Shown: one piece after another, positions 1 through 64,000 of the stretch | How the letters are laid out: each line of letters opens with the position of its first letter | How positions within the stretch are numbered: position 1 is the first letter of the stretch | DNA from: Gottschalkiaceae bacterium SANA | GTDB lineage: Bacteria; Bacillota; Clostridia; Tissierellales; GPF-1 | Direction: 5' to 3' | Length of the DNA stretch: 64,000 nt | Assembly (NCBI GenBank): GCA_036323355.1 | Contig: AP028876.1 | Span: forward strand, 2,604,001 to 2,668,000 | Program-made: the position numbers and the translations under genes | Notes under the pieces: generated by a model | Databases searched by the model: none | Told to the model about the DNA's origin: nothing | The model's input: only the letters and a program-made list of their open reading frames with translations

Positions 1-650
1 AGGGGTTGATCATATAAACCCATATTGGCAAGAATAATCACCATCGGCATGGCAATAGCAACGCCGGGAAACATACGGACAAAAAGAATACTGAACTTCA
101 ATGTATGCTTTCCCTTAAATCGGTATCGCGCCAGTGTATATCCCGCTGTGCCTCCGATACTCAATGAAATCAGGATGGTAATAAAGGCAATCTGAATACT
201 TCGAATCAAGGCTGGAATTGCATCCCGAGTCACCTGAAAGAAGGTTTTATAGTTATGTAAAACGTCCTTTCTCGCTTTAAAAACCACCTGACTTTGGGTC
301 AGCAAAAGACTCGACTTTTCTTCCAATTCTTCCGGTGTAAAATTCAGGCTTAAATTGGTTCGCATATAAGTCGACATCTTCTTAAAATCACTTGTATCCA
401 GTAAGGTTTCATAATCATGATTCCGCTTGTCGTAGATACTTAGCAAGACGCCCCGGTCTCCACTTTCCAATTTAATCTCTGATCGCAATTCAGGAAAAAG
501 AGGCAAGGGATATTGGTAAGCTTCCCTTGTTGACAAAAAAGATATCGAAAAGATGAAGTATACAGGAACCAAAATCGTAAAGATGATTGCAACACTGATA
601 ATATATATCGTTGCAAGATTGGCCTTTTTTTTCATTGATTTTAGATTCAT
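1..650 (-). CDS. ABC sugar-type permease, MalG-like (partial, runs off the left edge)
   Basis: This is an inner-membrane permease subunit of a carbohydrate-type ABC importer. The frame is open from an ATG at 650 to the window edge (about 216 codons). An N-terminal membrane segment is followed by a long extracytoplasmic stretch of about 90 residues, then by a segment with the family pattern GYTLARYRFKGK and RMFPGVAIAMP. The EAA loop would lie beyond the edge. Its start overlaps the stop of the MalF-like gene (ATGA), so the two are translationally coupled. The first loop is longer than in a minimal MalG protein and resembles the larger-loop members of the family. The substrate cannot be told from the sequence. 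Confidence 0.85.
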   Translation of the reverse strand, partial: MNLKSMKKKANLATIYIISVAIIFTILVPVYFIFSISFLSTREAYQYPLPLFPELRSEIKLESGDRGVLLSIYDKRNHDYETLLDTSDFKKMSTYMRTNLSLNFTPEELEEKSSLLLTQSQVVFKARKDVLHNYKTFFQVTRDAIPALIRSIQIAFITILISLSIGGTAGYTLARYRFKGKHTLKFSILFVRMFPGVAIAMPMVIILANMGLYDQP

Positions 651-1558
651 GATCTTTCACCCCCGTTCTTCCTGCCAAAAGCACCCGACACCTTCAGATA
701 CATGACCGCAACAATGGTAATAATCACGGCTATGACAACGGAATAAGTTGATGACATTCGAAAACTGTTGGTTAAATTTGGTACCTCTTCGCTGTAGTAG
801 ATAACCCGTGACAAAAGCACAGGCACCCTGCCAAAACCAAAGAGCATAACAATGGTCAACCAGATCTGAAGAGCAGAGATTAATCGTAAAATCACAGCGG
901 TTTGAATGGTTGGTCTCAGCATGGGCATAGTAATCCGCCTCAGTGTTTTCCATCGGTTTGCTCCGAATACATAAGAGGCTTCCATCATTTCCTTTGGCAA
1001 GCCCTGAAGCCCTGCCAATAGAATAATCATCATGGATGGAATCACCTGCCACGCATCGATCAAAATAATTAAAAGCAAATTCTTGAACCGACTCTCCCCC
1101 GATAGAAAAATAATTTTTTCTCCAATATCCAAAAAACCAATATAAGTCAAAAAGCTGTTCACCCATCCGTGGGTGGTAAATCCAGTCTTCCACATAGCAC
1201 CCAGCGCCACCGGCGCTAAAGCCATGGGAATCATGGCGATAAACAAAAGAATACCCGACCCCTTAAATTTGCGATTAATCAACAGGGCTAAAGCCATGGC
1301 GGCAACAAATTCTAGGGTAACAGAAAAAATAACGATAATGGCTGTATTCTGAGCAGCTGGAATAAAGGTTGGGTCCTCTAATACCAGCCGAAAATTTTCT
1401 AAACTAAGTCGCCCGGTCGCATCGGTGATACTAAACAAAAAGGTCCGAAATACCGGTCGGATCCAAAATAATACGTAATAAATTAATGCTGGCGCAACAA
1501 GTAGATAGGGACCGACTTGATTCCAATTTCGACGTTTACTAGTCTGTTCCTTTGACAT
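647..1558 (-). CDS. ABC sugar-type permease, MalF-like
   Basis: This 303-residue integral membrane protein has about six hydrophobic segments and the cytoplasmic EAA loop (EASYVFGANRWKTLRRI, near residue 195) that docks on the ATPase in binding-protein-dependent sugar transporters. It sits between the solute-binding lipoprotein gene upstream and the MalG-like gene downstream, the usual order of a CUT1 importer. No ATPase gene is visible here; it may lie beyond the left edge, or a shared MsmX-type ATPase may serve, which is an inference. Confidence 0.9.
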   Translation of the reverse strand: MSKEQTSKRRNWNQVGPYLLVAPALIYYVLFWIRPVFRTFLFSITDATGRLSLENFRLVLEDPTFIPAAQNTAIIVIFSVTLEFVAAMALALLINRKFKGSGILLFIAMIPMALAPVALGAMWKTGFTTHGWVNSFLTYIGFLDIGEKIIFLSGESRFKNLLLIILIDAWQVIPSMMIILLAGLQGLPKEMMEASYVFGANRWKTLRRITMPMLRPTIQTAVILRLISALQIWLTIVMLFGFGRVPVLLSRVIYYSEEVPNLTNSFRMSSTYSVVIAVIITIVAVMYLKVSGAFGRKNGGERS

Positions 1559-1585
1559 GATCTCTCACTCCCTCGACAAAGCAAA

Positions 1586-1608
1586 GCCACCAGGATCACC
1601 CTGGTGGC
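1586..1608 (-). terminator. Intercistronic hairpin between binding protein and permease genes
   Basis: A perfect 9-bp inverted repeat (GCCACCAGG / CCTGGTGGC, 5-nt loop) lies between the binding-protein stop and the MalF-like start. On the minus strand it is followed by TTTGCTTT. Such hairpins commonly act as partial terminators or RNA stabilisers that make the binding protein more abundant than the permeases. Confidence 0.6.
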
Positions 1609-1617
1609 CCCATCTTC

Positions 1618-2928
1618 TTATTTCCTCAATGCATCCATTTCTGCGCTAGCAGCATCAAGCATTGCTTGATCCACATTGCCTTTTAAAACCATATCTTCAA
1701 ACAGATTGTCAAATACTTGTTTTACAGCACCCCAGTCTTGGAAATCGCCGCCTGGCACGCCAGACACAATACCATTTTCCAATACCAACAATGCTTTTGA
1801 AATAACTTCGTCAGTTGGTTCATTCCCCAAAAACTCAAGTGCTTCTTCAACAGGTGGAATAAATCCACCGGTACCCTTAGAAAGTTTCAACTGAATATCC
1901 GGTCGTGTGATGTACTCTAGGAAGGTTTCTGCCAATTCAGGGTTTGGCGCACCTTTCATAATTGCAAAGCCTGATGTTCCGGCAATCGAACCAATACCTG
2001 CTGGTCCTGCTGGTGCTGGTGCCAAAACATATTTTGTTTCATTGGAGCTATACACTTCACCCGCTCGGGCATTATGGAATACAGTCAACCATGCTTCTTC
2101 CCTTTTCATTGGGTCAATGCAATTGTCAATATTCAAAACAGTTGGAATATATCCATCTGCTGCGCCGATTTTTGCAAGAATTTTCCATGCTTCAACCGCT
2201 TCTGGCGTATTGATTTCTGGGAATCCCGCTCCGTAAGAAAGTGCTGTCGCACCAAACTGATAGACAAAGGATTTCATTGGAACACCGGTTACAACAGTTT
2301 TTCCTTCCCCTTCGCCTTCTGCAATATTAACTGCCCAATCCGCATACTGTTCCCAAGTCAAACTATCAATGTTCGCACCTTCTGGTAAGTAAGGAAGTGC
2401 TTTTTTATTTGCCAATGTCAAATAAACGTCTGCGCCAACAGGGATAAAGTATTGCATCCCATTCATGTTGGTGTTGGCTTCAAATGTTTTTGCAAAGTGA
2501 CGATCATCCCAAGTACCAATCAAGCTTGTCATGTCGGTTACATAACCGTTGTTGATCCAGTCCGGCATGTTAGCAACATAGGCAATAATTACGTCCGTAG
2601 TTACATGATCAGTTTCTTGTTGTACTTGTGCACGCTGCAACATGGTCGTATCGTCCATGACCTGAAAGTTGATTTTTACACCATGCTCTTCTTCGAATGG
2701 TTTCAAAATCTCATTAATGACAAATTCCTGTTCTGTCGGTACACTCCATAATCGTGAAGACAACACCAAGGTATTATTTACTGGCACTTCAACAATCTTC
2801 TCCTCAATGATCACCTCTGGTTCCACAGCTGGTTCTTCTGCTGCAGGCTCTGCCGGTGTACACCCCGCCAACAAGGCAATACTCGTTAGCATTAAGACCA
2901 AAAACAGTGCAATTCTTTTCCTTTTCAC
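1618..2928 (-). CDS. Extracellular solute-binding lipoprotein, family 1
   Basis: This is the substrate-capturing protein of the ABC importer encoded just downstream. The GTG at 2928 is chosen because AAAGGAGGT lies directly before it and because it starts a classic lipoprotein signal (basic residues, hydrophobic core, LLAGC). The upstream in-frame extension would bury this signal. An acidic, Pro-rich linker (AEPAAEEPAVEPEV) follows the lipidated Cys. The remaining 390 or so residues read as a two-lobed sugar-binding protein, with a family-typical C-terminal part (PNPELAETFLEYI). The protein is 436 residues, the normal length for the family. Confidence 0.9.
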   Translation of the reverse strand: MKRKRIALFLVLMLTSIALLAGCTPAEPAAEEPAVEPEVIIEEKIVEVPVNNTLVLSSRLWSVPTEQEFVINEILKPFEEEHGVKINFQVMDDTTMLQRAQVQQETDHVTTDVIIAYVANMPDWINNGYVTDMTSLIGTWDDRHFAKTFEANTNMNGMQYFIPVGADVYLTLANKKALPYLPEGANIDSLTWEQYADWAVNIAEGEGEGKTVVTGVPMKSFVYQFGATALSYGAGFPEINTPEAVEAWKILAKIGAADGYIPTVLNIDNCIDPMKREEAWLTVFHNARAGEVYSSNETKYVLAPAPAGPAGIGSIAGTSGFAIMKGAPNPELAETFLEYITRPDIQLKLSKGTGGFIPPVEEALEFLGNEPTDEVISKALLVLENGIVSGVPGGDFQDWGAVKQVFDNLFEDMVLKGNVDQAMLDAASAEMDALRK

Positions 2929-3052
2929 AATTAACCTCCTTTTTATGCCATCGATGGCAATTTCTCTCAAAAAGAAAAATTCCTTCCAGAATTCCTTTTT
3001 GAACTTCCTATTTTCATTGACAATCATTAAAATTTTATTGAATTTTCAGAAT

Positions 3053-3066
3053 TGTCAACGTTGACA
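3053..3066. promoter_or_regulatory. LacI-family operator candidate
   Basis: TGTCAACGTTGACA is a perfect 14-bp palindrome with the central CG typical of LacI/GalR operators. It lies about 125 bp upstream of the binding-protein start, close to a possible TTGACA promoter element, and could make the importer operon inducible. The regulator gene is not in the window. Confidence 0.6.
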
Positions 3067-3136
3067 TTTATATATTACCCCCTTTTTTCAAGATATGCAA
3101 ACGTTTTTTTAAATTTATTGATTTTCTTTCCAAATT

Positions 3137-3169
3137 AAAAAGGAATCACTCTTTTGTGATTCCTTTTTA
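3137..3169. terminator. Bidirectional intrinsic terminator
   Basis: The 10-bp stem AAGGAATCAC / GTGATTCCTT with a 6-nt loop is flanked by A and T runs. It follows the stop of the minus-strand lipoprotein gene at 3176. Confidence 0.85.
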
Positions 3170-3175
3170 GCCCTA

Positions 3176-4486
3176 CTATTTGTCAATTTCATTGATCCAC
3201 TCACCCTCCAAGGTGAGAAGGTCCTTCCCATAGACTTGTTGCAAGGCTTCTTTTAGTCCCATGGTTCCATTTATTTGATACAAATCAATAGCCTTGTCCA
3301 TTCCATCATGTTCAATCAAATATTGAAAAAAGGACCGAAGCTCTCTTCTTACCATTTCAGAATCGAATGACCTGTTGATCAACGGTCCCGTCAGATCAGT
3401 CAAAGGCAAATAATTCTCCCTATCGATAAAAACCTCACTCTCCTCTTTTTCTGCAACCAATGCAAAACTCAATCCATCACGCGTCATCTGATCCAATGAG
3501 ATGCCCAATTCTCCCAAAAAGATCTTAGCAATCTTTTCTTTATACTTTAAATCCTCTTGCCCCTGCTTATGAACCTCGTAACTCAGACCAGATAAAAAAT
3601 CATCATCACGTCCAACATAATGCTCCATAACCTCTTCTGTCATATAAATGTCGATATCAATTCGATGATCCGGTTCAAAACCAAGTTGATCTGCAATTTT
3701 TTCATAAATTATCTCTCGCTCTTGAAGAATATCTCTTATGTTTTCTTTTGTTTGCTGATCTACAGGACTATAGCGAATAACAAAATGTTTACTGTCGGCA
3801 GATTCGAATTCTCCAATCGTCTCCCTTGCCTCCAATTGTAAAATCGTCCACCCGCTTGAGGCTTTTGAAAACCTACCGCTATATCTCGTTCGTTCATCCG
3901 CCTTGATTAAGTAGTCGTCTATTTTCAGGTTCATGGTCATAAAACGAAGATGGGAAAAATAATCGGATTTACTTGCACCAATCACCCATAAGTATTTGCT
4001 TTGATTCAAAGGATTCGGAATCAAATACGTAAAAGTTGTCGTTTCCTCTCCGATTGTCCATCCAGCATCAGGAATTTCCACTTTGTTGTCAATTACCTGA
4101 ATGGGCAGTTTGTCATTGATCTGTGCAAATAAACTGTTGGTTTCTGGATTACCCAACAAGATGATATGCTTGTCCTCAAGATCGGCTTCTGTTACATTCA
4201 CATCCGATTCAATTATCAGTTGCCCCTCTTCTTGAAAATTCAAGATCGAATCCAAATACTCCGCATAATTCTTCAACCGGGTCGTATCAGTCTCACTACC
4301 CTGGCTGCCATAGACAATCAGATATTGATCGCCTTCATAAGCGCTCATCATAAAATCATCAAAGCCTGTCATATCGGGATCGATAGTTATTTCAGCTCCT
4401 TTTGGTGATTGCTCACACCCAGATGAAAAAACAGTAATCAAAGAAAACATCATCAATAAAAGGACCCAATTTTTCTTCTTAAGCAT
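3176..4486 (-). CDS. Lipoprotein of unknown function, peptidase-MA-like C-terminal part
   Basis: A lipoprotein signal (SLITVFSSGC) follows the ATG at 4486, which has a GGGGG-type RBS; a TTG at 4528 would extend it unnecessarily. The mature part is about 410 residues. The first half is acidic and contains an NPLNQSKYLWVIG-type nucleotide-like fold segment. The second half (HFVIRYSP..., then long helices with DIYMTEEV) resembles the layout of extracellular gluzincin-like domains, but no HExxH motif is visible, so enzymatic activity is doubtful. It is a monocistronic unit between two terminators. I do not recognise the family with certainty. Confidence 0.75.
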   Translation of the reverse strand: MLKKKNWVLLLMMFSLITVFSSGCEQSPKGAEITIDPDMTGFDDFMMSAYEGDQYLIVYGSQGSETDTTRLKNYAEYLDSILNFQEEGQLIIESDVNVTEADLEDKHIILLGNPETNSLFAQINDKLPIQVIDNKVEIPDAGWTIGEETTTFTYLIPNPLNQSKYLWVIGASKSDYFSHLRFMTMNLKIDDYLIKADERTRYSGRFSKASSGWTILQLEARETIGEFESADSKHFVIRYSPVDQQTKENIRDILQEREIIYEKIADQLGFEPDHRIDIDIYMTEEVMEHYVGRDDDFLSGLSYEVHKQGQEDLKYKEKIAKIFLGELGISLDQMTRDGLSFALVAEKEESEVFIDRENYLPLTDLTGPLINRSFDSEMVRRELRSFFQYLIEHDGMDKAIDLYQINGTMGLKEALQQVYGKDLLTLEGEWINEIDK

Positions 4487-4623
4487 TTTTACCCCCTTAT
4501 TTTCATCTTCCACCACTTTGGATTTCAAATATTTTCCACATTAATCATACTCGTATTATTCCTCTTTTTCAAATAAATAAACAGTAAATGTATATATGAT
4601 AAACTTATTTACAGTTCGTACAT

Positions 4624-4654
4624 AAAAAAAGAGAATCGCTAATCAGCGATTCTC
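4624..4654 (-). terminator. Terminator of the methionine sulfoxide reductase gene
   Basis: A 10-bp perfect stem (GAGAATCGCT / AGCGATTCTC) overlaps the TAG stop at 4639 and is followed on the minus strand by seven T residues. Confidence 0.85.
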
Positions 4655-5136
4655 TCTTTCCACATGGCATGACCCATGATCTCTCTTACAATTCGTTCCA
4701 ATCCAGCCTGGTCTTCCAAGGAAAACCGTGCCAAAATCGGACTGTCCACATCTAAAACACCGTAATATTTTCCATCTTTCATTAAGGGTATGACAATCTC
4801 CGATTGACTGGAAAAGTCTCAAGGAATATGTCCTGGAAAATTCAGAACATCCTCCACCAATTGCACCTTGCGTTCGGCAAAGGCTACACCACATACGCCG
4901 TTTCCGGAACGAATTCTGGTGGTTGCACTTTTCCCATGGAAGGGACCCAAAACCATTTCGTCACCATTCCACAAGTAGAATCCCAACCAATTTACATCGG
5001 TTAGTCCCCAATAAAGTACAGCCGCAATATTCGACAAATTCGCGATGCAATCCGATTCTTTTTCCAACAATGCTTGAATCTCTCGCTCCATTTCAGGATA
5101 GGGACGAGAACTTGTCAAGTTCGTCTCTAATACCAT
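4639..5136 (-). CDS. msrC: Free methionine-(R)-sulfoxide reductase, probable selenoprotein (TGA-encoded residue 106)
   Basis: This GAF-domain enzyme reduces free L-methionine-R-sulfoxide. The N-terminal 105 residues carry the family signature (LTDVNWLGFYL, LVLGPF-like, SGNGVCG). Reading then meets TGA at 4819-4821 and continues in the same frame for 59 codons with the correct family C-terminus (SEIVIPL, GVLDVDSP, FSLEDQAGLE) to a TAG at 4639. The TGA sits exactly where E. coli YebR/MsrC has catalytic Cys118 (HIACD; here HIP-TGA-DF). A SECIS-like hairpin starts just downstream. The total of 165 residues matches the family. Cys82 (GVCG) is kept, while the position matching E. coli Cys84 is Thr. 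Conventional calling would cut the protein at residue 105. A nonsense mutation is the alternative, but the exact Cys position plus hairpin favour selenocysteine. Confidence 0.85.
4792..4808 (-). promoter_or_regulatory. Bacterial SECIS-like hairpin
   Basis: On the minus strand CAATC-GGA-GATTG forms a 5-bp stem with a 3-nt apical loop beginning with G, extended by a U-U mismatch and a further G-C pair. The loop begins 17 nt after the TGA, within the spacing reported for bacterial SECIS elements, and G in the first loop positions is the SelB-binding hallmark. Confidence 0.65.
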
Positions 5137-5484
5137 ATTGCCTCCTATTACACTTTATTTTTGTTTCTATTCTACTGCATTCAATGATCCCATTCAACTA
5201 GAATTAATGAAACAGCTTGGATTTTTTTCGTTTTCTACACCAACTAGCCCTATAAAATCACGATCCGCAACAGCGATATACGGTTTGCAATATCCCCTTT
5301 AAATTTACAAATACAAGGAACATAATATATGTGCTTCTATATACTTTATTTAGGGTGTTCTATTTACACAGCAAAGAAACAGCTAGTCATAATCTGGTCT
5401 ACTTTTTCTTTATTTCCAATCTGCAATTTTCCAATAAAAAAATCCGCAAACCTTGTATGCTCAGGCTTACGGATTTATATATTC
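5137..5484. other. Intergenic region with one terminator
   Basis: No gene is supported here. A strong terminator for the minus-strand stalk-domain gene lies at 5434-5476. It has a 13-bp stem with G-U pairs and a T run on the minus strand. The rest is AT-rich and should hold the promoter of the reductase gene. Confidence 0.7.
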
Positions 5485-6186
5485 TTACTGCATTTCAATA
5501 TTAGTTAAGTCCACATACGTGTCGCTTGTATTATGTTCTACTTCGATTCTGAAAGAACTTGCTCCCTTAAGATTCAAAGAAATATTCATTGGGTCCTGTC
5601 CTCGATAAATCTCTTCTTTCTTTTCCAAGCTCCCATCTACGTAGAAATAAACGGTGGCATAGTTACGCGCATCTTCCAAGATTGAACCGGAACGATCATC
5701 CATGCCCAAAACAGCTGAGAATGTATCATATCCACCTTTGGTCAAGTACTTCACACGATTTACCTTTTGTGTTCCGGATGTGAAGCTCAAAATGGTTGAA
5801 GTTGATGGATAAAGCCTACCGGCAATCTCAACATCACCTGTCACCCAGGTAATTCCCGCATAAATATTCCCGACCTTCTCATACGACTGTGTTAAAAATT
5901 CTCGCGTAGACATCCCCGCTGCTTCACCAATCATAATCTGACTTCCTGAAACATACAAGGATTTTCCCATCATCTTTGCAGCATCATTCGCGGAAATATA
6001 AGCAACGCCATCTACCATAAATGCTTCTGAAGAGGTACTGATCTTTGCACCATTTATGTATACTTGATAATCATTGAAAACCGCTTGAATTGTTCGTGTC
6101 ATTGTTGTCGCAAAGGCTGGAACCATGCCCATAATCAAAACAATAATCAAGATACCGCTTATCATGCCTTTCAAAAAATTCTTCAT
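5485..6186 (-). CDS. Secreted stalk-domain protein with NPCBM-like C-terminal domain
   Basis: The ATG at 6186 has a GGGAGGG RBS and opens a Sec signal peptide (LKGMISGILIIVLIMGMVPAFA). Residues about 28-85 form a copper-amine-oxidase-like stalk domain (VYINGAKI ... ISANDAAKMMG). The final 120 or so residues fit an NPCBM/NEW2-type beta-sandwich (VKYLTKGGYDTFSAVLGMDD, then a FRIEVEH strand), a carbohydrate-binding module. No catalytic domain is present, so the protein probably binds cell-wall or environmental glycans. The function is inferred from these folds. Confidence 0.8.
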   Translation of the reverse strand: MKNFLKGMISGILIIVLIMGMVPAFATTMTRTIQAVFNDYQVYINGAKISTSSEAFMVDGVAYISANDAAKMMGKSLYVSGSQIMIGEAAGMSTREFLTQSYEKVGNIYAGITWVTGDVEIAGRLYPSTSTILSFTSGTQKVNRVKYLTKGGYDTFSAVLGMDDRSGSILEDARNYATVYFYVDGSLEKKEEIYRGQDPMNISLNLKGASSFRIEVEHNTSDTYVDLTNIEMQ

Positions 6187-6244
6187 TTTCACCCTCCCAC
6201 ATATACTTGTACTTATTATATCCAATATTTTGATTCTTTACAAT

Positions 6245-6850
6245 TCATTCGTATTCTTTACAGAAATTCTCAAGAAAATGATGCGTGATTTGTGCCGTCA
6301 TCCCCCAGATCATACCTTCTTCCCTTGGATAAAAAAGAATCTTGCCTTTTCCCTTTCTCCAAGGGTAGGCTTCACCTCCAGGGATATAGTGATGAGGAAA
6401 ATCTTGTGGCAAACTTCGTTCCTCTTCAATCCAGTACACTTCTGGTTCTTGTACCTTTAACGAACGAATGGAGACGCCAAAAAGCTCTGCCACTTCATCC
6501 GAATTTGGACGGAAGACAGCATTTGTTTCTATAATGGCGACAAAGGGATAGAGAACAAATCCATGGGTAACTAGATAGTCAATGGAGCCTAGAATCGTAA
6601 TATTATTTTGCTCAATACCCAATTCTTCACAGGTTTCCCGCACCGCAGCTTCCTGTGGTGTTTCACCGGGTTCAACACGCCCTCCTGGAAAGGATATTTC
6701 TCCTGGTTGCGAGATCAAATCAGATCTTGTTTCATACAAAATCTTCCACTCAGTCTTCCCCTTCCACAGGGGAACCAAGACGGCATATTCACGCGTTACA
6801 TCCATCGGTTTTGGTTCATATTCTGATAACGCTTCCTGAATTGATTTCAA
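6245..6850 (-). CDS. NUDIX hydrolase, CoA-pyrophosphatase-like
   Basis: The Nudix box is complete: G-x5-E-x7-RETCEELGI, beginning GGRVEPGE. The upstream FPGGR context and the UPF0035-like layout (LVPLWKGK ... SQPGEISFPGGR) match the NudL-type CoA pyrophosphatase subgroup. The protein is 201 residues, the usual size. The start is a TTG at 6850 preceded by AGGAGGAG. The enzyme would hydrolyse CoA or other nucleoside diphosphate-X compounds; the exact substrate is inferred from the subgroup. Confidence 0.85.
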   Translation of the reverse strand: MKSIQEALSEYEPKPMDVTREYAVLVPLWKGKTEWKILYETRSDLISQPGEISFPGGRVEPGETPQEAAVRETCEELGIEQNNITILGSIDYLVTHGFVLYPFVAIIETNAVFRPNSDEVAELFGVSIRSLKVQEPEVYWIEEERSLPQDFPHHYIPGGEAYPWRKGKGKILFYPREEGMIWGMTAQITHHFLENFCKEYE

Positions 6851-6895
6851 TTCAATCTCCTCCTAGATTATAGTTTACCCCAAAATCAAAAAAAT

Positions 6896-6929
6896 CCCAA
6901 GATTATTGGAAAAATTCCCAATACTTGGG
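6896..6929. promoter_or_regulatory. Inverted repeat upstream of the rnf/nqr operon
   Basis: CCCAAG at 6896 and CTTGGG at 6924 flank an inner imperfect repeat (TATTGG / CCCAATA). The element lies 36 bp before rnfD in the divergent gap with the NUDIX gene. It could be an operator or an mRNA hairpin; there is no T run, so a terminator is unlikely. Confidence 0.4.
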
Positions 6930-6965
6930 TAGTAATATCATGACCGATTAACGAAAGGAGTTCTT

Positions 6966-7949
6966 ATGAAAAAGATCAAAGGAATTCAGAATCAGCCGAT
7001 GATGCGAAAAGTCGAGTTAGCCTTACTCCCGATTGTTTGCGCATCCATTTATTTTTACGGATGGCGTGCCTTGCTCTTGCAAGCGATTGTTCTTGTAGCC
7101 GCCATTTTTGGTGAATGGCTTTTCATCCGAAAAACCAAAGCAAAAATCTCCGAGGCTGTACTCGTTTCATCCGTACTTTTTACCCTCACACTGCCGCCTG
7201 CAACTCCTTTTTGGATTGCAGTTGTCGGTATCCTATTCGGCATTATCTTTGGGAAGATGGTCTTTGGGGGATTCGGAAAAAATGTCTTTAATCCTGCCCT
7301 CGTGGGTCGAGCCTTTGTCTATGTTTCTTTCGCTGGCCCTATGACAACTGAATGGTCCAGCCATTTTTCTACTGGCCTTGGCGGTTTTACTGCCTACGCG
7401 GCTCCCTTTCTTTCCATCGACACCTTATCGAGTGCAACACCAATGCTTGCCTATCGAGCAAGCGGTGCCCTGCCCGAACTGCTTTCAGTTATTCTAGGGA
7501 CCGTAAACGGGTCCTTGGGTGAGACCAGTGGCTTGCTCATTCTCATCGGCGGCATTTACCTGCTTGTCACCAAAACTGCAGCCTGGCAATCCGTTGCCGG
7601 AACCCTGCTGGGATTTACCGCAATGAGCCTGTTCCTTGGCTTCATGGGATTTGCGGAAGTGCTTCCCCTTGGTTACGGAATTCTTTCCGGCGGCTTTCTA
7701 TTTGCTACCTTCTTTATGGTAACGGATCCCATCTCTAGTCCTAAAACAAAAGAAGCAAAATGGATCTATGGACTAATAATCGGCACCGTCACCGTTGTCA
7801 TTCGTGGTTTTGCTCTTTTCGCTGGCGGCATTATGTTTGCCATATTAATTGGCAATACCTTCGCTCCTCTGATGGATGAAGCCGTAAAAGCCGTAAAAAA
7901 GAAACAAAAAGAAAGGAGTCAAGCCGATGGCAAAAAACAAACGTCATAG
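6966..7949 (+). CDS. rnfD: RnfD/NqrB-type membrane subunit of an ion-translocating redox complex
   Basis: This integral membrane protein of 327 residues has about nine hydrophobic helices. It carries the GGFGKNVFNPALVGR segment and the covalent-flavin motif D-x-L-S-S-A-T, with Thr158 the expected FMN-bearing residue. The length fits RnfD better than NqrB (about 410 residues). It opens a five-gene operon and has a good RBS (AAAGGAG). In the complex it helps couple electron transfer to Na+ or H+ export. Confidence 0.9.
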   Translation: MKKIKGIQNQPMMRKVELALLPIVCASIYFYGWRALLLQAIVLVAAIFGEWLFIRKTKAKISEAVLVSSVLFTLTLPPATPFWIAVVGILFGIIFGKMVFGGFGKNVFNPALVGRAFVYVSFAGPMTTEWSSHFSTGLGGFTAYAAPFLSIDTLSSATPMLAYRASGALPELLSVILGTVNGSLGETSGLLILIGGIYLLVTKTAAWQSVAGTLLGFTAMSLFLGFMGFAEVLPLGYGILSGGFLFATFFMVTDPISSPKTKEAKWIYGLIIGTVTVVIRGFALFAGGIMFAILIGNTFAPLMDEAVKAVKKKQKERSQADGKKQTS

Positions 7950-8535
7950 TCGCTACTCCTATTCAATTGGATTTATGGTCTTACTCACACTTATCATGAT
8001 TGGTGCTCTCGCCTTGATCAATGAGGCTACTGGACCACGCATTCAACAAAATATTGAAGTGAAAAACCAAGAGAAAGTTTTAGAGGCGGCTAACCTATTA
8101 CCTGAAAATGGCACGGATCAAGAGATTCAATCTCTTTTTTCCAATTCCTTTAAAATCCTAACTTGGAATGAAACCACACTCTATCAGCTTGAGCCTTCCA
8201 TCTTTGTCGTCCCCGTTTCAGGGAGCGGCTTGTGGGGCAGCATTCATGGATATATCGGTATCAACTTCTCACAGGACTTTCTTTTGGGATTGTCCTTTGT
8301 CTCTCACAGCGAAACACCAGGGCTCGGCGGTCGGATTGAAGAAGCAGAATTTCTTGATCAATTCGATAACCTGATTCTGCCAACACAGCCTGATTATTTG
8401 ATTTATCGGCCAAAGCCGGGTGGCAATGTTGATGCAATCTCTGGCGCAACCGGAACGAGCAACGCTGTTCGCAACTTCCTCAATACAGACCTGACCCGAT
8501 ACTACGACGCCTACGCGAGGGGGGATTTTGAATGA
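7927..8535 (+). CDS. rnfG: RnfG/NqrC-type FMN-binding subunit
   Basis: One N-terminal membrane helix (residues 12-32) anchors an extracytoplasmic FMN-binding domain. The conserved ETPGLGGRI loop (about 129-137) and the flavinylation motif SGATGTS (Thr175 expected to carry FMN) are both present. The gene starts 23 bp inside rnfD and its stop overlaps rnfE (ATGA), indicating coupled translation. No ApbE flavin transferase gene is visible in the window. Confidence 0.9.
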   Translation: MAKNKRHSRYSYSIGFMVLLTLIMIGALALINEATGPRIQQNIEVKNQEKVLEAANLLPENGTDQEIQSLFSNSFKILTWNETTLYQLEPSIFVVPVSGSGLWGSIHGYIGINFSQDFLLGLSFVSHSETPGLGGRIEEAEFLDQFDNLILPTQPDYLIYRPKPGGNVDAISGATGTSNAVRNFLNTDLTRYYDAYARGDFE

Positions 8536-9140
8536 AACAAACCAAAACAATCTTCATGGAAGGCTTATGGGGAAACAATCCCATCGCGCGACAGATCCTC
8601 GGTATCTGTTCTGCTTTAGCCGTTACTAATCTAATGAAAAACTCCCTTGTCATGGGACTAGGCCTTATTTTCGTCACTGCTTTCTCCGAATTGACAGTTT
8701 CCTTGATTAGGCAATGGACACCCAAGCATATCCGTATGATGGTTCAGGTTTTAATTATCTCGGCCTATGTCATCCTTGTCGATATCTTCTTGAAAGCATA
8801 TTTTCCCGATATTTCGACAGCCTTGGGTCCCTATGTTGGATTGATTATCACCAATTGCATCATCATGGGCCGCTGCGAAGCTTTCGCCCAAGCCAATCCA
8901 CCTCATATCGCATTTATCGATGGAATTGCCATGGGAACAGGATACACCCTGGTTCTATTAACCATCGCCTTTGTTCGTGAGTTACTGGGATTTGGCACCC
9001 TCTTTGGCATTCAAGTGATGGGTGAATCCTGGGTCTCTTGGTCTATTATGATTATGCCGCCAGGTGCATTCTTTATGCTGGGTATACTCATCTGGATCTT
9101 GCATACCTTTAAAGAAAAAAATCAGGAGGTGGCAAAATGA
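8532..9140 (+). CDS. rnfE: RnfE/NqrD-type membrane subunit
   Basis: This 202-residue protein has six predicted helices and the NqrD/RnfE family segments GLIITNCIIMGRCEAFA and FVRELLGFGTLFG. Together with RnfA it forms the inverted-repeat membrane core that carries an Fe-S centre in Nqr/Rnf structures; the single NC-containing segment in each is consistent with that. Its start overlaps rnfG and its stop overlaps rnfA, both by ATGA. Confidence 0.92.
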   Translation: MKQTKTIFMEGLWGNNPIARQILGICSALAVTNLMKNSLVMGLGLIFVTAFSELTVSLIRQWTPKHIRMMVQVLIISAYVILVDIFLKAYFPDISTALGPYVGLIITNCIIMGRCEAFAQANPPHIAFIDGIAMGTGYTLVLLTIAFVRELLGFGTLFGIQVMGESWVSWSIMIMPPGAFFMLGILIWILHTFKEKNQEVAK

Positions 9141-9724
9141 TCGTTAATCCATTTGTCGTCTTCTTCGCAGCTATTTTCACCAACAATATGATCTTCTCCA
9201 ATTTCTTGGGGATGTGTTCCTTTATCGCTGTATCGAGTGATATTAAAACCTCCATTGGATTGGGACAAGCCGTCACCTTTGTTCTGGCGATTACGGCTCC
9301 AATCAACTATTTGCTCTATCACTACGTTCTGGTCCCCTTTGGACTCGAATATCTCCGATATATTGTCTTTATCGTAAGTATCGCCGCCTTTGTGCAATTG
9401 GTCGAGATGATTGTTGAGCGATCATTTCCTGCCCTCTATCAGTCCCTGGGGATCTTTCTCCCCCTGATCACAGTCAATTGTGCAATCCTGGGTGTATCCC
9501 TGTTTATGACCATACGAAACTACAACCTGATCACCTCAACCCTCTATGGACTGGGTTCTGGACTTGGCTGGATGCTGGCCATCGTTGCCCTGGCTGGCAT
9601 CAAAAAGCGTATGAAGATGAGCGCTGTACCAGAAGGCTTGCAGGGACCTGGCATCACCTTAATTATCACAGGCATTATGGCCCTCGCTTTTATCGGATTT
9701 TCCGGTATTGTGCAAATCTCATAA
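9137..9724 (+). CDS. rnfA: RnfA/NqrE-type membrane subunit
   Basis: This 195-residue six-helix protein is paralogous to RnfE. The family segments NNMIFSNFLGMC and LPLITVNCAILGVSLF contain the two Cys residues expected to help ligate the intramembrane Fe-S centre. The ATGA overlap with rnfE and the 12-bp gap to nqrF place it firmly in the same operon. Confidence 0.92.
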   Translation: MIVNPFVVFFAAIFTNNMIFSNFLGMCSFIAVSSDIKTSIGLGQAVTFVLAITAPINYLLYHYVLVPFGLEYLRYIVFIVSIAAFVQLVEMIVERSFPALYQSLGIFLPLITVNCAILGVSLFMTIRNYNLITSTLYGLGSGLGWMLAIVALAGIKKRMKMSAVPEGLQGPGITLIITGIMALAFIGFSGIVQIS

Positions 9725-9736
9725 GGAGGAGAATAA

Positions 9737-10837
9737 ATGGAAAAAATACTAACTACCCTATTGATCTTCTCCCTCTTTACTGGCTTTCTCGCCTTCCTTT
9801 TGACCTTAGCCAAGAAAACCATAGGCAATTATGGCATCATGAAGGTCACCATCAACGAGGAAACCGAAATCGAAATGGAAGGCGGAGACACCCTGCTATC
9901 TGGCTTGACAGAAGAAAAGATCTTCATTCCCTCTGCCTGTGGTGGAAAGGGCAGCTGTGGCTATTGCAAAGTCACCGTTGAATCGGGTGGAGGAGAAATC
10001 TTGCCTACAGAGTTCGGCTATGTCACACCGGAAGAACGAGAACTCGGTGTACGCCTCTCCTGCCAACTAAAAGTAAAAGAACCCATCGCTATTTCTATCC
10101 CGGAAGAACTCTTTAACGTGAAGGAGTTCCACCCAACAGTAACCGCGATTACAGACCTTACCCCCAATATTAAGCACTTGATCTTCACTTTTCCACAGGG
10201 GGAGGAGATTTCCTTTAAGGCCGGACAATATGTGCAACTTCGTGCGCCGAAATACCCGGGAAACCATGAAGAAGTATTTCGAGCGTATTCCATTGCATCA
10301 AGCCCGACCGAACACAACAAACTAGAATTGATTATCGGCCTGGTGCCCGACGGCATCTGTTCCACCTATGTACACAAGCATCTTTCCGTCGGTGATGAAG
10401 TTGCCATGACAGGACCATACGGCGATTTCTACTATCAGGAAAGCACACGGGAAATTTTAATGGTTGCGGCCGGCACCGGCATGGCGCCAATTCTCTCTAT
10501 TCTCCACCAGTTGAAGGCCATGAATAGTGAAAGACGAGCTATTTTTTACTTTGGCGCACGCCACGAAGAAGATCTCTTCTTTTTGGAACGCATGAAGGAA
10601 TTCGAATCTGATTTAATTAGCTTTGAGTTCATTCCATCGCTTTCCAAACCGCATCGTGAAACAGACTGGAAAGGACAACTAGGCCGAGTGACCACCTGTC
10701 TGCAACGAGACTTGATGGATCCCTGTGAAAGAGAGGCTTATCTCTGCGGAAGCCCAAGAATGATCGACTCCATTGTAGAAGTCCTCATCGAAAAGGGCAT
10801 TCCAGAAGAATTTATCTACTACGACAAGTTCTCTTAA
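9737..10837 (+). CDS. nqrF: NqrF-like NADH dehydrogenase subunit (2Fe-2S plus FAD)
   Basis: One N-terminal helix (about residues 5-27) is followed by a plant-type ferredoxin domain with Cys68, Cys74, Cys77 and Cys109. Then comes a ferredoxin-NAD reductase module with the FAD motif RAYSIAS (182-188), the NAD motif AAGTGMAP and the C-terminal YYDKF. This is the NqrF architecture, slightly short (366 against about 407 residues). It would accept electrons from NADH and feed the RnfA/E, RnfG and RnfD core. It takes the place that RnfB and RnfC hold in classical Rnf operons. Confidence 0.88.
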   Translation: MEKILTTLLIFSLFTGFLAFLLTLAKKTIGNYGIMKVTINEETEIEMEGGDTLLSGLTEEKIFIPSACGGKGSCGYCKVTVESGGGEILPTEFGYVTPEERELGVRLSCQLKVKEPIAISIPEELFNVKEFHPTVTAITDLTPNIKHLIFTFPQGEEISFKAGQYVQLRAPKYPGNHEEVFRAYSIASSPTEHNKLELIIGLVPDGICSTYVHKHLSVGDEVAMTGPYGDFYYQESTREILMVAAGTGMAPILSILHQLKAMNSERRAIFYFGARHEEDLFFLERMKEFESDLISFEFIPSLSKPHRETDWKGQLGRVTTCLQRDLMDPCEREAYLCGSPRMIDSIVEVLIEKGIPEEFIYYDKFS

Positions 10838-10877
10838 ATCGATCACTTAAAAACTTTATATGCTGCAAGTTCAAAAG

Positions 10878-10930
10878 AACGTATCGAATACAGAGATAGA
10901 TTGCTTGACTGTTTCGATACGTTTTCTATT
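10878..10930 (+). terminator. Terminator after the rnf/nqr operon
   Basis: An 11-bp perfect stem (AACGTATCGAA / TTCGATACGTT) with a 24-nt loop is followed by TTCTATTTCTTT, 40 bp after the nqrF stop. Confidence 0.75.
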
Positions 10931-11122
10931 TCTTTCACCGATTAACATTCATATCAATTGGCCTAACCGATAAGCCGGCACAAGTATCAAACAAAAACAA
11001 ACAAAAAGTGACCAATAAAACGAAAAAATCATCCCATCAACTATGGATCATATTTTCACATCATTATTTTCTGTATATAATAAACACATCACTTGGATTT
11101 TCATTTAGAAAGGAGTTCCCCC

Positions 11123-11956
11123 ATGGACAGACTTTCCATAGGCAAGATGGCCAAACTGAACGGCATTACCATTGACACACTGAGGCACTACGATAAAATT
11201 GGACTATTAAAACCTCTGATCAAGGATGAACAGACCGGCTACCGCTACTATTCTATTAAACAGAGTGCAGTACTGGACATGATCATCTACATGAAAGCAC
11301 TAGGCATGTCCCTTGAGGAGATCAAACAGCATTTTGATCAGAAGGATCTCTCCGTAATGCGGAGCGTGCTGAGTCGTCAGAAAGAAAGCATCGACGCTCA
11401 GATGATTAAAATGATGCGGATGAAAGAAGCCATCAAGGCAACCATCAGTAACTTCGACCGCTACCATGTGCCTCCTGACTACGGCAAGGTTGTCATTGAG
11501 CACACGCCAAAAAGAAAAATCTTTGTCTTCGATGGTGGAAAAAACATTTACGCGCATACCATGGAGGGATACGAATACATCCTGAGAGCATTGAAAAATC
11601 AGGTCATCGCCCAAGAGCTTCCGCAAGTTTATTTTTGCAATGTGGGCACCATTCTTAGAAAAGAGATGATCACCAAGGGCCAAATGTACGCCACAGAACT
11701 CTTTGTCTTCCTCGACGCCTACTATGACAAGGACGAGATGGTCGAATATATACCCGAGAACATCTATCTCTCCCTCTACTGCCCTTGCTTCGAAAAAGAA
11801 GTAGAATATGCTCAAATTCTTTTTGATTTTGCCAAAAGCCAGAATTACAAAATTGTAGGCGACTATATCTGCGAAGTTGTCGTTGAACTACCCATTTTCG
11901 AGGTGGAAGAACGCCATATGTTAATTAAATTGCAAATTCCTGTAAGATTGGGTTGA
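11123..11956 (+). CDS. MerR-family transcriptional regulator with effector-binding domain
   Basis: The N-terminal winged helix is typical of MerR (SIGKMAKLNGITIDTLRHYD, then GYRYYS). A coiled dimerisation helix spans about residues 75-120, and a C-terminal domain of about 150 residues has the outline of a GyrI-like small-molecule-binding domain. The ATG at 11123 has an AAAGGAG RBS; the longer frame from 11093 lacks one. No metal-binding Cys cluster is visible at the C-terminus. It lies immediately upstream of the aldehyde oxidoreductase promoter, but regulation of that gene is only an inference. Confidence 0.85.
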   Translation: MDRLSIGKMAKLNGITIDTLRHYDKIGLLKPLIKDEQTGYRYYSIKQSAVLDMIIYMKALGMSLEEIKQHFDQKDLSVMRSVLSRQKESIDAQMIKMMRMKEAIKATISNFDRYHVPPDYGKVVIEHTPKRKIFVFDGGKNIYAHTMEGYEYILRALKNQVIAQELPQVYFCNVGTILRKEMITKGQMYATELFVFLDAYYDKDEMVEYIPENIYLSLYCPCFEKEVEYAQILFDFAKSQNYKIVGDYICEVVVELPIFEVEERHMLIKLQIPVRLG

Positions 11957-11983
11957 CTCTCGCCTAACCCTAGACTTTATAAT
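11953..11983 (+). promoter_or_regulatory. Promoter of the aldehyde oxidoreductase leader
   Basis: TTGACT (11953-11958) and a perfect TATAAT (11978-11983) are separated by 19 bp. The -35 box overlaps the stop codon of the MerR gene. Transcription from here would include a leader of about 170 nt. Confidence 0.7.
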
Positions 11984-12035
11984 CGTATTATCAGATATGC
12001 ACCATGACCGAATCAGACAATTGAATCGTCTCCGA

Positions 12036-12146
12036 CTCCTCCCGGCCCCCGAGGTCGCTTGGAGCGACAGGGTCTGAAGAGCGATTTTCAGGCCTGCCAT
12101 TGGCAAAGGAGCTCATGAACATACACCCGTATGTTTGTGAGCTTTT
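12036..12146 (+). promoter_or_regulatory. Structured leader with intrinsic terminator, candidate Moco/Tuco-type riboswitch
   Basis: A closing stem (CTCCT 12036 / AGGAG 12107) and an inner GGCC pairing (12044 / 12091) enclose two hairpins, GTCGCT-TGG-AGCGAC (12054-12068) and CTGAA/TTCAG (12074-12091). The 3' strand of the closing stem runs directly into a long terminator hairpin (12111-12124 / 12129-12142) followed by TTTT, an arrangement typical of a transcriptional riboswitch. The downstream gene encodes a tungsten or molybdenum pterin enzyme, so a Moco/Tuco RNA is the first hypothesis. I could not match every conserved base of that class from memory. Confidence 0.5.
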
Positions 12147-12165
12147 ATGATTTTAAGGAGGTAAT

Positions 12166-14013
12166 ATGATGAAAGGTTACAACGGGAAAATGCTATGGAT
12201 CGATCTAAGCACCAAAGTCACTCGAGAAGAAATGATTCCTGAAGAATGGCGTTCGCTCTATATTGGCGGCGAGGGATTCGTCGCAAAGCTCATGTACGAT
12301 AGAGTGAAGCCGGGAATGGATCCTTTGAGCGAAGAAAATCTCTTGATTTTCGCCATGGGACCTGTCAACGGCACTCTGGCACCGTCGTCTGGAAGAACCT
12401 GCGTCGGATTCAAATCTCCACTCACTGGAACCATCGGCGTCTCCAATGTCGGGGGCATGCTGGCACCTGAATTAAAGAAAACAGGTTACGATATAATCAT
12501 TTTGACGGGTAAATCGGAAAAGCCCGTCTACGTCTTTGTCAAAGACAGCAAGGTTCAATTCCTGCCAGCAGAAACCATCTGGGGACTTGATGTAGAAAAA
12601 ACCGAAGAAGCCATTCGCAAGGAACTCGATGATCCCAAAGTGAGAATCGCAGAGATTGGTCCTGCAGGCGAGAATCTTGTCAAATTCTCCTCAATCATGA
12701 TCGATGCCCACCGAGCGGCAGGTCGAGGCGGAGCTGGAGCCGTCATGGGCAGCAAGAATGTCAAAGCCCTGGTAGTCCGAGGTTCTGGAAAACGCACGGA
12801 TATTTCAAATCCTGAAGCCTTCAAACTTTACACAAAGCAAGCACGCAAGGAACTCAAAGAAGAACCTTTTGTTGAATCCCTTTTATCCAAATTTGGCACA
12901 TCCGCCTTCACTGCATCCGTCAACGCAGTCGGCTGCCTGCCTACACGCAACTGGCAAACAACAACCTTTGAACACGCTGATAAGCTCAGCCATGAAGCCT
13001 ACCACAAAGTACTAAAGGTTCAGGCGACAGGCTGCCATGCCTGCCCCATCGCCTGCGGACGCAAGACCGAGATCCAACATGGCAAGTACAGCGGTACGAA
13101 AGGCTACGGTCCTGAATTCGAAGGCCTGGGCGCCTACGGATCCAAAACCGGAGTCTCAGACCTTAACGAGGTCGTTATGGCCAATTTCGAATGCAACAAG
13201 TACGGACTGGACAACATCTCCACCGGTCAGATTATCGCAACCGCTATGGAATGGTATGAAAAGGGGATCATCAACAAAGACACCACCGATGGCCTCGAGC
13301 TGAATTTCGGAAATGGCGAAGCCATGATCGAACTGACAAGAAAAATTGCTCTTCGAGAGGGATTTGGAAATCTTTTGGCAGAAGGCTCAGAAAGAGCGGC
13401 AAAAGTCATAGGAAATGGCGCTGAAGATTATGTCATGACCGTCAAGGGCATGGAACTGGCCTCTTGCGGCGTCCGTGCCAGCAAAGGAGAAGTTCTGTCC
13501 CATCTTGGTTCAGAGCGCGGTGCCGACCACTTGCGACCTTTTGCCTCCACCATTGATGCACTGGGATATCTGTCCGAAGAACTGGGCATTACCGAAAAGA
13601 AAGTCAACACCCAGGACTCTGACAAGCATTGGGTCAAACCCCTCAAGGAACTGAGCATGCTCACCAACCTGCTGGGCACCTGCCTCTTCACCACCATCAC
13701 CTTGGCGGTTAAGGGCGAAACGTGGACAGGCATTTACAACGCAGTCACTGGCAATTCTCTGACCCTTGCTGAGATGCTTCAATGTTCAGAACGCGTCAGC
13801 AATCTAGAGCGACTCTTCAACGTGCGTGAAGGTTTCACTAGAAAAGACGACACACTTCCAGTCAGACTCAGAACAGAGCCAGCTCCAGACGGCCTCGGCC
13901 AAGGAGAAGTTGTGGACGAGCGTGTCATTATCGATGAGTTCTACGACTCCATGGGATGGGATTCAAACGGCGTACCTACAGAAGCAAAACTAAAAGAACT
14001 CAACTTGATCTAG
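12166..14013 (+). CDS. aor: Aldehyde:ferredoxin oxidoreductase (tungsten pterin enzyme)
   Basis: This enzyme oxidises aldehydes to acids, or reduces acids, with ferredoxin as electron carrier in the cytoplasm. The 615-residue length matches AOR. The [4Fe-4S] ligands are Cys290, Cys293, Cys297 and Cys506, close to the Pyrococcus AOR pattern. The pterin-binding segments GRGGAGAVMGSKN and GPEFEGLGAYG are present, as is a SHLGSERGADHLRP stretch near the second pterin site. AAGGAGGT precedes two adjacent ATG codons (12166 and 12169); either may be used. It is transcribed alone and ends at a strong hairpin. GC content is higher than in the flanking genes. Confidence 0.95.
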   Translation: MMKGYNGKMLWIDLSTKVTREEMIPEEWRSLYIGGEGFVAKLMYDRVKPGMDPLSEENLLIFAMGPVNGTLAPSSGRTCVGFKSPLTGTIGVSNVGGMLAPELKKTGYDIIILTGKSEKPVYVFVKDSKVQFLPAETIWGLDVEKTEEAIRKELDDPKVRIAEIGPAGENLVKFSSIMIDAHRAAGRGGAGAVMGSKNVKALVVRGSGKRTDISNPEAFKLYTKQARKELKEEPFVESLLSKFGTSAFTASVNAVGCLPTRNWQTTTFEHADKLSHEAYHKVLKVQATGCHACPIACGRKTEIQHGKYSGTKGYGPEFEGLGAYGSKTGVSDLNEVVMANFECNKYGLDNISTGQIIATAMEWYEKGIINKDTTDGLELNFGNGEAMIELTRKIALREGFGNLLAEGSERAAKVIGNGAEDYVMTVKGMELASCGVRASKGEVLSHLGSERGADHLRPFASTIDALGYLSEELGITEKKVNTQDSDKHWVKPLKELSMLTNLLGTCLFTTITLAVKGETWTGIYNAVTGNSLTLAEMLQCSERVSNLERLFNVREGFTRKDDTLPVRLRTEPAPDGLGQGEVVDERVIIDEFYDSMGWDSNGVPTEAKLKELNLI

Positions 14014-14035
14014 TAAATCATCTTGCCAAGAGACA

Positions 14036-14072
14036 AAAAAAGCCCACCGGTTAATTTTCGGTGGGCTTTACT
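14036..14072. terminator. Bidirectional terminator between convergent genes
   Basis: The 11-bp stem AAAGCCCACCG / CGGTGGGCTTT serves the aldehyde oxidoreductase on the plus strand. On the minus strand, where it is followed by seven T residues, it ends the cobalamin-regulated operon. Confidence 0.85.
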
Positions 14073-14854
14073 CATCTGTATAATTCGGGTTTTCGCCTGT
14101 CAAAGTAATTGGTCTTTCCATTGGCTTTTCTCAATTTTTTTACCCAATCCAGGTCTACATCCACCAGAATCATATGGTCGTCTGGGCCTTCGTATTCCGC
14201 CAAAATTTCCCCGGTTGGATCCACTGCCATCATGCCTCCGGAATAATAGCGGTCTCCATCAGTTCCGCATAAATTGGTCGCTAAAACATACATCCCATTG
14301 TCATAGGCCCGGGCCGGCAAGATCTTTCTCCACATCTTTCCCCGGGGTCCGCAGACCGCTGGCGATGCGAAGGGAAGCAGCATGATGACCGCGCCCAGGT
14401 CTCGACACCGGGTAAAGATTTCCGGGAAATGACTTTCCAGGCAAATGGCTGTCCCGATTGCTCCCAGCCGACTCTGCAGACAGCGAATCCTCTGACCCGC
14501 TTCAAAATACTGAGCTTCCCGCTGACCCAAATGGGTTTTATCCACCCAGTCGATCTGATCTGCAATCTGAAAATAGCTATTGGTGATCTTCCCTTGGCAG
14601 GAAATAGAAGCTCCAATATACACTTCAAGATTCAAGCAAATGGCTTCCTTCTGGATATCTTTAATTACTTCATCATCGATAGCCATCGCCTTCGGTTGCC
14701 CCATCTTCGGCAGATAGCCAGTCAAAGCACCCTCGGGAAAGCAAATAAGCTCTGCCCCCATCTGTGCTGCCTCCTTCATCCATCGAAGAACTGCGGCCCT
14801 ATTTTTTTCTTGATTTCGAGAAATTGCCATTTGAACCAAAGCAATCTTTGTCAT
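14072..14854 (-). CDS. Carbon-nitrogen hydrolase (nitrilase superfamily)
   Basis: The three catalytic residues are in family context: Glu in FPEGALTGY (about residue 41), Lys in DKTHLG (about 107) and Cys in GTAICLESHFPE (about 140). At 260 residues it is a single-domain amidase or carbamoylase type; the amide substrate cannot be deduced. It begins 1 bp after the stop of the binding-protein gene, so it is the last gene of the cobalamin-riboswitch operon. That could mean a role in corrinoid amide chemistry, but this is an inference. Confidence 0.88.
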   Translation of the reverse strand: MTKIALVQMAISRNQEKNRAAVLRWMKEAAQMGAELICFPEGALTGYLPKMGQPKAMAIDDEVIKDIQKEAICLNLEVYIGASISCQGKITNSYFQIADQIDWVDKTHLGQREAQYFEAGQRIRCLQSRLGAIGTAICLESHFPEIFTRCRDLGAVIMLLPFASPAVCGPRGKMWRKILPARAYDNGMYVLATNLCGTDGDRYYSGGMMAVDPTGEILAEYEGPDDHMILVDVDLDWVKKLRKANGKTNYFDRRKPELYR

Positions 14855-16267
14855 CTATTCCTCCAAACGCATCATACTCTCCATGGCTTGCTTTTCAGTG
14901 ATAGGCTTGTTTCCGTAGAAATAGCCATCTTCTACTTCCATCATCCCGTTTCCGACCAAAATTTGAATAATTCTCGGTGTCTCAACCTGATCAAGATCTA
15001 AAATTTCTGGTGTTTCCTCTGCCATAGACAAATCCGACAGAAGATAAAGAGTCGTGGCAAATTCTTCTCGAGTCACAACACCATCCGGATCAAATACCTC
15101 ACCCTCAACATTTACATATCCTGCCAAAGACGCCGTTTCAATCATATCAAAGTTCGGATGATCGACTGACACATCCGTAAAAGCCCCATAGGTATGGTTT
15201 TTATGCTCTTTACGATAATAGCTGGAAGTAGGTGCAAAGATCGGTCGATGTTGGCTTCTCACAGCAAGCTCTGCAAAGCGTTCTCGCGTCAATGGAATTT
15301 CTCGATCGAATCCTACTAAGTCGTCAAAGATTTCGGGATAAAACATACGCGCCAATTCCTGAATTCCCTTTTCAAAACGGAAACTTGGGCTTGAAACCAA
15401 TTTCTCGTTAATTTCGAACACACGATGGTCTCGCAAGGCTTTAATGGTATCAAATCCCGGACGAATGGAAATGGAATGATAATTGCCTCCCGCATTCATG
15501 GCACCACGTTGCGAGACAAACACGTCTATCTCATCCGCTTTTTCCAGGATCTTCTCATCCCCATAAGAAGCAATGCTAGTCGTCTCACTGAGTGCAACTG
15601 CATCGGCAGCAACATTCACACCGCCGGCCATTTGAATCGCTTTTGCCGGTGTCGAATCCGGTGTAATCGTTCGATACTCTGTTTCCGTGGATTCGAAATA
15701 CACCCTTGTTTTTGGTTCTATGGAGGCAGTTGTTTTCTCAAAGGCGTCAATCACTTGATGAAAATCTGCCAATCTTTTTTCTGCAAAATCCTCTTGTCCA
15801 GTCAGCATGGCCAATTTCGTTATATATCCGTCGAATTCCTCAAACTCATTTGGATAAAGACAGACCACTGGCACATTGGCCAGAACGAGCGCCTGTACAA
15901 AATCAGGATAGCTCTTTTGAATAAAGGGGCGGATCAGTACCAAATCCGGTTCGGCAGCAATGACCTTTTCCGGGTCAGAACGATAACTGAATCGCGGTTT
16001 TAAAACGGCCTCGTATGGATAAGCATCACTGGTCCCCACTCCAATAATGCTGTCACCTGCCTGCAAGGCATAAATGTTTTCTGTATGTGCAGAATACAAG
16101 GAGATAATCCGTGTTGCTGGTTTATCCATTTGAATCAGATTTCCCAAATCATCTTCAAACTCAATGGCGTATGTGCTTGTTTCCTCTACTTCAACGCTTC
16201 CGCTTGGTGTGCATGCTGTCATAAACAAAATGGCAATCATCAACCCGATTATCAAACTTTTTTTCAT
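14855..16267 (-). CDS. Corrinoid/siderophore-type binding lipoprotein fused to SLH-like repeats
   Basis: A lipoprotein signal (MIAILFMTAC) leads into a BtuF/FhuD-like binding domain (about residues 30-310), with the ATRIISLYSAHTENIYAL start and the ADEIDVFVSQRG region. Residues about 320-470 contain S-layer-homology-like repeats (GAFTDVSVDHPNF, then VFDPDGVVTREEFATTLY). Such repeats normally attach proteins to secondary cell-wall polymers, so this receptor could be tethered both to membrane and wall. It is the fourth gene of the riboswitch operon, between the CbiK-like lipoprotein and the hydrolase. Confidence 0.82.
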   Translation of the reverse strand: MKKSLIIGLMIAILFMTACTPSGSVEVEETSTYAIEFEDDLGNLIQMDKPATRIISLYSAHTENIYALQAGDSIIGVGTSDAYPYEAVLKPRFSYRSDPEKVIAAEPDLVLIRPFIQKSYPDFVQALVLANVPVVCLYPNEFEEFDGYITKLAMLTGQEDFAEKRLADFHQVIDAFEKTTASIEPKTRVYFESTETEYRTITPDSTPAKAIQMAGGVNVAADAVALSETTSIASYGDEKILEKADEIDVFVSQRGAMNAGGNYHSISIRPGFDTIKALRDHRVFEINEKLVSSPSFRFEKGIQELARMFYPEIFDDLVGFDREIPLTRERFAELAVRSQHRPIFAPTSSYYRKEHKNHTYGAFTDVSVDHPNFDMIETASLAGYVNVEGEVFDPDGVVTREEFATTLYLLSDLSMAEETPEILDLDQVETPRIIQILVGNGMMEVEDGYFYGNKPITEKQAMESMMRLEE

Positions 16268-16293
16268 ACTCTAATCCCCTCGTGTACGATATT

Positions 16294-18093
16294 CTATTTT
16301 TCTTCCCTATTCATAGCAGCTGCAACATGGTCAACGTAGATTTGTTGAAATTCAGAATTTTCACCGATTCCATGCATATAAATTTCCACGGTAAACCCTT
16401 CCTTTTTCAACATGGTTTTCCATGAATCTTCTTCATCACCCGCCATGTCATTGTTGGCGTGATCGCCAGCAACCACCATGAACGGCATAAGTGTTACTTC
16501 TTCAATTCCGTCAGCCTTCAAATGCTCTAGCACATCTTCAAATGCTGGATAGCCTTCTACGGTCCCCACGTACACTTGATCCATGCCCACTTTGTTCAAA
16601 ACACTTTGGAAGCAGGCATAAGTTGCATTGGCTGGATGATGCGTGCCATGACCCATCAAAACAACCGCTTGTTTTTCACCGATCTCTGGTAACTGACTCT
16701 TAAGCGCTTGGGCTGCAATCTCGTAGTCTTCTATTCCATTTAGAAGCGGTTTTCCGAAAGTTACTGATTTAAATCCTTTTTCATAGTGTTTTGCAATTCC
16801 CATCAATTCGTTGTATTCACTGCCTGCCATAATGTGAAGCGGTTGAACAACCAGTTCTTCTACACCATCAGCCATCAACTGCTCGAAAGCTTCTTCTGGA
16901 TTTAGAACAATGATATTGTCACGTTTTGCCAATTTATTAATAATAAATTGAGATGTAAAGGCACGTACAACTTGGTAGTCGGGATAGGCTTCTCCGATTG
17001 CATTTTCTGTCGCCTCAATGCTCATCTTTCTCGTATCTGCATAACTGGTTCCAAAACTAACCACCATAACCGCTTTTTTCCCAGCCACCCATTTGGACTC
17101 ATCGGCTGCAACTTGTACCAAGGGTTTTGGAATTTCTTGTCCATTTCCATCTATAGCATCCTGCACATGTTGCTTGTAAATCTCTTGAAATGCAACATTC
17201 TCACCCAAACCATGCAAATAGGTATTCACACTATATCCTTCTTTTTTCAAGATTGTCTTCCAAGAATCATCTTCATCGCCTGCCATATCATTATTGGCAT
17301 GGTCCCCTGCAACCACCATAAACGGCATCAAGGTAACCTCATGAATTTGGTCTTTTTCCAATTGTGTCATCACATCGTCCAAGGTTGGGTATCCCTCTAC
17401 CGTACCCACATAAACCTTGTCCATACCTTCCTTGTCTAAGACGCTTTGAAGACATGCATATGATGCATTGGCAGGATGATGTGTTCCATGACCCATCACA
17501 ACTACTGCCTCGCCTTGACCCAATTCCGGCATTTGCACAGCCAATGCTTCTGCAGCTGCTGTGTAATCCGAAATCCCTGTCAAGATAGGACGACCCATAA
17601 GCAGAGAATCAAAACGACCGTCGTTGTATTCTGCCACAACCTCAACCATTTCGTTGTACTCCGCACCAGCGATTACATGAAGGGGTTGAACAACCACCTC
17701 ACTGAATCCCTCTTGGCTCAATCGATCCAAGGCTTGTGTTGGATTGTCTATCATAATGTTGTCTCTTTTTGCTAGTTTATTAATAATAAATTGCGATGTA
17801 AAAGCGCGTCTCACTTCATATTCTGGATAGGCGTCTGCAATCTCATTTTCTGTTGCCTCAATGCTTGCTGCTCGCGTGTCTGCATAGCTGGTACCAAAGC
17901 TAACAACCAGAATTGCTTTTTTCTCAACTTCAGGTTCGACTGGCGATTCCGGCTCAGCAGGACTTGCTTCTTCAACTGCTGGTTGATCCGCAACGGGATC
18001 ACTTGCCTCTGCTGCCCCCTGAGAACATCCTGAAAAAACCCCAACTGCTAAAAATACGATTATCATCATTGCTAATACTTTCTTTTTCATCAT
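16294..18093 (-). CDS. cbiK: Exported lipoprotein with two tandem CbiK cobaltochelatase domains
   Basis: A lipoprotein signal (FLAVGVFSGC) and an acidic linker are followed by two CbiK domains, about residues 60-325 and 345-595. They are near copies: both start with a VVSFGTSYADTR motif. Both keep the family metal-binding and catalytic histidines, in MGHGTHHPAN and in VVAGDHANND. CbiK inserts Co2+ into sirohydrochlorin in anaerobic B12 synthesis and is usually a single cytoplasmic or periplasmic domain of about 260 residues. Outside the membrane and beside a corrinoid importer, this one may bind cobalt or tetrapyrroles rather than serve biosynthesis, which is an inference. Confidence 0.88.
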   Translation of the reverse strand: MMKKKVLAMMIIVFLAVGVFSGCSQGAAEASDPVADQPAVEEASPAEPESPVEPEVEKKAILVVSFGTSYADTRAASIEATENEIADAYPEYEVRRAFTSQFIINKLAKRDNIMIDNPTQALDRLSQEGFSEVVVQPLHVIAGAEYNEMVEVVAEYNDGRFDSLLMGRPILTGISDYTAAAEALAVQMPELGQGEAVVVMGHGTHHPANASYACLQSVLDKEGMDKVYVGTVEGYPTLDDVMTQLEKDQIHEVTLMPFMVVAGDHANNDMAGDEDDSWKTILKKEGYSVNTYLHGLGENVAFQEIYKQHVQDAIDGNGQEIPKPLVQVAADESKWVAGKKAVMVVSFGTSYADTRKMSIEATENAIGEAYPDYQVVRAFTSQFIINKLAKRDNIIVLNPEEAFEQLMADGVEELVVQPLHIMAGSEYNELMGIAKHYEKGFKSVTFGKPLLNGIEDYEIAAQALKSQLPEIGEKQAVVLMGHGTHHPANATYACFQSVLNKVGMDQVYVGTVEGYPAFEDVLEHLKADGIEEVTLMPFMVVAGDHANNDMAGDEEDSWKTMLKKEGFTVEIYMHGIGENSEFQQIYVDHVAAAMNREEK

Positions 18094-18113
18094 TTTTCCT
18101 CCTTCTTCATATT

Positions 18114-18872
18114 TTACGATGCTGAAATCACCAGTTCACCCGATGAAATTCGCTTCGCGTCAATCCCAAAAATATGTTTCATTTTCTGCGAGGTAAAAAT
18201 TTCTTCCGGCTGATCGTTTTCAATCAGCTTCCCCTTTTTTAAAACAATCACCTCATCGCTGAATAGATTGACTAGGTGCAAATCATGCATAATCGCAACG
18301 ACAGTAATCTTTTGATCCGCTGCCAGGCCTTTCAACCGCCCCAAAAAACGAATGCGATATTCAATGTCCATATTGGAAAAGGCCTCATCGAGAAAGAGCA
18401 CCTCTGGCGATTGCGCCAAGGCTTTAGCCAACATCACCCGCTGCTTTTCGCCACCGCTGATCTCTGTGATCAAGGCGTCTTTTAACCCTAAGGTGTCGGT
18501 CCATTCCATGCATGCTTGAACGACCTCCAAATCTTCTTTACGTATTTGTCCGGACCGCCTTCGAAACGGCGCCCGGCCCATCATAACAATCTCAAGACAG
18601 GTAAAGGGAAATCGGATTTGCAGCTCTTGTGAAATTACAGCGGCTTTTTTGCTGAATTCCTTGATGGAAACAGCCCTTAGATTCCGATCCCCCAGCATTA
18701 CCTTTCCTTGAAATGGAGGAAGACTTTTCGTCAGAAGACGAAATAACGTGGTTTTTCCCGCCCCGTTCGGTCCGATAATTGACGTGAATTTTCCGGGGCT
18801 AATATCGAAAGTAAGATTTTCTATTATTTTTTGATCTCCATAGGAGAAGGATAGGTTTTCAACTTGAATCAT
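18114..18872 (-). CDS. btuD: ABC importer ATPase, BtuD/FecE family
   Basis: Walker A (GPNGAGKTTL, about residue 36), the Q loop, signature ISGGEKQRVMLAKAL, Walker B VLFLDEAF and the H-loop His in VVAIMHDLHL are all present in 252 residues. It follows the permease gene by 9 bp and energises uptake by the BtuC-like permease. Cobalamin or cobinamide is the likely substrate, judged by the riboswitch. Confidence 0.92.
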   Translation of the reverse strand: MIQVENLSFSYGDQKIIENLTFDISPGKFTSIIGPNGAGKTTLFRLLTKSLPPFQGKVMLGDRNLRAVSIKEFSKKAAVISQELQIRFPFTCLEIVMMGRAPFRRRSGQIRKEDLEVVQACMEWTDTLGLKDALITEISGGEKQRVMLAKALAQSPEVLFLDEAFSNMDIEYRIRFLGRLKGLAADQKITVVAIMHDLHLVNLFSDEVIVLKKGKLIENDQPEEIFTSQKMKHIFGIDAKRISSGELVISAS

Positions 18873-18881
18873 AATAAACTC

Positions 18882-19934
18882 CTAGAATAAGGCCTTGTTC
18901 TTCTTAACGAAAATGGCAATAAAAAATGGTCCCCCAAACAGGGTGGTAAATACACCAACAGGAATCTCGATATTCAATAGCACCCGGGTTACCGTATCGG
19001 CCAGCAACAAGAGCAAGCCACCTAACAAGCCCGATAAAGGCAATAGAATGCGATTATCCGATCCCACAAGAAAGCGAAGCATATGGGGAACAATCAAACC
19101 AATAAAGCCTATAATCCCGCTAACGGAGACGCATACCGCTGTCATCAAAGAACCACTGATCAATAAAATTCGCCTGACCCGTTGGGTATCTACCCCCAGG
19201 TTTCTAGCTTCCTGGTCCCCCAAACACATCAGATTTAAATCATCAGCATAGTACAAGCAGATTGCCATGCAGATTCCAATAACAACAAAACAAAGCCCTA
19301 CATGCATCCAACTCCTTGCTGATAAACTGCCCATCAACCAATAGATAATGGCAGAAACACCCTCTCCAGACAGACTCTTCAAGAAACTAATACCAGCCGA
19401 GAAAATCGAACTGACTATAATTCCGGCAATAATCATATTGCTGGGACTTAGCGTCCCATCCACCCGCGCAATCCTCAACACTAAGCCCAAGGTTCCCAAG
19501 GCACCCATAAAAGCAAAAAGGGTCACTGGCAGATGCAGATTCATTGAAAAAAGATTGATGAAAATTGCAACAGATGCGCCAAATGCCGCTCCCGATGAGA
19601 CACCCATGGTGTAGGAATCAGCGAGGGGATTCATTAAAAGTGCTTGAAAAACCGCACCGGATACCGCTAGACCACATCCCACCAAAATTCCTGTCAAAAT
19701 CCTGGGTAATCGAATATTCCAAACAATGCTGCTCCATGAATCGGGGATTCCTTCCAACAAACTCGGATCCACTCTACCCCCGATAATCTTAAGGGTATCG
19801 AGAATGGAAATTTCCGCCCTGCCCAAATTGACTGCCATAAGTCCAACGCCCATCAACACACAGAAAAAGAAGAATAGGATCAAGCTGTCTTTTTTCCGTT
19901 TGTCTTGCATTTTTATCCATAACTGATTTTCCAT
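18882..19934 (-). CDS. btuC: ABC importer permease, BtuC/FecCD family
   Basis: This membrane protein has about ten helices and family segments ILTGILVGCGLAVSGAVFQ, NPLADSYTMGVSSGAAFGA and GLIVPHMLRFLVG. The ATG at 19934 stands 5 bp after GGAGG; another ATG directly before it is too close. It is the first gene after the cobalamin riboswitch. The binding protein of the system is the SLH-fused lipoprotein two genes further on. Confidence 0.92.
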   Translation of the reverse strand: MENQLWIKMQDKRKKDSLILFFFFCVLMGVGLMAVNLGRAEISILDTLKIIGGRVDPSLLEGIPDSWSSIVWNIRLPRILTGILVGCGLAVSGAVFQALLMNPLADSYTMGVSSGAAFGASVAIFINLFSMNLHLPVTLFAFMGALGTLGLVLRIARVDGTLSPSNMIIAGIIVSSIFSAGISFLKSLSGEGVSAIIYWLMGSLSARSWMHVGLCFVVIGICMAICLYYADDLNLMCLGDQEARNLGVDTQRVRRILLISGSLMTAVCVSVSGIIGFIGLIVPHMLRFLVGSDNRILLPLSGLLGGLLLLLADTVTRVLLNIEIPVGVFTTLFGGPFFIAIFVKKNKALF

Positions 19935-19951
19935 CATATCCTCCAAGGCAT

Positions 19952-19984
19952 AAAAAAAGATGAGTCCCCTTTCGGAGTCTCATC
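19952..19984 (-). terminator. Riboswitch-linked terminator
   Basis: GATGAGACTCC / GGGGACTCATC forms a stem with a short GAAA-type loop and is followed on the minus strand by seven T residues. It lies between the cobalamin aptamer and btuC and is the expected OFF switch. Confidence 0.85.
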
Positions 19985-20054
19985 ATAAATATCAAATACG
20001 GCCTTGGCCCTATCTATTCATGGTGCCATCTCCCTCCGAAATGGTTGTCATGCC

Positions 20055-20211
20055 ATGCATTAGGTAGGTCTCCTGACTTGTCTTCATCCTACTCCCATCC
20101 TTCCCAATCCTATGGATCAGTGGTTACATGGTTTCGTCCAACTTACAGTAGCGGGGGCTGTGCTAGATTTTCACTAGCTTCCCATTTAAGCTTTCGCGCC
20201 TATTGCATTAT
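20055..20211 (-). ncRNA. Cobalamin riboswitch
   Basis: The minus-strand transcript contains the B12 box AGTCAGGAGACCTACC (20063-20078). It also has a CAGCCCCCGCTACTGTAA-type core, a GGGAA(G)...GTGAAAATC receptor segment, and closing stem strands TGCAATAGG / CCTACCTAATGCA. Together with the terminator at 19952 it should shut off the btuC-btuD-cbiK-binding protein-hydrolase operon when cobalamin is plentiful. Confidence 0.95.
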
Positions 20212-20336
20212 TTAATTATCGTTAACAGAATACCATCAAGTTTTCTATCCGTAAAGTCATTTTTTGGATATATAATGAGATTATTCTGTCATAGAATTCA
20301 TTCATACGACCAAAACCATAAAGCCTATTTACAAAA

Positions 20337-20372
20337 AAACGAAGGATCGACTAATCGCCAATCACTTCGTTT
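20337..20372 (-). terminator. Terminator of the aromatic-acid-exporter-like gene
   Basis: AAACGAAG / CTTCGTTT arms with a 20-nt loop are followed on the minus strand by a T run, directly after the stop at 20379. Confidence 0.7.
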
Positions 20373-20378
20373 CGATTG

Positions 20379-21362
20379 TTATTGGGCTAATTTTTGATAC
20401 CGAGCTTCAATCCAATGAAGGTTCTTATTGACCCGCGCATTGGAAATGCTAATCTCCAACAAAGCCGGCAACTGTATGGTATAGGACAATTTTTCGATCT
20501 TCAATCCCTGCCCCCATCGCTTCATTTGTGCTTTCACTTCTTCAATAGCTTCTGCACTCAAACTTTCTGCTTCTTGCACCAATCCAATATCATAGATTAA
20601 ATGGGCAATCTCTTTGGCTTCCTTCATCGCTGTTTTTGCTTCCAGTAATTCCGCTTTCCCCGGCTGCAACCAGCCCGGTAATTTTTCGTATTCCTTCTCC
20701 CGATCGAAAATCTGCGCATATACCCATTCGATATCGGCAAAATGTGCAGGCATTTGTTCCATTCCTGCTTGCAATGATTCCGCGCTCGTTTCCAAAATCC
20801 GTTTCTGCTCTTCTAATATGAATAAGACTCGCTTCTTCAACATATGGCGGTAACCAAATTGTGAAAAGACCATATTAAATAAAATAGCAATCAAGACACC
20901 GCAAAGAAGGGCTGCCATCCGAAGTTGAAAGGTCAACAACATACTAGGCTCTCCTGCAGCTGTTTGCTGTACATACTGGGTCATGTAAATCGCCGTAAAA
21001 TAGGCAACCGGTGAAACAAAACGCCAGCTGATTTTAATGCTGACATAAAGTGTAAATGCAACCCCAAGCGCAACAGTCAGTGCCGTATTACCCCCAAAGA
21101 AAATGATCAATGCAGTCGCTGCCGCAGCAATGACTGTTGCAATTACTTGATCGCGTCCCACCCGAATCCCTGTGATGGAAACAGGTTCCAATGTCAACAT
21201 CACCCCAAAGAGCACCGAGATGATATCTTTTTGTAATAATGGGTTCGATCGTGCAATGACATAGGCAACAAAAATTGCAACAAAACTCTTTACCACATAG
21301 GTTGTTGAATCGAAAAGATAGGCTTCTCGCCCCCAACGAATCCATGACATGATTTTTTTCAT
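20379..21362 (-). CDS. Aromatic acid exporter family (DUF939/FUSC-like) membrane protein
   Basis: The N-terminal half has about five to six membrane helices with the family feature SVLFGVMLTLEPVSITGIRVGRDQ cut by short loops. The C-terminal 170 residues form long soluble helices (EEQKRILETSAESLQ...). This matches the small FUSC or aromatic acid exporter type 1 proteins of Firmicutes, about 330 residues. Transport has been shown for few members, so the substrate is open. It is monocistronic, with a GAGGAGG RBS before the ATG at 21362. Confidence 0.75.
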   Translation of the reverse strand: MKKIMSWIRWGREAYLFDSTTYVVKSFVAIFVAYVIARSNPLLQKDIISVLFGVMLTLEPVSITGIRVGRDQVIATVIAAAATALIIFFGGNTALTVALGVAFTLYVSIKISWRFVSPVAYFTAIYMTQYVQQTAAGEPSMLLTFQLRMAALLCGVLIAILFNMVFSQFGYRHMLKKRVLFILEEQKRILETSAESLQAGMEQMPAHFADIEWVYAQIFDREKEYEKLPGWLQPGKAELLEAKTAMKEAKEIAHLIYDIGLVQEAESLSAEAIEEVKAQMKRWGQGLKIEKLSYTIQLPALLEISISNARVNKNLHWIEARYQKLAQ

Positions 21363-21440
21363 CTCAAATCCTCCTCGTATACGATATCTTCAGTATATCA
21401 TCTCGTTTTTTTCCAAGGCAAACCTTCGGATAAAAAGAAG

Positions 21441-21469
21441 GACGGTGGTCCCTATAGGGTTCCACCGTC
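21441..21469 (-). terminator. Terminator of the two-component operon
   Basis: GACGGTGG / CCACCGTC pairs with a loop that contains a further CCCTATAGGG palindrome. The hairpin overlaps the last codons of the kinase gene and is followed by CTTCTTTTTA on the minus strand. Confidence 0.6.
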
Positions 21470-23071
21470 TGTTTTCTGCTCTACCAAGGCTGATTTTGGG
21501 AAAAATAGCGTAATGCTGGTTCCTTTATTCAACTCGCTCTCTAAATAAATCTCACCGCCATGTTGCTCCACAATGACCTTGGCAATCGCCAAACCCAAAC
21601 CCGTTCCTTGGACGCTTTTTGATTCTCCCAGTCTCGTTCTGGACTTATCAGCTCGATAAAAGCGGTCAAATATATGTGGTTGATCTTCCTTGGCGATTCC
21701 GATTCCATTGTCCTCAATCTGAATGGCGTAGGTCTGTTTCGTCTCCCGCAAAGATAGACGAATCTGTCCCTGATCTGGCGTATATTTAATACAGTTATCT
21801 ACAAAAACCCGCACTGCCTGTTTCAATTTATCATAGCTGGCGTACACCTGGGGACAATGATCAAATTGCCCGCTAATTTCATGGCGATTATCAATCATCT
21901 TCGTTTCTTTTTCAACTTCTTCCATCAATTCCGTCAAGGAAAACTGACTCATCTCCATCTTTAAGGTACCCCGATCACGGCGAGCCAAGAACAAGAGACT
22001 CTCTACAAGAGATTGCATAAAATCCGTTTCACTTCGGATTGCTTCGATCCCCTCAACCAAGACCTCTGGATCATCCTTTCCCCATCGGTTTAAAAGGTCC
22101 GCATATCCCTTGATCACTGCAATTGGCGTGCGCAACTCATGGGAAGCATCGGAGACAAACTGACGTTGTTTGCCATAGGATTCTTCAATTTCATCCATCA
22201 TATGGTTAAAGGTCTGGGCCAGATCCTTGAGCTCATCACGAGCACCATTGACCATTAAACGCTCTGATAAATTACTGGCTGACAAAGACTGCACATTCTC
22301 CGTCATGGTATGAATCGGCTGCAAGTGTTTTTTTGCAATCTTGGATGCCCGAGCCATTGCAATCAGCCAAAATAACAAGGCTAAAACCCAACCCGCTGCC
22401 ACCGTTCCCATAAAAATTTCTTCGATAAAATCCGTTGACTTCATCAAAATCAAAACCTTGTCCGGATTCTCGATTTCTCCCTCCAATACGGTTTCGGAAA
22501 TAAACCAATCCTGATAAACGAGACTCCATGGTAAATACGCATTATCAGTACGAATATCCGTATAGGTCATTTGGTCAGTGCTGGCAATCCAATTTCCAGC
22601 CCCGTCAAATATCCCGTATCTTAAATTCTCAATTGGAATCAGGCGATCCAGAAGCGCCGAGTCCGGAGTTTCTTTCCAATCTTCAACAAATATTGCCGCA
22701 TGATTTTCCAGTTGCCAAACCTCGTAGGTTTGAAACGCATACTTTCCTCCAAAAAAGAGTAATAGATTCATGAAAATGAGGGCACGAAAAGTAATCCATC
22801 CATAGCTCCACGTCAATTTGAAGGTAATATTCAATCGAAATAAGGATAAAAACCGATCAAAACCCGACGCCAAAGAATCCTTTCCATTTCCACGCATGGT
22901 ATCAATCGCTTCAAGAATGGCGCGAATCACACTTTGAACCAGTTTCAAGACAAAGCTAAACACGAACACAATCCCTTTGGAAATAGGATGCGACCGTATC
23001 TTCTTCGGCTTTTTATTGGCTTGCCGTGCCGCCTTTTTTTCTTTCCTAATTTCCTTCCGACTTCGTTTCAT
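21452..23071 (-). CDS. Sensor histidine kinase (HAMP-HisKA-HATPase)
   Basis: A strongly basic N-terminal stretch precedes two membrane helices flanking an extracytoplasmic sensing region of about 100 residues. After these come HAMP, the H box SHELRTPIAVIKGYADLL (phospho-accepting His), N box DNCIKYTPDQG, G1 DNGIGIA, F box FDRFYRADKSR and G2 GTGLGLAIAKV. At 539 residues this is a complete EnvZ/ArlS-like kinase. Its ATG directly follows the stop of the response regulator gene, so the two form one transcript. The signal is unknown. Confidence 0.93.
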   Translation of the reverse strand: MKRSRKEIRKEKKAARQANKKPKKIRSHPISKGIVFVFSFVLKLVQSVIRAILEAIDTMRGNGKDSLASGFDRFLSLFRLNITFKLTWSYGWITFRALIFMNLLLFFGGKYAFQTYEVWQLENHAAIFVEDWKETPDSALLDRLIPIENLRYGIFDGAGNWIASTDQMTYTDIRTDNAYLPWSLVYQDWFISETVLEGEIENPDKVLILMKSTDFIEEIFMGTVAAGWVLALLFWLIAMARASKIAKKHLQPIHTMTENVQSLSASNLSERLMVNGARDELKDLAQTFNHMMDEIEESYGKQRQFVSDASHELRTPIAVIKGYADLLNRWGKDDPEVLVEGIEAIRSETDFMQSLVESLLFLARRDRGTLKMEMSQFSLTELMEEVEKETKMIDNRHEISGQFDHCPQVYASYDKLKQAVRVFVDNCIKYTPDQGQIRLSLRETKQTYAIQIEDNGIGIAKEDQPHIFDRFYRADKSRTRLGESKSVQGTGLGLAIAKVIVEQHGGEIYLESELNKGTSITLFFPKSALVEQKTDGGTL

Positions 23072-23773
23072 TTACTCCACCTTAAATATATAACCGACTC
23101 CACGTACGGTATGAAAGAACTTTTTATCAAAGACCTCGTCAATTTTTGTACGAAGAGTCCGAATATAAACGTCTACAATCTTGATATCCCCATAATAATC
23201 ATAGCCCCAAATCCGCTCAATAATCTGTTCACGGGTCAAAACATGATTAAGATTTTCCATCAGCAATTGGCAAAGTTCAAATTCCTTTTTCGTCAAGGTA
23301 ATCAATGTATCTTGAAAATGAACTTCATGACAATCCGAATCCAAACACAGGTCTCCTGCGCAGAGTTTCTTTACATTCGACACAATCGGCGTCTGTTCGT
23401 GAGAACGAAAAATCCGGCGCATCCGTGCCAGCAATTCTTCAATGGCGAAGGGTTTTGTCATATAATCATCCGCTCCAACATCTAGCCCCATGACTTTGTC
23501 CATGGTTTCATCCTTTGCTGTTAGCATAATAATCGGTACCTGCGAGCTTTGACGCACACGCCTGCAGACTTCCATTCCATTCATACCCGGAAGCATCAAA
23601 TCCAGAATAACCAAATCAGGGGATCCGTTCAAAATTGCATCCAAACCAGACCGCCCATCATGAACAGACGTTACCGTATATCCTTCATATTTTAATTCCA
23701 ATTCCAAGAATCTAGCAATCTTCAACTCATCTTCAACGACTAAAATCGTCTCATTCATGTGACCGCCTCCCAT
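23072..23773 (-). CDS. OmpR/PhoB-family response regulator
   Basis: The receiver domain has the acidic pair (EDE, residues 11-13), phospho-accepting Asp in LVILDLMLPGM (about 57), Thr/Ser in MLTAKD and Lys in DDYMTKPF. The C-terminal winged helix (EFELCQLLMENLNHVLTREQ ... VDVYIRTLRTKID) is of the OmpR type. The 233-residue protein is the natural partner of the kinase encoded immediately downstream. Confidence 0.95.
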   Translation of the reverse strand: MGGGHMNETILVVEDELKIARFLELELKYEGYTVTSVHDGRSGLDAILNGSPDLVILDLMLPGMNGMEVCRRVRQSSQVPIIMLTAKDETMDKVMGLDVGADDYMTKPFAIEELLARMRRIFRSHEQTPIVSNVKKLCAGDLCLDSDCHEVHFQDTLITLTKKEFELCQLLMENLNHVLTREQIIERIWGYDYYGDIKIVDVYIRTLRTKIDEVFDKKFFHTVRGVGYIFKVE

Positions 23774-23815
23774 CTATTCCCATTATACGTCATTTTGACC
23801 CAAACGAAAGAAAAA

Positions 23816-23837
23816 AAGCGGATCTATTGATCCGCTT
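23816..23837 (-). terminator. Terminator of the UBA/DUF4342 gene pair
   Basis: AAGCGGATC / GATCCGCTT with a 4-nt loop overlaps the stop of the gene at 23824 and is followed on the minus strand by seven T residues. Confidence 0.8.
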
Positions 23838-24348
23838 CGTCATCATCCTTCTCTTTTTCAAAGCCATCTTTTACCTGTTGTGCGACCTCGCGAATCGGTT
23901 GGTCAACACTGTATTCCTTGCCTGTATAAGATCGAATCTGCATTTGGTATCCCACGATGATCGCTAGAAGTAATGCGAACAAAGAGAACGGCATGGTGCA
24001 TAGAATGATTAAAAGCGCTACCCAGGTTGGCCAGTCCAAGAAAACTTTGTTGTCCTTATGCAAAATAAATCGATGATTCTTCAATTTATCTCCTGCGTCC
24101 CGCATTTCCTCTCTTCGATGATCTCGATGAGCTTGTCTCTCTGCATGGTGAGGGTGCTCTCTTCTTTCTTTTCTTTCACTTCTCGCTTGCTGTGGCTTCT
24201 GCTTAGGTCGAATTCGATCTTCCTTTTCCAGTTTAATTAAGGCTTCCACCAGATTGCCGTCGGCTTCTTCCAAGGCAATTCGTGCTTCTTCATAGGTGAC
24301 ATTGGCGCGTTCTTTTAAAATATCAATTTTCTTTAATTCGTTTTCCAT
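23824..24348 (-). CDS. UBA-like plus DUF4342 membrane-associated protein, copy 1
   Basis: Residues 5-42 form a UBA/TS-N-like three-helix module (IDILKERANVTYEEARIALEE). A charged Arg/His-rich linker and a DUF4342 region (NHRFILHKDNKVFLDWPTWVA) follow, then one or two hydrophobic helices (about 115-140) and an acidic tail. The role of the family is not known. It lies 10 bp after its paralogue. The His/Arg-rich linker is absent from copy 2. Confidence 0.75.
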   Translation of the reverse strand: MENELKKIDILKERANVTYEEARIALEEADGNLVEALIKLEKEDRIRPKQKPQQARSERKERREHPHHAERQAHRDHRREEMRDAGDKLKNHRFILHKDNKVFLDWPTWVALLIILCTMPFSLFALLLAIIVGYQMQIRSYTGKEYSVDQPIREVAQQVKDGFEKEKDDDEADQ

Positions 24349-24358
24349 GATTTCCTCC

Positions 24359-24805
24359 TTACACTCCTGTCTCTGTATCAGAGAAAGTTTCCTTGATCTT
24401 TTCGATCATTTCCACGGCCTTGCCTTTTTTGTTTCGGACTCGGAATTTAAATCCGAAGATCACACCCAAAACCAAAAGAATGATAGATACCGGGAAGGTG
24501 CAGATGATCAAGATTAATGCCAAGATTGATGGGATATTCAAGAATGTCTCCCCATCTTTTTGAACCATAAATCGATGAGCATTCATCTTTGAAAAAACTT
24601 TTTTCGTTTCTTCCCCAAAATTCTGGCTCGACTCTGCAAATTTATCTCGCGTTGCTTTTCTCTCTGGTCGAATCTTCTCCGATTTTTCTAAGTAGATCAA
24701 TGCATCAACCAAATTCCCATCACAAACTTCCAAGGCCTCTTTCGCTTCCTGATACGATACATTCGCACGTTCCTTTAGGATGTCAATGTTTTCTAAATTA
24801 ATCAT
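24359..24805 (-). CDS. UBA-like plus DUF4342 membrane-associated protein, copy 2
   Basis: The same domain order as copy 1 occurs in 148 residues: a UBA/TS-N module (IDILKERANVSYQEAKEALEV), a shorter linker, a DUF4342 segment (AHRFMVQKDGETFLNIPSILA), a membrane helix and a charged tail. It is first in the two-gene operon, with a GGAGG RBS before the ATG at 24805. The pair looks like a local tandem duplication. Confidence 0.75.
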   Translation of the reverse strand: MINLENIDILKERANVSYQEAKEALEVCDGNLVDALIYLEKSEKIRPERKATRDKFAESSQNFGEETKKVFSKMNAHRFMVQKDGETFLNIPSILALILIICTFPVSIILLVLGVIFGFKFRVRNKKGKAVEMIEKIKETFSDTETGV

Positions 24806-24883
24806 TTTGTTTCCTCCTTTGTTCTTTCTGTCTTTATCTTATCCACTACGGATGAAAAACAGAAAAAAGAAAGATGAAGAAAT

Positions 24884-24934
24884 GGTTAAATCTTCGTCAA
24901 GTAATGGCAAGGCTTACAGCCATTTTTGTGTATT
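24884..24934. repeat. 51-bp direct repeat, copy 1
   Basis: This stretch, containing GGCAAGGCTTACAGC, is repeated with only a few mismatches at 26172-26222, inside the prophage left end. Just downstream lies an imperfect inverted repeat (GCGCGTCACTT ... AAGTGATGCGC). The role is unknown; it may be a relic of an element end. Confidence 0.7.
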
Positions 24935-24999
24935 GCGCGTCACTTGTAATCGAGCATTTATTATAAGTGATGCGCTGTAATTATTAAACTTCCATCATA

Positions 25000-25329
25000 T
25001 TAAAGACTTTGCAAATCTTTGATGTCATCCAAATCCGTGAGATCTTTGCCTTCATATTCTTCAAGGAACTCCAGCAACGTCGTTCTCCGAATCTTATAAC
25101 TTCCAAGTTTCAAAGCCGGAAACAACCTTTTTTTGATATGCTCATAAACAAACCCTTGATTTGTCTTAAGGAGCTTTTAGGCTTCTTTCACAGTATAAAG
25201 CAGAACCTCAGACTCAACGTTATAGACTATAGTTACCCTCTGTTCTTTTCCAACAAAATTATGTCGTTTCCACTTATCGATTATTTTTTCAGCAAACTTC
25301 TTCTCATCAATATCAACCTTAATCTCCAT
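25000..25329 (-). pseudogene. Excisionase/HTH-domain protein gene with internal stop
   Basis: Reading from the ATG at 25329 gives MEIKVDIDEKKFAEKI, then TVKEA, an in-frame TAA at 25177-25179 (codon 51), then KLLKTNQGFVYEHIK and a normal C-terminus to the TAA at 25000. The two halves join into a typical MerR-like excisionase or helix-turn-helix protein of 109 residues in which TVKEA-x-KLLK is the first recognition-helix region. The stop makes it a pseudogene. It sits just outside the prophage and is probably a remnant of another integrated element. Confidence 0.75.
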
Positions 25330-25546
25330 AGAATACCTCTAATTAAATTATTAAAAAAGCGAGTGCTATTCTAACACTCACTTACTGTCCCAAACATGCT
25401 CGCGTTGCATATTAATAATAATCTCATATCTGGGTGCAGAATATCTCTTGGTTTCATGATAAACATCCTATAATCGTCCGTTTCTTTTCCTTTATAGGAA
25501 TAACCGTAAACGATTGATACAGCTTAAAATCTCCATCCAAGCATCC
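25330..25546. other. Degenerate intergenic sequence left of the prophage
   Basis: A weak terminator-like hairpin (GAGTG / CACTC then GCTTTTTT on the minus strand, 25353-25380) lies upstream of the pseudogene. The remainder contains only short frames on the minus strand and no convincing gene. Confidence 0.5.
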
Positions 25547-25559
25547 ACTATTCCCATTC
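25547..25559. repeat. Candidate attL core (guaA-end motif, copy 1)
   Basis: ACTATTCCCATTC matches the copies at 62000-62012 (identical) and 57816-57828 (one mismatch, within the guaA stop region). On the minus strand it reads GAATGGGAATAGT, the Glu-Trp-Glu-stop codons of guaA. Its position just outside the arm-type repeats fits a left attachment core. Confidence 0.55.
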
Positions 25560-25579
25560 TATCAACTTGTATTATTCTC

Positions 25580-25680
25580 TATCATAATCAGTTGATTTCA
25601 CTGCATTTCATGGCTGTATTACACTAGTTTTCATGCCCGATTTATGGCTTCATAATTTTTTAGTACGTTTTTAGTACGCT
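25580..25680. repeat. Left-end repeat of the prophage, with tandem arm-type sites
   Basis: About 100 bp are repeated with few mismatches at 62176-62277. The block ends in TTAGTACG-TTTT-TAGTACG, two direct copies of TAGTACG. The same 21 bp recur at 57738-57758 beside the integrase gene, as expected of tyrosine-integrase arm-binding sites on both attP arms. Confidence 0.7.
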
Positions 25681-25706
25681 ATCTTTATTAATATCTGAAA
25701 CCACAT

Positions 25707-26081
25707 CTATAAAGTATATTCACTAATAACTTTACAGATGCCACGAATATTAACATTTCCTTTAAATTCAAATTTCATCTTTCCTAGCCCACTGAACCAC
25801 ACTTCTAATTCACTATCTAAATCAAATGTACCTGCTGTCTCAACGGAAAACGCTTGAATCTTGCTGTACGCAAGTGAAGAATAATCAATTTTCTTTCCAG
25901 TAATGCCCTGAACATTCACCGCCACAATTCTTTTTGATGTAAAAATAACCATATCCCGCATTGATTTATAAGCACCAATGACCTCTTCACCCTCTATTAA
26001 AAATTCTATAATCTTGTTTGTTCCAGATTCTATACTCACTGGACTAAGTTTAAGATACTTCTTGTTATCAAAATCTATCAT
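25707..26081 (-). CDS. PH-domain (bacterial PH-like) protein
   Basis: This 124-residue cytoplasmic protein has the outline of a bacterial pleckstrin-homology-like domain, with strands IIEFLIEGEEVIGAYKS, MVIFTSKRIVAVN and a YSKIQAFSVETAG strand followed by a C-terminal helix. Its function is unknown; such proteins bind lipids or partners. It is the outermost prophage gene and an accessory (moron) gene candidate. Confidence 0.75.
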   Translation of the reverse strand: MIDFDNKKYLKLSPVSIESGTNKIIEFLIEGEEVIGAYKSMRDMVIFTSKRIVAVNVQGITGKKIDYSSLAYSKIQAFSVETAGTFDLDSELEVWFSGLGKMKFEFKGNVNIRGICKVISEYTL

Positions 26082-26171
26082 ATCGTCTCCTCCTAAAATA
26101 ATACTCCATAATTGCCATATCCTTACAAATAATTATTTCACTAACGTCTCCTTTTGTAAAGACTAGGAAAC

Positions 26172-26222
26172 GGTTAAATCTTCATCAAGTATTGGCAAGG
26201 CTTACAGCAATTTTTGTGTATC
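26172..26222. repeat. 51-bp direct repeat, copy 2
   Basis: This is the second copy of the repeat at 24884-24934. It lies in the 240-bp non-coding gap between the PH-domain gene and the next membrane protein gene. Confidence 0.7.
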
Positions 26223-26319
26223 GTACGTATATTGTATTTGGTCACTTTTACACCGAATGGAGTGAAAATGAATAATTTACTATAAGGTTAATCACTCTAA
26301 ATCTCTAATTATTTCAGCA

Positions 26320-27210
26320 TTAACGCTCAGAAAAATTCTTTCTCGAATTATCATCATCAAACCATAATTCATTATCAAAATCCAGAAGACTACTTAATCT
26401 GAAGAAGCGAAAAACAAGTTTAAAATTAACCTTAGACCATCCTCTTAGGTCTTTTATAATTCTCTCCATATCTAATATTAAGTAACACAAGCTTTTACTT
26501 AGTTTTACGAGGTCGTTAGAATACCACCATGTAAAGGTTTCTATTTCTTCATCATCTTTTGAATTCGTTACTTCTTTATAATAATGTTCAAGAGAATTCC
26601 ATAGATGTTTTATTTCTCTAAATCGCCCTCTTGAACCATTATAGAAATTAAAATTTTCGTATTTCATTGCTTCATCGAAACTAAACTCCTCTTTCGGATT
26701 AGTAATAATAGTTGATGAATCTTCTGGTATTCCTTGAGATATTTGATTGATAACTCTGCTTTCGTTCGCTTTGACTATTCGACTTATTAATAAATTTTTC
26801 TTATTCTCAAAATCATCATCTTGATTACCTGTTGATAAACCAAATTCCTCAAACCCACTAATATCTTTTAATTTTCCAAAAATAATATTCAGATTATCTT
26901 TCATAATATTATTGATACCTTCATACTGCCCTAACAATCGTCGTCTTTTTACTATCTCTATCATAAGAAAAAATATTATTGCTGACGCTATTGAACCTAC
27001 TACCAAAGATATGATCGAGATAATAATGTCCAAACCATGATAAATCAAGTCTCCATTAGTGCCAATAGGTTCTAATTGATCCAGCATTTTGTACACACCA
27101 TTCAAAACTAGAATGAGTAATAAGTAAATCAACAGTTTGCAATAATTAAAACGCTCATATGGGCGGCCTGTTTGAAATTTGAGAAAATGCAATACTTCCC
27201 TATTTTTCAT
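26320..27210 (-). CDS. Two-helix membrane protein of unknown function
   Basis: The 296-residue protein has two hydrophobic helices (about residues 25-45 and 60-85), a basic turn (EIVKRRRLL) and a C-terminal cytoplasmic part of about 200 residues rich in aromatic and acidic residues. I do not recognise a family. The gene is AT-rich, lies in the moron region between PH-domain and methylase genes, and may be a superinfection-exclusion or defence gene; that is only inferred from place and topology. Confidence 0.65.
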   Translation of the reverse strand: MKNREVLHFLKFQTGRPYERFNYCKLLIYLLLILVLNGVYKMLDQLEPIGTNGDLIYHGLDIIISIISLVVGSIASAIIFFLMIEIVKRRRLLGQYEGINNIMKDNLNIIFGKLKDISGFEEFGLSTGNQDDDFENKKNLLISRIVKANESRVINQISQGIPEDSSTIITNPKEEFSFDEAMKYENFNFYNGSRGRFREIKHLWNSLEHYYKEVTNSKDDEEIETFTWWYSNDLVKLSKSLCYLILDMERIIKDLRGWSKVNFKLVFRFFRLSSLLDFDNELWFDDDNSRKNFSER

Positions 27211-27285
27211 CGTCTCACTCCGTTACATTCAATATTAGTTATCCTATTAAAAGGCTATCTAACAGAAGAAATTTTTCACTTATTA

Positions 27286-28092
27286 TCAAAACAACATCTT
27301 GATCTGCGCCGGTTCATAATTGGTTATGATTAATTCCTTTACCTTGCCGCAGGCATCTTTGTCTCTGCTGATCGAATAAGCCGTGTTCACTTCTTCTATA
27401 TTTGCCCAGGAATACCACTCGCGAACCTTTGGATGATCATTGATCGTCACAAGGAACTTTCCCTTAATTTGCTTCAAACAATCCACTAGGCGCATTTGAT
27501 CTTTCAAGGAAAACTCTGATTCGTATCCTGCCGTTTCATAATAGGGCGGGTCGCAGAAGAACATGGTAGCCTTCCGATCATACTTCTGTATTAGCTCTTC
27601 AAAATCCAGATTCTCAACGTAGGTATTTCTCAATCGCCTCTGGATCTGTTGAAGATTGCGTTCGCCAAAGACAATCCCTCGAGGCTTCGTGGATGTGCCA
27701 TATCCATAATTCCCTCCCTTGGCCGCGAAGCTCTGACTATTGATATAAATAAAGCGGATCGCACGCTGGATCTCAGTCAATCCTTTTAGATCCGCATGCT
27801 TGTAGTGTTCAAACTCATCCCTACTGCTTAATTCATATTGAAGCATTCTTTGCAGCTCGCTCGCATGATGTTTCATCATTCGGAAGAGATTCACCAGCTC
27901 TCCTTCCACATCATTTATTACTTCAACCTTGCTGGGTTCTTTCCCAAAATATACCCAACCAGCTCCAAAGAATGTTTCAACATAGCAAGTATGCTCCGGC
28001 AACCTGCTGATAATTTCTTTCCTTAATTTTGACTTCCCACCCATCCGAGAGATCGGTGGATTCATATTGTTATAATTGTTTGCTTTAATCAC
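27286..28092 (-). CDS. dam: DNA adenine methyltransferase, D12 (Dam) class
   Basis: The SAM-binding region near the N-terminus (MGGKSKLRKEI, then VETFFGAGWVYFG) and the catalytic DPPYYETAGYE motif (about residue 181) identify a class D12 N6-adenine methylase, 268 residues, of the Dam/DpnM kind. No cognate endonuclease is adjacent, so it is an orphan phage methylase, probably protecting phage DNA from restriction or altering gene expression. The start at 28092 is GTG with poor RBS spacing; ATG at 28065 is an alternative. Confidence 0.88.
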   Translation of the reverse strand: MIKANNYNNMNPPISRMGGKSKLRKEIISRLPEHTCYVETFFGAGWVYFGKEPSKVEVINDVEGELVNLFRMMKHHASELQRMLQYELSSRDEFEHYKHADLKGLTEIQRAIRFIYINSQSFAAKGGNYGYGTSTKPRGIVFGERNLQQIQRRLRNTYVENLDFEELIQKYDRKATMFFCDPPYYETAGYESEFSLKDQMRLVDCLKQIKGKFLVTINDHPKVREWYSWANIEEVNTAYSISRDKDACGKVKELIITNYEPAQIKMLF

Positions 28093-28148
28093 CCTCTTTT
28101 AGATAATTTAAAAACGAATTTTCATCATATTAAGTACGCTAATAACAA

Positions 28149-29792
28149 TTAAACTGTCTTAGTTTTTCCCAAGCACTCTTTTATTGAACAAATCTTCTTT
28201 TCAAACGTTTCCTGATGCCAAAAAATCTCCATAAATGTATAAGCAAAATCTATCATAGAATCGAAACTTTCGCCTTCCTTTAAATACTCTTGAAACACTA
28301 GTATGAAGTTTTCGTCATTAGGATCTACGTTCCCTTGATGAAAACATAAAATGCTTAAGTGTAAAAAATATCTTTTTTTGCACTTATCAAATGTTATAGA
28401 AGACCCATTTCCATTTTGGAATGGTGTAATAAATCTGAACCAGTCCTCTTCTTTCGTGCTCATAATATCTTCATAATTGCCCCATAAACTTTCAATATTT
28501 TCACATAACCAATGCTTTAGGGAAAAGCAACGCTCATGCCCTCTTTCCTCTCTGAAAAAATCAAGCATTCTGTTATTAGTCTCACTCGGTAGCTTTTTGA
28601 ATAAAATCGCACAAGAAAAATATAAACAAATTTTATGAAATAACACATCAACAAATTTTCTATAATTTTCTTCTACAACATACGCTTCTGATTCATACAA
28701 ATCTTCTATTATTTTCCCTAAAAAATTGTATGAATCAGTCTCGTTATAAATATCATTTATTAAGAATTCTACAATAGTTTCTGAAAAAGTAAATCTATTT
28801 ATCTTAATTTTAAAATAACACTCATCTAAAAGTTTTTTAAAATAAAATTGCTTATCTTGTTGGTTTAACTTCATGTTTTTTGAAAAACTTAGAATATATC
28901 TTGATAAAATACTTTCCCTTAAAGTCTGATTCATACAATCCTCTCTATTTATTAAAGAAATAAAATCAAACTGTTCATATTCTTCTATTCCTCTAAAATA
29001 AGTTTGAACCGAAAAGCATATCTGAAAAAGGCTCATTATTTGATCATCATTTATCTTTTTTATCGCCCCATGGTCCTCTATGTATTTTAAAGAAAAATAT
29101 AATACCTCCGTTGCTCTCGCTTGTGCCAAAGAAATGAATATTGGTTTCAAAATAAACTCAAAATTTTCCTCATCTGATATTACTTCAATAATAAATGCTA
29201 ACGAATCATAAATATTTTCAAAGTCACGTTTCCTAATCGATTGCATAGTATCTCCATAAAGGATTCGGGTATACTCGTTTTTTAAACCTTTCATTTTCGA
29301 GTTTATTACAATATTCATGTAGTACCAATTTGCTATTCTAGATTTGAAAATTGTTGGAAATAGTATTAATTCAAATGACAAATATGCTAACAATAAAACA
29401 ACAAGAATGTTCAATGAAAAATTTAAAATCAAATTATTATACGCATCATTAATATAAAAAAGAGTATTTAAAGAAAATAGAAATAAAGATATAAAAATCA
29501 GTATAAAAGGATCAATACCTTTATAGTGTTTCCCCCAGAACTCTTTCACAGACATTCCATAATATGATTTGTCTAGGTTATTAATAGTTAGTGTAATAAT
29601 TGCAAAAACAATAAATGATATACCTGCTTGTGCTTGCCAAATAGAATCCATATATGGTAATAATTCTATTTTTGTTTTCTCTAAAAAAAACAAATCATGA
29701 AAGGGGGATCTGTTAATATAAAATAGTATCTTATTAATTATCATGTTCAAAAAAATAATTAATCCAAGCAATCCAAAAGTAATTTTTTTCAT
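28149..29792 (-). CDS. Large multi-helix membrane protein of unknown function
   Basis: The ATG at 29792 has a GGGGGAAG RBS. Four hydrophobic segments (about residues 5-25, 45-65, 90-110 and 125-150) precede a cytoplasmic helical region of about 390 residues, rich in Phe, Tyr, Ile and Glu and without any motif I know. The gene is more AT-rich than the structural genes and stands alone in the prophage moron region. Its layout (membrane anchor plus long helical domain) is common among phage-exclusion proteins, but no assignment is made. Confidence 0.65.
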   Translation of the reverse strand: MKKITFGLLGLIIFLNMIINKILFYINRSPFHDLFFLEKTKIELLPYMDSIWQAQAGISFIVFAIITLTINNLDKSYYGMSVKEFWGKHYKGIDPFILIFISLFLFSLNTLFYINDAYNNLILNFSLNILVVLLLAYLSFELILFPTIFKSRIANWYYMNIVINSKMKGLKNEYTRILYGDTMQSIRKRDFENIYDSLAFIIEVISDEENFEFILKPIFISLAQARATEVLYFSLKYIEDHGAIKKINDDQIMSLFQICFSVQTYFRGIEEYEQFDFISLINREDCMNQTLRESILSRYILSFSKNMKLNQQDKQFYFKKLLDECYFKIKINRFTFSETIVEFLINDIYNETDSYNFLGKIIEDLYESEAYVVEENYRKFVDVLFHKICLYFSCAILFKKLPSETNNRMLDFFREERGHERCFSLKHWLCENIESLWGNYEDIMSTKEEDWFRFITPFQNGNGSSITFDKCKKRYFLHLSILCFHQGNVDPNDENFILVFQEYLKEGESFDSMIDFAYTFMEIFWHQETFEKKICSIKECLGKTKTV

Positions 29793-29960
29793 GTCATTCT
29801 TCCCCCTAATATTCACTCCTAATACAAATATTAACATATTAAATTGGTTTTCACTATTTTATTCTACATGAATAATCTCCGCCGTATCACTAAAAGACTC
29901 TTGAACACTAATGCCTTGTTTACTAAAAAGCTAAAAGAACACAAATTGTGTCCAAAAATC

Positions 29961-30329
29961 TTATGAAAGAAAATGCTGCAACTGATCAACAGCCGCTTCC
30001 AACATCTCACTAATCGTCTGCTCCGTTACAAATAGCTTCACCACACTAGGAATCAGCGAGTAAGCCTTCCCCAGCACATAATTGTATTTCATCTTTCCCG
30101 TTCCGGATCCGTAGATCTGCTCCGCTTCAATCACCAAGGAGAGCAAGATCTTCTTTACCACTCCGATCTGCCCCATGTAGATTAATACCAGGAGTACCCC
30201 AACGAATACTCCTGCAGCAACCACATTCATGGCCAGCGGCATTGGGATCACTTCCTGGATCCCCAAAATCAAAACTCCCAGCAGAATCACTACTAAGAGC
30301 ACCATCAACACTTTAATTATTTTTTTCAT
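29961..30329 (-). CDS. Phage holin, LL-H family
   Basis: Starting at the ATG 30329, behind GGAGG, the protein has two hydrophobic helices. They are followed by the family C-terminus: an AEQIYGSGTGKMKYNYV segment and VKLFVTEQTISEMLEAAV. This is the LL-H holin family that forms lysis pores. It overlaps the amidase gene by 17 bp. A second holin candidate is encoded two genes upstream, so one of the two may be an antiholin. Confidence 0.8.
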   Translation of the reverse strand: MKKIIKVLMVLLVVILLGVLILGIQEVIPMPLAMNVVAAGVFVGVLLVLIYMGQIGVVKKILLSLVIEAEQIYGSGTGKMKYNYVLGKAYSLIPSVVKLFVTEQTISEMLEAAVDQLQHFLS

Positions 30330-31053
30330 TTTTCTCATCCTCCTCTGCATATCGCGCAAGAACTGTAAGCATCAACCATGTTGGTGCTGGCTTTGCTAGT
30401 TCATCTTCCTGGTTCCACTTGTCTGGATCATTCAAGATCCCTCGTTTACTCAGTTCTTTTACGGCCTTGCGGCCAAGTTCTCTTTGCCACTTCTCAAGTT
30501 GTTTCGGCATCACAATCTCCTTTACTCTCTCTTTGAATTCTTGAAACGCCACCGGCTTCTTCACGAACCACCGCGGACATTCCTTCCACCCCACCACCTG
30601 CTGATGGGTCCAGATATCCCTGATCGGATCCAAATCATATTTCAGGCAAAGGTCTGCACACCTTTGCACTGTAGAATCCAGTGTCTCTTCTGTAAACTCC
30701 CCAGTCCAATCCTTATGGCACATCTCAATCCCATAGGTATAATCGTTTGGATATGAGGATAGCCGGCTAAGCGCACGCCTGGTGTATTTCTTCGATCCCA
30801 CATGATAAGCAAGCTCCGCTTCCGGAATGCAGATCAGCCGCTCTCCATTGATCCCGATGATCTCATGAGCAGATCCAAATCCATCCTTCCCAAGCTTTCG
30901 ATTCTCAAAGAAATTCTGGTTCCCTCTCGGCGTTGAGCCGGGGTTAGCAACCCAATGGACCACTAACCCCCTCATGCCTTTTAATCGCCTACCCGGGCGG
31001 GAATATCGATTCTGAGTAATAAGCTTCACGCTTGTCTTATACTCGGTTTTCAT
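30313..31053 (-). CDS. Phage endolysin, N-acetylmuramoyl-L-alanine amidase type
   Basis: This 246-residue amidase_2-like enzyme cleaves the peptide from muramic acid in the host wall. The zinc-ligand His residues are expected in LVVHWVANPG, in SAHEIIG or HVGSKKY, and in WTHQQVVGWKECPR, followed by the usual Cys. The ATG at 31053 is chosen for its GGGAGG RBS; upstream in-frame ATGs lie within or before the Shine-Dalgarno. No separate cell-wall-binding domain is obvious in the C-terminal 70 residues. Confidence 0.88.
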   Translation of the reverse strand: MKTEYKTSVKLITQNRYSRPGRRLKGMRGLVVHWVANPGSTPRGNQNFFENRKLGKDGFGSAHEIIGINGERLICIPEAELAYHVGSKKYTRRALSRLSSYPNDYTYGIEMCHKDWTGEFTEETLDSTVQRCADLCLKYDLDPIRDIWTHQQVVGWKECPRWFVKKPVAFQEFKERVKEIVMPKQLEKWQRELGRKAVKELSKRGILNDPDKWNQEDELAKPAPTWLMLTVLARYAEEDEKNEKNN

Positions 31054-31567
31054 AATCTTCATCCTCCCTGCTAGTCCCCTTGTACTCATCGATTTCAGTC
31101 TCTAAGATCTGACGTTGCTTTCTCTTCACCCAAAAAAGAAGCCACCCAAGGTCAGCTCCTCCATCTACTAAATTCTCAACAACCGACTGCCCTTCCCGAA
31201 GGAACATCACTCCATAAACCACAGTGGCAAAAAATATCCCCATCTCCTTTAAAGGGGCCACCCGGTAACTAAGTCCCGCTAGGATCATGATGCAAAGGTA
31301 AGAAAATAACTTCACCTTTGTCTTGTCCCACAAGGTCTTTGAATATATTGCTCTCGTTTTCACTGCTTCCCGGTACCCCTTGTTCTGCTTGGCCAAGGAC
31401 CAAAACTTCGTCAGGATATCTAGGACCATAGCAACCCCCACCGCAATGATGCTGGTGAAAAACGCCTGATCCGGAAAGAGTAAATAGCTGATCGCAGAAA
31501 GGGCAAATCCAATCAGCGGGTTGGATCCATCTAGTACCTTTGAAAGGTATTCCTGTAATTGTGTCAT
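31037..31567 (-). CDS. Phage holin (TcdE/phage_holin_4 type)
   Basis: This 176-residue protein has three to four hydrophobic segments (LIGFALSAISYLLFP, FTSIIAVGVAMVLDI, FSYLCIMILAGLSY, then FFATVVYGVMFLREG), a conserved spacing in the toxin-secretion/lysis holin family, and a charged C-terminal tail. It overlaps the amidase gene by 17 bp and belongs to the lysis cassette. Confidence 0.8.
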   Translation of the reverse strand: MTQLQEYLSKVLDGSNPLIGFALSAISYLLFPDQAFFTSIIAVGVAMVLDILTKFWSLAKQNKGYREAVKTRAIYSKTLWDKTKVKLFSYLCIMILAGLSYRVAPLKEMGIFFATVVYGVMFLREGQSVVENLVDGGADLGWLLFWVKRKQRQILETEIDEYKGTSREDEDYENRV

Positions 31568-31702
31568 CTATCCCTCCTGTACGATTGAATCTTTCTCTTC
31601 CTGGGTAATCCAGCCGGCTTCAACTGCCCGGTCAAGAAAAGCCTCATCAATTATTCCCCATGCATACATTCGCCTCAAATCACTCACCGAATATCTAGAC
31701 AC
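31568..31702 (-). CDS. XkdX-like small phage protein
   Basis: A GTG at 31702 with an AGGAGGT RBS opens a 44-residue frame. The pattern LRRMYAWGIIDEAFLDRAVEAG followed by WITQEEKDSIV is cut here by the text limit but is contiguous, and it matches the short XkdX family found between tail-fibre and holin genes of Firmicutes phages. Its start overlaps the end of the preceding gene. Confidence 0.8.
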   Translation of the reverse strand: MSRYSVSDLRRMYAWGIIDEAFLDRAVEAGWITQEEKDSIVQEG

Positions 31703-32006
31703 CAGGATCCACCTCCTGACTCTTCAGCGTTTCTTCTAAATCACGCTGCACTTGCTTCTGAAGAAGAAAATCAAGCTTCTCTTCCACACGCTGAAGGGGA
31801 TCGACTCCACCAGAAGGTCCAACTTCATTTGAAAGGCCTTTCCCTTCCGAATCGACATATTCTCCTCGAGTCAGGTCAAATTGATAGGTGATGCCAGCGA
31901 CCACTTTCTCTTGATCACCAACTTCTGACTTTGAAGTCACTTTCCTTCCACTTCTGGTTGTCAGCTCTTCTATTTGATGAATCTTCCCATTCTCTTCGAC
32001 ATACAT
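31695..32006 (-). CDS. Hypothetical phage protein, fibre-to-lysis junction
   Basis: This 103-residue acidic protein has a predicted beta N-terminal half (QIEELTTRSGRKV) and a coiled-coil-like C-terminal part (LQRVEEKLDFLLQKQVQRDL). It is preceded by a GGGGGG-type RBS. Genes of this kind sit between tail-fibre and XkdX genes in many clostridial prophages; no function is known to me. Confidence 0.7.
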   Translation of the reverse strand: MYVEENGKIHQIEELTTRSGRKVTSKSEVGDQEKVVAGITYQFDLTRGEYVDSEGKGLSNEVGPSGGVDPLQRVEEKLDFLLQKQVQRDLEETLKSQEVDPGV

Positions 32007-32020
32007 ATTTCGCCCCCCCT

Positions 32021-32410
32021 TTATTCGAGTAATGCTGTGTATCCTCTGTTCCTTGCAACTGAATTTTTAAAACGATAAGTGATGACGATCGAAGTGTTAA
32101 ACCTAATAAATAACGGCAAGACACCGCCTTGTCCACCATAAGTCCCACTATATTTATAAGAGCTTAAAACCTCACTCGTTGCCGCACCACCATCAACACT
32201 GAAGCTGACTCTTGCTTCTTTACTACCATCAGAACCACCGTCTGCATGAGCTATAATATTCGTCAAATATCCAGCACCTGTTATCGTTTCTGTATAGCTA
32301 TACCACAGATTTTTCGTCGTGTTTGCAATCTCCACGACCATTTTATTGAGCGGAGTCAAAGCAGACCAATCAATGCCTCCACCAGCTGCTACATTTGTTC
32401 CACCAATCAT
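32021..32410 (-). CDS. Tail-fibre-region protein of unknown function
   Basis: The start at 32410 overlaps the stop of the upstream gene (ATGA) and has an AAGGTGG RBS, giving 129 residues; a longer frame to 32515 would run deep into its neighbour. The N-terminal GGTNVAAGGG is followed by beta-rich sequence, consistent with a minor distal tail or fibre-tip component. Confidence 0.7.
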   Translation of the reverse strand: MIGGTNVAAGGGIDWSALTPLNKMVVEIANTTKNLWYSYTETITGAGYLTNIIAHADGGSDGSKEARVSFSVDGGAATSEVLSSYKYSGTYGGQGGVLPLFIRFNTSIVITYRFKNSVARNRGYTALLE

Positions 32411-32856
32411 GTGCTCACCACCTTCGAAAAATAGATTGTCACCTGGATATCTTGGGTTTGATCCTGAGTCGAGTAGATCTTCATGGATCCTGCTAAAGTT
32501 TCTGTATGTGTCCAAGAACCTGCAGCCTTTTCTTTTTCAGTAGGCGTTGCCACCACATCGGCCACCGTCTCTACATCAATGATTGGATCTGCAATGGTGT
32601 ATTCCCACAGGCTCCCATTCTGCACCCACCCGGATGCCAAAATGGTTGCACTCTTTGAAATTGAAACCTTTTTATCCAGGAACTCCAATTCATCATCCAT
32701 CTTTTGCATGTTACCTACACTCAAGGGGGTTCCCCCTTGAATCACATTCCCAAAAGCCGGTGTCAAGGTGATAGTCCCATCCTCATTTTCAACCATTACA
32801 AATCGGTTGGGAAACTCGACTTGCCGCTCTCCCCATGTTGTTTTGTTGTAATTCAT
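32407..32856 (-). CDS. Tail-fibre-like structural protein
   Basis: This 149-residue protein starts with NKTTWGERQVEFPNRF and a GNVIQGGTPLS motif, a common N-terminus of short prophage tail proteins. A Thr-rich beta region follows. It is in the baseplate-fibre block between two other small structural genes. Confidence 0.7.
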   Translation of the reverse strand: MNYNKTTWGERQVEFPNRFVMVENEDGTITLTPAFGNVIQGGTPLSVGNMQKMDDELEFLDKKVSISKSATILASGWVQNGSLWEYTIADPIIDVETVADVVATPTEKEKAAGSWTHTETLAGSMKIYSTQDQTQDIQVTIYFSKVVST

Positions 32857-32866
32857 CTACTCACCC

Positions 32867-33217
32867 CTATCCTGCTTCCACAGTGATCTCAATGCTGACC
32901 GTAATGGATTCATATTGATCTTTGTCTACATCAATCTCGGAACCAGCAAAGAGTTTGCCTGTTCCAAGAGCAGCTGTCGCCCCGTCACCAAAGACACCTG
33001 CAGAAGTTAAATGAATCCCATTCCCTTCCGTCTCATCTAGATATACTTCCTTGATCAGCGTTTCCCCATCGATGGTTGTGGCTGCCGCCTTTCGAATGAC
33101 TTCTTGATCAAGGCTCTCTGAACTTACATCCGGAGGCAATCCAGATCCCAGTCCAAAGAATTCGAGGTCCTGATTAATGAGTGCCAGGACTCTCGCCAAA
33201 CCTGCATCTGTAATCAA
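32867..33217 (-). CDS. Hypothetical tail-region protein
   Basis: This is a 116-residue acidic protein without Cys. The TSAGVFGDGATA segment and beta-rich C-terminus suggest a structural fibre component. It is followed 10 bp later by the next fibre gene. I recognise no family. Confidence 0.65.
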   Translation of the reverse strand: MITDAGLARVLALINQDLEFFGLGSGLPPDVSSESLDQEVIRKAAATTIDGETLIKEVYLDETEGNGIHLTSAGVFGDGATAALGTGKLFAGSEIDVDKDQYESITVSIEITVEAG

Positions 33218-33228
33218 TCCTCCACCTC

Positions 33229-33429
33229 CTAGATAAAGAGATCATCTGAAGGAAACAGTTCACTCGATGCAAAGTGATACTTGTGCCGGCGAAGCTTCAC
33301 CGACATGGTGACCTTCAGATCTCCATAGAATTTCGTTATCCTGGCAATCGTTGAATTCGAATTGAAATCCGCTCCCTCAAGCGCGGTCACCCTCGAATTC
33401 TGATTTGCCAATGCATCTGTCAGCTTCAT
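33229..33429 (-). CDS. Small hypothetical tail-region protein
   Basis: This 66-residue protein begins with LTDALANQNSRVTALEG, a short helix typical of coiled trimerisation segments. Its start overlaps the stop of the tail hub gene by 4 bp (ATGA). Confidence 0.65.
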   Translation of the reverse strand: MKLTDALANQNSRVTALEGADFNSNSTIARITKFYGDLKVTMSVKLRRHKYHFASSELFPSDDLFI

Positions 33430-34631
33430 AGTATTTCCTCCAATTCAAGCGCATAAACCGTATGCCCTGGAACAATCTCCTCAGTTACGCTTTTCACCAG
33501 GAAGGATCCACGAACATCCCATTGGTCTGTGAGAATGTCGATCTCGCATTTCTGGCCGATTTTTCTTTCTTCTAATGTCGTAAGACTTATCATTCGCTTT
33601 GTCCTGGCCTGTTTCTTCAGCATGGCCTTGCCAACCTTTCTGGCAGACAAGCGGTCGGTAATGTCCTTACTTTTCACCACGGCTTCTAAAAGACCATGTG
33701 CCTTGATGCTCTTCGGATCCTCGAAGTAGTCCACCACTTGAATCGTTGGTCGGTAATGGATTTTGATTTGCCCTGCAGGTATTGGATTGATATTTCCAGG
33801 GATGCTCAACACCTTCCCTTCCTTGTCGATCAGGAAGTCTTGGGTCCCATCATCATTCTTCAGAAGCTTCCACCTCAAAGGTTCTCCACCATCCAAAGTG
33901 ATCTCCGCATAATTCGGTAAATAGGCCAAAGGGAAAAACCTCTGCACTCCATCCGATGTGAAATACTGATCAATGAAATCAGGTGAGGCTTGTTTAGATC
34001 CCACAATCCAAATCCGATTCGCCCCTTCTTCTCCCTGGTAGGAAACATTCAAACTGTTGATCCGGAAATTGTAAGCATCTCCAACCTTGCCAAACTTACC
34101 GCCAAGGCTTTCAAATCCCTTGAAGAAATGCAGATCATTCTCTCCATCCACATACCAATGCCAATTGGCCAAGTGCTTCATGATCCGATTCATCACCTCG
34201 CTCATATAGATGTACTCCAGATACAACTCATCGATCACTTCCTTACATTCCTGCACCGCATTTGTTGTAAGTTCTGGAACATACCGCCCGAGCAAGTACT
34301 TTAAAATCAGATCCGGCCGGCCCTGGTAGATATCATCAGAGCCAAGCCTTTCAGCCACCACTCTCTTTTTCAAGTAGAATGCATTGTCACTACAAGATAA
34401 AGCCACAGCCTTCAGGCTTCCTCCATCGGATTCCTGCTGATCTGTCACTTGGCCAACTGCAAAGAGCGTTGGATATTCCTTGTAAAACCGCAGAGTCTTA
34501 TACTTCAAATTCTCTGCGATATTAAAACCCGTAAGAGAAATGGATCCAAATCCATCAAGAACCGTTTTTCTTGTGACCTTGGCCACATTCTTAAGCAAGG
34601 TGTCTCCTGTGCTATTGATATAAACCTTCAC
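33426..34631 (-). CDS. Tail hub / baseplate protein (gp27-like)
   Basis: The 401-residue protein lies directly after the tape-measure gene, where Firmicutes siphophages encode the distal-tail hub protein. The text includes a typical late-family segment (VTEEIVPGHTVYALELEEIL) and a middle beta domain. The GTG start at 34631 follows the ancestral tape-measure stop (TAG at 34632) without a gap. Confidence 0.7.
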   Translation of the reverse strand: MKVYINSTGDTLLKNVAKVTRKTVLDGFGSISLTGFNIAENLKYKTLRFYKEYPTLFAVGQVTDQQESDGGSLKAVALSCSDNAFYLKKRVVAERLGSDDIYQGRPDLILKYLLGRYVPELTTNAVQECKEVIDELYLEYIYMSEVMNRIMKHLANWHWYVDGENDLHFFKGFESLGGKFGKVGDAYNFRINSLNVSYQGEEGANRIWIVGSKQASPDFIDQYFTSDGVQRFFPLAYLPNYAEITLDGGEPLRWKLLKNDDGTQDFLIDKEGKVLSIPGNINPIPAGQIKIHYRPTIQVVDYFEDPKSIKAHGLLEAVVKSKDITDRLSARKVGKAMLKKQARTKRMISLTTLEERKIGQKCEIDILTDQWDVRGSFLVKSVTEEIVPGHTVYALELEEIL

Positions 34632-34683
34632 CTACACACCCCCAACACCGACTAAACGATTCCCCAAGGATTCATCCATGCCC

Positions 34684-36645
34684 TCATAAATCTTTCTGCC
34701 ATCCAGGTAAACCACAATGGTTTTCGCTTCCCCTGAAGAACCATATCCCTTTGATAATGGGATCCACCGCTTCAGGACCCGCCTCACCAATCATGGCCAA
34801 GGTTGGTCTTGTGACAATACCGCCTGCAGCAAGCATTGGAATCTTAGGAATATTAATCCCAAAACTCTTCCCGCCAACACCAGGAACCCAATCCGGAATA
34901 CTAAAGGAGATCGAATTCATCCCCGAGATCAGCATGTTGATACCTCGAATAATGAAGTTGATCGTCCCTCGGATCCCGTTTCCAATGGAATCCCAAATAG
35001 ATAACGCCTTTGTCTTTAATCCTTCAAAGGCACCGATCGCTCCGGTTTGAATCCCAACAAAAATGGCCACAGCCCCAGTCTTCAGACCCGTCCATTTTGT
35101 TGTCAGCCAATTATTCATCTTCTCCACAGTTCCCGTCACAGACGTAGACAACTCTTCAAACTTTTGCGCTGCCCCTTCTCGAAGGCTTGTTACCGTTTCA
35201 AGAATCCAACCCTTCACTGCATCCCAGTTTTGGTAAAGCAGTACAAGGGCCGCAATCACTGCTGCAATCACAAGAACAATTGGATTGGCAACAATAAAGG
35301 CAAATAGTGCCTGAAGCCCAGCCATCAAAGGACCGGCTATAATGCCGACCACCTTTCCGATCCACCCAAACACCGTTCCAAATCCGGTACTGATCATCCC
35401 TAAGAATTTAAACATCAAGGAAAACTGTGTGGTAATGGCACTCACCACAGAGATCCCTTTGCCAATCGTAAGGAGCACCGGTCCAATCGCTGCAACCAAC
35501 AATGCAAACTTCACGATATTTTCTTGCGTGGATTGATCCAATCCCTTAAACCACTGAACCAACTCCCCAACCTTTTCAATTCCTTTGCTAAAGTAGGGAA
35601 GAATAATGTCCCCCAACATGATCCCAAGGTTTTGAAGTTGCACCCAGGTATCCGCTAAAGAATCATTAAAACCCTGATTCATCTTGTCATAGGCCGCCTG
35701 GGTTGCCCCGCTACTTGTCGCCATCGCATCGAGCGCTCCTGCAAAGTCCTCGGCTCCCGTTGTCGCTAGAACCGTCACCGCATTTAAAGCTTCAGTGGAT
35801 CCAAATAGCGTGGCCATTGCATCGGCATTCCCTCCGGTTTTCTCACTGATTTCAGACAAGAACCCGGCCCATCCCACAGACTGTAAGTGAGCTGAATTAA
35901 ACTCAAGCCCCAACTCAGCCGCCATATCAGACGCTTGCTTCGAGGGCTTCAAGATATTCGAATACGCCCCCTTCAGTCCGGTAATGGCCTGAGAGGTTTG
36001 AATACCATTCTTCGTTAGTGTCGCAATCGATGCAAATAGTTCGCCTGTGGATACATCCAGTGCTGAAGCAATGGGAATCACGTTACCAATGGAAGAAGCC
36101 ATTTCACCAAAGGTAGTCTTACCATAATTCTGTGCCATCAACATCTGATCGGATACCGACTGCATGGCCTCAGACCCTTGAAGTCCGTAAGAGTTCATAA
36201 CCGTGGTCAATCCATCCACAGAGGTTTCGATGTCTGAAAAACCGCCCTCTGCAGCTTTCGCTGCTACTTCTACATAAGAGAATGCATTGGCAGTGTCACC
36301 TGTTGCAGATATTGTTTGATACAGAGCTTCTGTGATTCCACCACTAGAAACCCCCATCTTATCTGAGAGATCTAATGATTTCTTCTCGATATCCTCCAGG
36401 GACATCACCGTTTGATCTGCAATGGTGCTGACCTTATTAAGCCCAACTTCAAAGTCACCAGCCATCTTTCCTGCAGCAAGGCCAGCGCCCACAACCGGCA
36501 TAGTAAAGGCACTGGTCATGGTTCCACCGGCATTCTCTAATTTCCTCGAGGTGCGGTTCAGATCCCGGGTTACTTTGTTCATGCCTTTTTCGAAGCTACT
36601 CAAATTCGCTCCGATGTTGACCATTAAACTTGCAACTGTTGCCAT
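34684..36645 (-). CDS. Tail tape-measure protein (3' frameshifted)
   Basis: This tail-length and DNA-ejection protein is 653 residues as read. It has an N-terminal coiled region, the PhageMin_Tail core (about residues 60-330), hydrophobic segments (about 370-480) and a C-terminal IGEAGPEAV motif. The usual continuation IPLSKGYGSSG is found only in the other frame: one extra base around 34764 shifts reading into a short tail ending at 34684. Removing it would give a protein ending at 34632, right at the hub-gene start. The upstream 630 residues are intact, so function may survive. Confidence 0.88.
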   Translation of the reverse strand: MATVASLMVNIGANLSSFEKGMNKVTRDLNRTSRKLENAGGTMTSAFTMPVVGAGLAAGKMAGDFEVGLNKVSTIADQTVMSLEDIEKKSLDLSDKMGVSSGGITEALYQTISATGDTANAFSYVEVAAKAAEGGFSDIETSVDGLTTVMNSYGLQGSEAMQSVSDQMLMAQNYGKTTFGEMASSIGNVIPIASALDVSTGELFASIATLTKNGIQTSQAITGLKGAYSNILKPSKQASDMAAELGLEFNSAHLQSVGWAGFLSEISEKTGGNADAMATLFGSTEALNAVTVLATTGAEDFAGALDAMATSSGATQAAYDKMNQGFNDSLADTWVQLQNLGIMLGDIILPYFSKGIEKVGELVQWFKGLDQSTQENIVKFALLVAAIGPVLLTIGKGISVVSAITTQFSLMFKFLGMISTGFGTVFGWIGKVVGIIAGPLMAGLQALFAFIVANPIVLVIAAVIAALVLLYQNWDAVKGWILETVTSLREGAAQKFEELSTSVTGTVEKMNNWLTTKWTGLKTGAVAIFVGIQTGAIGAFEGLKTKALSIWDSIGNGIRGTINFIIRGINMLISGMNSISFSIPDWVPGVGGKSFGINIPKIPMLAAGGIVTRPTLAMIGEAGPEAVDPIIKGIWFFRGSENHCGLPGWQKDL

Positions 36646-36657
36646 TCACCCGCCCCC

Positions 36658-36870
36658 TTATTCAAAAGTCGAAAGGCCACTGCCCTTCGACTTAGATTTC
36701 ATCTTCTTTTGTTCTTCTTCCATCTTTCTCTTCTTGATGGAGAAGTAGGCTTGCCACTCCGAGACTTCTTTACTGCTCATCTCTAAAAGCATGCGCTTCA
36801 CACTCGCATAGCCAAGTTCTTCAGCCAGCTGATAGTAAAAGAAGCCTTCCGGGTGGCTTAAGAGTTTTTT
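36658..36870 (-). CDS. Tail assembly chaperone, -1 frameshift extension (gpT-like part)
   Basis: From the slippery heptamer A-AAA-AAC (complement of 36864-36870) a -1 shift yields LLSHPEGFFYYQLAEELGYA and a charged Lys/Glu-rich C-terminus, ending at the TAA 36658-36660, 12 bp before the tape-measure start. There is no independent start codon with an RBS. This matches the gpG/gpGT arrangement known from lambda and most siphophages. Confidence 0.82.
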   Translation of the reverse strand, partial: KKLLSHPEGFFYYQLAEELGYASVKRMLLEMSSKEVSEWQAYFSIKKRKMEEEQKKMKSKSKGSGLSTFE

Positions 36871-37220
36871 TCCTGTTCCTCGATCTCATCTTCCAGTCCC
36901 GAAAGAGCGGCTGCTTTCTTGAACACTCGGTCCAAGGCCTTCGCGCTTTTCTTCGACAAAGCACCTCGATCTTCATCCGAGAAGATCCGTTCTTTCGTTT
37001 CCGGATCTAAAGAACACTCGATGATCATGATCGGATACATCTTGTCCAAGTCCGTTTTGGTCTGCTTGGTTCTCGAATTCACTTTCACACATTCCTGGAT
37101 CAACTTACTCCGCTTGTCTCCCGTCATTCCCCGGACCAGAATCGAACAATCCCATTCCGGAACAGCCACCAACTCTTCTTCCAAATCCATACTTTGTAAA
37201 ATTTTATCTCGTAACTTCAT
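36858..37220 (-). CDS. Tail assembly chaperone, short product (gpG-like)
   Basis: This 120-residue mostly helical protein (LRDKILQSMDLEEELV ... EQEKNS) is located just before the tape-measure gene. The last codons CAG-GAA-AAA-AAC hold the frameshift site, so a fraction of ribosomes make the longer fusion with the extension. It coats the tape-measure protein during tail assembly in related phages. Confidence 0.85.
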   Translation of the reverse strand: MKLRDKILQSMDLEEELVAVPEWDCSILVRGMTGDKRSKLIQECVKVNSRTKQTKTDLDKMYPIMIIECSLDPETKERIFSDEDRGALSKKSAKALDRVFKKAAALSGLEDEIEEQEKNS

Positions 37221-37229
37221 TTCACCCTC

Positions 37230-37817
37230 CTACATCCATTTTTCTTTTGTTGCGAACGATACCGATTCATTGACTGAATCTGCAATCGCTGAACTCACTT
37301 CATCTGATTCCAGTATTCCAAAGATCCGGATCGGATCCACATTCGCCCCTGGATACATTTCAATCACCAATGGCTTCCCACTGATCAGCACGTTGATAAA
37401 ATACAAATCAATCTCAAACCACTGACTTAAATTCCCACTTCCGCTTCGAAGCCCCGGCTCTCTACGCTTATATTCCATCCCAAAGGCCGTTGTGTCTCTA
37501 GACTCTGCATCCATGGTAAAAGAATACTCATAGCACTCCGCTGCCACCGACAATGGCAAAAAGGAAGCGGACACCGTAACGGCACCCGCTTGCTCTTCTT
37601 CAAATACAATTTGGCCCGAGATTCGTTTTACCTCGAATCCCGCATTCACGACCACGCCAGCAACTTTCACAATCACCGGTGTTTCCAAATCCAAGACCCG
37701 TTTCGATTCAGCGGAGATTTGAAAGGTCTTTTGATCGCTTGTGGTTGTTGCTTCATCAACAAAGGGAACCGGTGATCCACTCACCATTACCTTTGCAAGT
37801 CTCCCTGCTTCCATCAA
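37230..37817 (-). CDS. Phage tail structural protein
   Basis: This 195-residue, beta-rich protein follows the tail tube gene by 8 bp and is dominated by strands such as VIVKVAGVVVNAGFEVKRI. It may be a second tail-tube-like or tail-decoration protein. I infer this from place and predicted fold, not from a known signature. Confidence 0.6.
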   Translation of the reverse strand: MMEAGRLAKVMVSGSPVPFVDEATTTSDQKTFQISAESKRVLDLETPVIVKVAGVVVNAGFEVKRISGQIVFEEEQAGAVTVSASFLPLSVAAECYEYSFTMDAESRDTTAFGMEYKRREPGLRSGSGNLSQWFEIDLYFINVLISGKPLVIEMYPGANVDPIRIFGILESDEVSSAIADSVNESVSFATKEKWM

Positions 37818-37824
37818 ATTCCTC

Positions 37825-38208
37825 CTAAATAATTGTCAAAGCACCCGTTGATTCTAATGAGTAAGAAGCGGTTACTTCTCCGGATGCAGATGCACCCGTT
37901 TCAAAACTCGTTACCAGGTAATCGCCCCGGAATCCTGCTGCACCATCCACCAGATAATCCACTGAGATTGATGTGCCATTTAAGAGCGCAGCCTGAAGAG
38001 CACCTTGCCCCAAGGCATCATCCTTTTCATAGAATCCACTCAAGCTCATGGCAAAATCCTTGAGTCCTGAGATTCGTTCTTTCCACCCAGCACTTTCAAA
38101 AGTGGTTACATCAATCGTTTCTCCATTCAAGTTGAAACTTGCATCGTTCAATCCCTTAATCGGATTGACTCCCGTTTTGATTCTCAAATTCTTTGCAGCT
38201 AAACTCAT
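37825..38208 (-). CDS. Major tail tube protein (TP901-1 family)
   Basis: The 127-residue protein has the typical N-terminus KNLRIKTGVNPIKGLNDASF and the GNS-like GETIDVTTFESAGWKERI loop of small major tail proteins, with a C-terminal Ser/Thr-rich strand pair (TASYSLESTGAL). It would polymerise into the tail tube. GGAGG precedes its ATG, as suits a highly expressed structural gene. Confidence 0.82.
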   Translation of the reverse strand: MSLAAKNLRIKTGVNPIKGLNDASFNLNGETIDVTTFESAGWKERISGLKDFAMSLSGFYEKDDALGQGALQAALLNGTSISVDYLVDGAAGFRGDYLVTSFETGASASGEVTASYSLESTGALTII

Positions 38209-38387
38209 ACTTCCACCTCCTGATCAAACCGAATAATTGCCTCACACTTCTTGCAGCGAAAGGTTCGTTCTTCATCACCAAAGGTAGTCAGCTCCACCAA
38301 GTCATCATGGGGGCAACTGACTGCAATCGGCTTTTTCTTTTTCCATTTCATCCACGAAAATAGCTTCATTCTAATCCTCCCCAGCAA
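38205..38387 (-). CDS. Small zinc-ribbon-like protein
   Basis: This 60-residue protein has a basic start (WMKWKKKKP) and two Cys motifs, C-x-H near residue 25 and CKKCE near 46. It overlaps the tail tube gene by 4 bp and the completion gene by 17 bp. Its role is unknown. Confidence 0.65.
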   Translation of the reverse strand: MLGRIRMKLFSWMKWKKKKPIAVSCPHDDLVELTTFGDEERTFRCKKCEAIIRFDQEVEV

Positions 38388-38760
38388 CCCGGCATCTCAA
38401 ATCCAATTGAAATGTCTGGTCCTTCTCGTCTTCAGAAAACAATTCATCTTCCACTTCTAAATTAAAGAAACCAAGTGCCGGCACAGAAACCGTCACGAGG
38501 ATCCGCTCGATCTCCGCTTCAATCTCCATCAACTCAAGCTTCCCATCATATTTACTGAAAACCTGAAGCGCAATGCTCCCTTCCTTGCCCCTGCTACCAA
38601 AGGTATTTCTAGGAGTAAATTGCAAATCTCCGATCACAAGAAAGGGGAATTCTTGTTCTTCCTCACCCGGAAGATAATCCGTTATGGATTTCACCTTCCT
38701 GTTCAGCGTTTCATCATTACTCAAAGCTTGAAAAATCGCCCCTTGAATCTCCTTGATCAT
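38371..38760 (-). CDS. Tail completion protein (DUF3168-like)
   Basis: The 129-residue protein starts with EIQGAIFQALSNDETLNRKV and has a YLPGEEEQEFPFLVIGD segment. Both are typical of gp17/DUF3168 tail-completion proteins, which terminate the tail at its head end. Its position between the HK97 gp10-like and tail tube genes agrees. Confidence 0.78.
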   Translation of the reverse strand: MIKEIQGAIFQALSNDETLNRKVKSITDYLPGEEEQEFPFLVIGDLQFTPRNTFGSRGKEGSIALQVFSKYDGKLELMEIEAEIERILVTVSVPALGFFNLEVEDELFSEDEKDQTFQLDLRCRVAGED

Positions 38761-38761
38761 C

Positions 38762-39139
38762 TCACTTCACTCCCTTTTTTAGCATGGCGGCAAGCTTAGC
38801 CAAGAGTTCTGGCTTCTGGATATTGTAGGCAGGAAAGAGAAATGGCTTGGCTGGATTTCGCTTGGTACCAAGTTCCCAAAACCGAGCATAGAAAATTCGT
38901 TTCGGAACATACACCCGGTAGGAATAATCACCAGCCTTCCTAGTTCGGATATTCTTTGAGAGTTCTCCAGTATTCACAAGTCCCTTGGCACGAACATTGG
39001 CTTTCGCATTCTTCCGGATCGATTGTGCCGCTTTCTTCAACTCTTTTTGCGCATCTGCCTGTTTCTGTTTCTCCAGCTGCTTGAAATTGAAAACCGCCTT
39101 TTCTACACCTTCAATCTTCACATGAATTTGATCACGCAT
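38762..39139 (-). CDS. HK97 gp10-like neck/tail protein
   Basis: This 125-residue basic protein has a long helix (KQADAQKELKKAAQSIRKNA) and the family stretch VYVPKRIFYARFWELGTKRN with C-terminal PAKPFLFPA. It belongs to the gp10 family of minor structural proteins needed for joining head and tail. Confidence 0.85.
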   Translation of the reverse strand: MRDQIHVKIEGVEKAVFNFKQLEKQKQADAQKELKKAAQSIRKNAKANVRAKGLVNTGELSKNIRTRKAGDYSYRVYVPKRIFYARFWELGTKRNPAKPFLFPAYNIQKPELLAKLAAMLKKGVK

Positions 39140-39140
39140 C

Positions 39141-39416
39141 CTACACTTCCTCGCATTCCAATTTCATTTCCCTTCGCCGCCCACTCGGATCCGCTGTATC
39201 CGTAATTTCATAGGTCCTTCCATCGTGAAGAAGAAACTGTCCTGCAGCTACATCTTTCCTATGACGAATGGTGATGGTTCTCTTCTCTGCTTCTTTTTTC
39301 ACATTCGCCCAAAGAGTCAACCGAGCTTCGTAAGCATTCGTGGATCCACCCACGCCATCAGAACTGCGCACAAGGTCCATAATTACGATGCGTTCATTTA
39401 ATGCGCCTGCTCTCAT
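39141..39416 (-). CDS. Head closure (head-tail adaptor) protein
   Basis: The 91-residue beta-barrel protein has the family pattern GGSTNAYEARLTLWANVKKE and FLLHDGRTYEI. It corresponds to the gp16/HK97 gp7 type of head-closure proteins. Its start overlaps the connector stop by 4 bp. Confidence 0.82.
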   Translation of the reverse strand: MRAGALNERIVIMDLVRSSDGVGGSTNAYEARLTLWANVKKEAEKRTITIRHRKDVAAGQFLLHDGRTYEITDTADPSGRRREMKLECEEV

Positions 39417-39976
39417 ACATTCACCACCCGATCAGCTGCCAGTAATGCCTTCACACCAAATGGAATCTCAAAAAGATTCACAGGAGACAAGTTCTCTCGA
39501 TTCTCATAGAACTGGCCAATGACGAGAAGCAATGCCTGTGCATAAGACTCCGGGATTTTCTCATATCCCGATTCAAAGGTGATTTGAAAGCCTGATGGCT
39601 CGATCTCAAATCCTGCATACTTCCATGGGTCCTTCATAATCATCCGGCCACAAAAAGAAGCCGTATCCACATAATAATCAGCAGAAGGAATCGTAAGCTC
39701 TGTACCATCTTGAAGTTTCAACTTCACATCCACTACTGCTGCCAAAGGAGGAAATGGCAATTTCACGAATGAAGGAATGTGGTCAGAAAAGTTTCGATAG
39801 GTCTTTTTTGAATACACTCGCCCCTGGTACTGCTCGCAGATTCCTTCCGCTGCTCTGATAAACTGATTCAATAAAACATCTTCAGACAAATCCTCCACGT
39901 CCAATCGAAGATGCTGTTTTACTAAAGCAAGTTCCACCGGCAAAGTAACGGCCGGTGCAATCAACTTGGTAGACAC
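39413..39976 (-). CDS. Head-tail connector protein (gp6-like)
   Basis: The N-terminal helices VELALVKQHLRLDVEDLSED and FIRAAEGICEQYQGR, followed by a beta part and a C-terminal helix (YAQALLLVIGQFYENRE), match the HK97 gp6 or phi-type connector family of about 100-190 residues. It forms the ring under the portal. Confidence 0.83.
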   Translation of the reverse strand: MSTKLIAPAVTLPVELALVKQHLRLDVEDLSEDVLLNQFIRAAEGICEQYQGRVYSKKTYRNFSDHIPSFVKLPFPPLAAVVDVKLKLQDGTELTIPSADYYVDTASFCGRMIMKDPWKYAGFEIEPSGFQITFESGYEKIPESYAQALLLVIGQFYENRENLSPVNLFEIPFGVKALLAADRVVNV

Positions 39977-40302
39977 TATTCATCACCCTCTTGATCAGCT
40001 GCATCATCCGCAGCCTTCTCTTCTTGTTCCTGCAGGTAATCAGCCAAAGCTTTTTCAGCCTTGTCTTTCCCCTTGATCCGCTCACCATTGGGTAGTTCAT
40101 AATACCCGCCACCCACATGATTGAGTAAGGAATCCGGATCATCTTCATGATCTTCTTGAATTTCCTTTTCTTCTGGTTCGAGAGAAACAGCTGCGCCAAC
40201 CGCAACCAACGACTCTGCAAATTCAGTCTCGAGATCATACTCTCGATTGTTTAAAAAGACACCCGCGCTAGACGCGGATGTCTTCTTCATCTTCACTCTC
40301 AT
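39976..40302 (-). CDS. Hypothetical protein downstream of the capsid gene
   Basis: The ATG at 40302 follows TTAGGAGG directly after the capsid stop, giving 108 residues. The first part contains EYDLETEFAESLVAVGAA; the rest is very acidic, with a long Glu/Asp/Ala-rich helix at the C-terminus. It may be a capsid decoration or scaffold-like protein; this is inferred from place and composition. Confidence 0.65.
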   Translation of the reverse strand: MRVKMKKTSASSAGVFLNNREYDLETEFAESLVAVGAAVSLEPEEKEIQEDHEDDPDSLLNHVGGGYYELPNGERIKGKDKAEKALADYLQEQEEKAADDAADQEGDE

Positions 40303-40312
40303 CAGTTTCCTC

Positions 40313-41548
40313 CTAACCCAGCTTAATGCGGGCAAAGGCTTCTTCCATCACCGGCTGACCATCGGTCTCTTTACGGCCAATGAAGCCAACTTGATTGGTC
40401 TCAGCATAAAGCTCAACAAGACGCTGGATCTTCATATCCAATGCATCTGCAATCCAGTAATGGCTAAAGTCACCCAAAAGACCAACATATTGAGCAGTGG
40501 TAAAGGTGTTCGGTGCAAACTCTGAAGTGTGATATGGCATGTTCAAAATCTTATCCGCTTCAGGCAGATTCGGATTCAAGACATACTGACCATTTCCATC
40601 TTTCAGCTGCATGATCTGAAGAACTGCATCCCGGTGGAACATCCAGCGCGCTTTTCGGCGGTACCCTTCTTTCAATGAAAGCTTGGTCGCCAATAGGCCA
40701 TCATAGGTGATCGACTCAGCAGTATTACCTGCAGCAATGTCACGACCTGTTGAAATACCATTTGCACTTGGCGTAAATACACCCAACGGCTTACCGTTTC
40801 CATCTCCAGTCAAGAAAGCTTTCTCTTCAGCTACTGCGAATTTGTACATCAAACGCTCTCGAATGATATCTTCAACCGGCAATGCTGCCATGCGGATCAA
40901 GGTGTTTGAAGCTTTAATGCGCTTTGCCAAAGCCTGTGGCTTCAACTCTCGCTTGCCAAACTCTAAAGAACCCTCATTACCGGTTCCAAGTTCAGTTGTC
41001 CAGTCTGCATCTGCGATATCCGTATCAAGCGTTGGAATGCCCATGCTCATGGCAGTTGTAAGTTCAAACACTGTTGCGAATTGTCGCATCCACACAGCAT
41101 CTTTCAATCCCGTCAAAAGCTTTCGCATAAACTCTTGTGGGGCTGTGATGTTCCCCCCATTGATTGCAACACTTGCTTGAAGTGCTCGAGACTCTTCAGT
41201 CGTAAAAGCAGCCGAACGGCCATCCACTAAGAACTTACCAAAGGCCGAACGATACTCTGGCGTGTTTGTCGGATGAATCGCACCACCACGAGTGCCTAAA
41301 TCAATCTGACCCGCTTGTGGGTTGCCACTGCCTTCAATGGATTGCTCCAATGCTGACAGTTGATCATTTCGCTCTTCCGTAGCGATCTGATCATCAAACT
41401 TTCGCACATCGTCCATGTGTTTGTCCCAGATCACCTTCTCATCAGCGTTCATGCTTCGCTTTTCTTTTCCAGCCTTGTCAACCAAAGTACGGGCTTGACC
41501 AATTAGGTTCGCGCGTTGTTGCCGTAATTCTCTTACTCTTTCATTCAT
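40313..41548 (-). CDS. Major capsid protein, HK97 family
   Basis: This 411-residue protein has an N-terminal delta/scaffold coiled coil (about residues 1-100, ending near IEGSGNPQAG), which the protease would remove, and a HK97-fold core. Family segments include FGKFLVDGRSAA and SVAINGGNITAPQ near the new N-terminus, AFLTGDGNGKPLGVF, and the late NTFTTAQYVGLLGDFSHYWI. Confidence 0.92.
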   Translation of the reverse strand: MNERVRELRQQRANLIGQARTLVDKAGKEKRSMNADEKVIWDKHMDDVRKFDDQIATEERNDQLSALEQSIEGSGNPQAGQIDLGTRGGAIHPTNTPEYRSAFGKFLVDGRSAAFTTEESRALQASVAINGGNITAPQEFMRKLLTGLKDAVWMRQFATVFELTTAMSMGIPTLDTDIADADWTTELGTGNEGSLEFGKRELKPQALAKRIKASNTLIRMAALPVEDIIRERLMYKFAVAEEKAFLTGDGNGKPLGVFTPSANGISTGRDIAAGNTAESITYDGLLATKLSLKEGYRRKARWMFHRDAVLQIMQLKDGNGQYVLNPNLPEADKILNMPYHTSEFAPNTFTTAQYVGLLGDFSHYWIADALDMKIQRLVELYAETNQVGFIGRKETDGQPVMEEAFARIKLG

Positions 41549-42163
41549 CTATTTTCCCTCCATCTCTAAAAGATCCAATTCCAATTTCATCAACTCAAGC
41601 TCTACAGCACTTTCACTCACGCTTGCTCGTGAATCAAAAACATCTTGTGCCGATCTTGCCGATGCAACACTCTGCGGATATGCCGGAATAGTCACCGGAC
41701 AAACCTCAAATAAATCAGCTTCAAGAACCGTTCGCACCGCCATATCCGGATCCGTTTCATCCCACTCTTCCTTTGTTGCATGAAAGATAAATGAACTTCC
41801 CCGCACATCTCCGCGCTCGATCGTTTCGATATGTCTCTCTGCCCAAGAAGGTGGATCGATTTCATACCGAAGACCAATTTCATCTTCAAGCACCGACAAA
41901 GTACCAGGCGTTCTTCCTAGCACTTCTTCCATCCGATGTTGCCATGTAGCAACAACTTCTTGATTTGACAAGGATTTCTGAAAAGCACCCCTTCGAAACT
42001 GTTCTTGAAACAATCCCCAAATCGGTTTTGATCGCTGATTCCACTTCACAGCGTATCCAACAATTTTTTTCATCTTGCCTTCTTCTTCAGCTGCACGAAG
42101 CTCAACACTTGGTAAAAATACATTACTTCTTTGTTCTCGTTCCTTGCTATTCACTCTTCTCAC
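41549..42163 (-). CDS. Prohead protease, HK97 family
   Basis: This serine protease of the herpesvirus-assemblin fold matures the capsid. The segments GYAVKWNQRS, WQHRMEEVLGRTP (catalytic His) and GDVRGSSFIF (catalytic Ser) are in family order within 204 residues. The start is a GTG at 42163; a second GTG at 42154 lies better spaced from the G-run and may be the true start. Confidence 0.9.
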   Translation of the reverse strand: MRRVNSKEREQRSNVFLPSVELRAAEEEGKMKKIVGYAVKWNQRSKPIWGLFQEQFRRGAFQKSLSNQEVVATWQHRMEEVLGRTPGTLSVLEDEIGLRYEIDPPSWAERHIETIERGDVRGSSFIFHATKEEWDETDPDMAVRTVLEADLFEVCPVTIPAYPQSVASARSAQDVFDSRASVSESAVELELMKLELDLLEMEGK

Positions 42164-43367
42164 CCCCCTGAAGAATTTCCTTCACCGGTCTCATGTTTCC
42201 ATTGATGAAGTATTCATCCAATCCATCTTTTAGCTCCATGTTTTCGAGCTTCCTCACATCGTTTCCACTCATCCAACCATCATTGATCGCAAAATGATAT
42301 CCTTTGTACCGCGTATTAATATCCCCTCGAAGGAGGCCATCCACGTTGTATTCGATTGAATACCGCTTTCTCTCAATCGATGTTAAAAGAGATCGAACCA
42401 TCGACTGTTCCCATCGAACCAACCAAGGACGAATCGTGTGCTTCACAAAAGAAATGTCCTGATGCTCAATGTTTGAGAAAGTCGCTTTGTCTAAAACTCC
42501 AATCAAGTGCTGCGGTACCCGGTAAATTCTTGCGATTTCTTCCAGCTGAAACTTGCGAGTCTCAAGAAATTGCGCATCCTTCTGAGGGATCCCAATTTGC
42601 TTATAGGTTAAGCCCTCTTCTAGAATCGCAATTCGATGTGAGTTCTCAAGTCCTTGATGCATTTCATTCCATGACTCTTTTAGATTACTCTGCGCATCCT
42701 TTCCTAAAACCTTTGGATGCTCAAGCACACCTCCTGGGGTTGCATTGTTCCCAAAGAATCGGGATCCAAATTCTTCAGCTGAAAGCCCCAGGCCAATTGC
42801 TTCCCTGGCTAACCCAATTGGAGAAATCCCTTGAACCCCATCGAGTGTCAGTCCTACCAAATGAAGAACATTTTCAGCAGGTAGTATCACCTGTTTCCCA
42901 TTGGGAAGTGAGACCCGGTAGCGAAGCTTCCTGGTTCCTTGCTCCCGTTCCAAAGTCGTTGTAGCCGGATTCAATGGCCACAATGCTTTTGGATATCCAT
43001 CATTTCCCCACTGAATCTCCGCATAGGCATTCCCCCATAATAAAAGGTGTGCCTGCATCATCGATCGAAAGGATGTTGAAGTCATTTCAGGATTTGGTTG
43101 ATCATGCAGCAAACCATACAAGGGATGATCTCTGGCCTTGGTGCGAGTGTCTTGATTCTTCTCATAGAGAAACAACGGCAAAGATGCGATTGTATCACTG
43201 ATCACATTTACACAGGCAAGCACCCCCGAATAGGTCAGCGCATTCCCTTCTGTAACCACCTTGCCGGTATAGCTCTGCATGCCACCAGTCAAGAAACTCA
43301 CCGTCGAATTCGATGGATTTGCAATTGAATCACCGCGCCTCTCTACAAGCTTTCCGAAAAATCCCAT
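42147..43367 (-). CDS. Portal protein, HK97 family
   Basis: This 406-residue protein forms the dodecameric DNA-packaging vertex. Family features include YSGVLACVNVISDTIASLPL, the QPNPEMTSTSFRSMM helix, LHLVGLTLDGVQGISPI and RIYRVPQHLIGVLDKATF. It starts 7 bp after a small membrane protein gene and overlaps the protease gene. Confidence 0.92.
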   Translation of the reverse strand: MGFFGKLVERRGDSIANPSNSTVSFLTGGMQSYTGKVVTEGNALTYSGVLACVNVISDTIASLPLFLYEKNQDTRTKARDHPLYGLLHDQPNPEMTSTSFRSMMQAHLLLWGNAYAEIQWGNDGYPKALWPLNPATTTLEREQGTRKLRYRVSLPNGKQVILPAENVLHLVGLTLDGVQGISPIGLAREAIGLGLSAEEFGSRFFGNNATPGGVLEHPKVLGKDAQSNLKESWNEMHQGLENSHRIAILEEGLTYKQIGIPQKDAQFLETRKFQLEEIARIYRVPQHLIGVLDKATFSNIEHQDISFVKHTIRPWLVRWEQSMVRSLLTSIERKRYSIEYNVDGLLRGDINTRYKGYHFAINDGWMSGNDVRKLENMELKDGLDEYFINGNMRPVKEILQGGEKSE

Positions 43368-43374
43368 TTACTTA

Positions 43375-43560
43375 TCACCTCCTCGCCAAAAGAAAACTAA
43401 ACCCCATCATCAAAACACCCGCTGCAATAAATGCAGCGGGTATCGATATGAGATGGATCCCATAAATCAGAAGGCACATGCCCATTAATAAAAACAGATC
43501 GTCCAGGTGCTTTAGAAAACTCCCTCCGATCCATCTGATTCCTTTCTTCAGTTTCATCAT
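43375..43560 (-). CDS. Small two-helix membrane protein
   Basis: The 61-residue protein consists of two hydrophobic segments separated by a short loop (LFLLMGMCLLIYGIHLI and FIAAGVLMMGFSFLL) with a Lys/Arg-rich N-terminus. It overlaps the terminase gene by 4 bp. Small membrane genes between terminase and portal are frequent in Firmicutes phages; the function is unknown. Confidence 0.65.
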   Translation of the reverse strand: MMKLKKGIRWIGGSFLKHLDDLFLLMGMCLLIYGIHLISIPAAFIAAGVLMMGFSFLLARR

Positions 43561-45254
43561 ATAAATGCAATCCCTCTTTCTGAATACACGCTTCTCGATT
43601 CATTTTCATAAGGTCGAAGAATCGCGCGCACATGGCTAATCACTGCTGCAACTGCAGGATCAATTCGGTACTGTGCTTTCGATTTGTCCAGTTTGATATT
43701 GCCGGCTGGATCCGAAACAGCAACCGCATTACTCATTGCCCAGGACAACACCGGATTATTGTTGTGAATGTATTTGCCCCGAAGAACCAACTTGTACACA
43801 TCCTTGGTCGGTTCTGAAAGCGTCTTATACCCTTGGCGAATCTCCACACAAAGGAAACCTTCGTTGGTCAAGGTGTTAGCCATCTGTGTTGCATTCCATG
43901 GATCATAGCAAATTTCTTTGATATCCCAAATCTCAGCTTTGGTCATAATGTATGAAATGATCCAATCATAATCAACCACGCCTCCAGGAGTGAACGTCAA
44001 GAATCCTTGCTTCTCCCATAATCGATATGGTACCTTATCACGCTTGATCTTCTCATCTACCTTGTCTTCCGGAATAAATGAATGACTGTGAACAAATACA
44101 CGGCCATCCGGCAAAGAAAATTCAAAGTTGATACTCGTAATATCTGTAGTAGCAGATAAATCCACACCCACAATACAAGGAATTTCTTCAAGCTTCAGAG
44201 CCTTTACTTCTTCCTTGGACAATGTTGGACACTTGCGCCACTTCTCCATATCCATCCAGCGTACTTCACTATTCACCCAAACATTCAAATGCTTGCACAA
44301 GAAGTTATTTTGCGCTGCTGGAATCTCCATGGCCTTTTTCACTTTTGCTTCCAGATCCTCAAGCTTCACCGAAACCCCGAGGTTCGGATTCGCCTTGGCC
44401 CACGTTTTAGGATCTCGCCAATCATCTTCCGGATCCATCTGAGCGATATAAGCAAAGTAGCGATCATCTTCCATGCCAGCTGTATTCTTTAAAATCTTTG
44501 TTGAATATTCATACTGCTCATAGCAGATGCCGTTGTGATTAAAGCCGGCTGTCGTGATCGGGAACATCAATGGTTGTCGCCTCGCCCCGGTTGCTGTTTC
44601 AAGAACGTCCCACAGTTCACGCGTTTTATGGGCATGCAACTCATCAATCAGTGCAAAGTAAACATTCAATCCATCCAGACTATCCGCTTCTGAAGCCAAT
44701 GGTTCAAACTTACTGAAGGTAGCCGGCACACTCAAATTAAGCTTGTAAATATCAACCATGCTTTTCAGCTCGCTGGATGTCATAACCATCCGCTTGGCTT
44801 CTTCAAATATAATTTTTGCCTGGTCACGCTTGGTGGCAGCGGAATAAATCTCCGCTCTAGCCTCTCCATCTGCCAGCAAACCATAAAGGGCAATACCTGC
44901 AGCTAAAGTAGACTTTCCATTCTTCCTGGGTACCTGGACATAGGCCGTTCGAAAGCGGCGTACCCCATCTGCTTTTCGGACCCATCCGAAGACGGATCCA
45001 ACGATAAAGCACTGCCAGAGTTCCAATTCAATTGGCCGGCCTGCCCACTCACCAGTAGTGTGCTTCAAGAATGGGAAGAAGTTGATCGCTCGATCCGCAA
45101 GTTCCTTATCAAACTTATACGGATACTTTTTCCGAACCGACTTCTTCAGATCATTCATGTGACGCTTACAGGCCAACTTCACCAGTTCATTGGCCGGAAT
45201 ATTACCTGCTAAAACTTCCCTGGCATACTTGGTTGTTCTATCCACTTCGACCAC
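43557..45254 (-). CDS. terL: Terminase large subunit
   Basis: This is the DNA-packaging motor and headful/cos nuclease, 565 residues. The Walker A-like loop is VPRKNGKSTLAAGIA, and Walker B YFALIDELHAHKT contains the DE pair. The C-terminal RNase-H-like nuclease starts at CIVGVDLSATTDITS and includes further Asp residues near ICYDPWNATQ. It is a Terminase_1-type protein, as accompanies P27-type small subunits and HK97-class portals. Confidence 0.93.
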   Translation of the reverse strand: MVEVDRTTKYAREVLAGNIPANELVKLACKRHMNDLKKSVRKKYPYKFDKELADRAINFFPFLKHTTGEWAGRPIELELWQCFIVGSVFGWVRKADGVRRFRTAYVQVPRKNGKSTLAAGIALYGLLADGEARAEIYSAATKRDQAKIIFEEAKRMVMTSSELKSMVDIYKLNLSVPATFSKFEPLASEADSLDGLNVYFALIDELHAHKTRELWDVLETATGARRQPLMFPITTAGFNHNGICYEQYEYSTKILKNTAGMEDDRYFAYIAQMDPEDDWRDPKTWAKANPNLGVSVKLEDLEAKVKKAMEIPAAQNNFLCKHLNVWVNSEVRWMDMEKWRKCPTLSKEEVKALKLEEIPCIVGVDLSATTDITSINFEFSLPDGRVFVHSHSFIPEDKVDEKIKRDKVPYRLWEKQGFLTFTPGGVVDYDWIISYIMTKAEIWDIKEICYDPWNATQMANTLTNEGFLCVEIRQGYKTLSEPTKDVYKLVLRGKYIHNNNPVLSWAMSNAVAVSDPAGNIKLDKSKAQYRIDPAVAAVISHVRAILRPYENESRSVYSERGIAFI

Positions 45255-45732
45255 CCTTTATGAAACTAGCAAAGGGAGTCTCCATCTTTTCAGCTTGCTC
45301 CATAGACAATGAAGTTCTAGAGCTTGGCGTTAATCCAAACTCTTTGCAGAAGGTCACCATCAACTTCATCGCAGTATTCGCAATCCCAACTTCAGGACGT
45401 TGAATGATATTTCCCTTATCGGACGTATAAGTCAGCCCTTTTACTTTTACCAGCTTCTCTGCCTGCACCCATCGAGAGAAGTTTGCGCAGTACGCTGCCA
45501 GTGCCGCTTCATCTGCTTTGGTTAACAATCCAACTTTGTGAAGAAGTGGAGCGATCCGCTTCCATTCCTTCTTGCCTAAGCTGTCCAAATGTGTTGGGGG
45601 CTTAACTGTTCCCTTTGCGTCCAATTCATATTTTTCAAATTCCGGCTCATTTTTATTCAGGGACCGTTTCCCCGGGTTCCCCTGAAGCGATTTCAAAGCC
45701 GTTGGTTTTGGTTTTCTTCCTGGTTGTCCCAA
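45238..45732 (-). CDS. terS: Terminase small subunit, P27 family
   Basis: This 164-residue DNA-recognition subunit starts with GQPGRKPKPTALKSLQGNPG, the family hallmark, and includes LTKADEAALAAYCANFSRW. It overlaps the large-subunit gene by 17 bp. Confidence 0.9.
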   Translation of the reverse strand: MGQPGRKPKPTALKSLQGNPGKRSLNKNEPEFEKYELDAKGTVKPPTHLDSLGKKEWKRIAPLLHKVGLLTKADEAALAAYCANFSRWVQAEKLVKVKGLTYTSDKGNIIQRPEVGIANTAMKLMVTFCKEFGLTPSSRTSLSMEQAEKMETPFASFIKGGRSG

Positions 45733-45826
45733 TTTGACCCCCCCTATTCTAATTCGCGGGTGTGTGAATGAAGGGCCACCGAACGGTCCCCTTCGGAACC
45801 GTTCTAGAGATCTAACCCCCCCCTAC

Positions 45827-46195
45827 CTATCTACCGAAACCACCATCTTCGGTTGCAGTCTTCACATTGTGGCATTCCTCACAGAGCGGTTGCCAATTAC
45901 TCACATCCCAGAACAAGTCCGGATCACTCTTATGAGGGATGATGTGGTCAACAACAGTCGCCTGTCGAACGATTCCTTTGGCTGCACACCGATTACATAG
46001 TGGATTCCGTAATAAAAAAGACCTTCGAGCTTTACGCCAACGATGATCATATCCTCGCTGACTTGCTGATGGTCTTTGTTTATCCTTTTGTCGTTTTACC
46101 TTTTTCTTTTCTGCCTTGTGCTCTTCACAATAATAGCCAGATGTGAGGTTCTTACACCCGATCTTGGCACATGGTTTCAGTGGTCTGTTCGCCAT
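45827..46195 (-). CDS. HNH endonuclease of the packaging module
   Basis: The 122-residue protein has a zinc-binding N-terminus (CAKIGCKN, YYCEEHK) and an HNH motif: RNPLCNRCAAKG, VVDHIIPHKSDPD, and WQPLCEECHNVKTATE. Phage HNH proteins beside the terminase assist cos cleavage. The next gene follows after 94 bp that could include the cos region. Confidence 0.9.
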   Translation of the reverse strand: MANRPLKPCAKIGCKNLTSGYYCEEHKAEKKKVKRQKDKQRPSASQRGYDHRWRKARRSFLLRNPLCNRCAAKGIVRQATVVDHIIPHKSDPDLFWDVSNWQPLCEECHNVKTATEDGGFGR

Positions 46196-46417
46196 TTTCC
46201 TAAAATCACCTCTTCAATCATAGGACAGCCCGCATGATTACAGGGCTTGAAGGTGTTTTCCTAACACCTATTTGAGTTTGTCGTATCTAATGATTTGTTA
46301 AACTCGTTAAAAAGCACTCAATCCCTGTCATTTCAACGGCTTTCCTCCTGTCGAAAAAACACAGTTTAACAACCTATCCATTTCGACTAACTCAATAGAA
46401 AAAAATATAAAAACAGG
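46196..46417. other. Non-coding gap between HNH and recombinase genes
   Basis: About 220 bp with no gene. A small hairpin (GCCC..GGGC, 46227-46250 region) and a GGTGTTTTCCTAACACC inverted repeat (46252-46268 region) are visible. It precedes the packaging genes and may hold their late promoter or the cos site, which is inferred. Confidence 0.45.
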
Positions 46418-46969
46418 TCAATATCTAAAGTTTCTCAACGATGTATCGATATAGTCCTGTTCCACTCCAATGTAGTCCAATGTTTGCAATTCAGTCCTAT
46501 GCCCGTAGATCTTCATCAAGACTGGCAATGCATTCCTCTCGCCACACTGCAAATAAAAATGGTACCCAAATGTTTTCCGCATACTATGCGTACTCAATCG
46601 GACACCATACTTTTCTCCAGCTTCTGTAATGATCTGATAAGCGCGTTGCCGGCTGATCGGATTATTATAGTTCTCCCTCGATCTGATCAGATAATCTTCA
46701 TCATCTTTCTCTTCAACATACTTGGCAATCTCTCGCCTCAATTCCGGATTGATTATGATCTTCCGAATATTCCCCGTCTTCTGCTCTGTTACCATAAAAT
46801 ACTCTTGGTCACGAACATCCGACACCTTCAGCTTCAGTATATCGCTGATCCGAAGTCCGGAATAGATCCCCAGCAGGAACAGGATGTAATCCCGATCACT
46901 CTGCATCTTCAAGTATTCGGTTATGTCTTTCAACACCCGCTTATCGCGGATCGGATTCGCCGCTGCCAT
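46418..46969 (-). CDS. Catalytic-domain-only tyrosine recombinase
   Basis: At 183 residues it contains only the catalytic domain of the phage-integrase family. The active-site residues are Arg in YSGLRISDIL, Lys in the KTGNIRK strand, HSMRKT (HxxR), GHR and a final Tyr near YIGVEQDYID. The N-terminal DNA-binding domain is absent. It is separate from the true integrase at 56637. Such short recombinases occur beside the late regulator in clostridial phages; their role is unclear. Confidence 0.85.
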   Translation of the reverse strand: MAAANPIRDKRVLKDITEYLKMQSDRDYILFLLGIYSGLRISDILKLKVSDVRDQEYFMVTEQKTGNIRKIIINPELRREIAKYVEEKDDEDYLIRSRENYNNPISRQRAYQIITEAGEKYGVRLSTHSMRKTFGYHFYLQCGERNALPVLMKIYGHRTELQTLDYIGVEQDYIDTSLRNFRY

Positions 46970-47052
46970 ATTTCACCTCACAAAAAAGAGAACTGCTCTT
47001 GGCAATTCTCCTTAATATCACTATAACATGAGTTGATTCTTTTTTTTGTAAT

Positions 47053-47475
47053 CTATTTGTCACCATTCTCAATCATCTCTACAACATTAATTGGAGGAAT
47101 ATCTAGTTGATTCACACCAGAGTTTGCAGTAATTGTTGCAACTAAAGCTCTTAAGTATGGAAAAAGAATTGCAACTGAGTTTCTCTCGATGAAAGCATCT
47201 CTTTGCTTTCCATTTTCGTCAATAGCCCCATCTAATTCAAAAAATCCTCTTACTGTACTATTTAAAGAAAATGGATAATTTTTTGTTTCTGCATCATCAA
47301 AAATACTTATTGACAACGCAACAGTAAAACTATGATTATTATCCGCCATCCCAATTTCACGATGCAATTTCATATTTAAAGGGATTGATTCGTCCTCGCT
47401 ATGCGTAAAATGCTCATTTATACGGAAATCAATATTTTCAACTCTATAATGTTGAAATTTAAGTGAACAACCCAT
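47053..47475 (-). CDS. SecB-like chaperone of a toxin-antitoxin-chaperone cassette
   Basis: The 140-residue protein ends with AILFPYLRALVATITANSG and LDIPPINVVEMIE, which closely follows the SecB C-terminal signature (FPYxRE..xxLxxxxGxPPLxLPPxNF). The first part is beta-rich, as in SecB. Gram-positive hosts lack a housekeeping SecB, so a lone copy here points to a TAC system, where the chaperone folds and protects the antitoxin. The ATG at 47475 overlaps the antitoxin stop (TAATG), and GAGGAAG lies in the antitoxin end. Confidence 0.8.
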   Translation of the reverse strand: MGCSLKFQHYRVENIDFRINEHFTHSEDESIPLNMKLHREIGMADNNHSFTVALSISIFDDAETKNYPFSLNSTVRGFFELDGAIDENGKQRDAFIERNSVAILFPYLRALVATITANSGVNQLDIPPINVVEMIENGDK

Positions 47476-47756
47476 TAAGCTGCTTCCTCCCAATTATCAT
47501 CAAATGTCGAACTAACATTATTGCAATCATACGTTTGAACTGAAGGTGAGTATGTTGCCTTAATACTATAACTATTATTTGAACGTGATACATAATAAGC
47601 TGTCTCGACATAAGTGGTTTCAGACCCAAAAAACTCTTCGTGTAATTTTTGAGTTTGCTCAATAACTAAAGCTCCAGAATCAATTAATGCTTGTTTTAAC
47701 TCCAATTCAGTCATTGAATTAACTTTTTTCAAATACTTCTCCATAATTGCAGACAT
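47475..47756 (-). CDS. Putative antitoxin of the TAC cassette
   Basis: This 93-residue protein has a helical N-terminal half (MEKYLKKVNSMTELELKQAL) and an aromatic, Tyr/Ser-rich C-terminal tail that could be the chaperone-addiction segment. It lies between the ART-like toxin gene and the SecB-like gene, the order of CmdTAC-type systems. The role is inferred from this context and size; I see no direct family signature. A GGGGGGAAG RBS precedes the ATG at 47756. Confidence 0.65.
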   Translation of the reverse strand: MSAIMEKYLKKVNSMTELELKQALIDSGALVIEQTQKLHEEFFGSETTYVETAYYVSRSNNSYSIKATYSPSVQTYDCNNVSSTFDDNWEEAA

Positions 47757-47776
47757 TCTCTTCCCCCCCTTATATA

Positions 47777-48454
47777 CTAATGAAGGATCACTATTTCTCC
47801 CTCAATATATTTGTATTTCCTATTATGCATAGAGCACAATGCTCTCGATTTCCTATCAAAATCATTCTCATTAATAAAAACTGCCTTTATCGAATCAATG
47901 CACTCATTTCTTTTAACGCATATTTGAACCTGATTAACTCGGCAAGCACCGTAATTCACTTTACCCGCCGCTCCATTTAAGCCATCGAAATCAGCGACAA
48001 TCATATCAAAATCATCTTTGAATCCACATTCATTGAATAAGAAATTTAATAGAACACCATCAGGAAACTGTTTCCAGTTATGAAATCCATTTTCTCTTAT
48101 CCATTTATAGAATTCCCCACCACTTTTAGCTCTGCTTATTAAATCACTTTGAATTGCTTTAAATTCATAAAACGTAATTGGGTCTTGGAGATTAAATACT
48201 CTCTCTCCATCAGCAGAGATTTGCGATTCTAAAATTGACCATCTTTCTTTAAAAAGATCATGAGTTATACTTTGCAAGCCAAGACGTTTTAGTTCATTAG
48301 CTCCCCACCAGAAAGAAAAAAATTCTTCTTGGAAAAAATAAACCCCATCACCTAACCAATGAATTCTTTGCGGATTTGATACCGAGGGTTTAAACTCATT
48401 ATCTTCTACAATAATTTCAGCTTTATCAAAAGTTGTTCCGTGATATCCTGTCAT
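47777..48454 (-). CDS. ADP-ribosyltransferase-fold toxin candidate (CmdT/DUF3990-like)
   Basis: The N-terminus GYHGTTFDKAEIIVED, followed by a GDGVYFFQEEFFSFWWGA segment, is the usual opening of ART-fold enzymes: a His-Gly-Thr on strand 1, then a Tyr in the GxYF strand. A third conserved acidic residue is expected in the C-terminal strands (about 180-200) but cannot be fixed by eye. It is 225 residues, the first gene of a three-gene operon with a putative antitoxin and a SecB-like chaperone. That matches CmdTAC, whose toxin ADP-ribosylates mRNA during phage infection. Confidence 0.7.
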   Translation of the reverse strand: MTGYHGTTFDKAEIIVEDNEFKPSVSNPQRIHWLGDGVYFFQEEFFSFWWGANELKRLGLQSITHDLFKERWSILESQISADGERVFNLQDPITFYEFKAIQSDLISRAKSGGEFYKWIRENGFHNWKQFPDGVLLNFLFNECGFKDDFDMIVADFDGLNGAAGKVNYGACRVNQVQICVKRNECIDSIKAVFINENDFDRKSRALCSMHNRKYKYIEGEIVILH

Positions 48455-48545
48455 TATTAACCTCAGTCGTATTTAATCACATTATTTTCAATGCCACTAG
48501 TATAGATTATTACTTTATGTGCTTATAGTCAATTATTATGTCACT

Positions 48546-48574
48546 ATTATACATATTGTTAGTTACTATTACAA
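48546..48574 (-). promoter_or_regulatory. Promoter of the TAC cassette
   Basis: On the minus strand TTGTAA and TATAAT are separated by 17 bp, about 90 bp before the toxin start. The surrounding 150 bp are very AT-rich. Its own promoter would allow expression in the lysogen independently of phage late genes. Confidence 0.6.
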
Positions 48575-48609
48575 GTTTTGACAAATAATTGTATTGTTCA
48601 TTTAAATAA

Positions 48610-49035
48610 TCAAAGGAAGCATTTTATTTTACTGTACTTATTTCTTATATACCCATATGAATAAGAAAGTTGTTCGGCAACCTTTTTTAAACTCATCCCT
48701 TCAATCACACATAAATATGTGATCTTATACTCTATACCTTGCATGCTACTAATCCGATCCTCAATGTTCTTCTGACATTCCCTAACTTTTTCAAGCAACA
48801 ACTTATACTTATCAATATCCTTCTCAAGTGCTTTTATATGAGGCAACTGCTCTTCCATATCTAATTGGCAATGATTCTCTTGCACCCTTGGTGCTGAGTA
48901 ATCAATCCCAGAAATATCGCTAATCGGCTTCAGCCATCCATCCACAATCGCATCATGCTGCGCAATAAGTGACTCAAGCCGCATTTCATATATTTCAATC
49001 TCTTTGCATAGATCCTGATAACATTTCACAAACTC
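48610..49035 (-). CDS. ArpU/DUF1492-like late transcription regulator (sigma-70 region-4-like)
   Basis: The long first helix region (QDLCKEIEIYEMRLESLIAQ) and the C-terminal VIEGMSLKKVAEQLSYSYGY helix-turn-helix are typical of phage late-operon regulators related to sigma factors. An ATG at 49035 follows GGGGAG; the extension to 49104 is unlikely because it spans a hairpin-like sequence. It lies at the boundary of early and late genes. Confidence 0.72.
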   Translation of the reverse strand, partial: EFVKCYQDLCKEIEIYEMRLESLIAQHDAIVDGWLKPISDISGIDYSAPRVQENHCQLDMEEQLPHIKALEKDIDKYKLLLEKVRECQKNIEDRISSMQGIEYKITYLCVIEGMSLKKVAEQLSYSYGYIRNKYSKIKCFL

Positions 49036-49118
49036 CATCTGTTTCTCTCCCCTCACAATAAAAAAGACACTCCTGATGTGTTGCTCAGAAGTGTCCGCCG
49101 GCATGTCCGGTAGGACTG

Positions 49119-49298
49119 TTATGTTATTTTTTCTCTCTCTTTCAAATTCAAATTGTAACTCAAAGTTCCCTGGTGAACACTTATCGAAATATCAAAATGT
49201 TCCAATCGCCCTTGGGCTTCGACTGTCGATAAAGTTGCCCGAATATACTCAGTTAACTTTTCCTCTATTTTCTGCCTCTTATCAATCTGTCCTGGCAT
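49119..49298 (-). CDS. Small hypothetical phage protein (59 residues)
   Basis: The frame from the ATG at 49298 (GGTGAG RBS) reads MPGQIDKRQKIEEKLTEYIR and ends LNLKEREKIT at the TAA 49119. It is located between the small gene 49302-49439 and the late regulator. No function is known. Confidence 0.6.
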   Translation of the reverse strand: MPGQIDKRQKIEEKLTEYIRATLSTVEAQGRLEHFDISISVHQGTLSYNLNLKEREKIT

Positions 49299-49301
49299 CT
49301 C

Positions 49302-49439
49302 TCACCGTCCATTTATTATTTTCTGTTTCATTTTCTCATTCAGTTGAATCAAATCATCTTGAACCAATGGATCGCTCAAATCATATTCATTAACAATCCG
49401 AAGTTGCTTACAAAGAATATCTCTCAGTTCTTCTATCAT
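49302..49439 (-). CDS. Small helical protein (45 residues), possibly Spo0E-like
   Basis: The frame from the ATG at 49439 reads MIEELRDILCKQLRI, with two helices and a C-terminal LNEKMKQKI. The two-helix form recalls Spo0E-like phosphatases common in clostridial prophages, but the diagnostic SQxLD motif is not present. It is 10 bp after the SSB gene. Confidence 0.5.
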   Translation of the reverse strand: MIEELRDILCKQLRIVNEYDLSDPLVQDDLIQLNEKMKQKIINGR

Positions 49440-49448
49440 CGCCCTCTC

Positions 49449-49883
49449 CTAGAATGGAATCTCATCATCATTTTGAAAATTTTCGAATCCTGCCATTGGA
49501 TCTTCAGCTACTTTCTGATCCGGTTCAGCAGGTTGTTTCTTTTGACTCGCCCAATCAATAATCTCCACCCGTTCGGCCATGATCTCTGTCACATAATGAC
49601 GTACTCCATCTCGATCATATGAACCACTTCGAAGCTTCCCTTCGATAAGAACCCGCTTCCCTTTCTTCGAGTACTTTGAAAGAAATACCGCTGGGGCTCC
49701 AATTGCCTTCACCAAGAAGAAATCCGTGATCGGCTTTCCTTGTTGCTCTCGTTTCGCTCTCATATCTTTTGAATATCCCCTATCCACTGCTAACTGAGTT
49801 GTCGCCAATGGGGTTCCATTTAGTGCTTCGTAGTCCAAACTTACATCTACTGAAAGCCGTCCCATCTCTATACATTTATTCAT
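49449..49883 (-). CDS. ssb: Single-stranded DNA-binding protein
   Basis: The OB-fold domain (about residues 1-108) begins with NKCIEMGRLSVDVSLDY and includes PITDFFLVKAIGAPAVF and KKGKRVLIEGKLRSGSYD. The acidic tail ends in DEIPF, the partner-recruiting tip of SSB proteins. It protects ssDNA in phage replication. An early-region gene between the ASCH-like and small genes. Confidence 0.93.
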   Translation of the reverse strand: MNKCIEMGRLSVDVSLDYEALNGTPLATTQLAVDRGYSKDMRAKREQQGKPITDFFLVKAIGAPAVFLSKYSKKGKRVLIEGKLRSGSYDRDGVRHYVTEIMAERVEIIDWASQKKQPAEPDQKVAEDPMAGFENFQNDDEIPF

Positions 49884-49894
49884 CTGCTCACCTC

Positions 49895-50476
49895 TTATGA
49901 AAAATTAGTATTCCGAAACCGCTTAACAACTGCTCCTTCAGAATCAAATACAAAAATCTTACCCAATGACAAAATCACATAATCATCTTTGATCTTTTCT
50001 CCACCCATCGCCATTTGCATGAACGATTTTTCCCGCTCATCCCGACCAAATATTCCAGTAATATGCGCCTCAATCTTCTCTCCTGTATGCTCGTTTTCTT
50101 CCTGAAGATATCGATTCAAAATCAATACATCGCCAACTTCAAAGAGTCGATCATCTTTACGAAGTTCAAACAACTTTTTTCCTTTTACCATCACATCAAA
50201 GTTCTGACTCTCCATTTTCAATTCATGAACTTTGTGACTTCCAATATCCAGATCTTCCTGGCTTAAAAATGCAGCTGCGAAACAATCATTGCAAATCATC
50301 CCGATTCCTATTTTCCCAACCCAATCTTTGAGTACGGGAGAATCTAATTTTAAATCATTAGGGAACAACAACGGCATCACATTCTTCGAACCACACCAGG
50401 GGCATTCTTCATATTCCTTTAATTTCTCAATCCATTCTGTTACCGTAACAAATGATTCCATCTCTTCCCTCCTCAT
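49895..50476 (-). CDS. Zinc-ribbon plus DUF3850 (ASCH/PUA-like) protein
   Basis: The N-terminal half holds a four-Cys zinc ribbon (CPWCGSKN ... ICNDCF). Residues about 85-165 match the DUF3850 pattern HELKMESQNFDVMVKGKK, FELRKDDRLFEVGD and VGDVLILNRY. DUF3850 domains belong to the ASCH/PUA fold and are suspected to bind modified RNA or nucleotides; they are frequent in phage early regions. The fusion to a zinc ribbon is worth noting. Confidence 0.8.
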   Translation of the reverse strand: MRREEMESFVTVTEWIEKLKEYEECPWCGSKNVMPLLFPNDLKLDSPVLKDWVGKIGIGMICNDCFAAAFLSQEDLDIGSHKVHELKMESQNFDVMVKGKKLFELRKDDRLFEVGDVLILNRYLQEENEHTGEKIEAHITGIFGRDEREKSFMQMAMGGEKIKDDYVILSLGKIFVFDSEGAVVKRFRNTNFS

Positions 50477-50652
50477 TTCATCATTTTCAGCGACTTCGGA
50501 TCCATCTCCAGCATTTTCTTTGCTCCCTCGTCATAGATAATAATCTTGCCGTTATCTTCAGACTTGTACAACACCATCTCAGGACTTAATCGCGTCTGGT
50601 AACTGTACAATGCTGGTGCATCAACTTCCACTTTAAACTCTACTTTATGCAT
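50473..50652 (-). CDS. Small hypothetical phage protein (59 residues)
   Basis: The frame from the ATG at 50652 reads MHKVEFKVEVDAPALYSY and ends PKSLKMMK at the TGA 50473. It overlaps the preceding zinc-finger gene by 8 bp and the next start by 4 bp, so it belongs to the early operon. No family is recognised. Confidence 0.65.
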   Translation of the reverse strand: MHKVEFKVEVDAPALYSYQTRLSPEMVLYKSEDNGKIIIYDEGAKKMLEMDPKSLKMMK

Positions 50653-50926
50653 ATTTCTCTTCCTCCTGCTCCATTTGCCGTTGAGGTCTTCGACCGATCA
50701 CAATATCATCAATTCCAAATTCCTCAACCACTCGATCACGGCCTTCCCAATACTCAACAAAGATCCTCTTTTTTACATGCATGTAATACCAACCTGAAAT
50801 GCCTCTGCCCTTTATATAAATCTGATTCAAGCACCTCCCGCAAAATGCCTTTCCTCCGATAACAATCAAATCAGTGTTTCTCACCGATCGATTGCAAACA
50901 GTGCAATTGATTAATCTACCGGCCAT
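50645..50926 (-). CDS. Small zinc-finger protein
   Basis: An ATG at 50926, inside the end of the helicase-loader gene, gives 93 residues starting MAGRLINCTVCNRSVRN, with a second Cys pair in FCGRCLNQ. A longer frame to 51085 would overlap the loader by 170 bp and is rejected. The four-Cys site suggests nucleic-acid binding or a structural role. Confidence 0.7.
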   Translation of the reverse strand: MAGRLINCTVCNRSVRNTDLIVIGGKAFCGRCLNQIYIKGRGISGWYYMHVKKRIFVEYWEGRDRVVEEFGIDDIVIGRRPQRQMEQEEEKYA

Positions 50927-51704
50927 AAAACCTGTGATCCAGCTTTGGATCCTTGAATTCAACGATATTGCCGCGGGCATACTCAACCAATCGTCCTGTA
51001 ATTGCTCGATCCATATTTCGTAATTCTTCAATCGTTTTTTCGCAGGTAACCACAATTCCCTTTTTCTTAAAATAGCGATAATCAATGATCTGAAACATAG
51101 AGTCGATATGACTCATCAAAGGATTTTTCTGACCATTCCACTCTCGGATCGTTGTCCTGAAGATATCGTCAATTACTAAAAGCTCAGCATCCTTGTACTG
51201 ATTGATCACTTTATACAGATCCTTTTCTTTCTTGGCATTTGCAAAGGTAGCGAGCAAATCTTGGAATGTCACATAACGCACCAACACATTCTTCTTAATC
51301 AAAGCATTTGCTATCCCGATTGATAAATGAGTTTTACCCGCGCCATTTTGCCCCATCAACATAAAATTCATATGCATGTTATCATACTCCCCAAAGATCT
51401 CAACAAACCGTTTAGACCGACTCAATGCAACTTCCTGAACCTCATTCTTGGGGATGTAATTATCCAGGGTCCGATCCTGAAAAGCCTCTGCAATCCCTGA
51501 ATCCTTCAAAGCACTGATCGCCTTCTTACGTTTCAAACACTCGCATGGCCTGCATACTTCCCGCCCATCATCCTTGATGACAATCTCCCAACCCGAATCA
51601 TTACAATATGGGCATTTATACTGCGTTTGTGACTTTCTTTGCATTGCACCCTGATTAGAAATTGTTCCAATCCCGCTCTGCAAGATCTGGTTCAACGCTG
51701 TCAT
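50916..51704 (-). CDS. DnaC/IstB-like replicative helicase loader
   Basis: A four-Cys zinc site (CPYCNDSGW ... CRPCECLK) lies at the N-terminus. The AAA+ ATPase has Walker A GQNGAGKTHL (about residue 117), Walker B LLVIDDIF and a sensor-like region VVTCEKTIEELRNMD. At 262 residues this is a typical phage DnaC/DnaI-type loader. It overlaps the initiator gene by 50 bp, so the first codons may be extra; an internal start cannot be excluded. Confidence 0.92.
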   Translation of the reverse strand: MTALNQILQSGIGTISNQGAMQRKSQTQYKCPYCNDSGWEIVIKDDGREVCRPCECLKRKKAISALKDSGIAEAFQDRTLDNYIPKNEVQEVALSRSKRFVEIFGEYDNMHMNFMLMGQNGAGKTHLSIGIANALIKKNVLVRYVTFQDLLATFANAKKEKDLYKVINQYKDAELLVIDDIFRTTIREWNGQKNPLMSHIDSMFQIIDYRYFKKKGIVVTCEKTIEELRNMDRAITGRLVEYARGNIVEFKDPKLDHRFYGR

Positions 51705-52611
51705 TTACCTCACTCCTTTCATCCGACTTTCGTCCTTTTAATTTCTGGTCCTCATACTTCCCAACAACCCAGCTGAGTATCGCCCGATAATCACTGGCAT
51801 ATTTTTTCCCATGAGCGCCCTTGTAGTTATCAAGAGCATCAATCATCCAATCAGTAGCAGCTTTCCCATGCTTGTCAACCAGCTTCTTGCATTCAGCTTC
51901 GGTCATCAAGACATTTTCGGCATAGGTGATTTTAGGTATCTTGGGTGCGCGGACCTTATCTCTTTTTACTTTACTATTCTTTACTTTACTTTCCTTTACT
52001 TTACTTTGTGTACTTTTGACGTCATTAAGTCGGCATTCTTCTGCGGATTGACTTCCGTTACTCTCCGGTAACTCTTCATCAAGTGGGGTTTCTTCCGGAT
52101 TAATTCCGGAATAACTCTCCGGTTTCGGTTCTTCTGATAGGGTTTCTTCGGAATTAACCTCTTCACTCATTGGGTTTTCATCTACTTCTTGCGGGGTTTC
52201 TTCCGTGTTATCGTCAACAAGCCACCGTAATAACTTGTCATGAAGAACGTATTCGGGTATAATTTCAACCTCTTTACGCTTCTGTGCTGCCATATAAAAC
52301 CGCTTCTGAATGCCCCTCGAAGTGATGATTCCATGTTGATCATAGAGTTCCTGATTGAATAGACCAACTTCCAGGCAACTGGTAAGGATCTCTTCGATCT
52401 TATCCATCTCGATCCCCGTCCGTTTCTTCATAGAAGCTAACTGGAATTTCGACCATTCAATGAAATAGCCACTCGAATATATCCGCTGCAGGAGCTTGAT
52501 CCAAAGATAAAAGCCTTCAGCTTCATATAATGTTTCAATGTATTCCACCTTCTCGTCCGGAAAGACATCCAGACTAAAATACTCAATGCCCAATTTGATC
52601 GGTCTCGCCAT
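51655..52611 (-). CDS. DnaD-like phage replication initiator
   Basis: The N-terminal 120 residues are a Lin1244/Lin1753-type winged helix (IEYFSLDVFPDEKVEYIETL). A variable acidic linker with several SEE/PEET stretches, a Lys/Ser repeat (SKVKESKVKNSKVKRDKV) and a C-terminal DnaD-like helical part (KKLVDKHGKAATDWMIDAL, YASDYRAILSW) follow. It would recognise the phage origin and recruit the loader encoded just downstream. The linker is probably unstructured. Confidence 0.85.
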   Translation of the reverse strand: MARPIKLGIEYFSLDVFPDEKVEYIETLYEAEGFYLWIKLLQRIYSSGYFIEWSKFQLASMKKRTGIEMDKIEEILTSCLEVGLFNQELYDQHGIITSRGIQKRFYMAAQKRKEVEIIPEYVLHDKLLRWLVDDNTEETPQEVDENPMSEEVNSEETLSEEPKPESYSGINPEETPLDEELPESNGSQSAEECRLNDVKSTQSKVKESKVKNSKVKRDKVRAPKIPKITYAENVLMTEAECKKLVDKHGKAATDWMIDALDNYKGAHGKKYASDYRAILSWVVGKYEDQKLKGRKSDERSEVNDSVEPDLAERDWNNF

Positions 52612-52615
52612 GTCC

Positions 52616-53080
52616 TCACCCTACCTCTGAAAGTTCTTCTTGATTGTCCCCTGGGAAGAATAACTTCATCCCTGATTTGTAGGTATCATAATACCTTTTA
52701 TGATTGATCTTCAGCTTCTTGATAACATCATTAACTTTGAATCCAAAATACTCTCTTAAGAAGTAGATCTTAAAAAACAGACGATCTTCTTTTGATAATT
52801 TCCTGGTCCCAACGATCGTCTTGAAATCCTTGGCAAACTCCCTCTGAACGTACTTCTCAAAATTGATAGGGAAGCATTTTTCCAAGTGGTTTCTGGCAAT
52901 TTCAATTTCTTCATCTTTTATTTCCACTTCGTTGTACTCATGATTCTCAGCGCATACCTCACGCTCAATTTGCAACTTCTTAATTCTTTTATTCAGTGCC
53001 TGAATCTTGTCACGATACGTCTTGTAATTGGCTGCGCAATACTTTGCCCAGTCCTCTCTCAACATGTCTACATGCTTCAT
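52616..53080 (-). CDS. Hypothetical helical phage protein
   Basis: The ATG at 53080 has a GGGGG-type RBS; upstream residues to 53110 are excluded. The 154 residues are strongly charged and helical (DKIQALNKRIKKLQIERE), with a C-terminal region (YFGFKVNDVIKKLKINHKRY) that resembles a helix-turn-helix. It could be a sigma-like or DNA-binding early protein. No family is certain. Confidence 0.68.
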   Translation of the reverse strand: MKHVDMLREDWAKYCAANYKTYRDKIQALNKRIKKLQIEREVCAENHEYNEVEIKDEEIEIARNHLEKCFPINFEKYVQREFAKDFKTIVGTRKLSKEDRLFFKIYFLREYFGFKVNDVIKKLKINHKRYYDTYKSGMKLFFPGDNQEELSEVG

Positions 53081-53188
53081 TTGCTTTCCCCCTACGTATT
53101 CTCTATTCACTTACACAAACGAATCTGATATAATTAAATAGAGATATTTTTAGTCGAATACTCGTTGGATCCGCATTCCCGTGCGGGT

Positions 53189-53368
53189 CTATTTTTTTTG
53201 AAAACAATTGATCGGGCATACTGTATCCCTTCTAATTCTCTTTCCAGTTTCCTTACATTTCTGAAAATCTTGTACCATCCCATCAGATCGTTTCACGCGT
53301 TCTAAATAGCAATGTTCACATCGTTTCATACCTGCTTCACAATATCCATTTCCTAAACTCTTCATCAT
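53189..53368 (-). CDS. Small Cys-rich protein (59 residues)
   Basis: Its ATG overlaps the preceding stop (ATGA), and it ends at a TAG 53189. Three Cys groups (YCEAGMKRCEHCYLE, KCKE and CPINC) suggest zinc binding. It is too short for most gene finders but has operon-like spacing. Confidence 0.65.
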   Translation of the reverse strand: MMKSLGNGYCEAGMKRCEHCYLERVKRSDGMVQDFQKCKETGKRIRRDTVCPINCFQKK

Positions 53369-53721
53369 TCCCCTCCTAACGCTTGCAATGCCAATTGGAT
53401 CCGCATGTCTACACCCTCAGGTATCGTCTGAATATAGGCCAAATCGATCTCCTCAAGCGTTTGTGCCGAGAAGCTGACACTTTCCCTTAGCACTTGATTT
53501 TCATCCCTCAGATTCTCAATAACAACCGCTCGGAAGGCATTGCTATCATCAAGTATTGCCACTGACTCCTGGTACTCTCCGATCAGGTTATGCTGCATAA
53601 CCCCAATCATGACCAACATGATGATCAGGATCACCAAGCAAGGAACAATCATTTGATCAATTTTCATTTGCTCTTTGATCTTTGGCCGTTCTACCTTTCT
53701 TTCATTCAACTTGTCATTCAT
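53365..53721 (-). CDS. Single-helix membrane protein of the early region
   Basis: This 118-residue protein has a charged N-terminus (KLNERKVERPKIKEQMKID), one hydrophobic helix (IVPCLVILIIMLVMIGVM), and a coiled-coil-like extracytoplasmic part (FRAVVIENLRDENQVLRESV). Function unknown. Confidence 0.65.
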   Translation of the reverse strand: MNDKLNERKVERPKIKEQMKIDQMIVPCLVILIIMLVMIGVMQHNLIGEYQESVAILDDSNAFRAVVIENLRDENQVLRESVSFSAQTLEEIDLAYIQTIPEGVDMRIQLALQALGGE

Positions 53722-53733
53722 TTTACTCTCCTT

Positions 53734-53958
53734 TCACATCGCCTTTCCTTTGCGTTTGTATTCATCAAACTTTCGCGTTTTTCTCAAGTGATACACTTTT
53801 GAAAGAATCGTAGCGTGAGTGCGACCCAGCGCTAATGCCAAATCCGCGCCCTTTGTATTCTCATACATTGAGCATAAATACATGAGGTCTTCTTCACTCC
53901 AGGCCTTCTGATGCATATCATGTATTTCTGGATCATATGGGGCTCGATACTTATTCAT
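53734..53958 (-). CDS. Small helix-turn-helix protein
   Basis: The 74-residue protein has a Myb/SANT-like or sigma-like HTH: EDLMYLCSMYENTKGADLAL then GRTHATILSKVYHLR. Proteins like this are common in phage early operons and bind DNA. Its partners are unknown. Confidence 0.7.
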   Translation of the reverse strand: MNKYRAPYDPEIHDMHQKAWSEEDLMYLCSMYENTKGADLALALGRTHATILSKVYHLRKTRKFDEYKRKGKAM

Positions 53959-53973
53959 AACATCACCTCCATC

Positions 53974-54156
53974 TTACATATAGACCTTCTCATCAAAATA
54001 TCGTCTGCTAATTTTTCCACGCACAGTGATTTTCCCCTGCCCTGAAAGTTCCATATTCAATTCTCTAATTAATCGATATGCATAACTCATCGATACTTGA
54101 AGAATCTCCGAAATATCTTGCGCATTGTAAAATCTCGATTCAATAACCTTTGCCAT
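53974..54156 (-). CDS. Excisionase-like DNA-binding protein
   Basis: The 60-residue protein has the HTH NAQDISEILQVSMSYAYRLI and a wing-like RGKISRRYFDEK region, similar to small excisionase or transposon-Xis proteins. It could act with the integrase in excision, although it lies in the early operon and not beside the integrase gene. Confidence 0.65.
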   Translation of the reverse strand: MAKVIESRFYNAQDISEILQVSMSYAYRLIRELNMELSGQGKITVRGKISRRYFDEKVYM

Positions 54157-54168
54157 AATACTCTCCTC

Positions 54169-54693
54169 TCATGTTTTTTTGTAGTACCCCTTCATGCTCA
54201 TTTTTAATTCCAATCGACGTTCCAAGTCCTGAAGATCAAGGCCAAACACTTCCGACATTTTAATTAAATGCATTTGAATAGCCGGCATAATATCAATGAT
54301 CTGTTCTTCATGGACCAATAACTTCTGCCATTCTTCCTTAGTGAATTCTCGCCGGTCACGCTTATTTACTACTAGTTTCCGCAATCTTTCGATACTAGAT
54401 ATCAGCTCAGCAGCTTCTTCGATCAGAACACCCATCCCAACAATGCTGTGATCATCCACTCGATTTAGTACCGGCACATTAAAGAATCCTGTTTTATATT
54501 CAAAACTGTATTCTGCAAGTAGCCGATCACTCTCCAACACCCTTGTCATGCGAAAGGCATTCTCTGATGGTACATCTCGCCCTGATTCATAATCCGAAAT
54601 AGTAGACTGCGTAACTCCAATTCGCCTTGCCAGTTCACTTTGGCTCATTCCAACATGCTTTCTTTGCTTTAACAACTCATCTGAAAATGACAA
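54169..54693 (-). CDS. XRE-family regulator with C-terminal helical domain
   Basis: The N-terminal HTH (MSQSELARRIGVTQSTISDY) is followed by a helical domain of about 110 residues (EEAAELISSIERLRKL, IDIMPAIQMHLIKMSEVF). It is on the lytic strand and is not the CI repressor. It may be a secondary control protein. Confidence 0.75.
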   Translation of the reverse strand: MSFSDELLKQRKHVGMSQSELARRIGVTQSTISDYESGRDVPSENAFRMTRVLESDRLLAEYSFEYKTGFFNVPVLNRVDDHSIVGMGVLIEEAAELISSIERLRKLVVNKRDRREFTKEEWQKLLVHEEQIIDIMPAIQMHLIKMSEVFGLDLQDLERRLELKMSMKGYYKKT

Positions 54694-54763
54694 ATAATCA
54701 CCTCCTCAAGTATTTATTCAATCGGTAAATCAGTGACGAATTATCTTCCGTTTGAGATTACAA

Positions 54764-54952
54764 TTAAACTAGAAACGCTTCACAAACCTCTCCCAAGGTT
54801 CTCTGCAGAAGCATTTTCCCCTCTCGGATTAACTCATCAATATCATGCCCCTGGTGAACGAGAACTGCGATCTCTTTTGAAATCTCTCTAGCATTACGTT
54901 GCATCTCATCCGTGATCAGATTCGCCCTCTGATCAATCATTTTCAATAGCAT
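54764..54952 (-). CDS. Small hypothetical helical protein
   Basis: The 62 residues (DQRANLITDEMQRNAREISK) are helical and charged. The gene overlaps the previous one by 20 bp. No family is recognised. Confidence 0.55.
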   Translation of the reverse strand: MLLKMIDQRANLITDEMQRNAREISKEIAVLVHQGHDIDELIREGKMLLQRTLGEVCEAFLV

Positions 54953-55145
54953 TACTCACCTCACTTTTACGGTCATGCAAATGGCCGTCATTTCTCTGTT
55001 GTCTCTCTATCATCCAAACCACTACTGGATCCAGAATCAATCCGCAGCGAAAGCAGCGGGTGTCACCCTGCTGGATCTCCGTAAGGCAACGTGGGCATTC
55101 CTTTAGTTCCTGGCTAATAGTGCCGAATCTACTGATTTTAGCCAT
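54933..55145 (-). CDS. Small zinc-ribbon protein
   Basis: This 70-residue protein has two CxxC pairs (CPRCLTE and CFRCGLI) that form a zinc ribbon. It overlaps the Cro-like gene by 8 bp, placing it second in the early operon. Confidence 0.65.
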   Translation of the reverse strand: MAKISRFGTISQELKECPRCLTEIQQGDTRCFRCGLILDPVVVWMIERQQRNDGHLHDRKSEVSNAIEND

Positions 55146-55377
55146 TGATTACTCCTGTTCTCGCAGTAGCCTTTTTTGAAACTTTCCTTTCAAAAAAAAT
55201 TTCCTCAATACTTTTATTGAAGTAACTAGCAATCTTTCGTGCTTCCTCAATCGAAAACTTGATAGCACCACTTTCTTTTTTGTAATAAGACGCTTTCGTT
55301 TTTAGATCAAGTAGCTCCGCTAATTCTTTTGCCGAAACTCCTTCCTGCTTCCGCAAGACTCTCAATCTCTCGTACAT
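55138..55377 (-). CDS. Cro-like XRE repressor
   Basis: The start is the ATG at 55377 after GGAGGTG. The 79 residues carry an HTH (VSAKELAELLDLKTKASYYK) and a short Lys/Arg-rich tail. It is the first gene of the early operon, transcribed divergently from the CI-like gene, and the natural lytic switch partner. A copy of the operator-like sequence lies in its 3' part. Confidence 0.78.
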   Translation of the reverse strand: MYERLRVLRKQEGVSAKELAELLDLKTKASYYKKESGAIKFSIEEARKIASYFNKSIEEIFFERKVSKKATARTGVING

Positions 55378-55395
55378 AACCACACCTCCTTCTTT

Positions 55396-55448
55396 GTAGC
55401 TTTTTTTGATACTTTCTTCTTCTTTATTGTAGTATCCAAAAAAGCTAC
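55396..55448. promoter_or_regulatory. Operator region of the lysogeny switch (inverted sites)
   Basis: GTAGCTTTTTTTGATAC (55396-55412) and GTATCCAAAAAAGCTAC (55432-55448) are inverted copies with one change. A related half-site, GTAGCCTTTTTTGAAAC, occurs at 55166-55182. They lie between divergent cro and cI genes and are the likely binding sites for one or both regulators. Confidence 0.75.
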
Positions 55449-55540
55449 TGTCAACAGTTATTTTGAATATTTGTGACTTTTATTGATATATTGATAAATT
55501 TCCAATTTGGATATAGTAAAATGTTACAGAGGTGACTATT

Positions 55541-55855
55541 ATGGAATTCGGAACTAGGCTACGCGCATTGAGAAAAGAAAAAAATATGACTCAAGAAGAA
55601 TTGGCAATATTAATCAACTCTACAAAAGCCAATATTTCAAAGTATGAGACCAGTAAAGTTGAACCGAATATTGAGACAATCCGATTCTTTGCAGATTATT
55701 TCGATGTTTCAGTAGACTACCTCTTATGTAAGACTCATGTACGAAACTACACTGAAACACTTGCCTTCCACGCTACGGAAGATCTAACCGAGGAAGAATT
55801 GGAACAGGTGAAGCAATATATCAAATTCTTGCACAGCCAACGTAATGAAGATTAA
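55541..55855 (+). CDS. CI-like XRE repressor
   Basis: ATG at 55541 follows AGAGGTG; a GTG at 55532 is inside the RBS. The N-terminal HTH (MTQEELAILINSTKANISKY) and the YETSKVEPNIETIRFFADYF region are those of a CI/SinR-type regulator; residues 75-104 are acidic and form a short dimerisation part (LTEEELEQVKQYIKFLH). At 104 residues it lacks the S24 autocleavage domain, so SOS induction should act through ImmA-type proteolysis rather than self-cleavage. Confidence 0.85.
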   Translation: MEFGTRLRALRKEKNMTQEELAILINSTKANISKYETSKVEPNIETIRFFADYFDVSVDYLLCKTHVRNYTETLAFHATEDLTEEELEQVKQYIKFLHSQRNED

Positions 55856-55888
55856 AATACTAATCGAACTCATAATTATGTCAAAATA

Positions 55889-55932
55889 AAAAGACTATCT
55901 TTTATACAAGCGTATAGAAGATAGTCTTTTTC
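55889..55932 (+). terminator. Terminator of the CI gene
   Basis: AAGACTATCTT / AAGATAGTCTT (11-bp stem, 16-nt loop) followed by TTTTCATT on the plus strand. Confidence 0.85.
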
Positions 55933-55983
55933 ATTATATTCAATCAGATTTCTTCATTAAAAAAGCGAGTCAGTTCCCAAAAT

Positions 55984-56012
55984 TTGACACGAACACATGT
56001 TCGTTATATTAT
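55984..56012 (+). promoter_or_regulatory. LexA-controlled promoter of the immA gene
   Basis: TTGACA (55984-55989) and TATTAT (56007-56012) are 17 bp apart. Between them CGAACACATGTTCG (55990-56003) exactly fits the Firmicutes LexA consensus CGAACRNRYGTTCG. LexA would block this promoter directly. Confidence 0.85.
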
Positions 56013-56043
56013 TCAAGTAATAACTTTTATCGAGGTGATCCAT

Positions 56044-56568
56044 ATGATATCAAGTGATATGCTACATGCTCTTGCACAAGAGCAAAGTATCCCGATCATG
56101 CTCGCTCCATTACCAAATAAGATTCAAGGAGCATATTATTTAGCTCCAGACAATCGGTCAAGCATCATACTCAATCAAAGTCTAACTGAAGGAAGTTTTG
56201 AGTATCGCAGTGTTCTGGCTGAAGAACTCGGTCATCATTTTACATCAGCGGGGGAAACACCATCCCTTGCTTCCATGACGTATTGTGATCGTGTTCATCG
56301 AGATCGTACTGAATCAAAAGCGGTAAGATGGGCAGCTGATTTTCTAATCCCGACTGAACTACTCCTCTGTAAGGTTGAGGACTGTTCGGTCGCATGCATC
56401 CATGAGCTCGCTGACGCATTCCAAGTCACCGTTGAGCTCATTAATCACAAACTCTATTACATGTCTTGCACCGCTCCTTATTGGACTTTGAGAAGCGGTA
56501 GAGAGCTTTGCCTAGCTTCCTTGCCATCCATCTATATCTATGATCCATTTACCGATGCCATTCCTTGA
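56044..56568 (+). CDS. immA: ImmA/IrrE-family metallopeptidase
   Basis: The ATG at 56044 follows GAGGTGAT; the upstream part of the frame overlaps the promoter. The 174-residue protein has the catalytic helix VLAEELGHHFTSAG (a common phage variant of HExxH in which the first His is Glu) and the later acidic ligand region RAADF-like (RWAADFLIPTELL). ImmA cleaves CI-type repressors, for example in ICEBs1 and phi105. Here it sits behind a LexA box, so SOS would raise its level directly. Confidence 0.88.
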   Translation: MISSDMLHALAQEQSIPIMLAPLPNKIQGAYYLAPDNRSSIILNQSLTEGSFEYRSVLAEELGHHFTSAGETPSLASMTYCDRVHRDRTESKAVRWAADFLIPTELLLCKVEDCSVACIHELADAFQVTVELINHKLYYMSCTAPYWTLRSGRELCLASLPSIYIYDPFTDAIP

Positions 56569-56636
56569 TCGGACTGAAATTATCGCTCTGAATTTGAAAC
56601 AATGATAATGAAGTCAATTGCGAAAGGAATGATAGA

Positions 56637-57704
56637 ATGCCTGCATACAAAAACAAGAAACGAGGTACCTGGTACGCTGCCTTTTACTACAAGGACTGGA
56701 CCGGAAAGAAACTAAAGAAGAAAAAAGAAGGATTCAAAACCAGACGTGAAGCACAAACGTATGAAAGAAAATTTTTAGAGACCGCTCACGCGAATCCGAA
56801 CATGACCTTTGAAGCTCTGGTGAAGATCTACATGGAAGATTGCAAAACTCGACTGAAGCCGACAACCTATGCAAACAAGGAGTATGTAATCAACCTAAAG
56901 GTACTACCATACTTCAAGAATATGCGGATCAATGAGATTGAACCTGCAACTATTCGAAAATGGCAAAACAAATTGCTCAATCATGAGAACAACTACAGCA
57001 TGACATATCTGAAGACAACGAACAATCAGCTTTCGGCTATCTTCAACTTTGCTATGAAGTACTACAAGCTGCCTACGAACCCCGCACGGATCAGCGGCAG
57101 CATGGGTAAAAAGAATTCCGGAAGAATCGCCTTTTGGACGAAATATGAATTTGATCAGTTCATGACATCGGTTGAGGATTCACCCATCTACAAAACCATA
57201 TTCACACTTCTATTCTGGACCGGCATGCGCATTGGTGAAACACTTGCCCTCACCCTGGATGATTTCGACTTTCGAGAACAAACCGTTTCAGTAACCAAGA
57301 ACTACGCTAGGCATGAAGGACAAGACTTGATCCTGGAACCCAAGACCCCGAAGAGCAAACGAACTATCACCATCCCTCGAGCGGTTAGCAATATCGTTCA
57401 AGAGTATTTAACTGTGCTTTATGACTACCAGCCGCACGATCGGCTCTTTCCGATTACCAGGACAACTATGAACGGTGTCATGAAACGCAAATGCAAAGAG
57501 ATGAATTTGAAGCGGATCCGCATTCATGACCTGCGACACTCCCATGCCTCCTTGCTAATTGAGATGGGTTTCTCCCCTTTGCTGATCAGTGAAAGGCTTG
57601 GTCATGAGAACATCGAAACCACCCTTCAGACCTATTCTCATCTGTACCCAGATAAGCACGGCGAGGTCGCTGCGAAGCTGCAAGAATTGATAGAGGAGAC
57701 ATAA
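56637..57704 (+). CDS. int: Phage integrase, tyrosine recombinase
   Basis: The 355 residues comprise an N-terminal arm-type-binding domain (NKKRGTWYAAFYYKDWTGKK), a SAM-like core-binding domain (FEALVKIYMEDCKTRLKPTT) and a catalytic domain with TGMRIGETL (Arg), KTPKSKRT (Lys), HDLRHSHASLL (HxxR), LGHENIETT and the nucleophile in YSHLYPDK. It is adjacent to the right end and drives integration at the guaA 3' end in the model presented here. Confidence 0.95.
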   Translation: MPAYKNKKRGTWYAAFYYKDWTGKKLKKKKEGFKTRREAQTYERKFLETAHANPNMTFEALVKIYMEDCKTRLKPTTYANKEYVINLKVLPYFKNMRINEIEPATIRKWQNKLLNHENNYSMTYLKTTNNQLSAIFNFAMKYYKLPTNPARISGSMGKKNSGRIAFWTKYEFDQFMTSVEDSPIYKTIFTLLFWTGMRIGETLALTLDDFDFREQTVSVTKNYARHEGQDLILEPKTPKSKRTITIPRAVSNIVQEYLTVLYDYQPHDRLFPITRTTMNGVMKRKCKEMNLKRIRIHDLRHSHASLLIEMGFSPLLISERLGHENIETTLQTYSHLYPDKHGEVAAKLQELIEET

Positions 57705-57737
57705 AAAAACACCCCTGAAATGAGGTGCACAAAATTA

Positions 57738-57758
57738 TTAGTACGTTTTTAGTACGCT
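57738..57758. repeat. Right arm-type site (third TAGTACG pair)
   Basis: TTAGTACGTTTTTAGTACGCT, identical to 25660-25680, lies 34 bp after the integrase stop. It contains two direct TAGTACG units. A third related copy with two changes is at 62257-62277. Confidence 0.75.
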
Positions 57759-57770
57759 TGGCAAAAAAAT

Positions 57771-57810
57771 AAACCCGCAAACCCAGTATTCATCAGGGTT
57801 GCGGGTTTAT
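57771..57810 (-). terminator. Terminator downstream of the guaA 3' end
   Basis: AAACCCGCAAACCC / GGGTTGCGGGTTT forms a long stem with an 11-nt loop; on the minus strand it is followed by ATTTTTTTGCC. Confidence 0.85.
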
Positions 57811-57816
57811 CATTAA

Positions 57817-57987
57817 CTATTCCCACTCGATTGTTGAAGGTGGCTTTGTTGTAATATCGTACACGATACGATTTACATGGTCAACTTGGTTGACGATTCT
57901 ATTATTAATTTTATCTGGTACTTCATAAGGAATTCTTACCCAATCTGAAATCATACCATCTGTAGGTGTAACCTCTCTGATAACAAT
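57817..57987 (-). pseudogene. guaA: guaA 3' fragment (GMP synthase C-terminus), with att core copy 2
   Basis: The minus strand encodes the last 56 residues of GMP synthase, including [20 protein letters not shown] and [16 protein letters not shown], ending TIEWE and the TAG at 57817. An in-frame TAA at 57988 and loss of similarity upstream show that the rest of guaA is missing. The end overlaps the core motif at 57816-57828. The fragment is either the tail replaced by an element or the remnant of a split gene; the complete guaA must lie outside the window. Confidence 0.88.
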
Positions 57988-57990
57988 TTA

Positions 57991-58550
57991 TGAGAGTAAG
58001 TTCTTTCGAATCCCATAATTCAACTGATCTGATATCAAGACATATCGTGAAGTACTGCCAAATTTTTCTCTAATCCAGCTTTTCTATTTTTTCTTTTAGG
58101 ATAGTATCTGATTCACTTATCATTATATATTTTTCATCTGCGATACCGCCTAGAACTCTGTTTGTTAGCCCTAACTCTTATTTTCAGTGGTCCTATTTAG
58201 TTTTGAAAATCATTCCTACCAACGTACCACCACTTATTTTAGAAGAATAGAAAACTTTCATTTCCAGATTTTAATCCTACCGCCATATTATTATAAAATC
58301 AACTTTCCACAACTGATTTAAATATAATAATACCACTTTTGTACTATCACACACCTCGACTTCTGAAATGATCAACAAAAATATTGATCTTTTCACTCTT
58401 TAACGGATGATGGAGCATAAGAATTTTACGACTACTCGGTAGTATATATTTCTTGATAATGCGGCTATTGATGCTAAACATAAAAAAATGGCATCCTCAA
58501 ATAATATAAAAAAATTATTTTTCATTATTTTAAAACAACATTCTTCATTA
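57991..58550. other. Non-coding AT-rich stretch
   Basis: No convincing reading frame on either strand. The sequence is AT-rich and may be deleted or decayed DNA between the guaA fragment and the next operon. Confidence 0.6.
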
Positions 58551-59252
58551 TTAATTAGCCTTCTTCAAAATATTTACTTCTTTATCTTTTATATAAATTT
58601 TTTCCTTACAAGTTAAATTAGCCTTAAAGTTCAAACTAGTTAAATCGTTAGAGTCAACATCAAATACTAATCTACAAATATTGGTACCTGCTTTAACGCT
58701 AAATTGAATATCTAGTTCAACATCATCAGCCTTAATTTTATTATACATAGGTCGAATAATAATCACCTTGTCTTCTGTCGCATCACGAATATGTCTAATC
58801 TTCAGTTTATCAAGGTTTTTCCCTTTAAGCGATAATCTATAGTTTTTTTCTGTTTTTGAATTTATTATTATCATATAACTTGATTCATTTGCATCGTCAA
58901 GCTTAATAAGATCAACCATATCAATTTTGTTATTTACAATATTTTCTATTCTCATCATAGAATTCTCTAATTCCTTCATTTTGGGTGTAAAAACAACTGA
59001 ACATTTATCACTGCAGTTCCCCTCTTTTAAAACAACTATGTCCTTGTATATATTACTCATAATGTTAACTAATGAATTTAATTGGTATAAGTAAGTAATT
59101 CCAATTGAACAGAATAAGACAAACACAAAAACTATTATACCAATAGTTACATTTGTAAAAAAACCAAGAATTAATGGCAAAATAACAGTTACAACCCAAG
59201 ATATTGCAGGGGCTATTTGAAATTTTTTTATTAAATCATTTGAATCACCCAT
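58551..59252 (-). CDS. Unknown membrane protein, third gene of the accessory operon
   Basis: ATG at 59252, because AGGAGGT (formed by the last codons of the preceding gene) is correctly spaced, gives 233 residues. Two membrane helices (SWVVTVILPLILGFF, TIGIIVFVFVLFCSIGITY) near the N-terminus are followed by a coiled region and a beta-rich C-terminal domain (VELDIQFSVKAGTNICRL). I recognise no family. It ends in an AT-rich tail without a clear terminator. Confidence 0.7.
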   Translation of the reverse strand: MGDSNDLIKKFQIAPAISWVVTVILPLILGFFTNVTIGIIVFVFVLFCSIGITYLYQLNSLVNIMSNIYKDIVVLKEGNCSDKCSVVFTPKMKELENSMMRIENIVNNKIDMVDLIKLDDANESSYMIIINSKTEKNYRLSLKGKNLDKLKIRHIRDATEDKVIIIRPMYNKIKADDVELDIQFSVKAGTNICRLVFDVDSNDLTSLNFKANLTCKEKIYIKDKEVNILKKAN

Positions 59253-59253
59253 G

Positions 59254-59901
59254 TTACCTCCTAAATACACTCTTACTCAGGCTCTTATTTAAATTAAATT
59301 CCCCAAGTACTCTATAGATTTCAACATAGTTGCCATTCCCTACTTCAATATCATAATTTTCGAATTTTCGCTTGTATTTGACAATCTCTTTAGCCTTAAT
59401 CAATAAATCCATATCCTCTGAAGAATCCCAAATACTAAATCCTCTTAAATTTATCAAGTATTCAGAATCATCCTCTTCCAATTCAATCTCTATTTCATAT
59501 ATATTTTTTAAATCACCTTTTTTTATTTTATCAATAGTATAACTATCTAATAAATTATACTCTTTTAAGTTTAACTGATTTGCAATATCTCGCCATTTAT
59601 CAATATTAGACGTCAATATAAACATACATTTTTTATTATCATTGTAAATAACTCTTGCTGTCTTTGCACTTAATTCAGATAATTTTTTTTCTATATCGAA
59701 TTCAACTGACTGTACTGCCTCTATCATATGTGATAAATTATTTTTCAAATCTACATATGAAATAACATACTCTTTATAAGGTAACGTAGTTTCAATATCG
59801 GATTTATATATGAATTTTTCACTATTATAAAATTTTTCTATTATTTCAAAATCAGCATGATAAACTAATCCTTTTATCTTCTCATTTGATAAATTATTCA
59901 T
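59254..59901 (-). CDS. Unknown cytoplasmic protein, second gene of the accessory operon
   Basis: This 215-residue acidic protein lacks membrane segments. It includes a mixed alpha/beta start (KGLVYHADFEIIEKFY) and a late RGFSIWDSSEDMDLLIKA segment. No motif is recognised. It overlaps its upstream neighbour by 8 bp and abuts the downstream gene by one base, so the three are certainly co-translated. Confidence 0.7.
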   Translation of the reverse strand: MNNLSNEKIKGLVYHADFEIIEKFYNSEKFIYKSDIETTLPYKEYVISYVDLKNNLSHMIEAVQSVEFDIEKKLSELSAKTARVIYNDNKKCMFILTSNIDKWRDIANQLNLKEYNLLDSYTIDKIKKGDLKNIYEIEIELEEDDSEYLINLRGFSIWDSSEDMDLLIKAKEIVKYKRKFENYDIEVGNGNYVEIYRVLGEFNLNKSLSKSVFRR

Positions 59902-60964
59902 TTCTTAGTATTTCCTCCAGTTTTGTAATTTGAATTTCTTGATATTTTTGATATCCATATTTCAATGAATAATTAATATACTCTTTTGATTTCTCAAAGT
60001 TAATCATCGCATTATCATGATCCTTATACATCTTTTTTTCACCAAGTAAATAGAATAAATCCGAAGCTTGTATTAGGAGTTTTGATTTCTCATCCTTTGA
60101 TAGTGATTCGTTTTCAATTAGTTCATATTCAACATAGGGTAAAGCTTCATAAAGATAATCTTCATCTTCTGTTATAGAGTATAAATGCCTATACGATGAT
60201 ATTATATAATGCCTAGACCAGTAAGGATGTGACTGAATATAGTTATTAAAATCCTCTATACTCTCTAAATATAATTCTTCTGAATTACTTACATTAGTAT
60301 TTGCAAGCTCATAAGTATACTGTGCAAAATAGTATTTCCAAAGCTCCTTTGTATCATCCTCTACTATTGTATATAAGATATCAGCTTGAGTTCGTGCAAT
60401 CGTATAGTATTCATATTTCTTAATATCACTAGTAAAATAATCCCCTATAGTAGCATTAATTCTCATACGACCTTCAATTAAACTCTCAACTGTAAAATCT
60501 GATAGTATCTTCACACAATCATTATCTATTTTAATTAAAGTATCTATCTTATTCTCTGAATTGGACAGATAAATATTATCGGCAATCCTCTGATTAATTC
60601 GTATAATAATATCATTCATTTGATCTAAAGAAGTATTCATATTTAATTCGGAAGTTTCAAAGTTATCTTCAAACAGATCAACTGTAATATTTTGATCAGT
60701 ATCCTTAAATATAGTATTTTCATCATTATTAGATATACTACTATTACTCGTATCCTCATCTATAATAGTATTCCCATAGTTTTTTTGATTTTGATCATGG
60801 TACCATTGTGAATTCTTCTGTTCTTCAATATCAGCTTCGTTCTGATTATTAAGAATTAACAATAAACTAATTGCTAACACGAATATAATTATCATTACAA
60901 CAACATAAGCAAAGCTTTTATAATAAAAGGATTTTAGTTTTCCTTGAAATTCGATTATATGCAC
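59894..60964 (-). CDS. Unknown membrane-anchored protein, first gene of the accessory operon
   Basis: This 356-residue protein has one N-terminal helix (YVVVMIIIFVLAISLLLIL, about residues 20-38), an Asn/Asp/Gln-rich linker of about 90 residues, and a helical TPR-like C-terminal region (AINFEKSKEYINYSLKYGY). The topology suggests an extracytoplasmic scaffold or sensor. It is the first gene of a tightly overlapping three-gene operon inside the mosaic region. Confidence 0.7.
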   Translation of the reverse strand: MHIIEFQGKLKSFYYKSFAYVVVMIIIFVLAISLLLILNNQNEADIEEQKNSQWYHDQNQKNYGNTIIDEDTSNSSISNNDENTIFKDTDQNITVDLFEDNFETSELNMNTSLDQMNDIIIRINQRIADNIYLSNSENKIDTLIKIDNDCVKILSDFTVESLIEGRMRINATIGDYFTSDIKKYEYYTIARTQADILYTIVEDDTKELWKYYFAQYTYELANTNVSNSEELYLESIEDFNNYIQSHPYWSRHYIISSYRHLYSITEDEDYLYEALPYVEYELIENESLSKDEKSKLLIQASDLFYLLGEKKMYKDHDNAMINFEKSKEYINYSLKYGYQKYQEIQITKLEEILRNE

Positions 60965-61462
60965 CTTCTAAGTTTATATTTGTATTACTATTTAATAATT
61001 TGGTGAATCACAACATTGAGCTAATTTGAACCTGTAAGAGAACTCTTCAATTTCTATATCAGTATTCTATACAAATAATTGTTTGTTTGAGCAATCAAAT
61101 ACAAAAAATAAAATCACACAAGAATAATAAACTACTACAACACAAAATGAATAAAATTTGTTTATAATATTTTAGCATTTAACTTTAAAATTATGTCTTT
61201 GACTTAATCTGTCTAATTTTATTAATCACACCTATTTTACTCCCAATTATCTCCAAATACAATAGATATAATATAACACGTTATACCACTGTATTGATTG
61301 TATTAGTAGTGACCACATTTCATATATCTCGAGTGATTTAATACTAATTCAATCCTGATAAATTTGAATTCGTTGGTTTAATTGTTTAGCTTCATAACTT
61401 TAAAATAGACTCTTCCAACCAGTCAAGTCCGATAAAGTGTGTACTTTCCCTCGGCTATTCAA
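60965..61462. other. Non-coding gap
   Basis: About 500 bp of AT-rich sequence without a gene. It must hold the promoter of the three-gene operon. No other structure was recognised. Confidence 0.6.
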
Positions 61463-61828
61463 TTAGGCAACAGCAGTGATTCGATGAGTGGATCGGAACT
61501 GGTAGTACTCCTCCATCGAGAGGTACTTCTTGCCGGATGACCATTTCTCATCTTGCTCAATCAGGAGTGCTTCGTTCAAACGGAGAAGGCATGCTTCATT
61601 CGGAAAGATCCGAATTACTCGCTCTCTACAGCAACTCTCTTGGTTCATTCTTTCAATCCTATTGCTGGTTCGAATATGTTTGCGATATTTCATTAGAAGG
61701 TTGATCACAACCATCGCATTGTCAAAGCCTTTCTCCAATACAGCCATTGCTTTTGGTGCAGTATCTGCATAGGTTTCAAGTATTTCATCGTCATTTGGTA
61801 TTTTCCCCTCGGGTTGATGGTTTCTCAC
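61463..61828 (-). pseudogene. IS256/mutator-family transposase, 3' fragment
   Basis: The 121 residues include a segment with RTSNRIERMNQESCCRERV and RIFPNEACLLRLNEALL, the C-terminal domain of IS256-type transposases; full proteins have about 400 residues with three acidic catalytic residues, of which at most the last is included. The upstream part is missing. It marks past IS activity at this locus. Confidence 0.85.
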
Positions 61829-61963
61829 AATTCTGTTTATACGAGGTTAAACCCAAGTGGCTCATTTTTATATTTATTAAATTTATACCATTATACGGAA
61901 TTTATCTCTACCAAGTTCCCTTTAATATCAATTCAATATCAGCCAAATATTAAAAAAACGCCA

Positions 61964-61991
61964 AACCCTTTATTTACAAGGATTTGACGAT
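61964..61991 (-). terminator. Terminator left of the third core
   Basis: CAAACCCTT / AAGGATTTG with a short loop, and GCGTTTTTTT after it on the minus strand. It lies just before the third guaA-end core, in the same relation as the terminator at 57771 to the second core. Confidence 0.6.
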
Positions 61992-61999
61992 TTAAGTTT

Positions 62000-62012
62000 A
62001 CTATTCCCATTC
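62000..62012. repeat. guaA-end core motif, copy 3
   Basis: ACTATTCCCATTC, identical to 25547-25559. The minus strand reads ATTGAATGGGAATAG, the codons for Ile-Glu-Trp-Glu-stop, but further upstream codons (DELKATLCGVMKNEE) are not GMP synthase and an in-frame TGA follows, so only the terminal codons are guaA-like. Confidence 0.55.
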
Positions 62013-62175
62013 AATCTCTTCATTTTTCATTACACCACATAAAGTAGCTTTCAGTTCATCTCATAGCTCAATTCCACATATTTTTTCTCCTTGATTTGCC
62101 GCATCATGAATTCTTAGTATCATTCTAGTATCAAGCCTTCCTTGCTATTGCCAGTTTATCAAACAGAATTTTTTT

Positions 62176-62277
62176 TATCATAATCAGTTGATTTTACTAT
62201 ATTTCATGGCTCTATTTCACTAGTTTTCATGCCCGATTTATGGACTTCATAATTTTTTAGTACGTTTTTAATACGCC
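62176..62277. repeat. Second copy of the prophage left-end repeat
   Basis: This copy matches 25580-25680 with few changes and likewise ends in TTAGTACG-TTTTTA-ATACG. It marks the left end of another element that would extend to the right beyond the window, or a relic of one. Confidence 0.7.
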
Positions 62278-62427
62278 AAGCGTACCGTGCAGAAACAGCC
62301 CAAATCATTAATGGATTAACAGTTAATATTGAAGAATAACAGAAAAAAACAGACAAGGCACTCTACGAAAATAAATGTAGTGTGCCTTGCTTGTTTTCAA
62401 TAATGCTACGTTATATAAAATTCACAT

Positions 62428-63312
62428 CTATACTTCATCAATATTTACAGTCGCTTCGACACGCATACCTTTGTGCAAGTAACCATAATGAACTTGTGCT
62501 ATATCCTTCAAGCAACCTAATTCTATTGGAGCACTGTCTAGACGTTCAACAACTTCCTTTTTGTTAGTTTTAATGATAACTCGTGCTTCACTTTGCTCTT
62601 CAAAGCGGATGCTTTTTACCAGCAATTCTTTAGGATATATTTGACAAAAATCCATCCAGCCATCGGAACCGTATGCCTCAAAATCAAAATATGAAACACC
62701 CTCAATTATTATTTCAGAATCTTCCAAACCTACTTCTCTTAATGCTTTATATAGTCTATTTTTAAATTCCTCAAAGTCCCGAATTATTATTAATACAGGC
62801 TGATCTTCTAACGGTAACTTATCAATATCTTCCGGCGAATAATTATCTGAAAAATCTCTAAAATATGATGCTGGTATCTCAGCGGGTATCCTGTGTTTCC
62901 CTGCACTATCGGGACAGGGGAACAAGCTGTGCTTCATAATGTACACACAAAAGCATGGCAAGTTTAAACTTCGTTTGTCTTTCAATAACAGTCTTCTCTT
63001 GCAAATTTCCTTATGTAATGGTCTGGCATTCGTATTTAGGATGCAGATAGACTCGTATTTTTGAATTATTTCAGATATGCTTTTAACATCTAAACTATCA
63101 CAGAATGCCAGAGTTCCCTCATATCCATCTCCTCGCCCATCCCCATGTTGTTTGGAGTAATCAATCCACGATTGGGGGGTGTTGAATTTGATCGATCCTC
63201 TCTTTATAAAAGATTTAGCATATTTAGAACTCGTTAATCTAAAGGCACCAGAAAAAGTATTAGGTTTTTCCCAATCTCCCATATAACACCTCTCACTATA
63301 TTTGTCTGACAT
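62428..63312 (-). CDS. Accessory protein of unknown function
   Basis: This 294-residue cytoplasmic protein has an N-terminal region with RLTSSKYAKSFIKRGSI followed by FNTPQSWIDYSKQ and GDGRGDGYEGTLAF. A segment like this (fold start, Asn-rich loop, Gly-Asp and Glu-Gly) resembles other unassigned phage-defence or toxin-like proteins known only as hypotheticals. The middle holds Cys residues (CFCVYIMKHSLFPC), the C-terminal half is mixed alpha/beta. The gene is first after the second left-end repeat, the position of a moron gene. No function is claimed. Confidence 0.68.
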   Translation of the reverse strand: MSDKYSERCYMGDWEKPNTFSGAFRLTSSKYAKSFIKRGSIKFNTPQSWIDYSKQHGDGRGDGYEGTLAFCDSLDVKSISEIIQKYESICILNTNARPLHKEICKRRLLLKDKRSLNLPCFCVYIMKHSLFPCPDSAGKHRIPAEIPASYFRDFSDNYSPEDIDKLPLEDQPVLIIIRDFEEFKNRLYKALREVGLEDSEIIIEGVSYFDFEAYGSDGWMDFCQIYPKELLVKSIRFEEQSEARVIIKTNKKEVVERLDSAPIELGCLKDIAQVHYGYLHKGMRVEATVNIDEV

Positions 63313-63803
63313 ATTCTATCTACGATAGTTAGCCTATTGTTCCAACAACTTGTAAAGTAATTATACTGACCACTCGCCAAGCACCGACATCTAATCCGCT
63401 CTATACGGGTCTTTAATCCCCTCTTGGACTAATTCCCGCAGAGCATTAAATTTTTGTTTTTCTAACTAAAATATTTATCATCAAAAACCCAGAAAAGCTT
63501 ATTTCAAGCCATTTTGAGCACACTTATTTATTATCTTGACCTCCTTACTACAATCTCAACATGCATACTGTGTCGGTAATGGAAAATTACTAACTTCGAA
63601 CATGTATTTATGCGGCTTTCGTTCACTCTCAAATCAAATAAAACAATTGATGTGAACGTATATTGTGAAAGCAATTATCCTTCTTTTGTCTCAAATCATA
63701 TTTAACGACCTAAACATTTAAATGTATAATAACACATGATTTGTTCTCCCACTCTTATAAAACCATTTTTGAATTTAAGTAATACTTTTACGCTGAAAAT
63801 TAA
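63313..63803. other. Non-coding AT-rich gap
   Basis: No gene supported; short frames only. It should contain the promoter of the gene ending at 62428. Confidence 0.55.
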
Positions 63804-64000
63804 TCAATAAGCCTGTCGAACATGATTTTCTACACAAATTGGTTTTATCTTCTTTCGGTCAATCAGTTCATGAGCCACAGGTGACCTTTTATTCCTAATT
63901 GTTATATTCCTGGTCTTAGAACTGCAATTTTTTTTTCGAGGATCAAAAAAATCAATATCCTCAGTTATTAAATAAATTGTTCTAGTGTCTGATTTTTCTT
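63804..64000 (-). CDS. Partial unknown gene entering from the right edge
   Basis: A minus-strand frame is open from the window edge to the TGA at 63804-63806 (65 codons). It reads a basic C-terminus, including KSDTRTIYLITEDIDFFDPR and ending ENHVRQAY. The start lies beyond the window. No family is recognised, and the frame could also be spurious. Confidence 0.45.
   Translation of the reverse strand, partial: EKSDTRTIYLITEDIDFFDPRKKNCSSKTRNITIRNKRSPVAHELIDRKKIKPICVENHVRQAY

Follow-up and report, generated by a model that had tools for sequence, protein, structure and literature searches.

A gene for free methionine-R-sulfoxide reductase (fRMsr, MsrC) in Gottschalkiaceae bacterium SANA very probably encodes a genuine selenocysteine (Sec) form of this known enzyme, with UGA codon 106 decoded as Sec under the direction of a hairpin located shortly downstream. 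The sequence features of the gene are those of a bacterial selenoprotein; from them we infer selenium in the protein, its enzyme activity and its recycling route. Sec insertion appears to be the most secure part of this reading, and the recycling route the least secure one.

In-frame TGA at the catalytic codon of fRMsr

The open reading frame occupies positions 4639-5136 of the window (the whole analysed stretch of 64,000 nucleotides). These coordinates had been given correctly in the preliminary description, which left the strand unstated: it is the minus strand, on which the gene reads from 5136 to 4639. It is preceded by a Shine-Dalgarno sequence, AGGAGG (5141-5146, minus strand), recognized by eye 4 nt upstream of the ATG and kept across the genus. 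When TGA is translated as U, a fRMsr/MsrC-like frame of 165 residues ending in TAG is obtained; its only U, at codon 106 (4821-4819), falls within the motif FPGHIP-U-DFSSQSEIVIPL. The earlier statement that only one TGA (4819-4821) interrupts the frame thus holds, and coding frame is conserved on either side of it. Upstream and downstream genes are arranged in the order Rnf genes, NUDIX hydrolase, secreted protein, fRMsr, lipoprotein, ABC transporter, and the order is the same in the congeneric genome G002. The adjoining predicted lipoprotein (about 450 aa, 3176-4528 of the window, minus strand) has the same placement there.

The 165-residue protein exceeds the cut-off of the Pfam GAF domain (PF01590) by 35 bits. 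The solved structures most similar to it are GAF proteins of the fRMsr type: 5hl6 (E=3.6e-44), 8dgd, E. coli YebR 1vhm (E=3e-41), 3ksf, 3ksg, 3mmh, yeast 1f5m and Thermoplasma 4mmn. Since both the Pfam hit and the full-length structure matches are of this kind, a single GAF domain of fRMsr type spans the whole protein, and identity to ordinary fRMsr amounts to 45-54% over almost full length. Judged by these matches, the GAF/fRMsr fold is certain. By predicted fold, pocket and catalytic position the protein belongs to the fRMsr family. Each genome of the genus carries one copy, the gene being the sole fRMsr gene of the source genome, so that there is no Cys form as backup.

In the fRMsr family, Cys118 is the catalytic and Cys84 the resolving residue, as established by studies of E. 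coli, Neisseria and yeast enzymes (E. coli numbering). In a pairwise alignment with E. coli MsrC, the segment GHIP-U-D is matched to GHIACD, which places U106 at Cys118, Cys82 at Cys94 and Thr72 at Cys84; PDB chains give the same alignment. The TGA (4819-4821, minus strand) is therefore predicted to encode Sec where other family members have the catalytic Cys, as first proposed, and the protein has a redox-active residue there provided that TGA is read as Sec. In all 85 aligned homologues outside the genus this residue is Cys, and it is never Trp.

Comparison of relatives at this codon, suggested in the preliminary description, separates the genus from its surroundings: homologues outside it have Cys (85/85), congeners TGA (3/3). 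The genus sample consists of the source genome and two others, representing three species, and the family sample includes no other genus. The two congeners appear to be the metagenome-assembled genomes named Clostridiales bacterium GPF-1 and Eubacteriales bacterium CSMAG_119, since the same proteins are encoded at the loci of these two. A phylogenetic tree unites the three Sec genes in a single clade (support 100/99), whose stem branch is long (0.89). TGA is one base from TGC or TGT, and a sequencing or assembly error in place of one of these Cys codons was considered accordingly. Its probability is negligible: the source genome is a single contig of 3.49 Mb, and the same TGA occurs in three separate assemblies of three species, which excludes such an error.

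A scan of genome contigs confined TGA forms of fRMsr to the two congeners, and no other fRMsr with TGA at the catalytic codon was found among matching genomes of the order (138), class (101) and phylum (92). The Sec form is thus so far confined to one genus and three species. Two further TGAs in fRMsr genes were rejected as Sec codons. The one in G324 (C132:154104-154553) corresponds to a Trp codon in G195 and G255 of the same genus and the catalytic Cys is intact; it may be a sequencing error, a mark of a pseudogene or a TGA read as Trp. The one in G534 is the normal stop of the gene. Six matches of viral contigs to the DNA pattern FPGHI-x-TGA-D/N were all due to chance, none being fRMsr, and a protein search of viral contigs found nothing.

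Cys-type fRMsr genes are present in fragmentary, unannotated records of Listeria, Staphylococcus and Enterococcus phages (INPHARED OR850396, OR844993, OR847391, OR846633 and others), possibly as host DNA rather than phage genes. A fRMsr-like protein is also found in 674 plasmid records, 575 of them from Klebsiella; the match covers at least 80% of the query in only 64.

Translation and selection beyond the TGA

With almost any standard gene finder the frame would be closed at 4819, and a product of 105 aa is listed as an open reading frame. This would be the expected picture if translation really stopped at TGA106 and only a relic followed, that is, if the gene were a pseudogene or had undergone early truncation. 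Such a product would lack the catalytic residue. The same TGA is moreover found in three species, and the intact frame beyond it is under purifying selection: for the segment after the TGA, interspecies comparison yields dN of 0.014-0.051 and dS of 0.12-0.30 (dN/dS about 0.12-0.19). Codons 124-165, which lie outside the RNA-constrained stretch described below, give dN of 0.020-0.074 and dS of 0.17-0.45. We judge from this pattern that the part 3' of the TGA is translated.

A further argument against truncation comes from the distal end of the gene. A hairpin of intrinsic-terminator type (4622-4662, minus strand; -22.6 kcal/mol, z=-5.9) starts in the final codons, includes the TAG stop and has a T-rich 3' side. 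Both congeners have it as well (z=-6.3 and -6.4), so transcription seems to end there and not at the TGA. Together with the frozen synonymous sites around the TGA (see below), these observations make a pseudogene or an early truncation highly unlikely.

Any kind of read-through would yield the full-length protein, also one in which general suppression or a changed code inserts another amino acid, such as Trp. Of the 39 genes that are clear in the window, however, 10 (about a quarter) have TGA as their stop, which argues that it is not generally reassigned, and TGG is used 180 times. Trp is also never found at this position, Cys being the residue in every homologue, and a full Sec system together with a selD-like hairpin is present. 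Decoding as an amino acid other than Sec is thus extremely unlikely.

Selenocysteine machinery and the putative SECIS hairpin

The reading of the TGA as Sec had been made dependent on the presence of Sec machinery, and this is encoded by a cluster in the same genome. Genes selD, selA and selB are consecutive at 1375534-1379837 of the source genome (G000:C1), and tRNA-Sec with anticodon UCA is located at 1382077, about 2 kb downstream of selB. SelA, SelB, SelD and tRNA-Sec are thus all present, as is required of a genome with bacterial selenoproteins. In all three genomes, selD carries its own in-frame TGA at the usual Sec position (TASSG-U-GAK). Two strong tandem hairpins, with loops at 17 and 33 nt, follow this TGA and are kept in the genus.

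GrdB (glycine reductase) and formate dehydrogenase are common clostridial selenoprotein families. In the three genomes of the genus no match was found to formate dehydrogenase (TIGR01591), nor to GrdB in a search run without positive control. SelD is therefore the only other selenoprotein located here, as far as a GrdB search of this kind allows.

A short hairpin with a G-led loop 17 nt after the TGA had been noticed in the preliminary description, and it is indeed there. The predicted SECIS apical hairpin CAAUC(GGA)GAUUG (4794-4806, minus strand) has its stem starting 12 nt and its GGA loop 17 nt after the TGA. Its geometry is that of the selD hairpins of the genus, AGGACC(AGA)GGUCCU and, in G002, AGGACC(GGA)GGUCCU, whose loop likewise starts at a distance of 17 nt. 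The two strands of the window together contain 2858 TGAs; two of them are followed by five Watson-Crick pairs with a three-base loop at 17 nt, and if the loop has to end in GA besides, just the fRMsr TGA is left. This rule was derived from selD, not from the fRMsr gene. Related hairpins accompany ten TGAs of the window, among which the fRMsr TGA alone has a long open frame on both sides.

The hairpin is embedded in codons 101-123 (4768-4836, minus strand), a stretch of 69 nt that is identical in three species and extends from 15 nt before the TGA to 51 nt after it. Here 21 consecutive degenerate codons are without synonymous change, a run reached in 0.175% of shuffles (p=0.00175), whereas 37 of 73 degenerate codons before residue 96 differ between species. 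This suggests an overlapping constraint at the RNA level.

Folding energy is not in favour of the hairpin. Compared with shuffled sequences, its fold is not better (z from -0.6 to +0.15 when more flanking sequence is included), and another hairpin is what the region forms at minimum energy. A loosely defined bacterial SECIS hairpin follows 18% of window TGAs when 5 bp are required and 68% when 4 bp are required; a generic hairpin of this type was consequently rejected as sole evidence. A larger enclosing stem (UUUUCCA/UGGAAAA), which would end close to where the conserved stretch does, was also discarded, having no energy support. A search of the region against Rfam returned no SECIS family, as is expected for a bacterial SECIS, and the identity of the hairpin in three species leaves no covarying base pairs to compare. 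Of the idea that a bSECIS element is recognizable here, the fit of the hairpin, its match to selD geometry and the frozen synonymous sites stand, but the generic fold is not significant. The element thus qualifies as a putative SECIS by selD geometry and by conservation of synonymous sites, and is weak as a free-energy prediction.

Taken together with the tRNA and protein components, UGA106 would be decoded as Sec by SelB and tRNA-Sec (UCA) with SelA and the Sec-containing SelD, the hairpin with its GGA loop 17 nt after the UGA directing the insertion.

Cysteine rearrangement and comparison with known enzymes

Besides the Sec codon, two changes of Cys positions are peculiar to the three Sec species and shared by all of them. 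Codon 72 (4921-4923, minus strand), at the position of the resolving Cys84 of E. coli, encodes Thr, while outside the genus Cys is found in 84 of 85 homologues and Ser in one. Codon 30 (5047-5049, minus strand) encodes Cys, a residue absent from all 83 homologues scored outside the genus, 60 of which have Trp. Cys82 (4891-4893, minus strand) in the GVCG motif, 24 residues before Sec, is retained and corresponds to E. coli Cys94; it is Cys in 85/85 homologues. Presence of Thr at the Cys84 position and retention of the GVCG Cys had already been pointed out, and the Thr now proves to be a lineage-specific change; the gain of Cys30 had been missed. A resolving Cys84 is usual in bacteria but not strictly family-defining, the Thermoplasma enzyme being functional with no such disulfide (PMC6211008); loss of Cys84 in 3/3 species departs from the bacterial fRMsr mechanism.

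These changes, together with the long stem branch, could also indicate that the Sec-containing GAF protein is no longer a fRMsr and now serves in redox sensing or as an enzyme linked to peroxide or selenium. We regard such a change of role as unlikely. Trp50, Glu113, Asp129 and Asp131 align with E. coli Trp62, Glu125, Asp141 and Asp143, which we take from published structures to be the residues of the substrate pocket, and all of them are kept. The extent of identity to ordinary fRMsr and the position of the gene as the only one of its family in the genome are also at odds with another function.

As a Sec form of fRMsr, the enzyme would use the selenolate at position 106 in place of Cys118 to attack the sulfoxide of free Met-R-O, with release of Met and formation of a selenenic acid. 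Because Cys84 is replaced by Thr, another thiol most likely resolves the selenenic acid: Cys82, which is retained, Cys30, which is peculiar to this lineage, or, as in the enzyme of Thermoplasma, an external thiol or redoxin. We expect catalysis at Sec106 and resolution by one of Cys82, Cys30 or an external thiol, with no choice among them. A rewired recycling step, in which Cys84 was lost and a selenenylsulfide forms via the new Cys30 (or Cys82), or an external thiol acts alone, is conceivable, with chances a little short of even. If so, a single co-evolved change would comprise the gains of Sec and Cys30 and the loss of Cys84.

MsrA and MsrB both have known Sec forms. If fRMsr has one too, the three thiol-based Msr folds, unrelated to each other, would all have taken up selenium independently, and Sec would occur in a GAF-domain enzyme. 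The changed resolving Cys offers a natural experiment on the effect of Sec on the recycling step, comparable to work on MsrB1. For automatic annotation, fRMsr genes truncated at TGA deserve re-examination. A review of prokaryotic selenoproteins from May 2026 counts 119 families and subfamilies, with MsrA as the only Msr and with no fRMsr or GAF-domain entry in the inventory (PMC13188914), to which the present family would be an addition. Sec-containing fRMsr is likewise unmentioned in a 2022 review (PMC9312934), in deep-Sep from 2025 (PMC12013277) and in a 2016 survey (PMC5029168). Targeted searches of the open literature gave no report either, which does not prove that such a form has never been observed; nor did this literature or the 2026 inventory contain a characterised fRMsr selenoprotein, in line with what the preliminary description had supposed. 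We conclude that Sec-containing fRMsr is probably a previously unlisted selenoprotein family.

Among characterized proteins, the SANA protein resembles E. coli MsrC/YebR (1vhm) in its GAF domain, full-length alignment, GVCG Cys, pocket residues and GHIxC/U-D catalytic motif, and differs from it by Sec for Cys118, Thr for Cys84 and the additional Cys30. In fRMsr of Thermoplasma acidophilum (Ta0848; 4mmn, 4mn7), Cys60 and Cys84 are 24 residues apart, the same spacing as between Cys82 and Sec106. Both Thermoplasma residues are required; they do not join in a disulfide, and resolution of the nucleophile by an external thiol was proposed (PMC6211008). Ta0848 is however archaeal, has Cys at the catalytic position and is a weaker match (E=8e-14).

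Selenoprotein MsrA of Clostridium sp. OhILAs (Alkaliphilus oremlandii) and similar bacteria is also a clostridial Msr with the catalytic Cys replaced by Sec, and selenenic-acid chemistry is expected in both. In contrast, its fold is unrelated and its stereochemistry opposite, since MsrA reduces Met-S-O, also in proteins. MsrA of the source genome itself is a Cys form. Mammalian MsrB1 (SelR) shares with the SANA protein the use of Sec in a Met-R-O reductase, but it has an unrelated fold, acts on protein-bound Met-R-O and depends on a eukaryotic SECIS in the 3' UTR.
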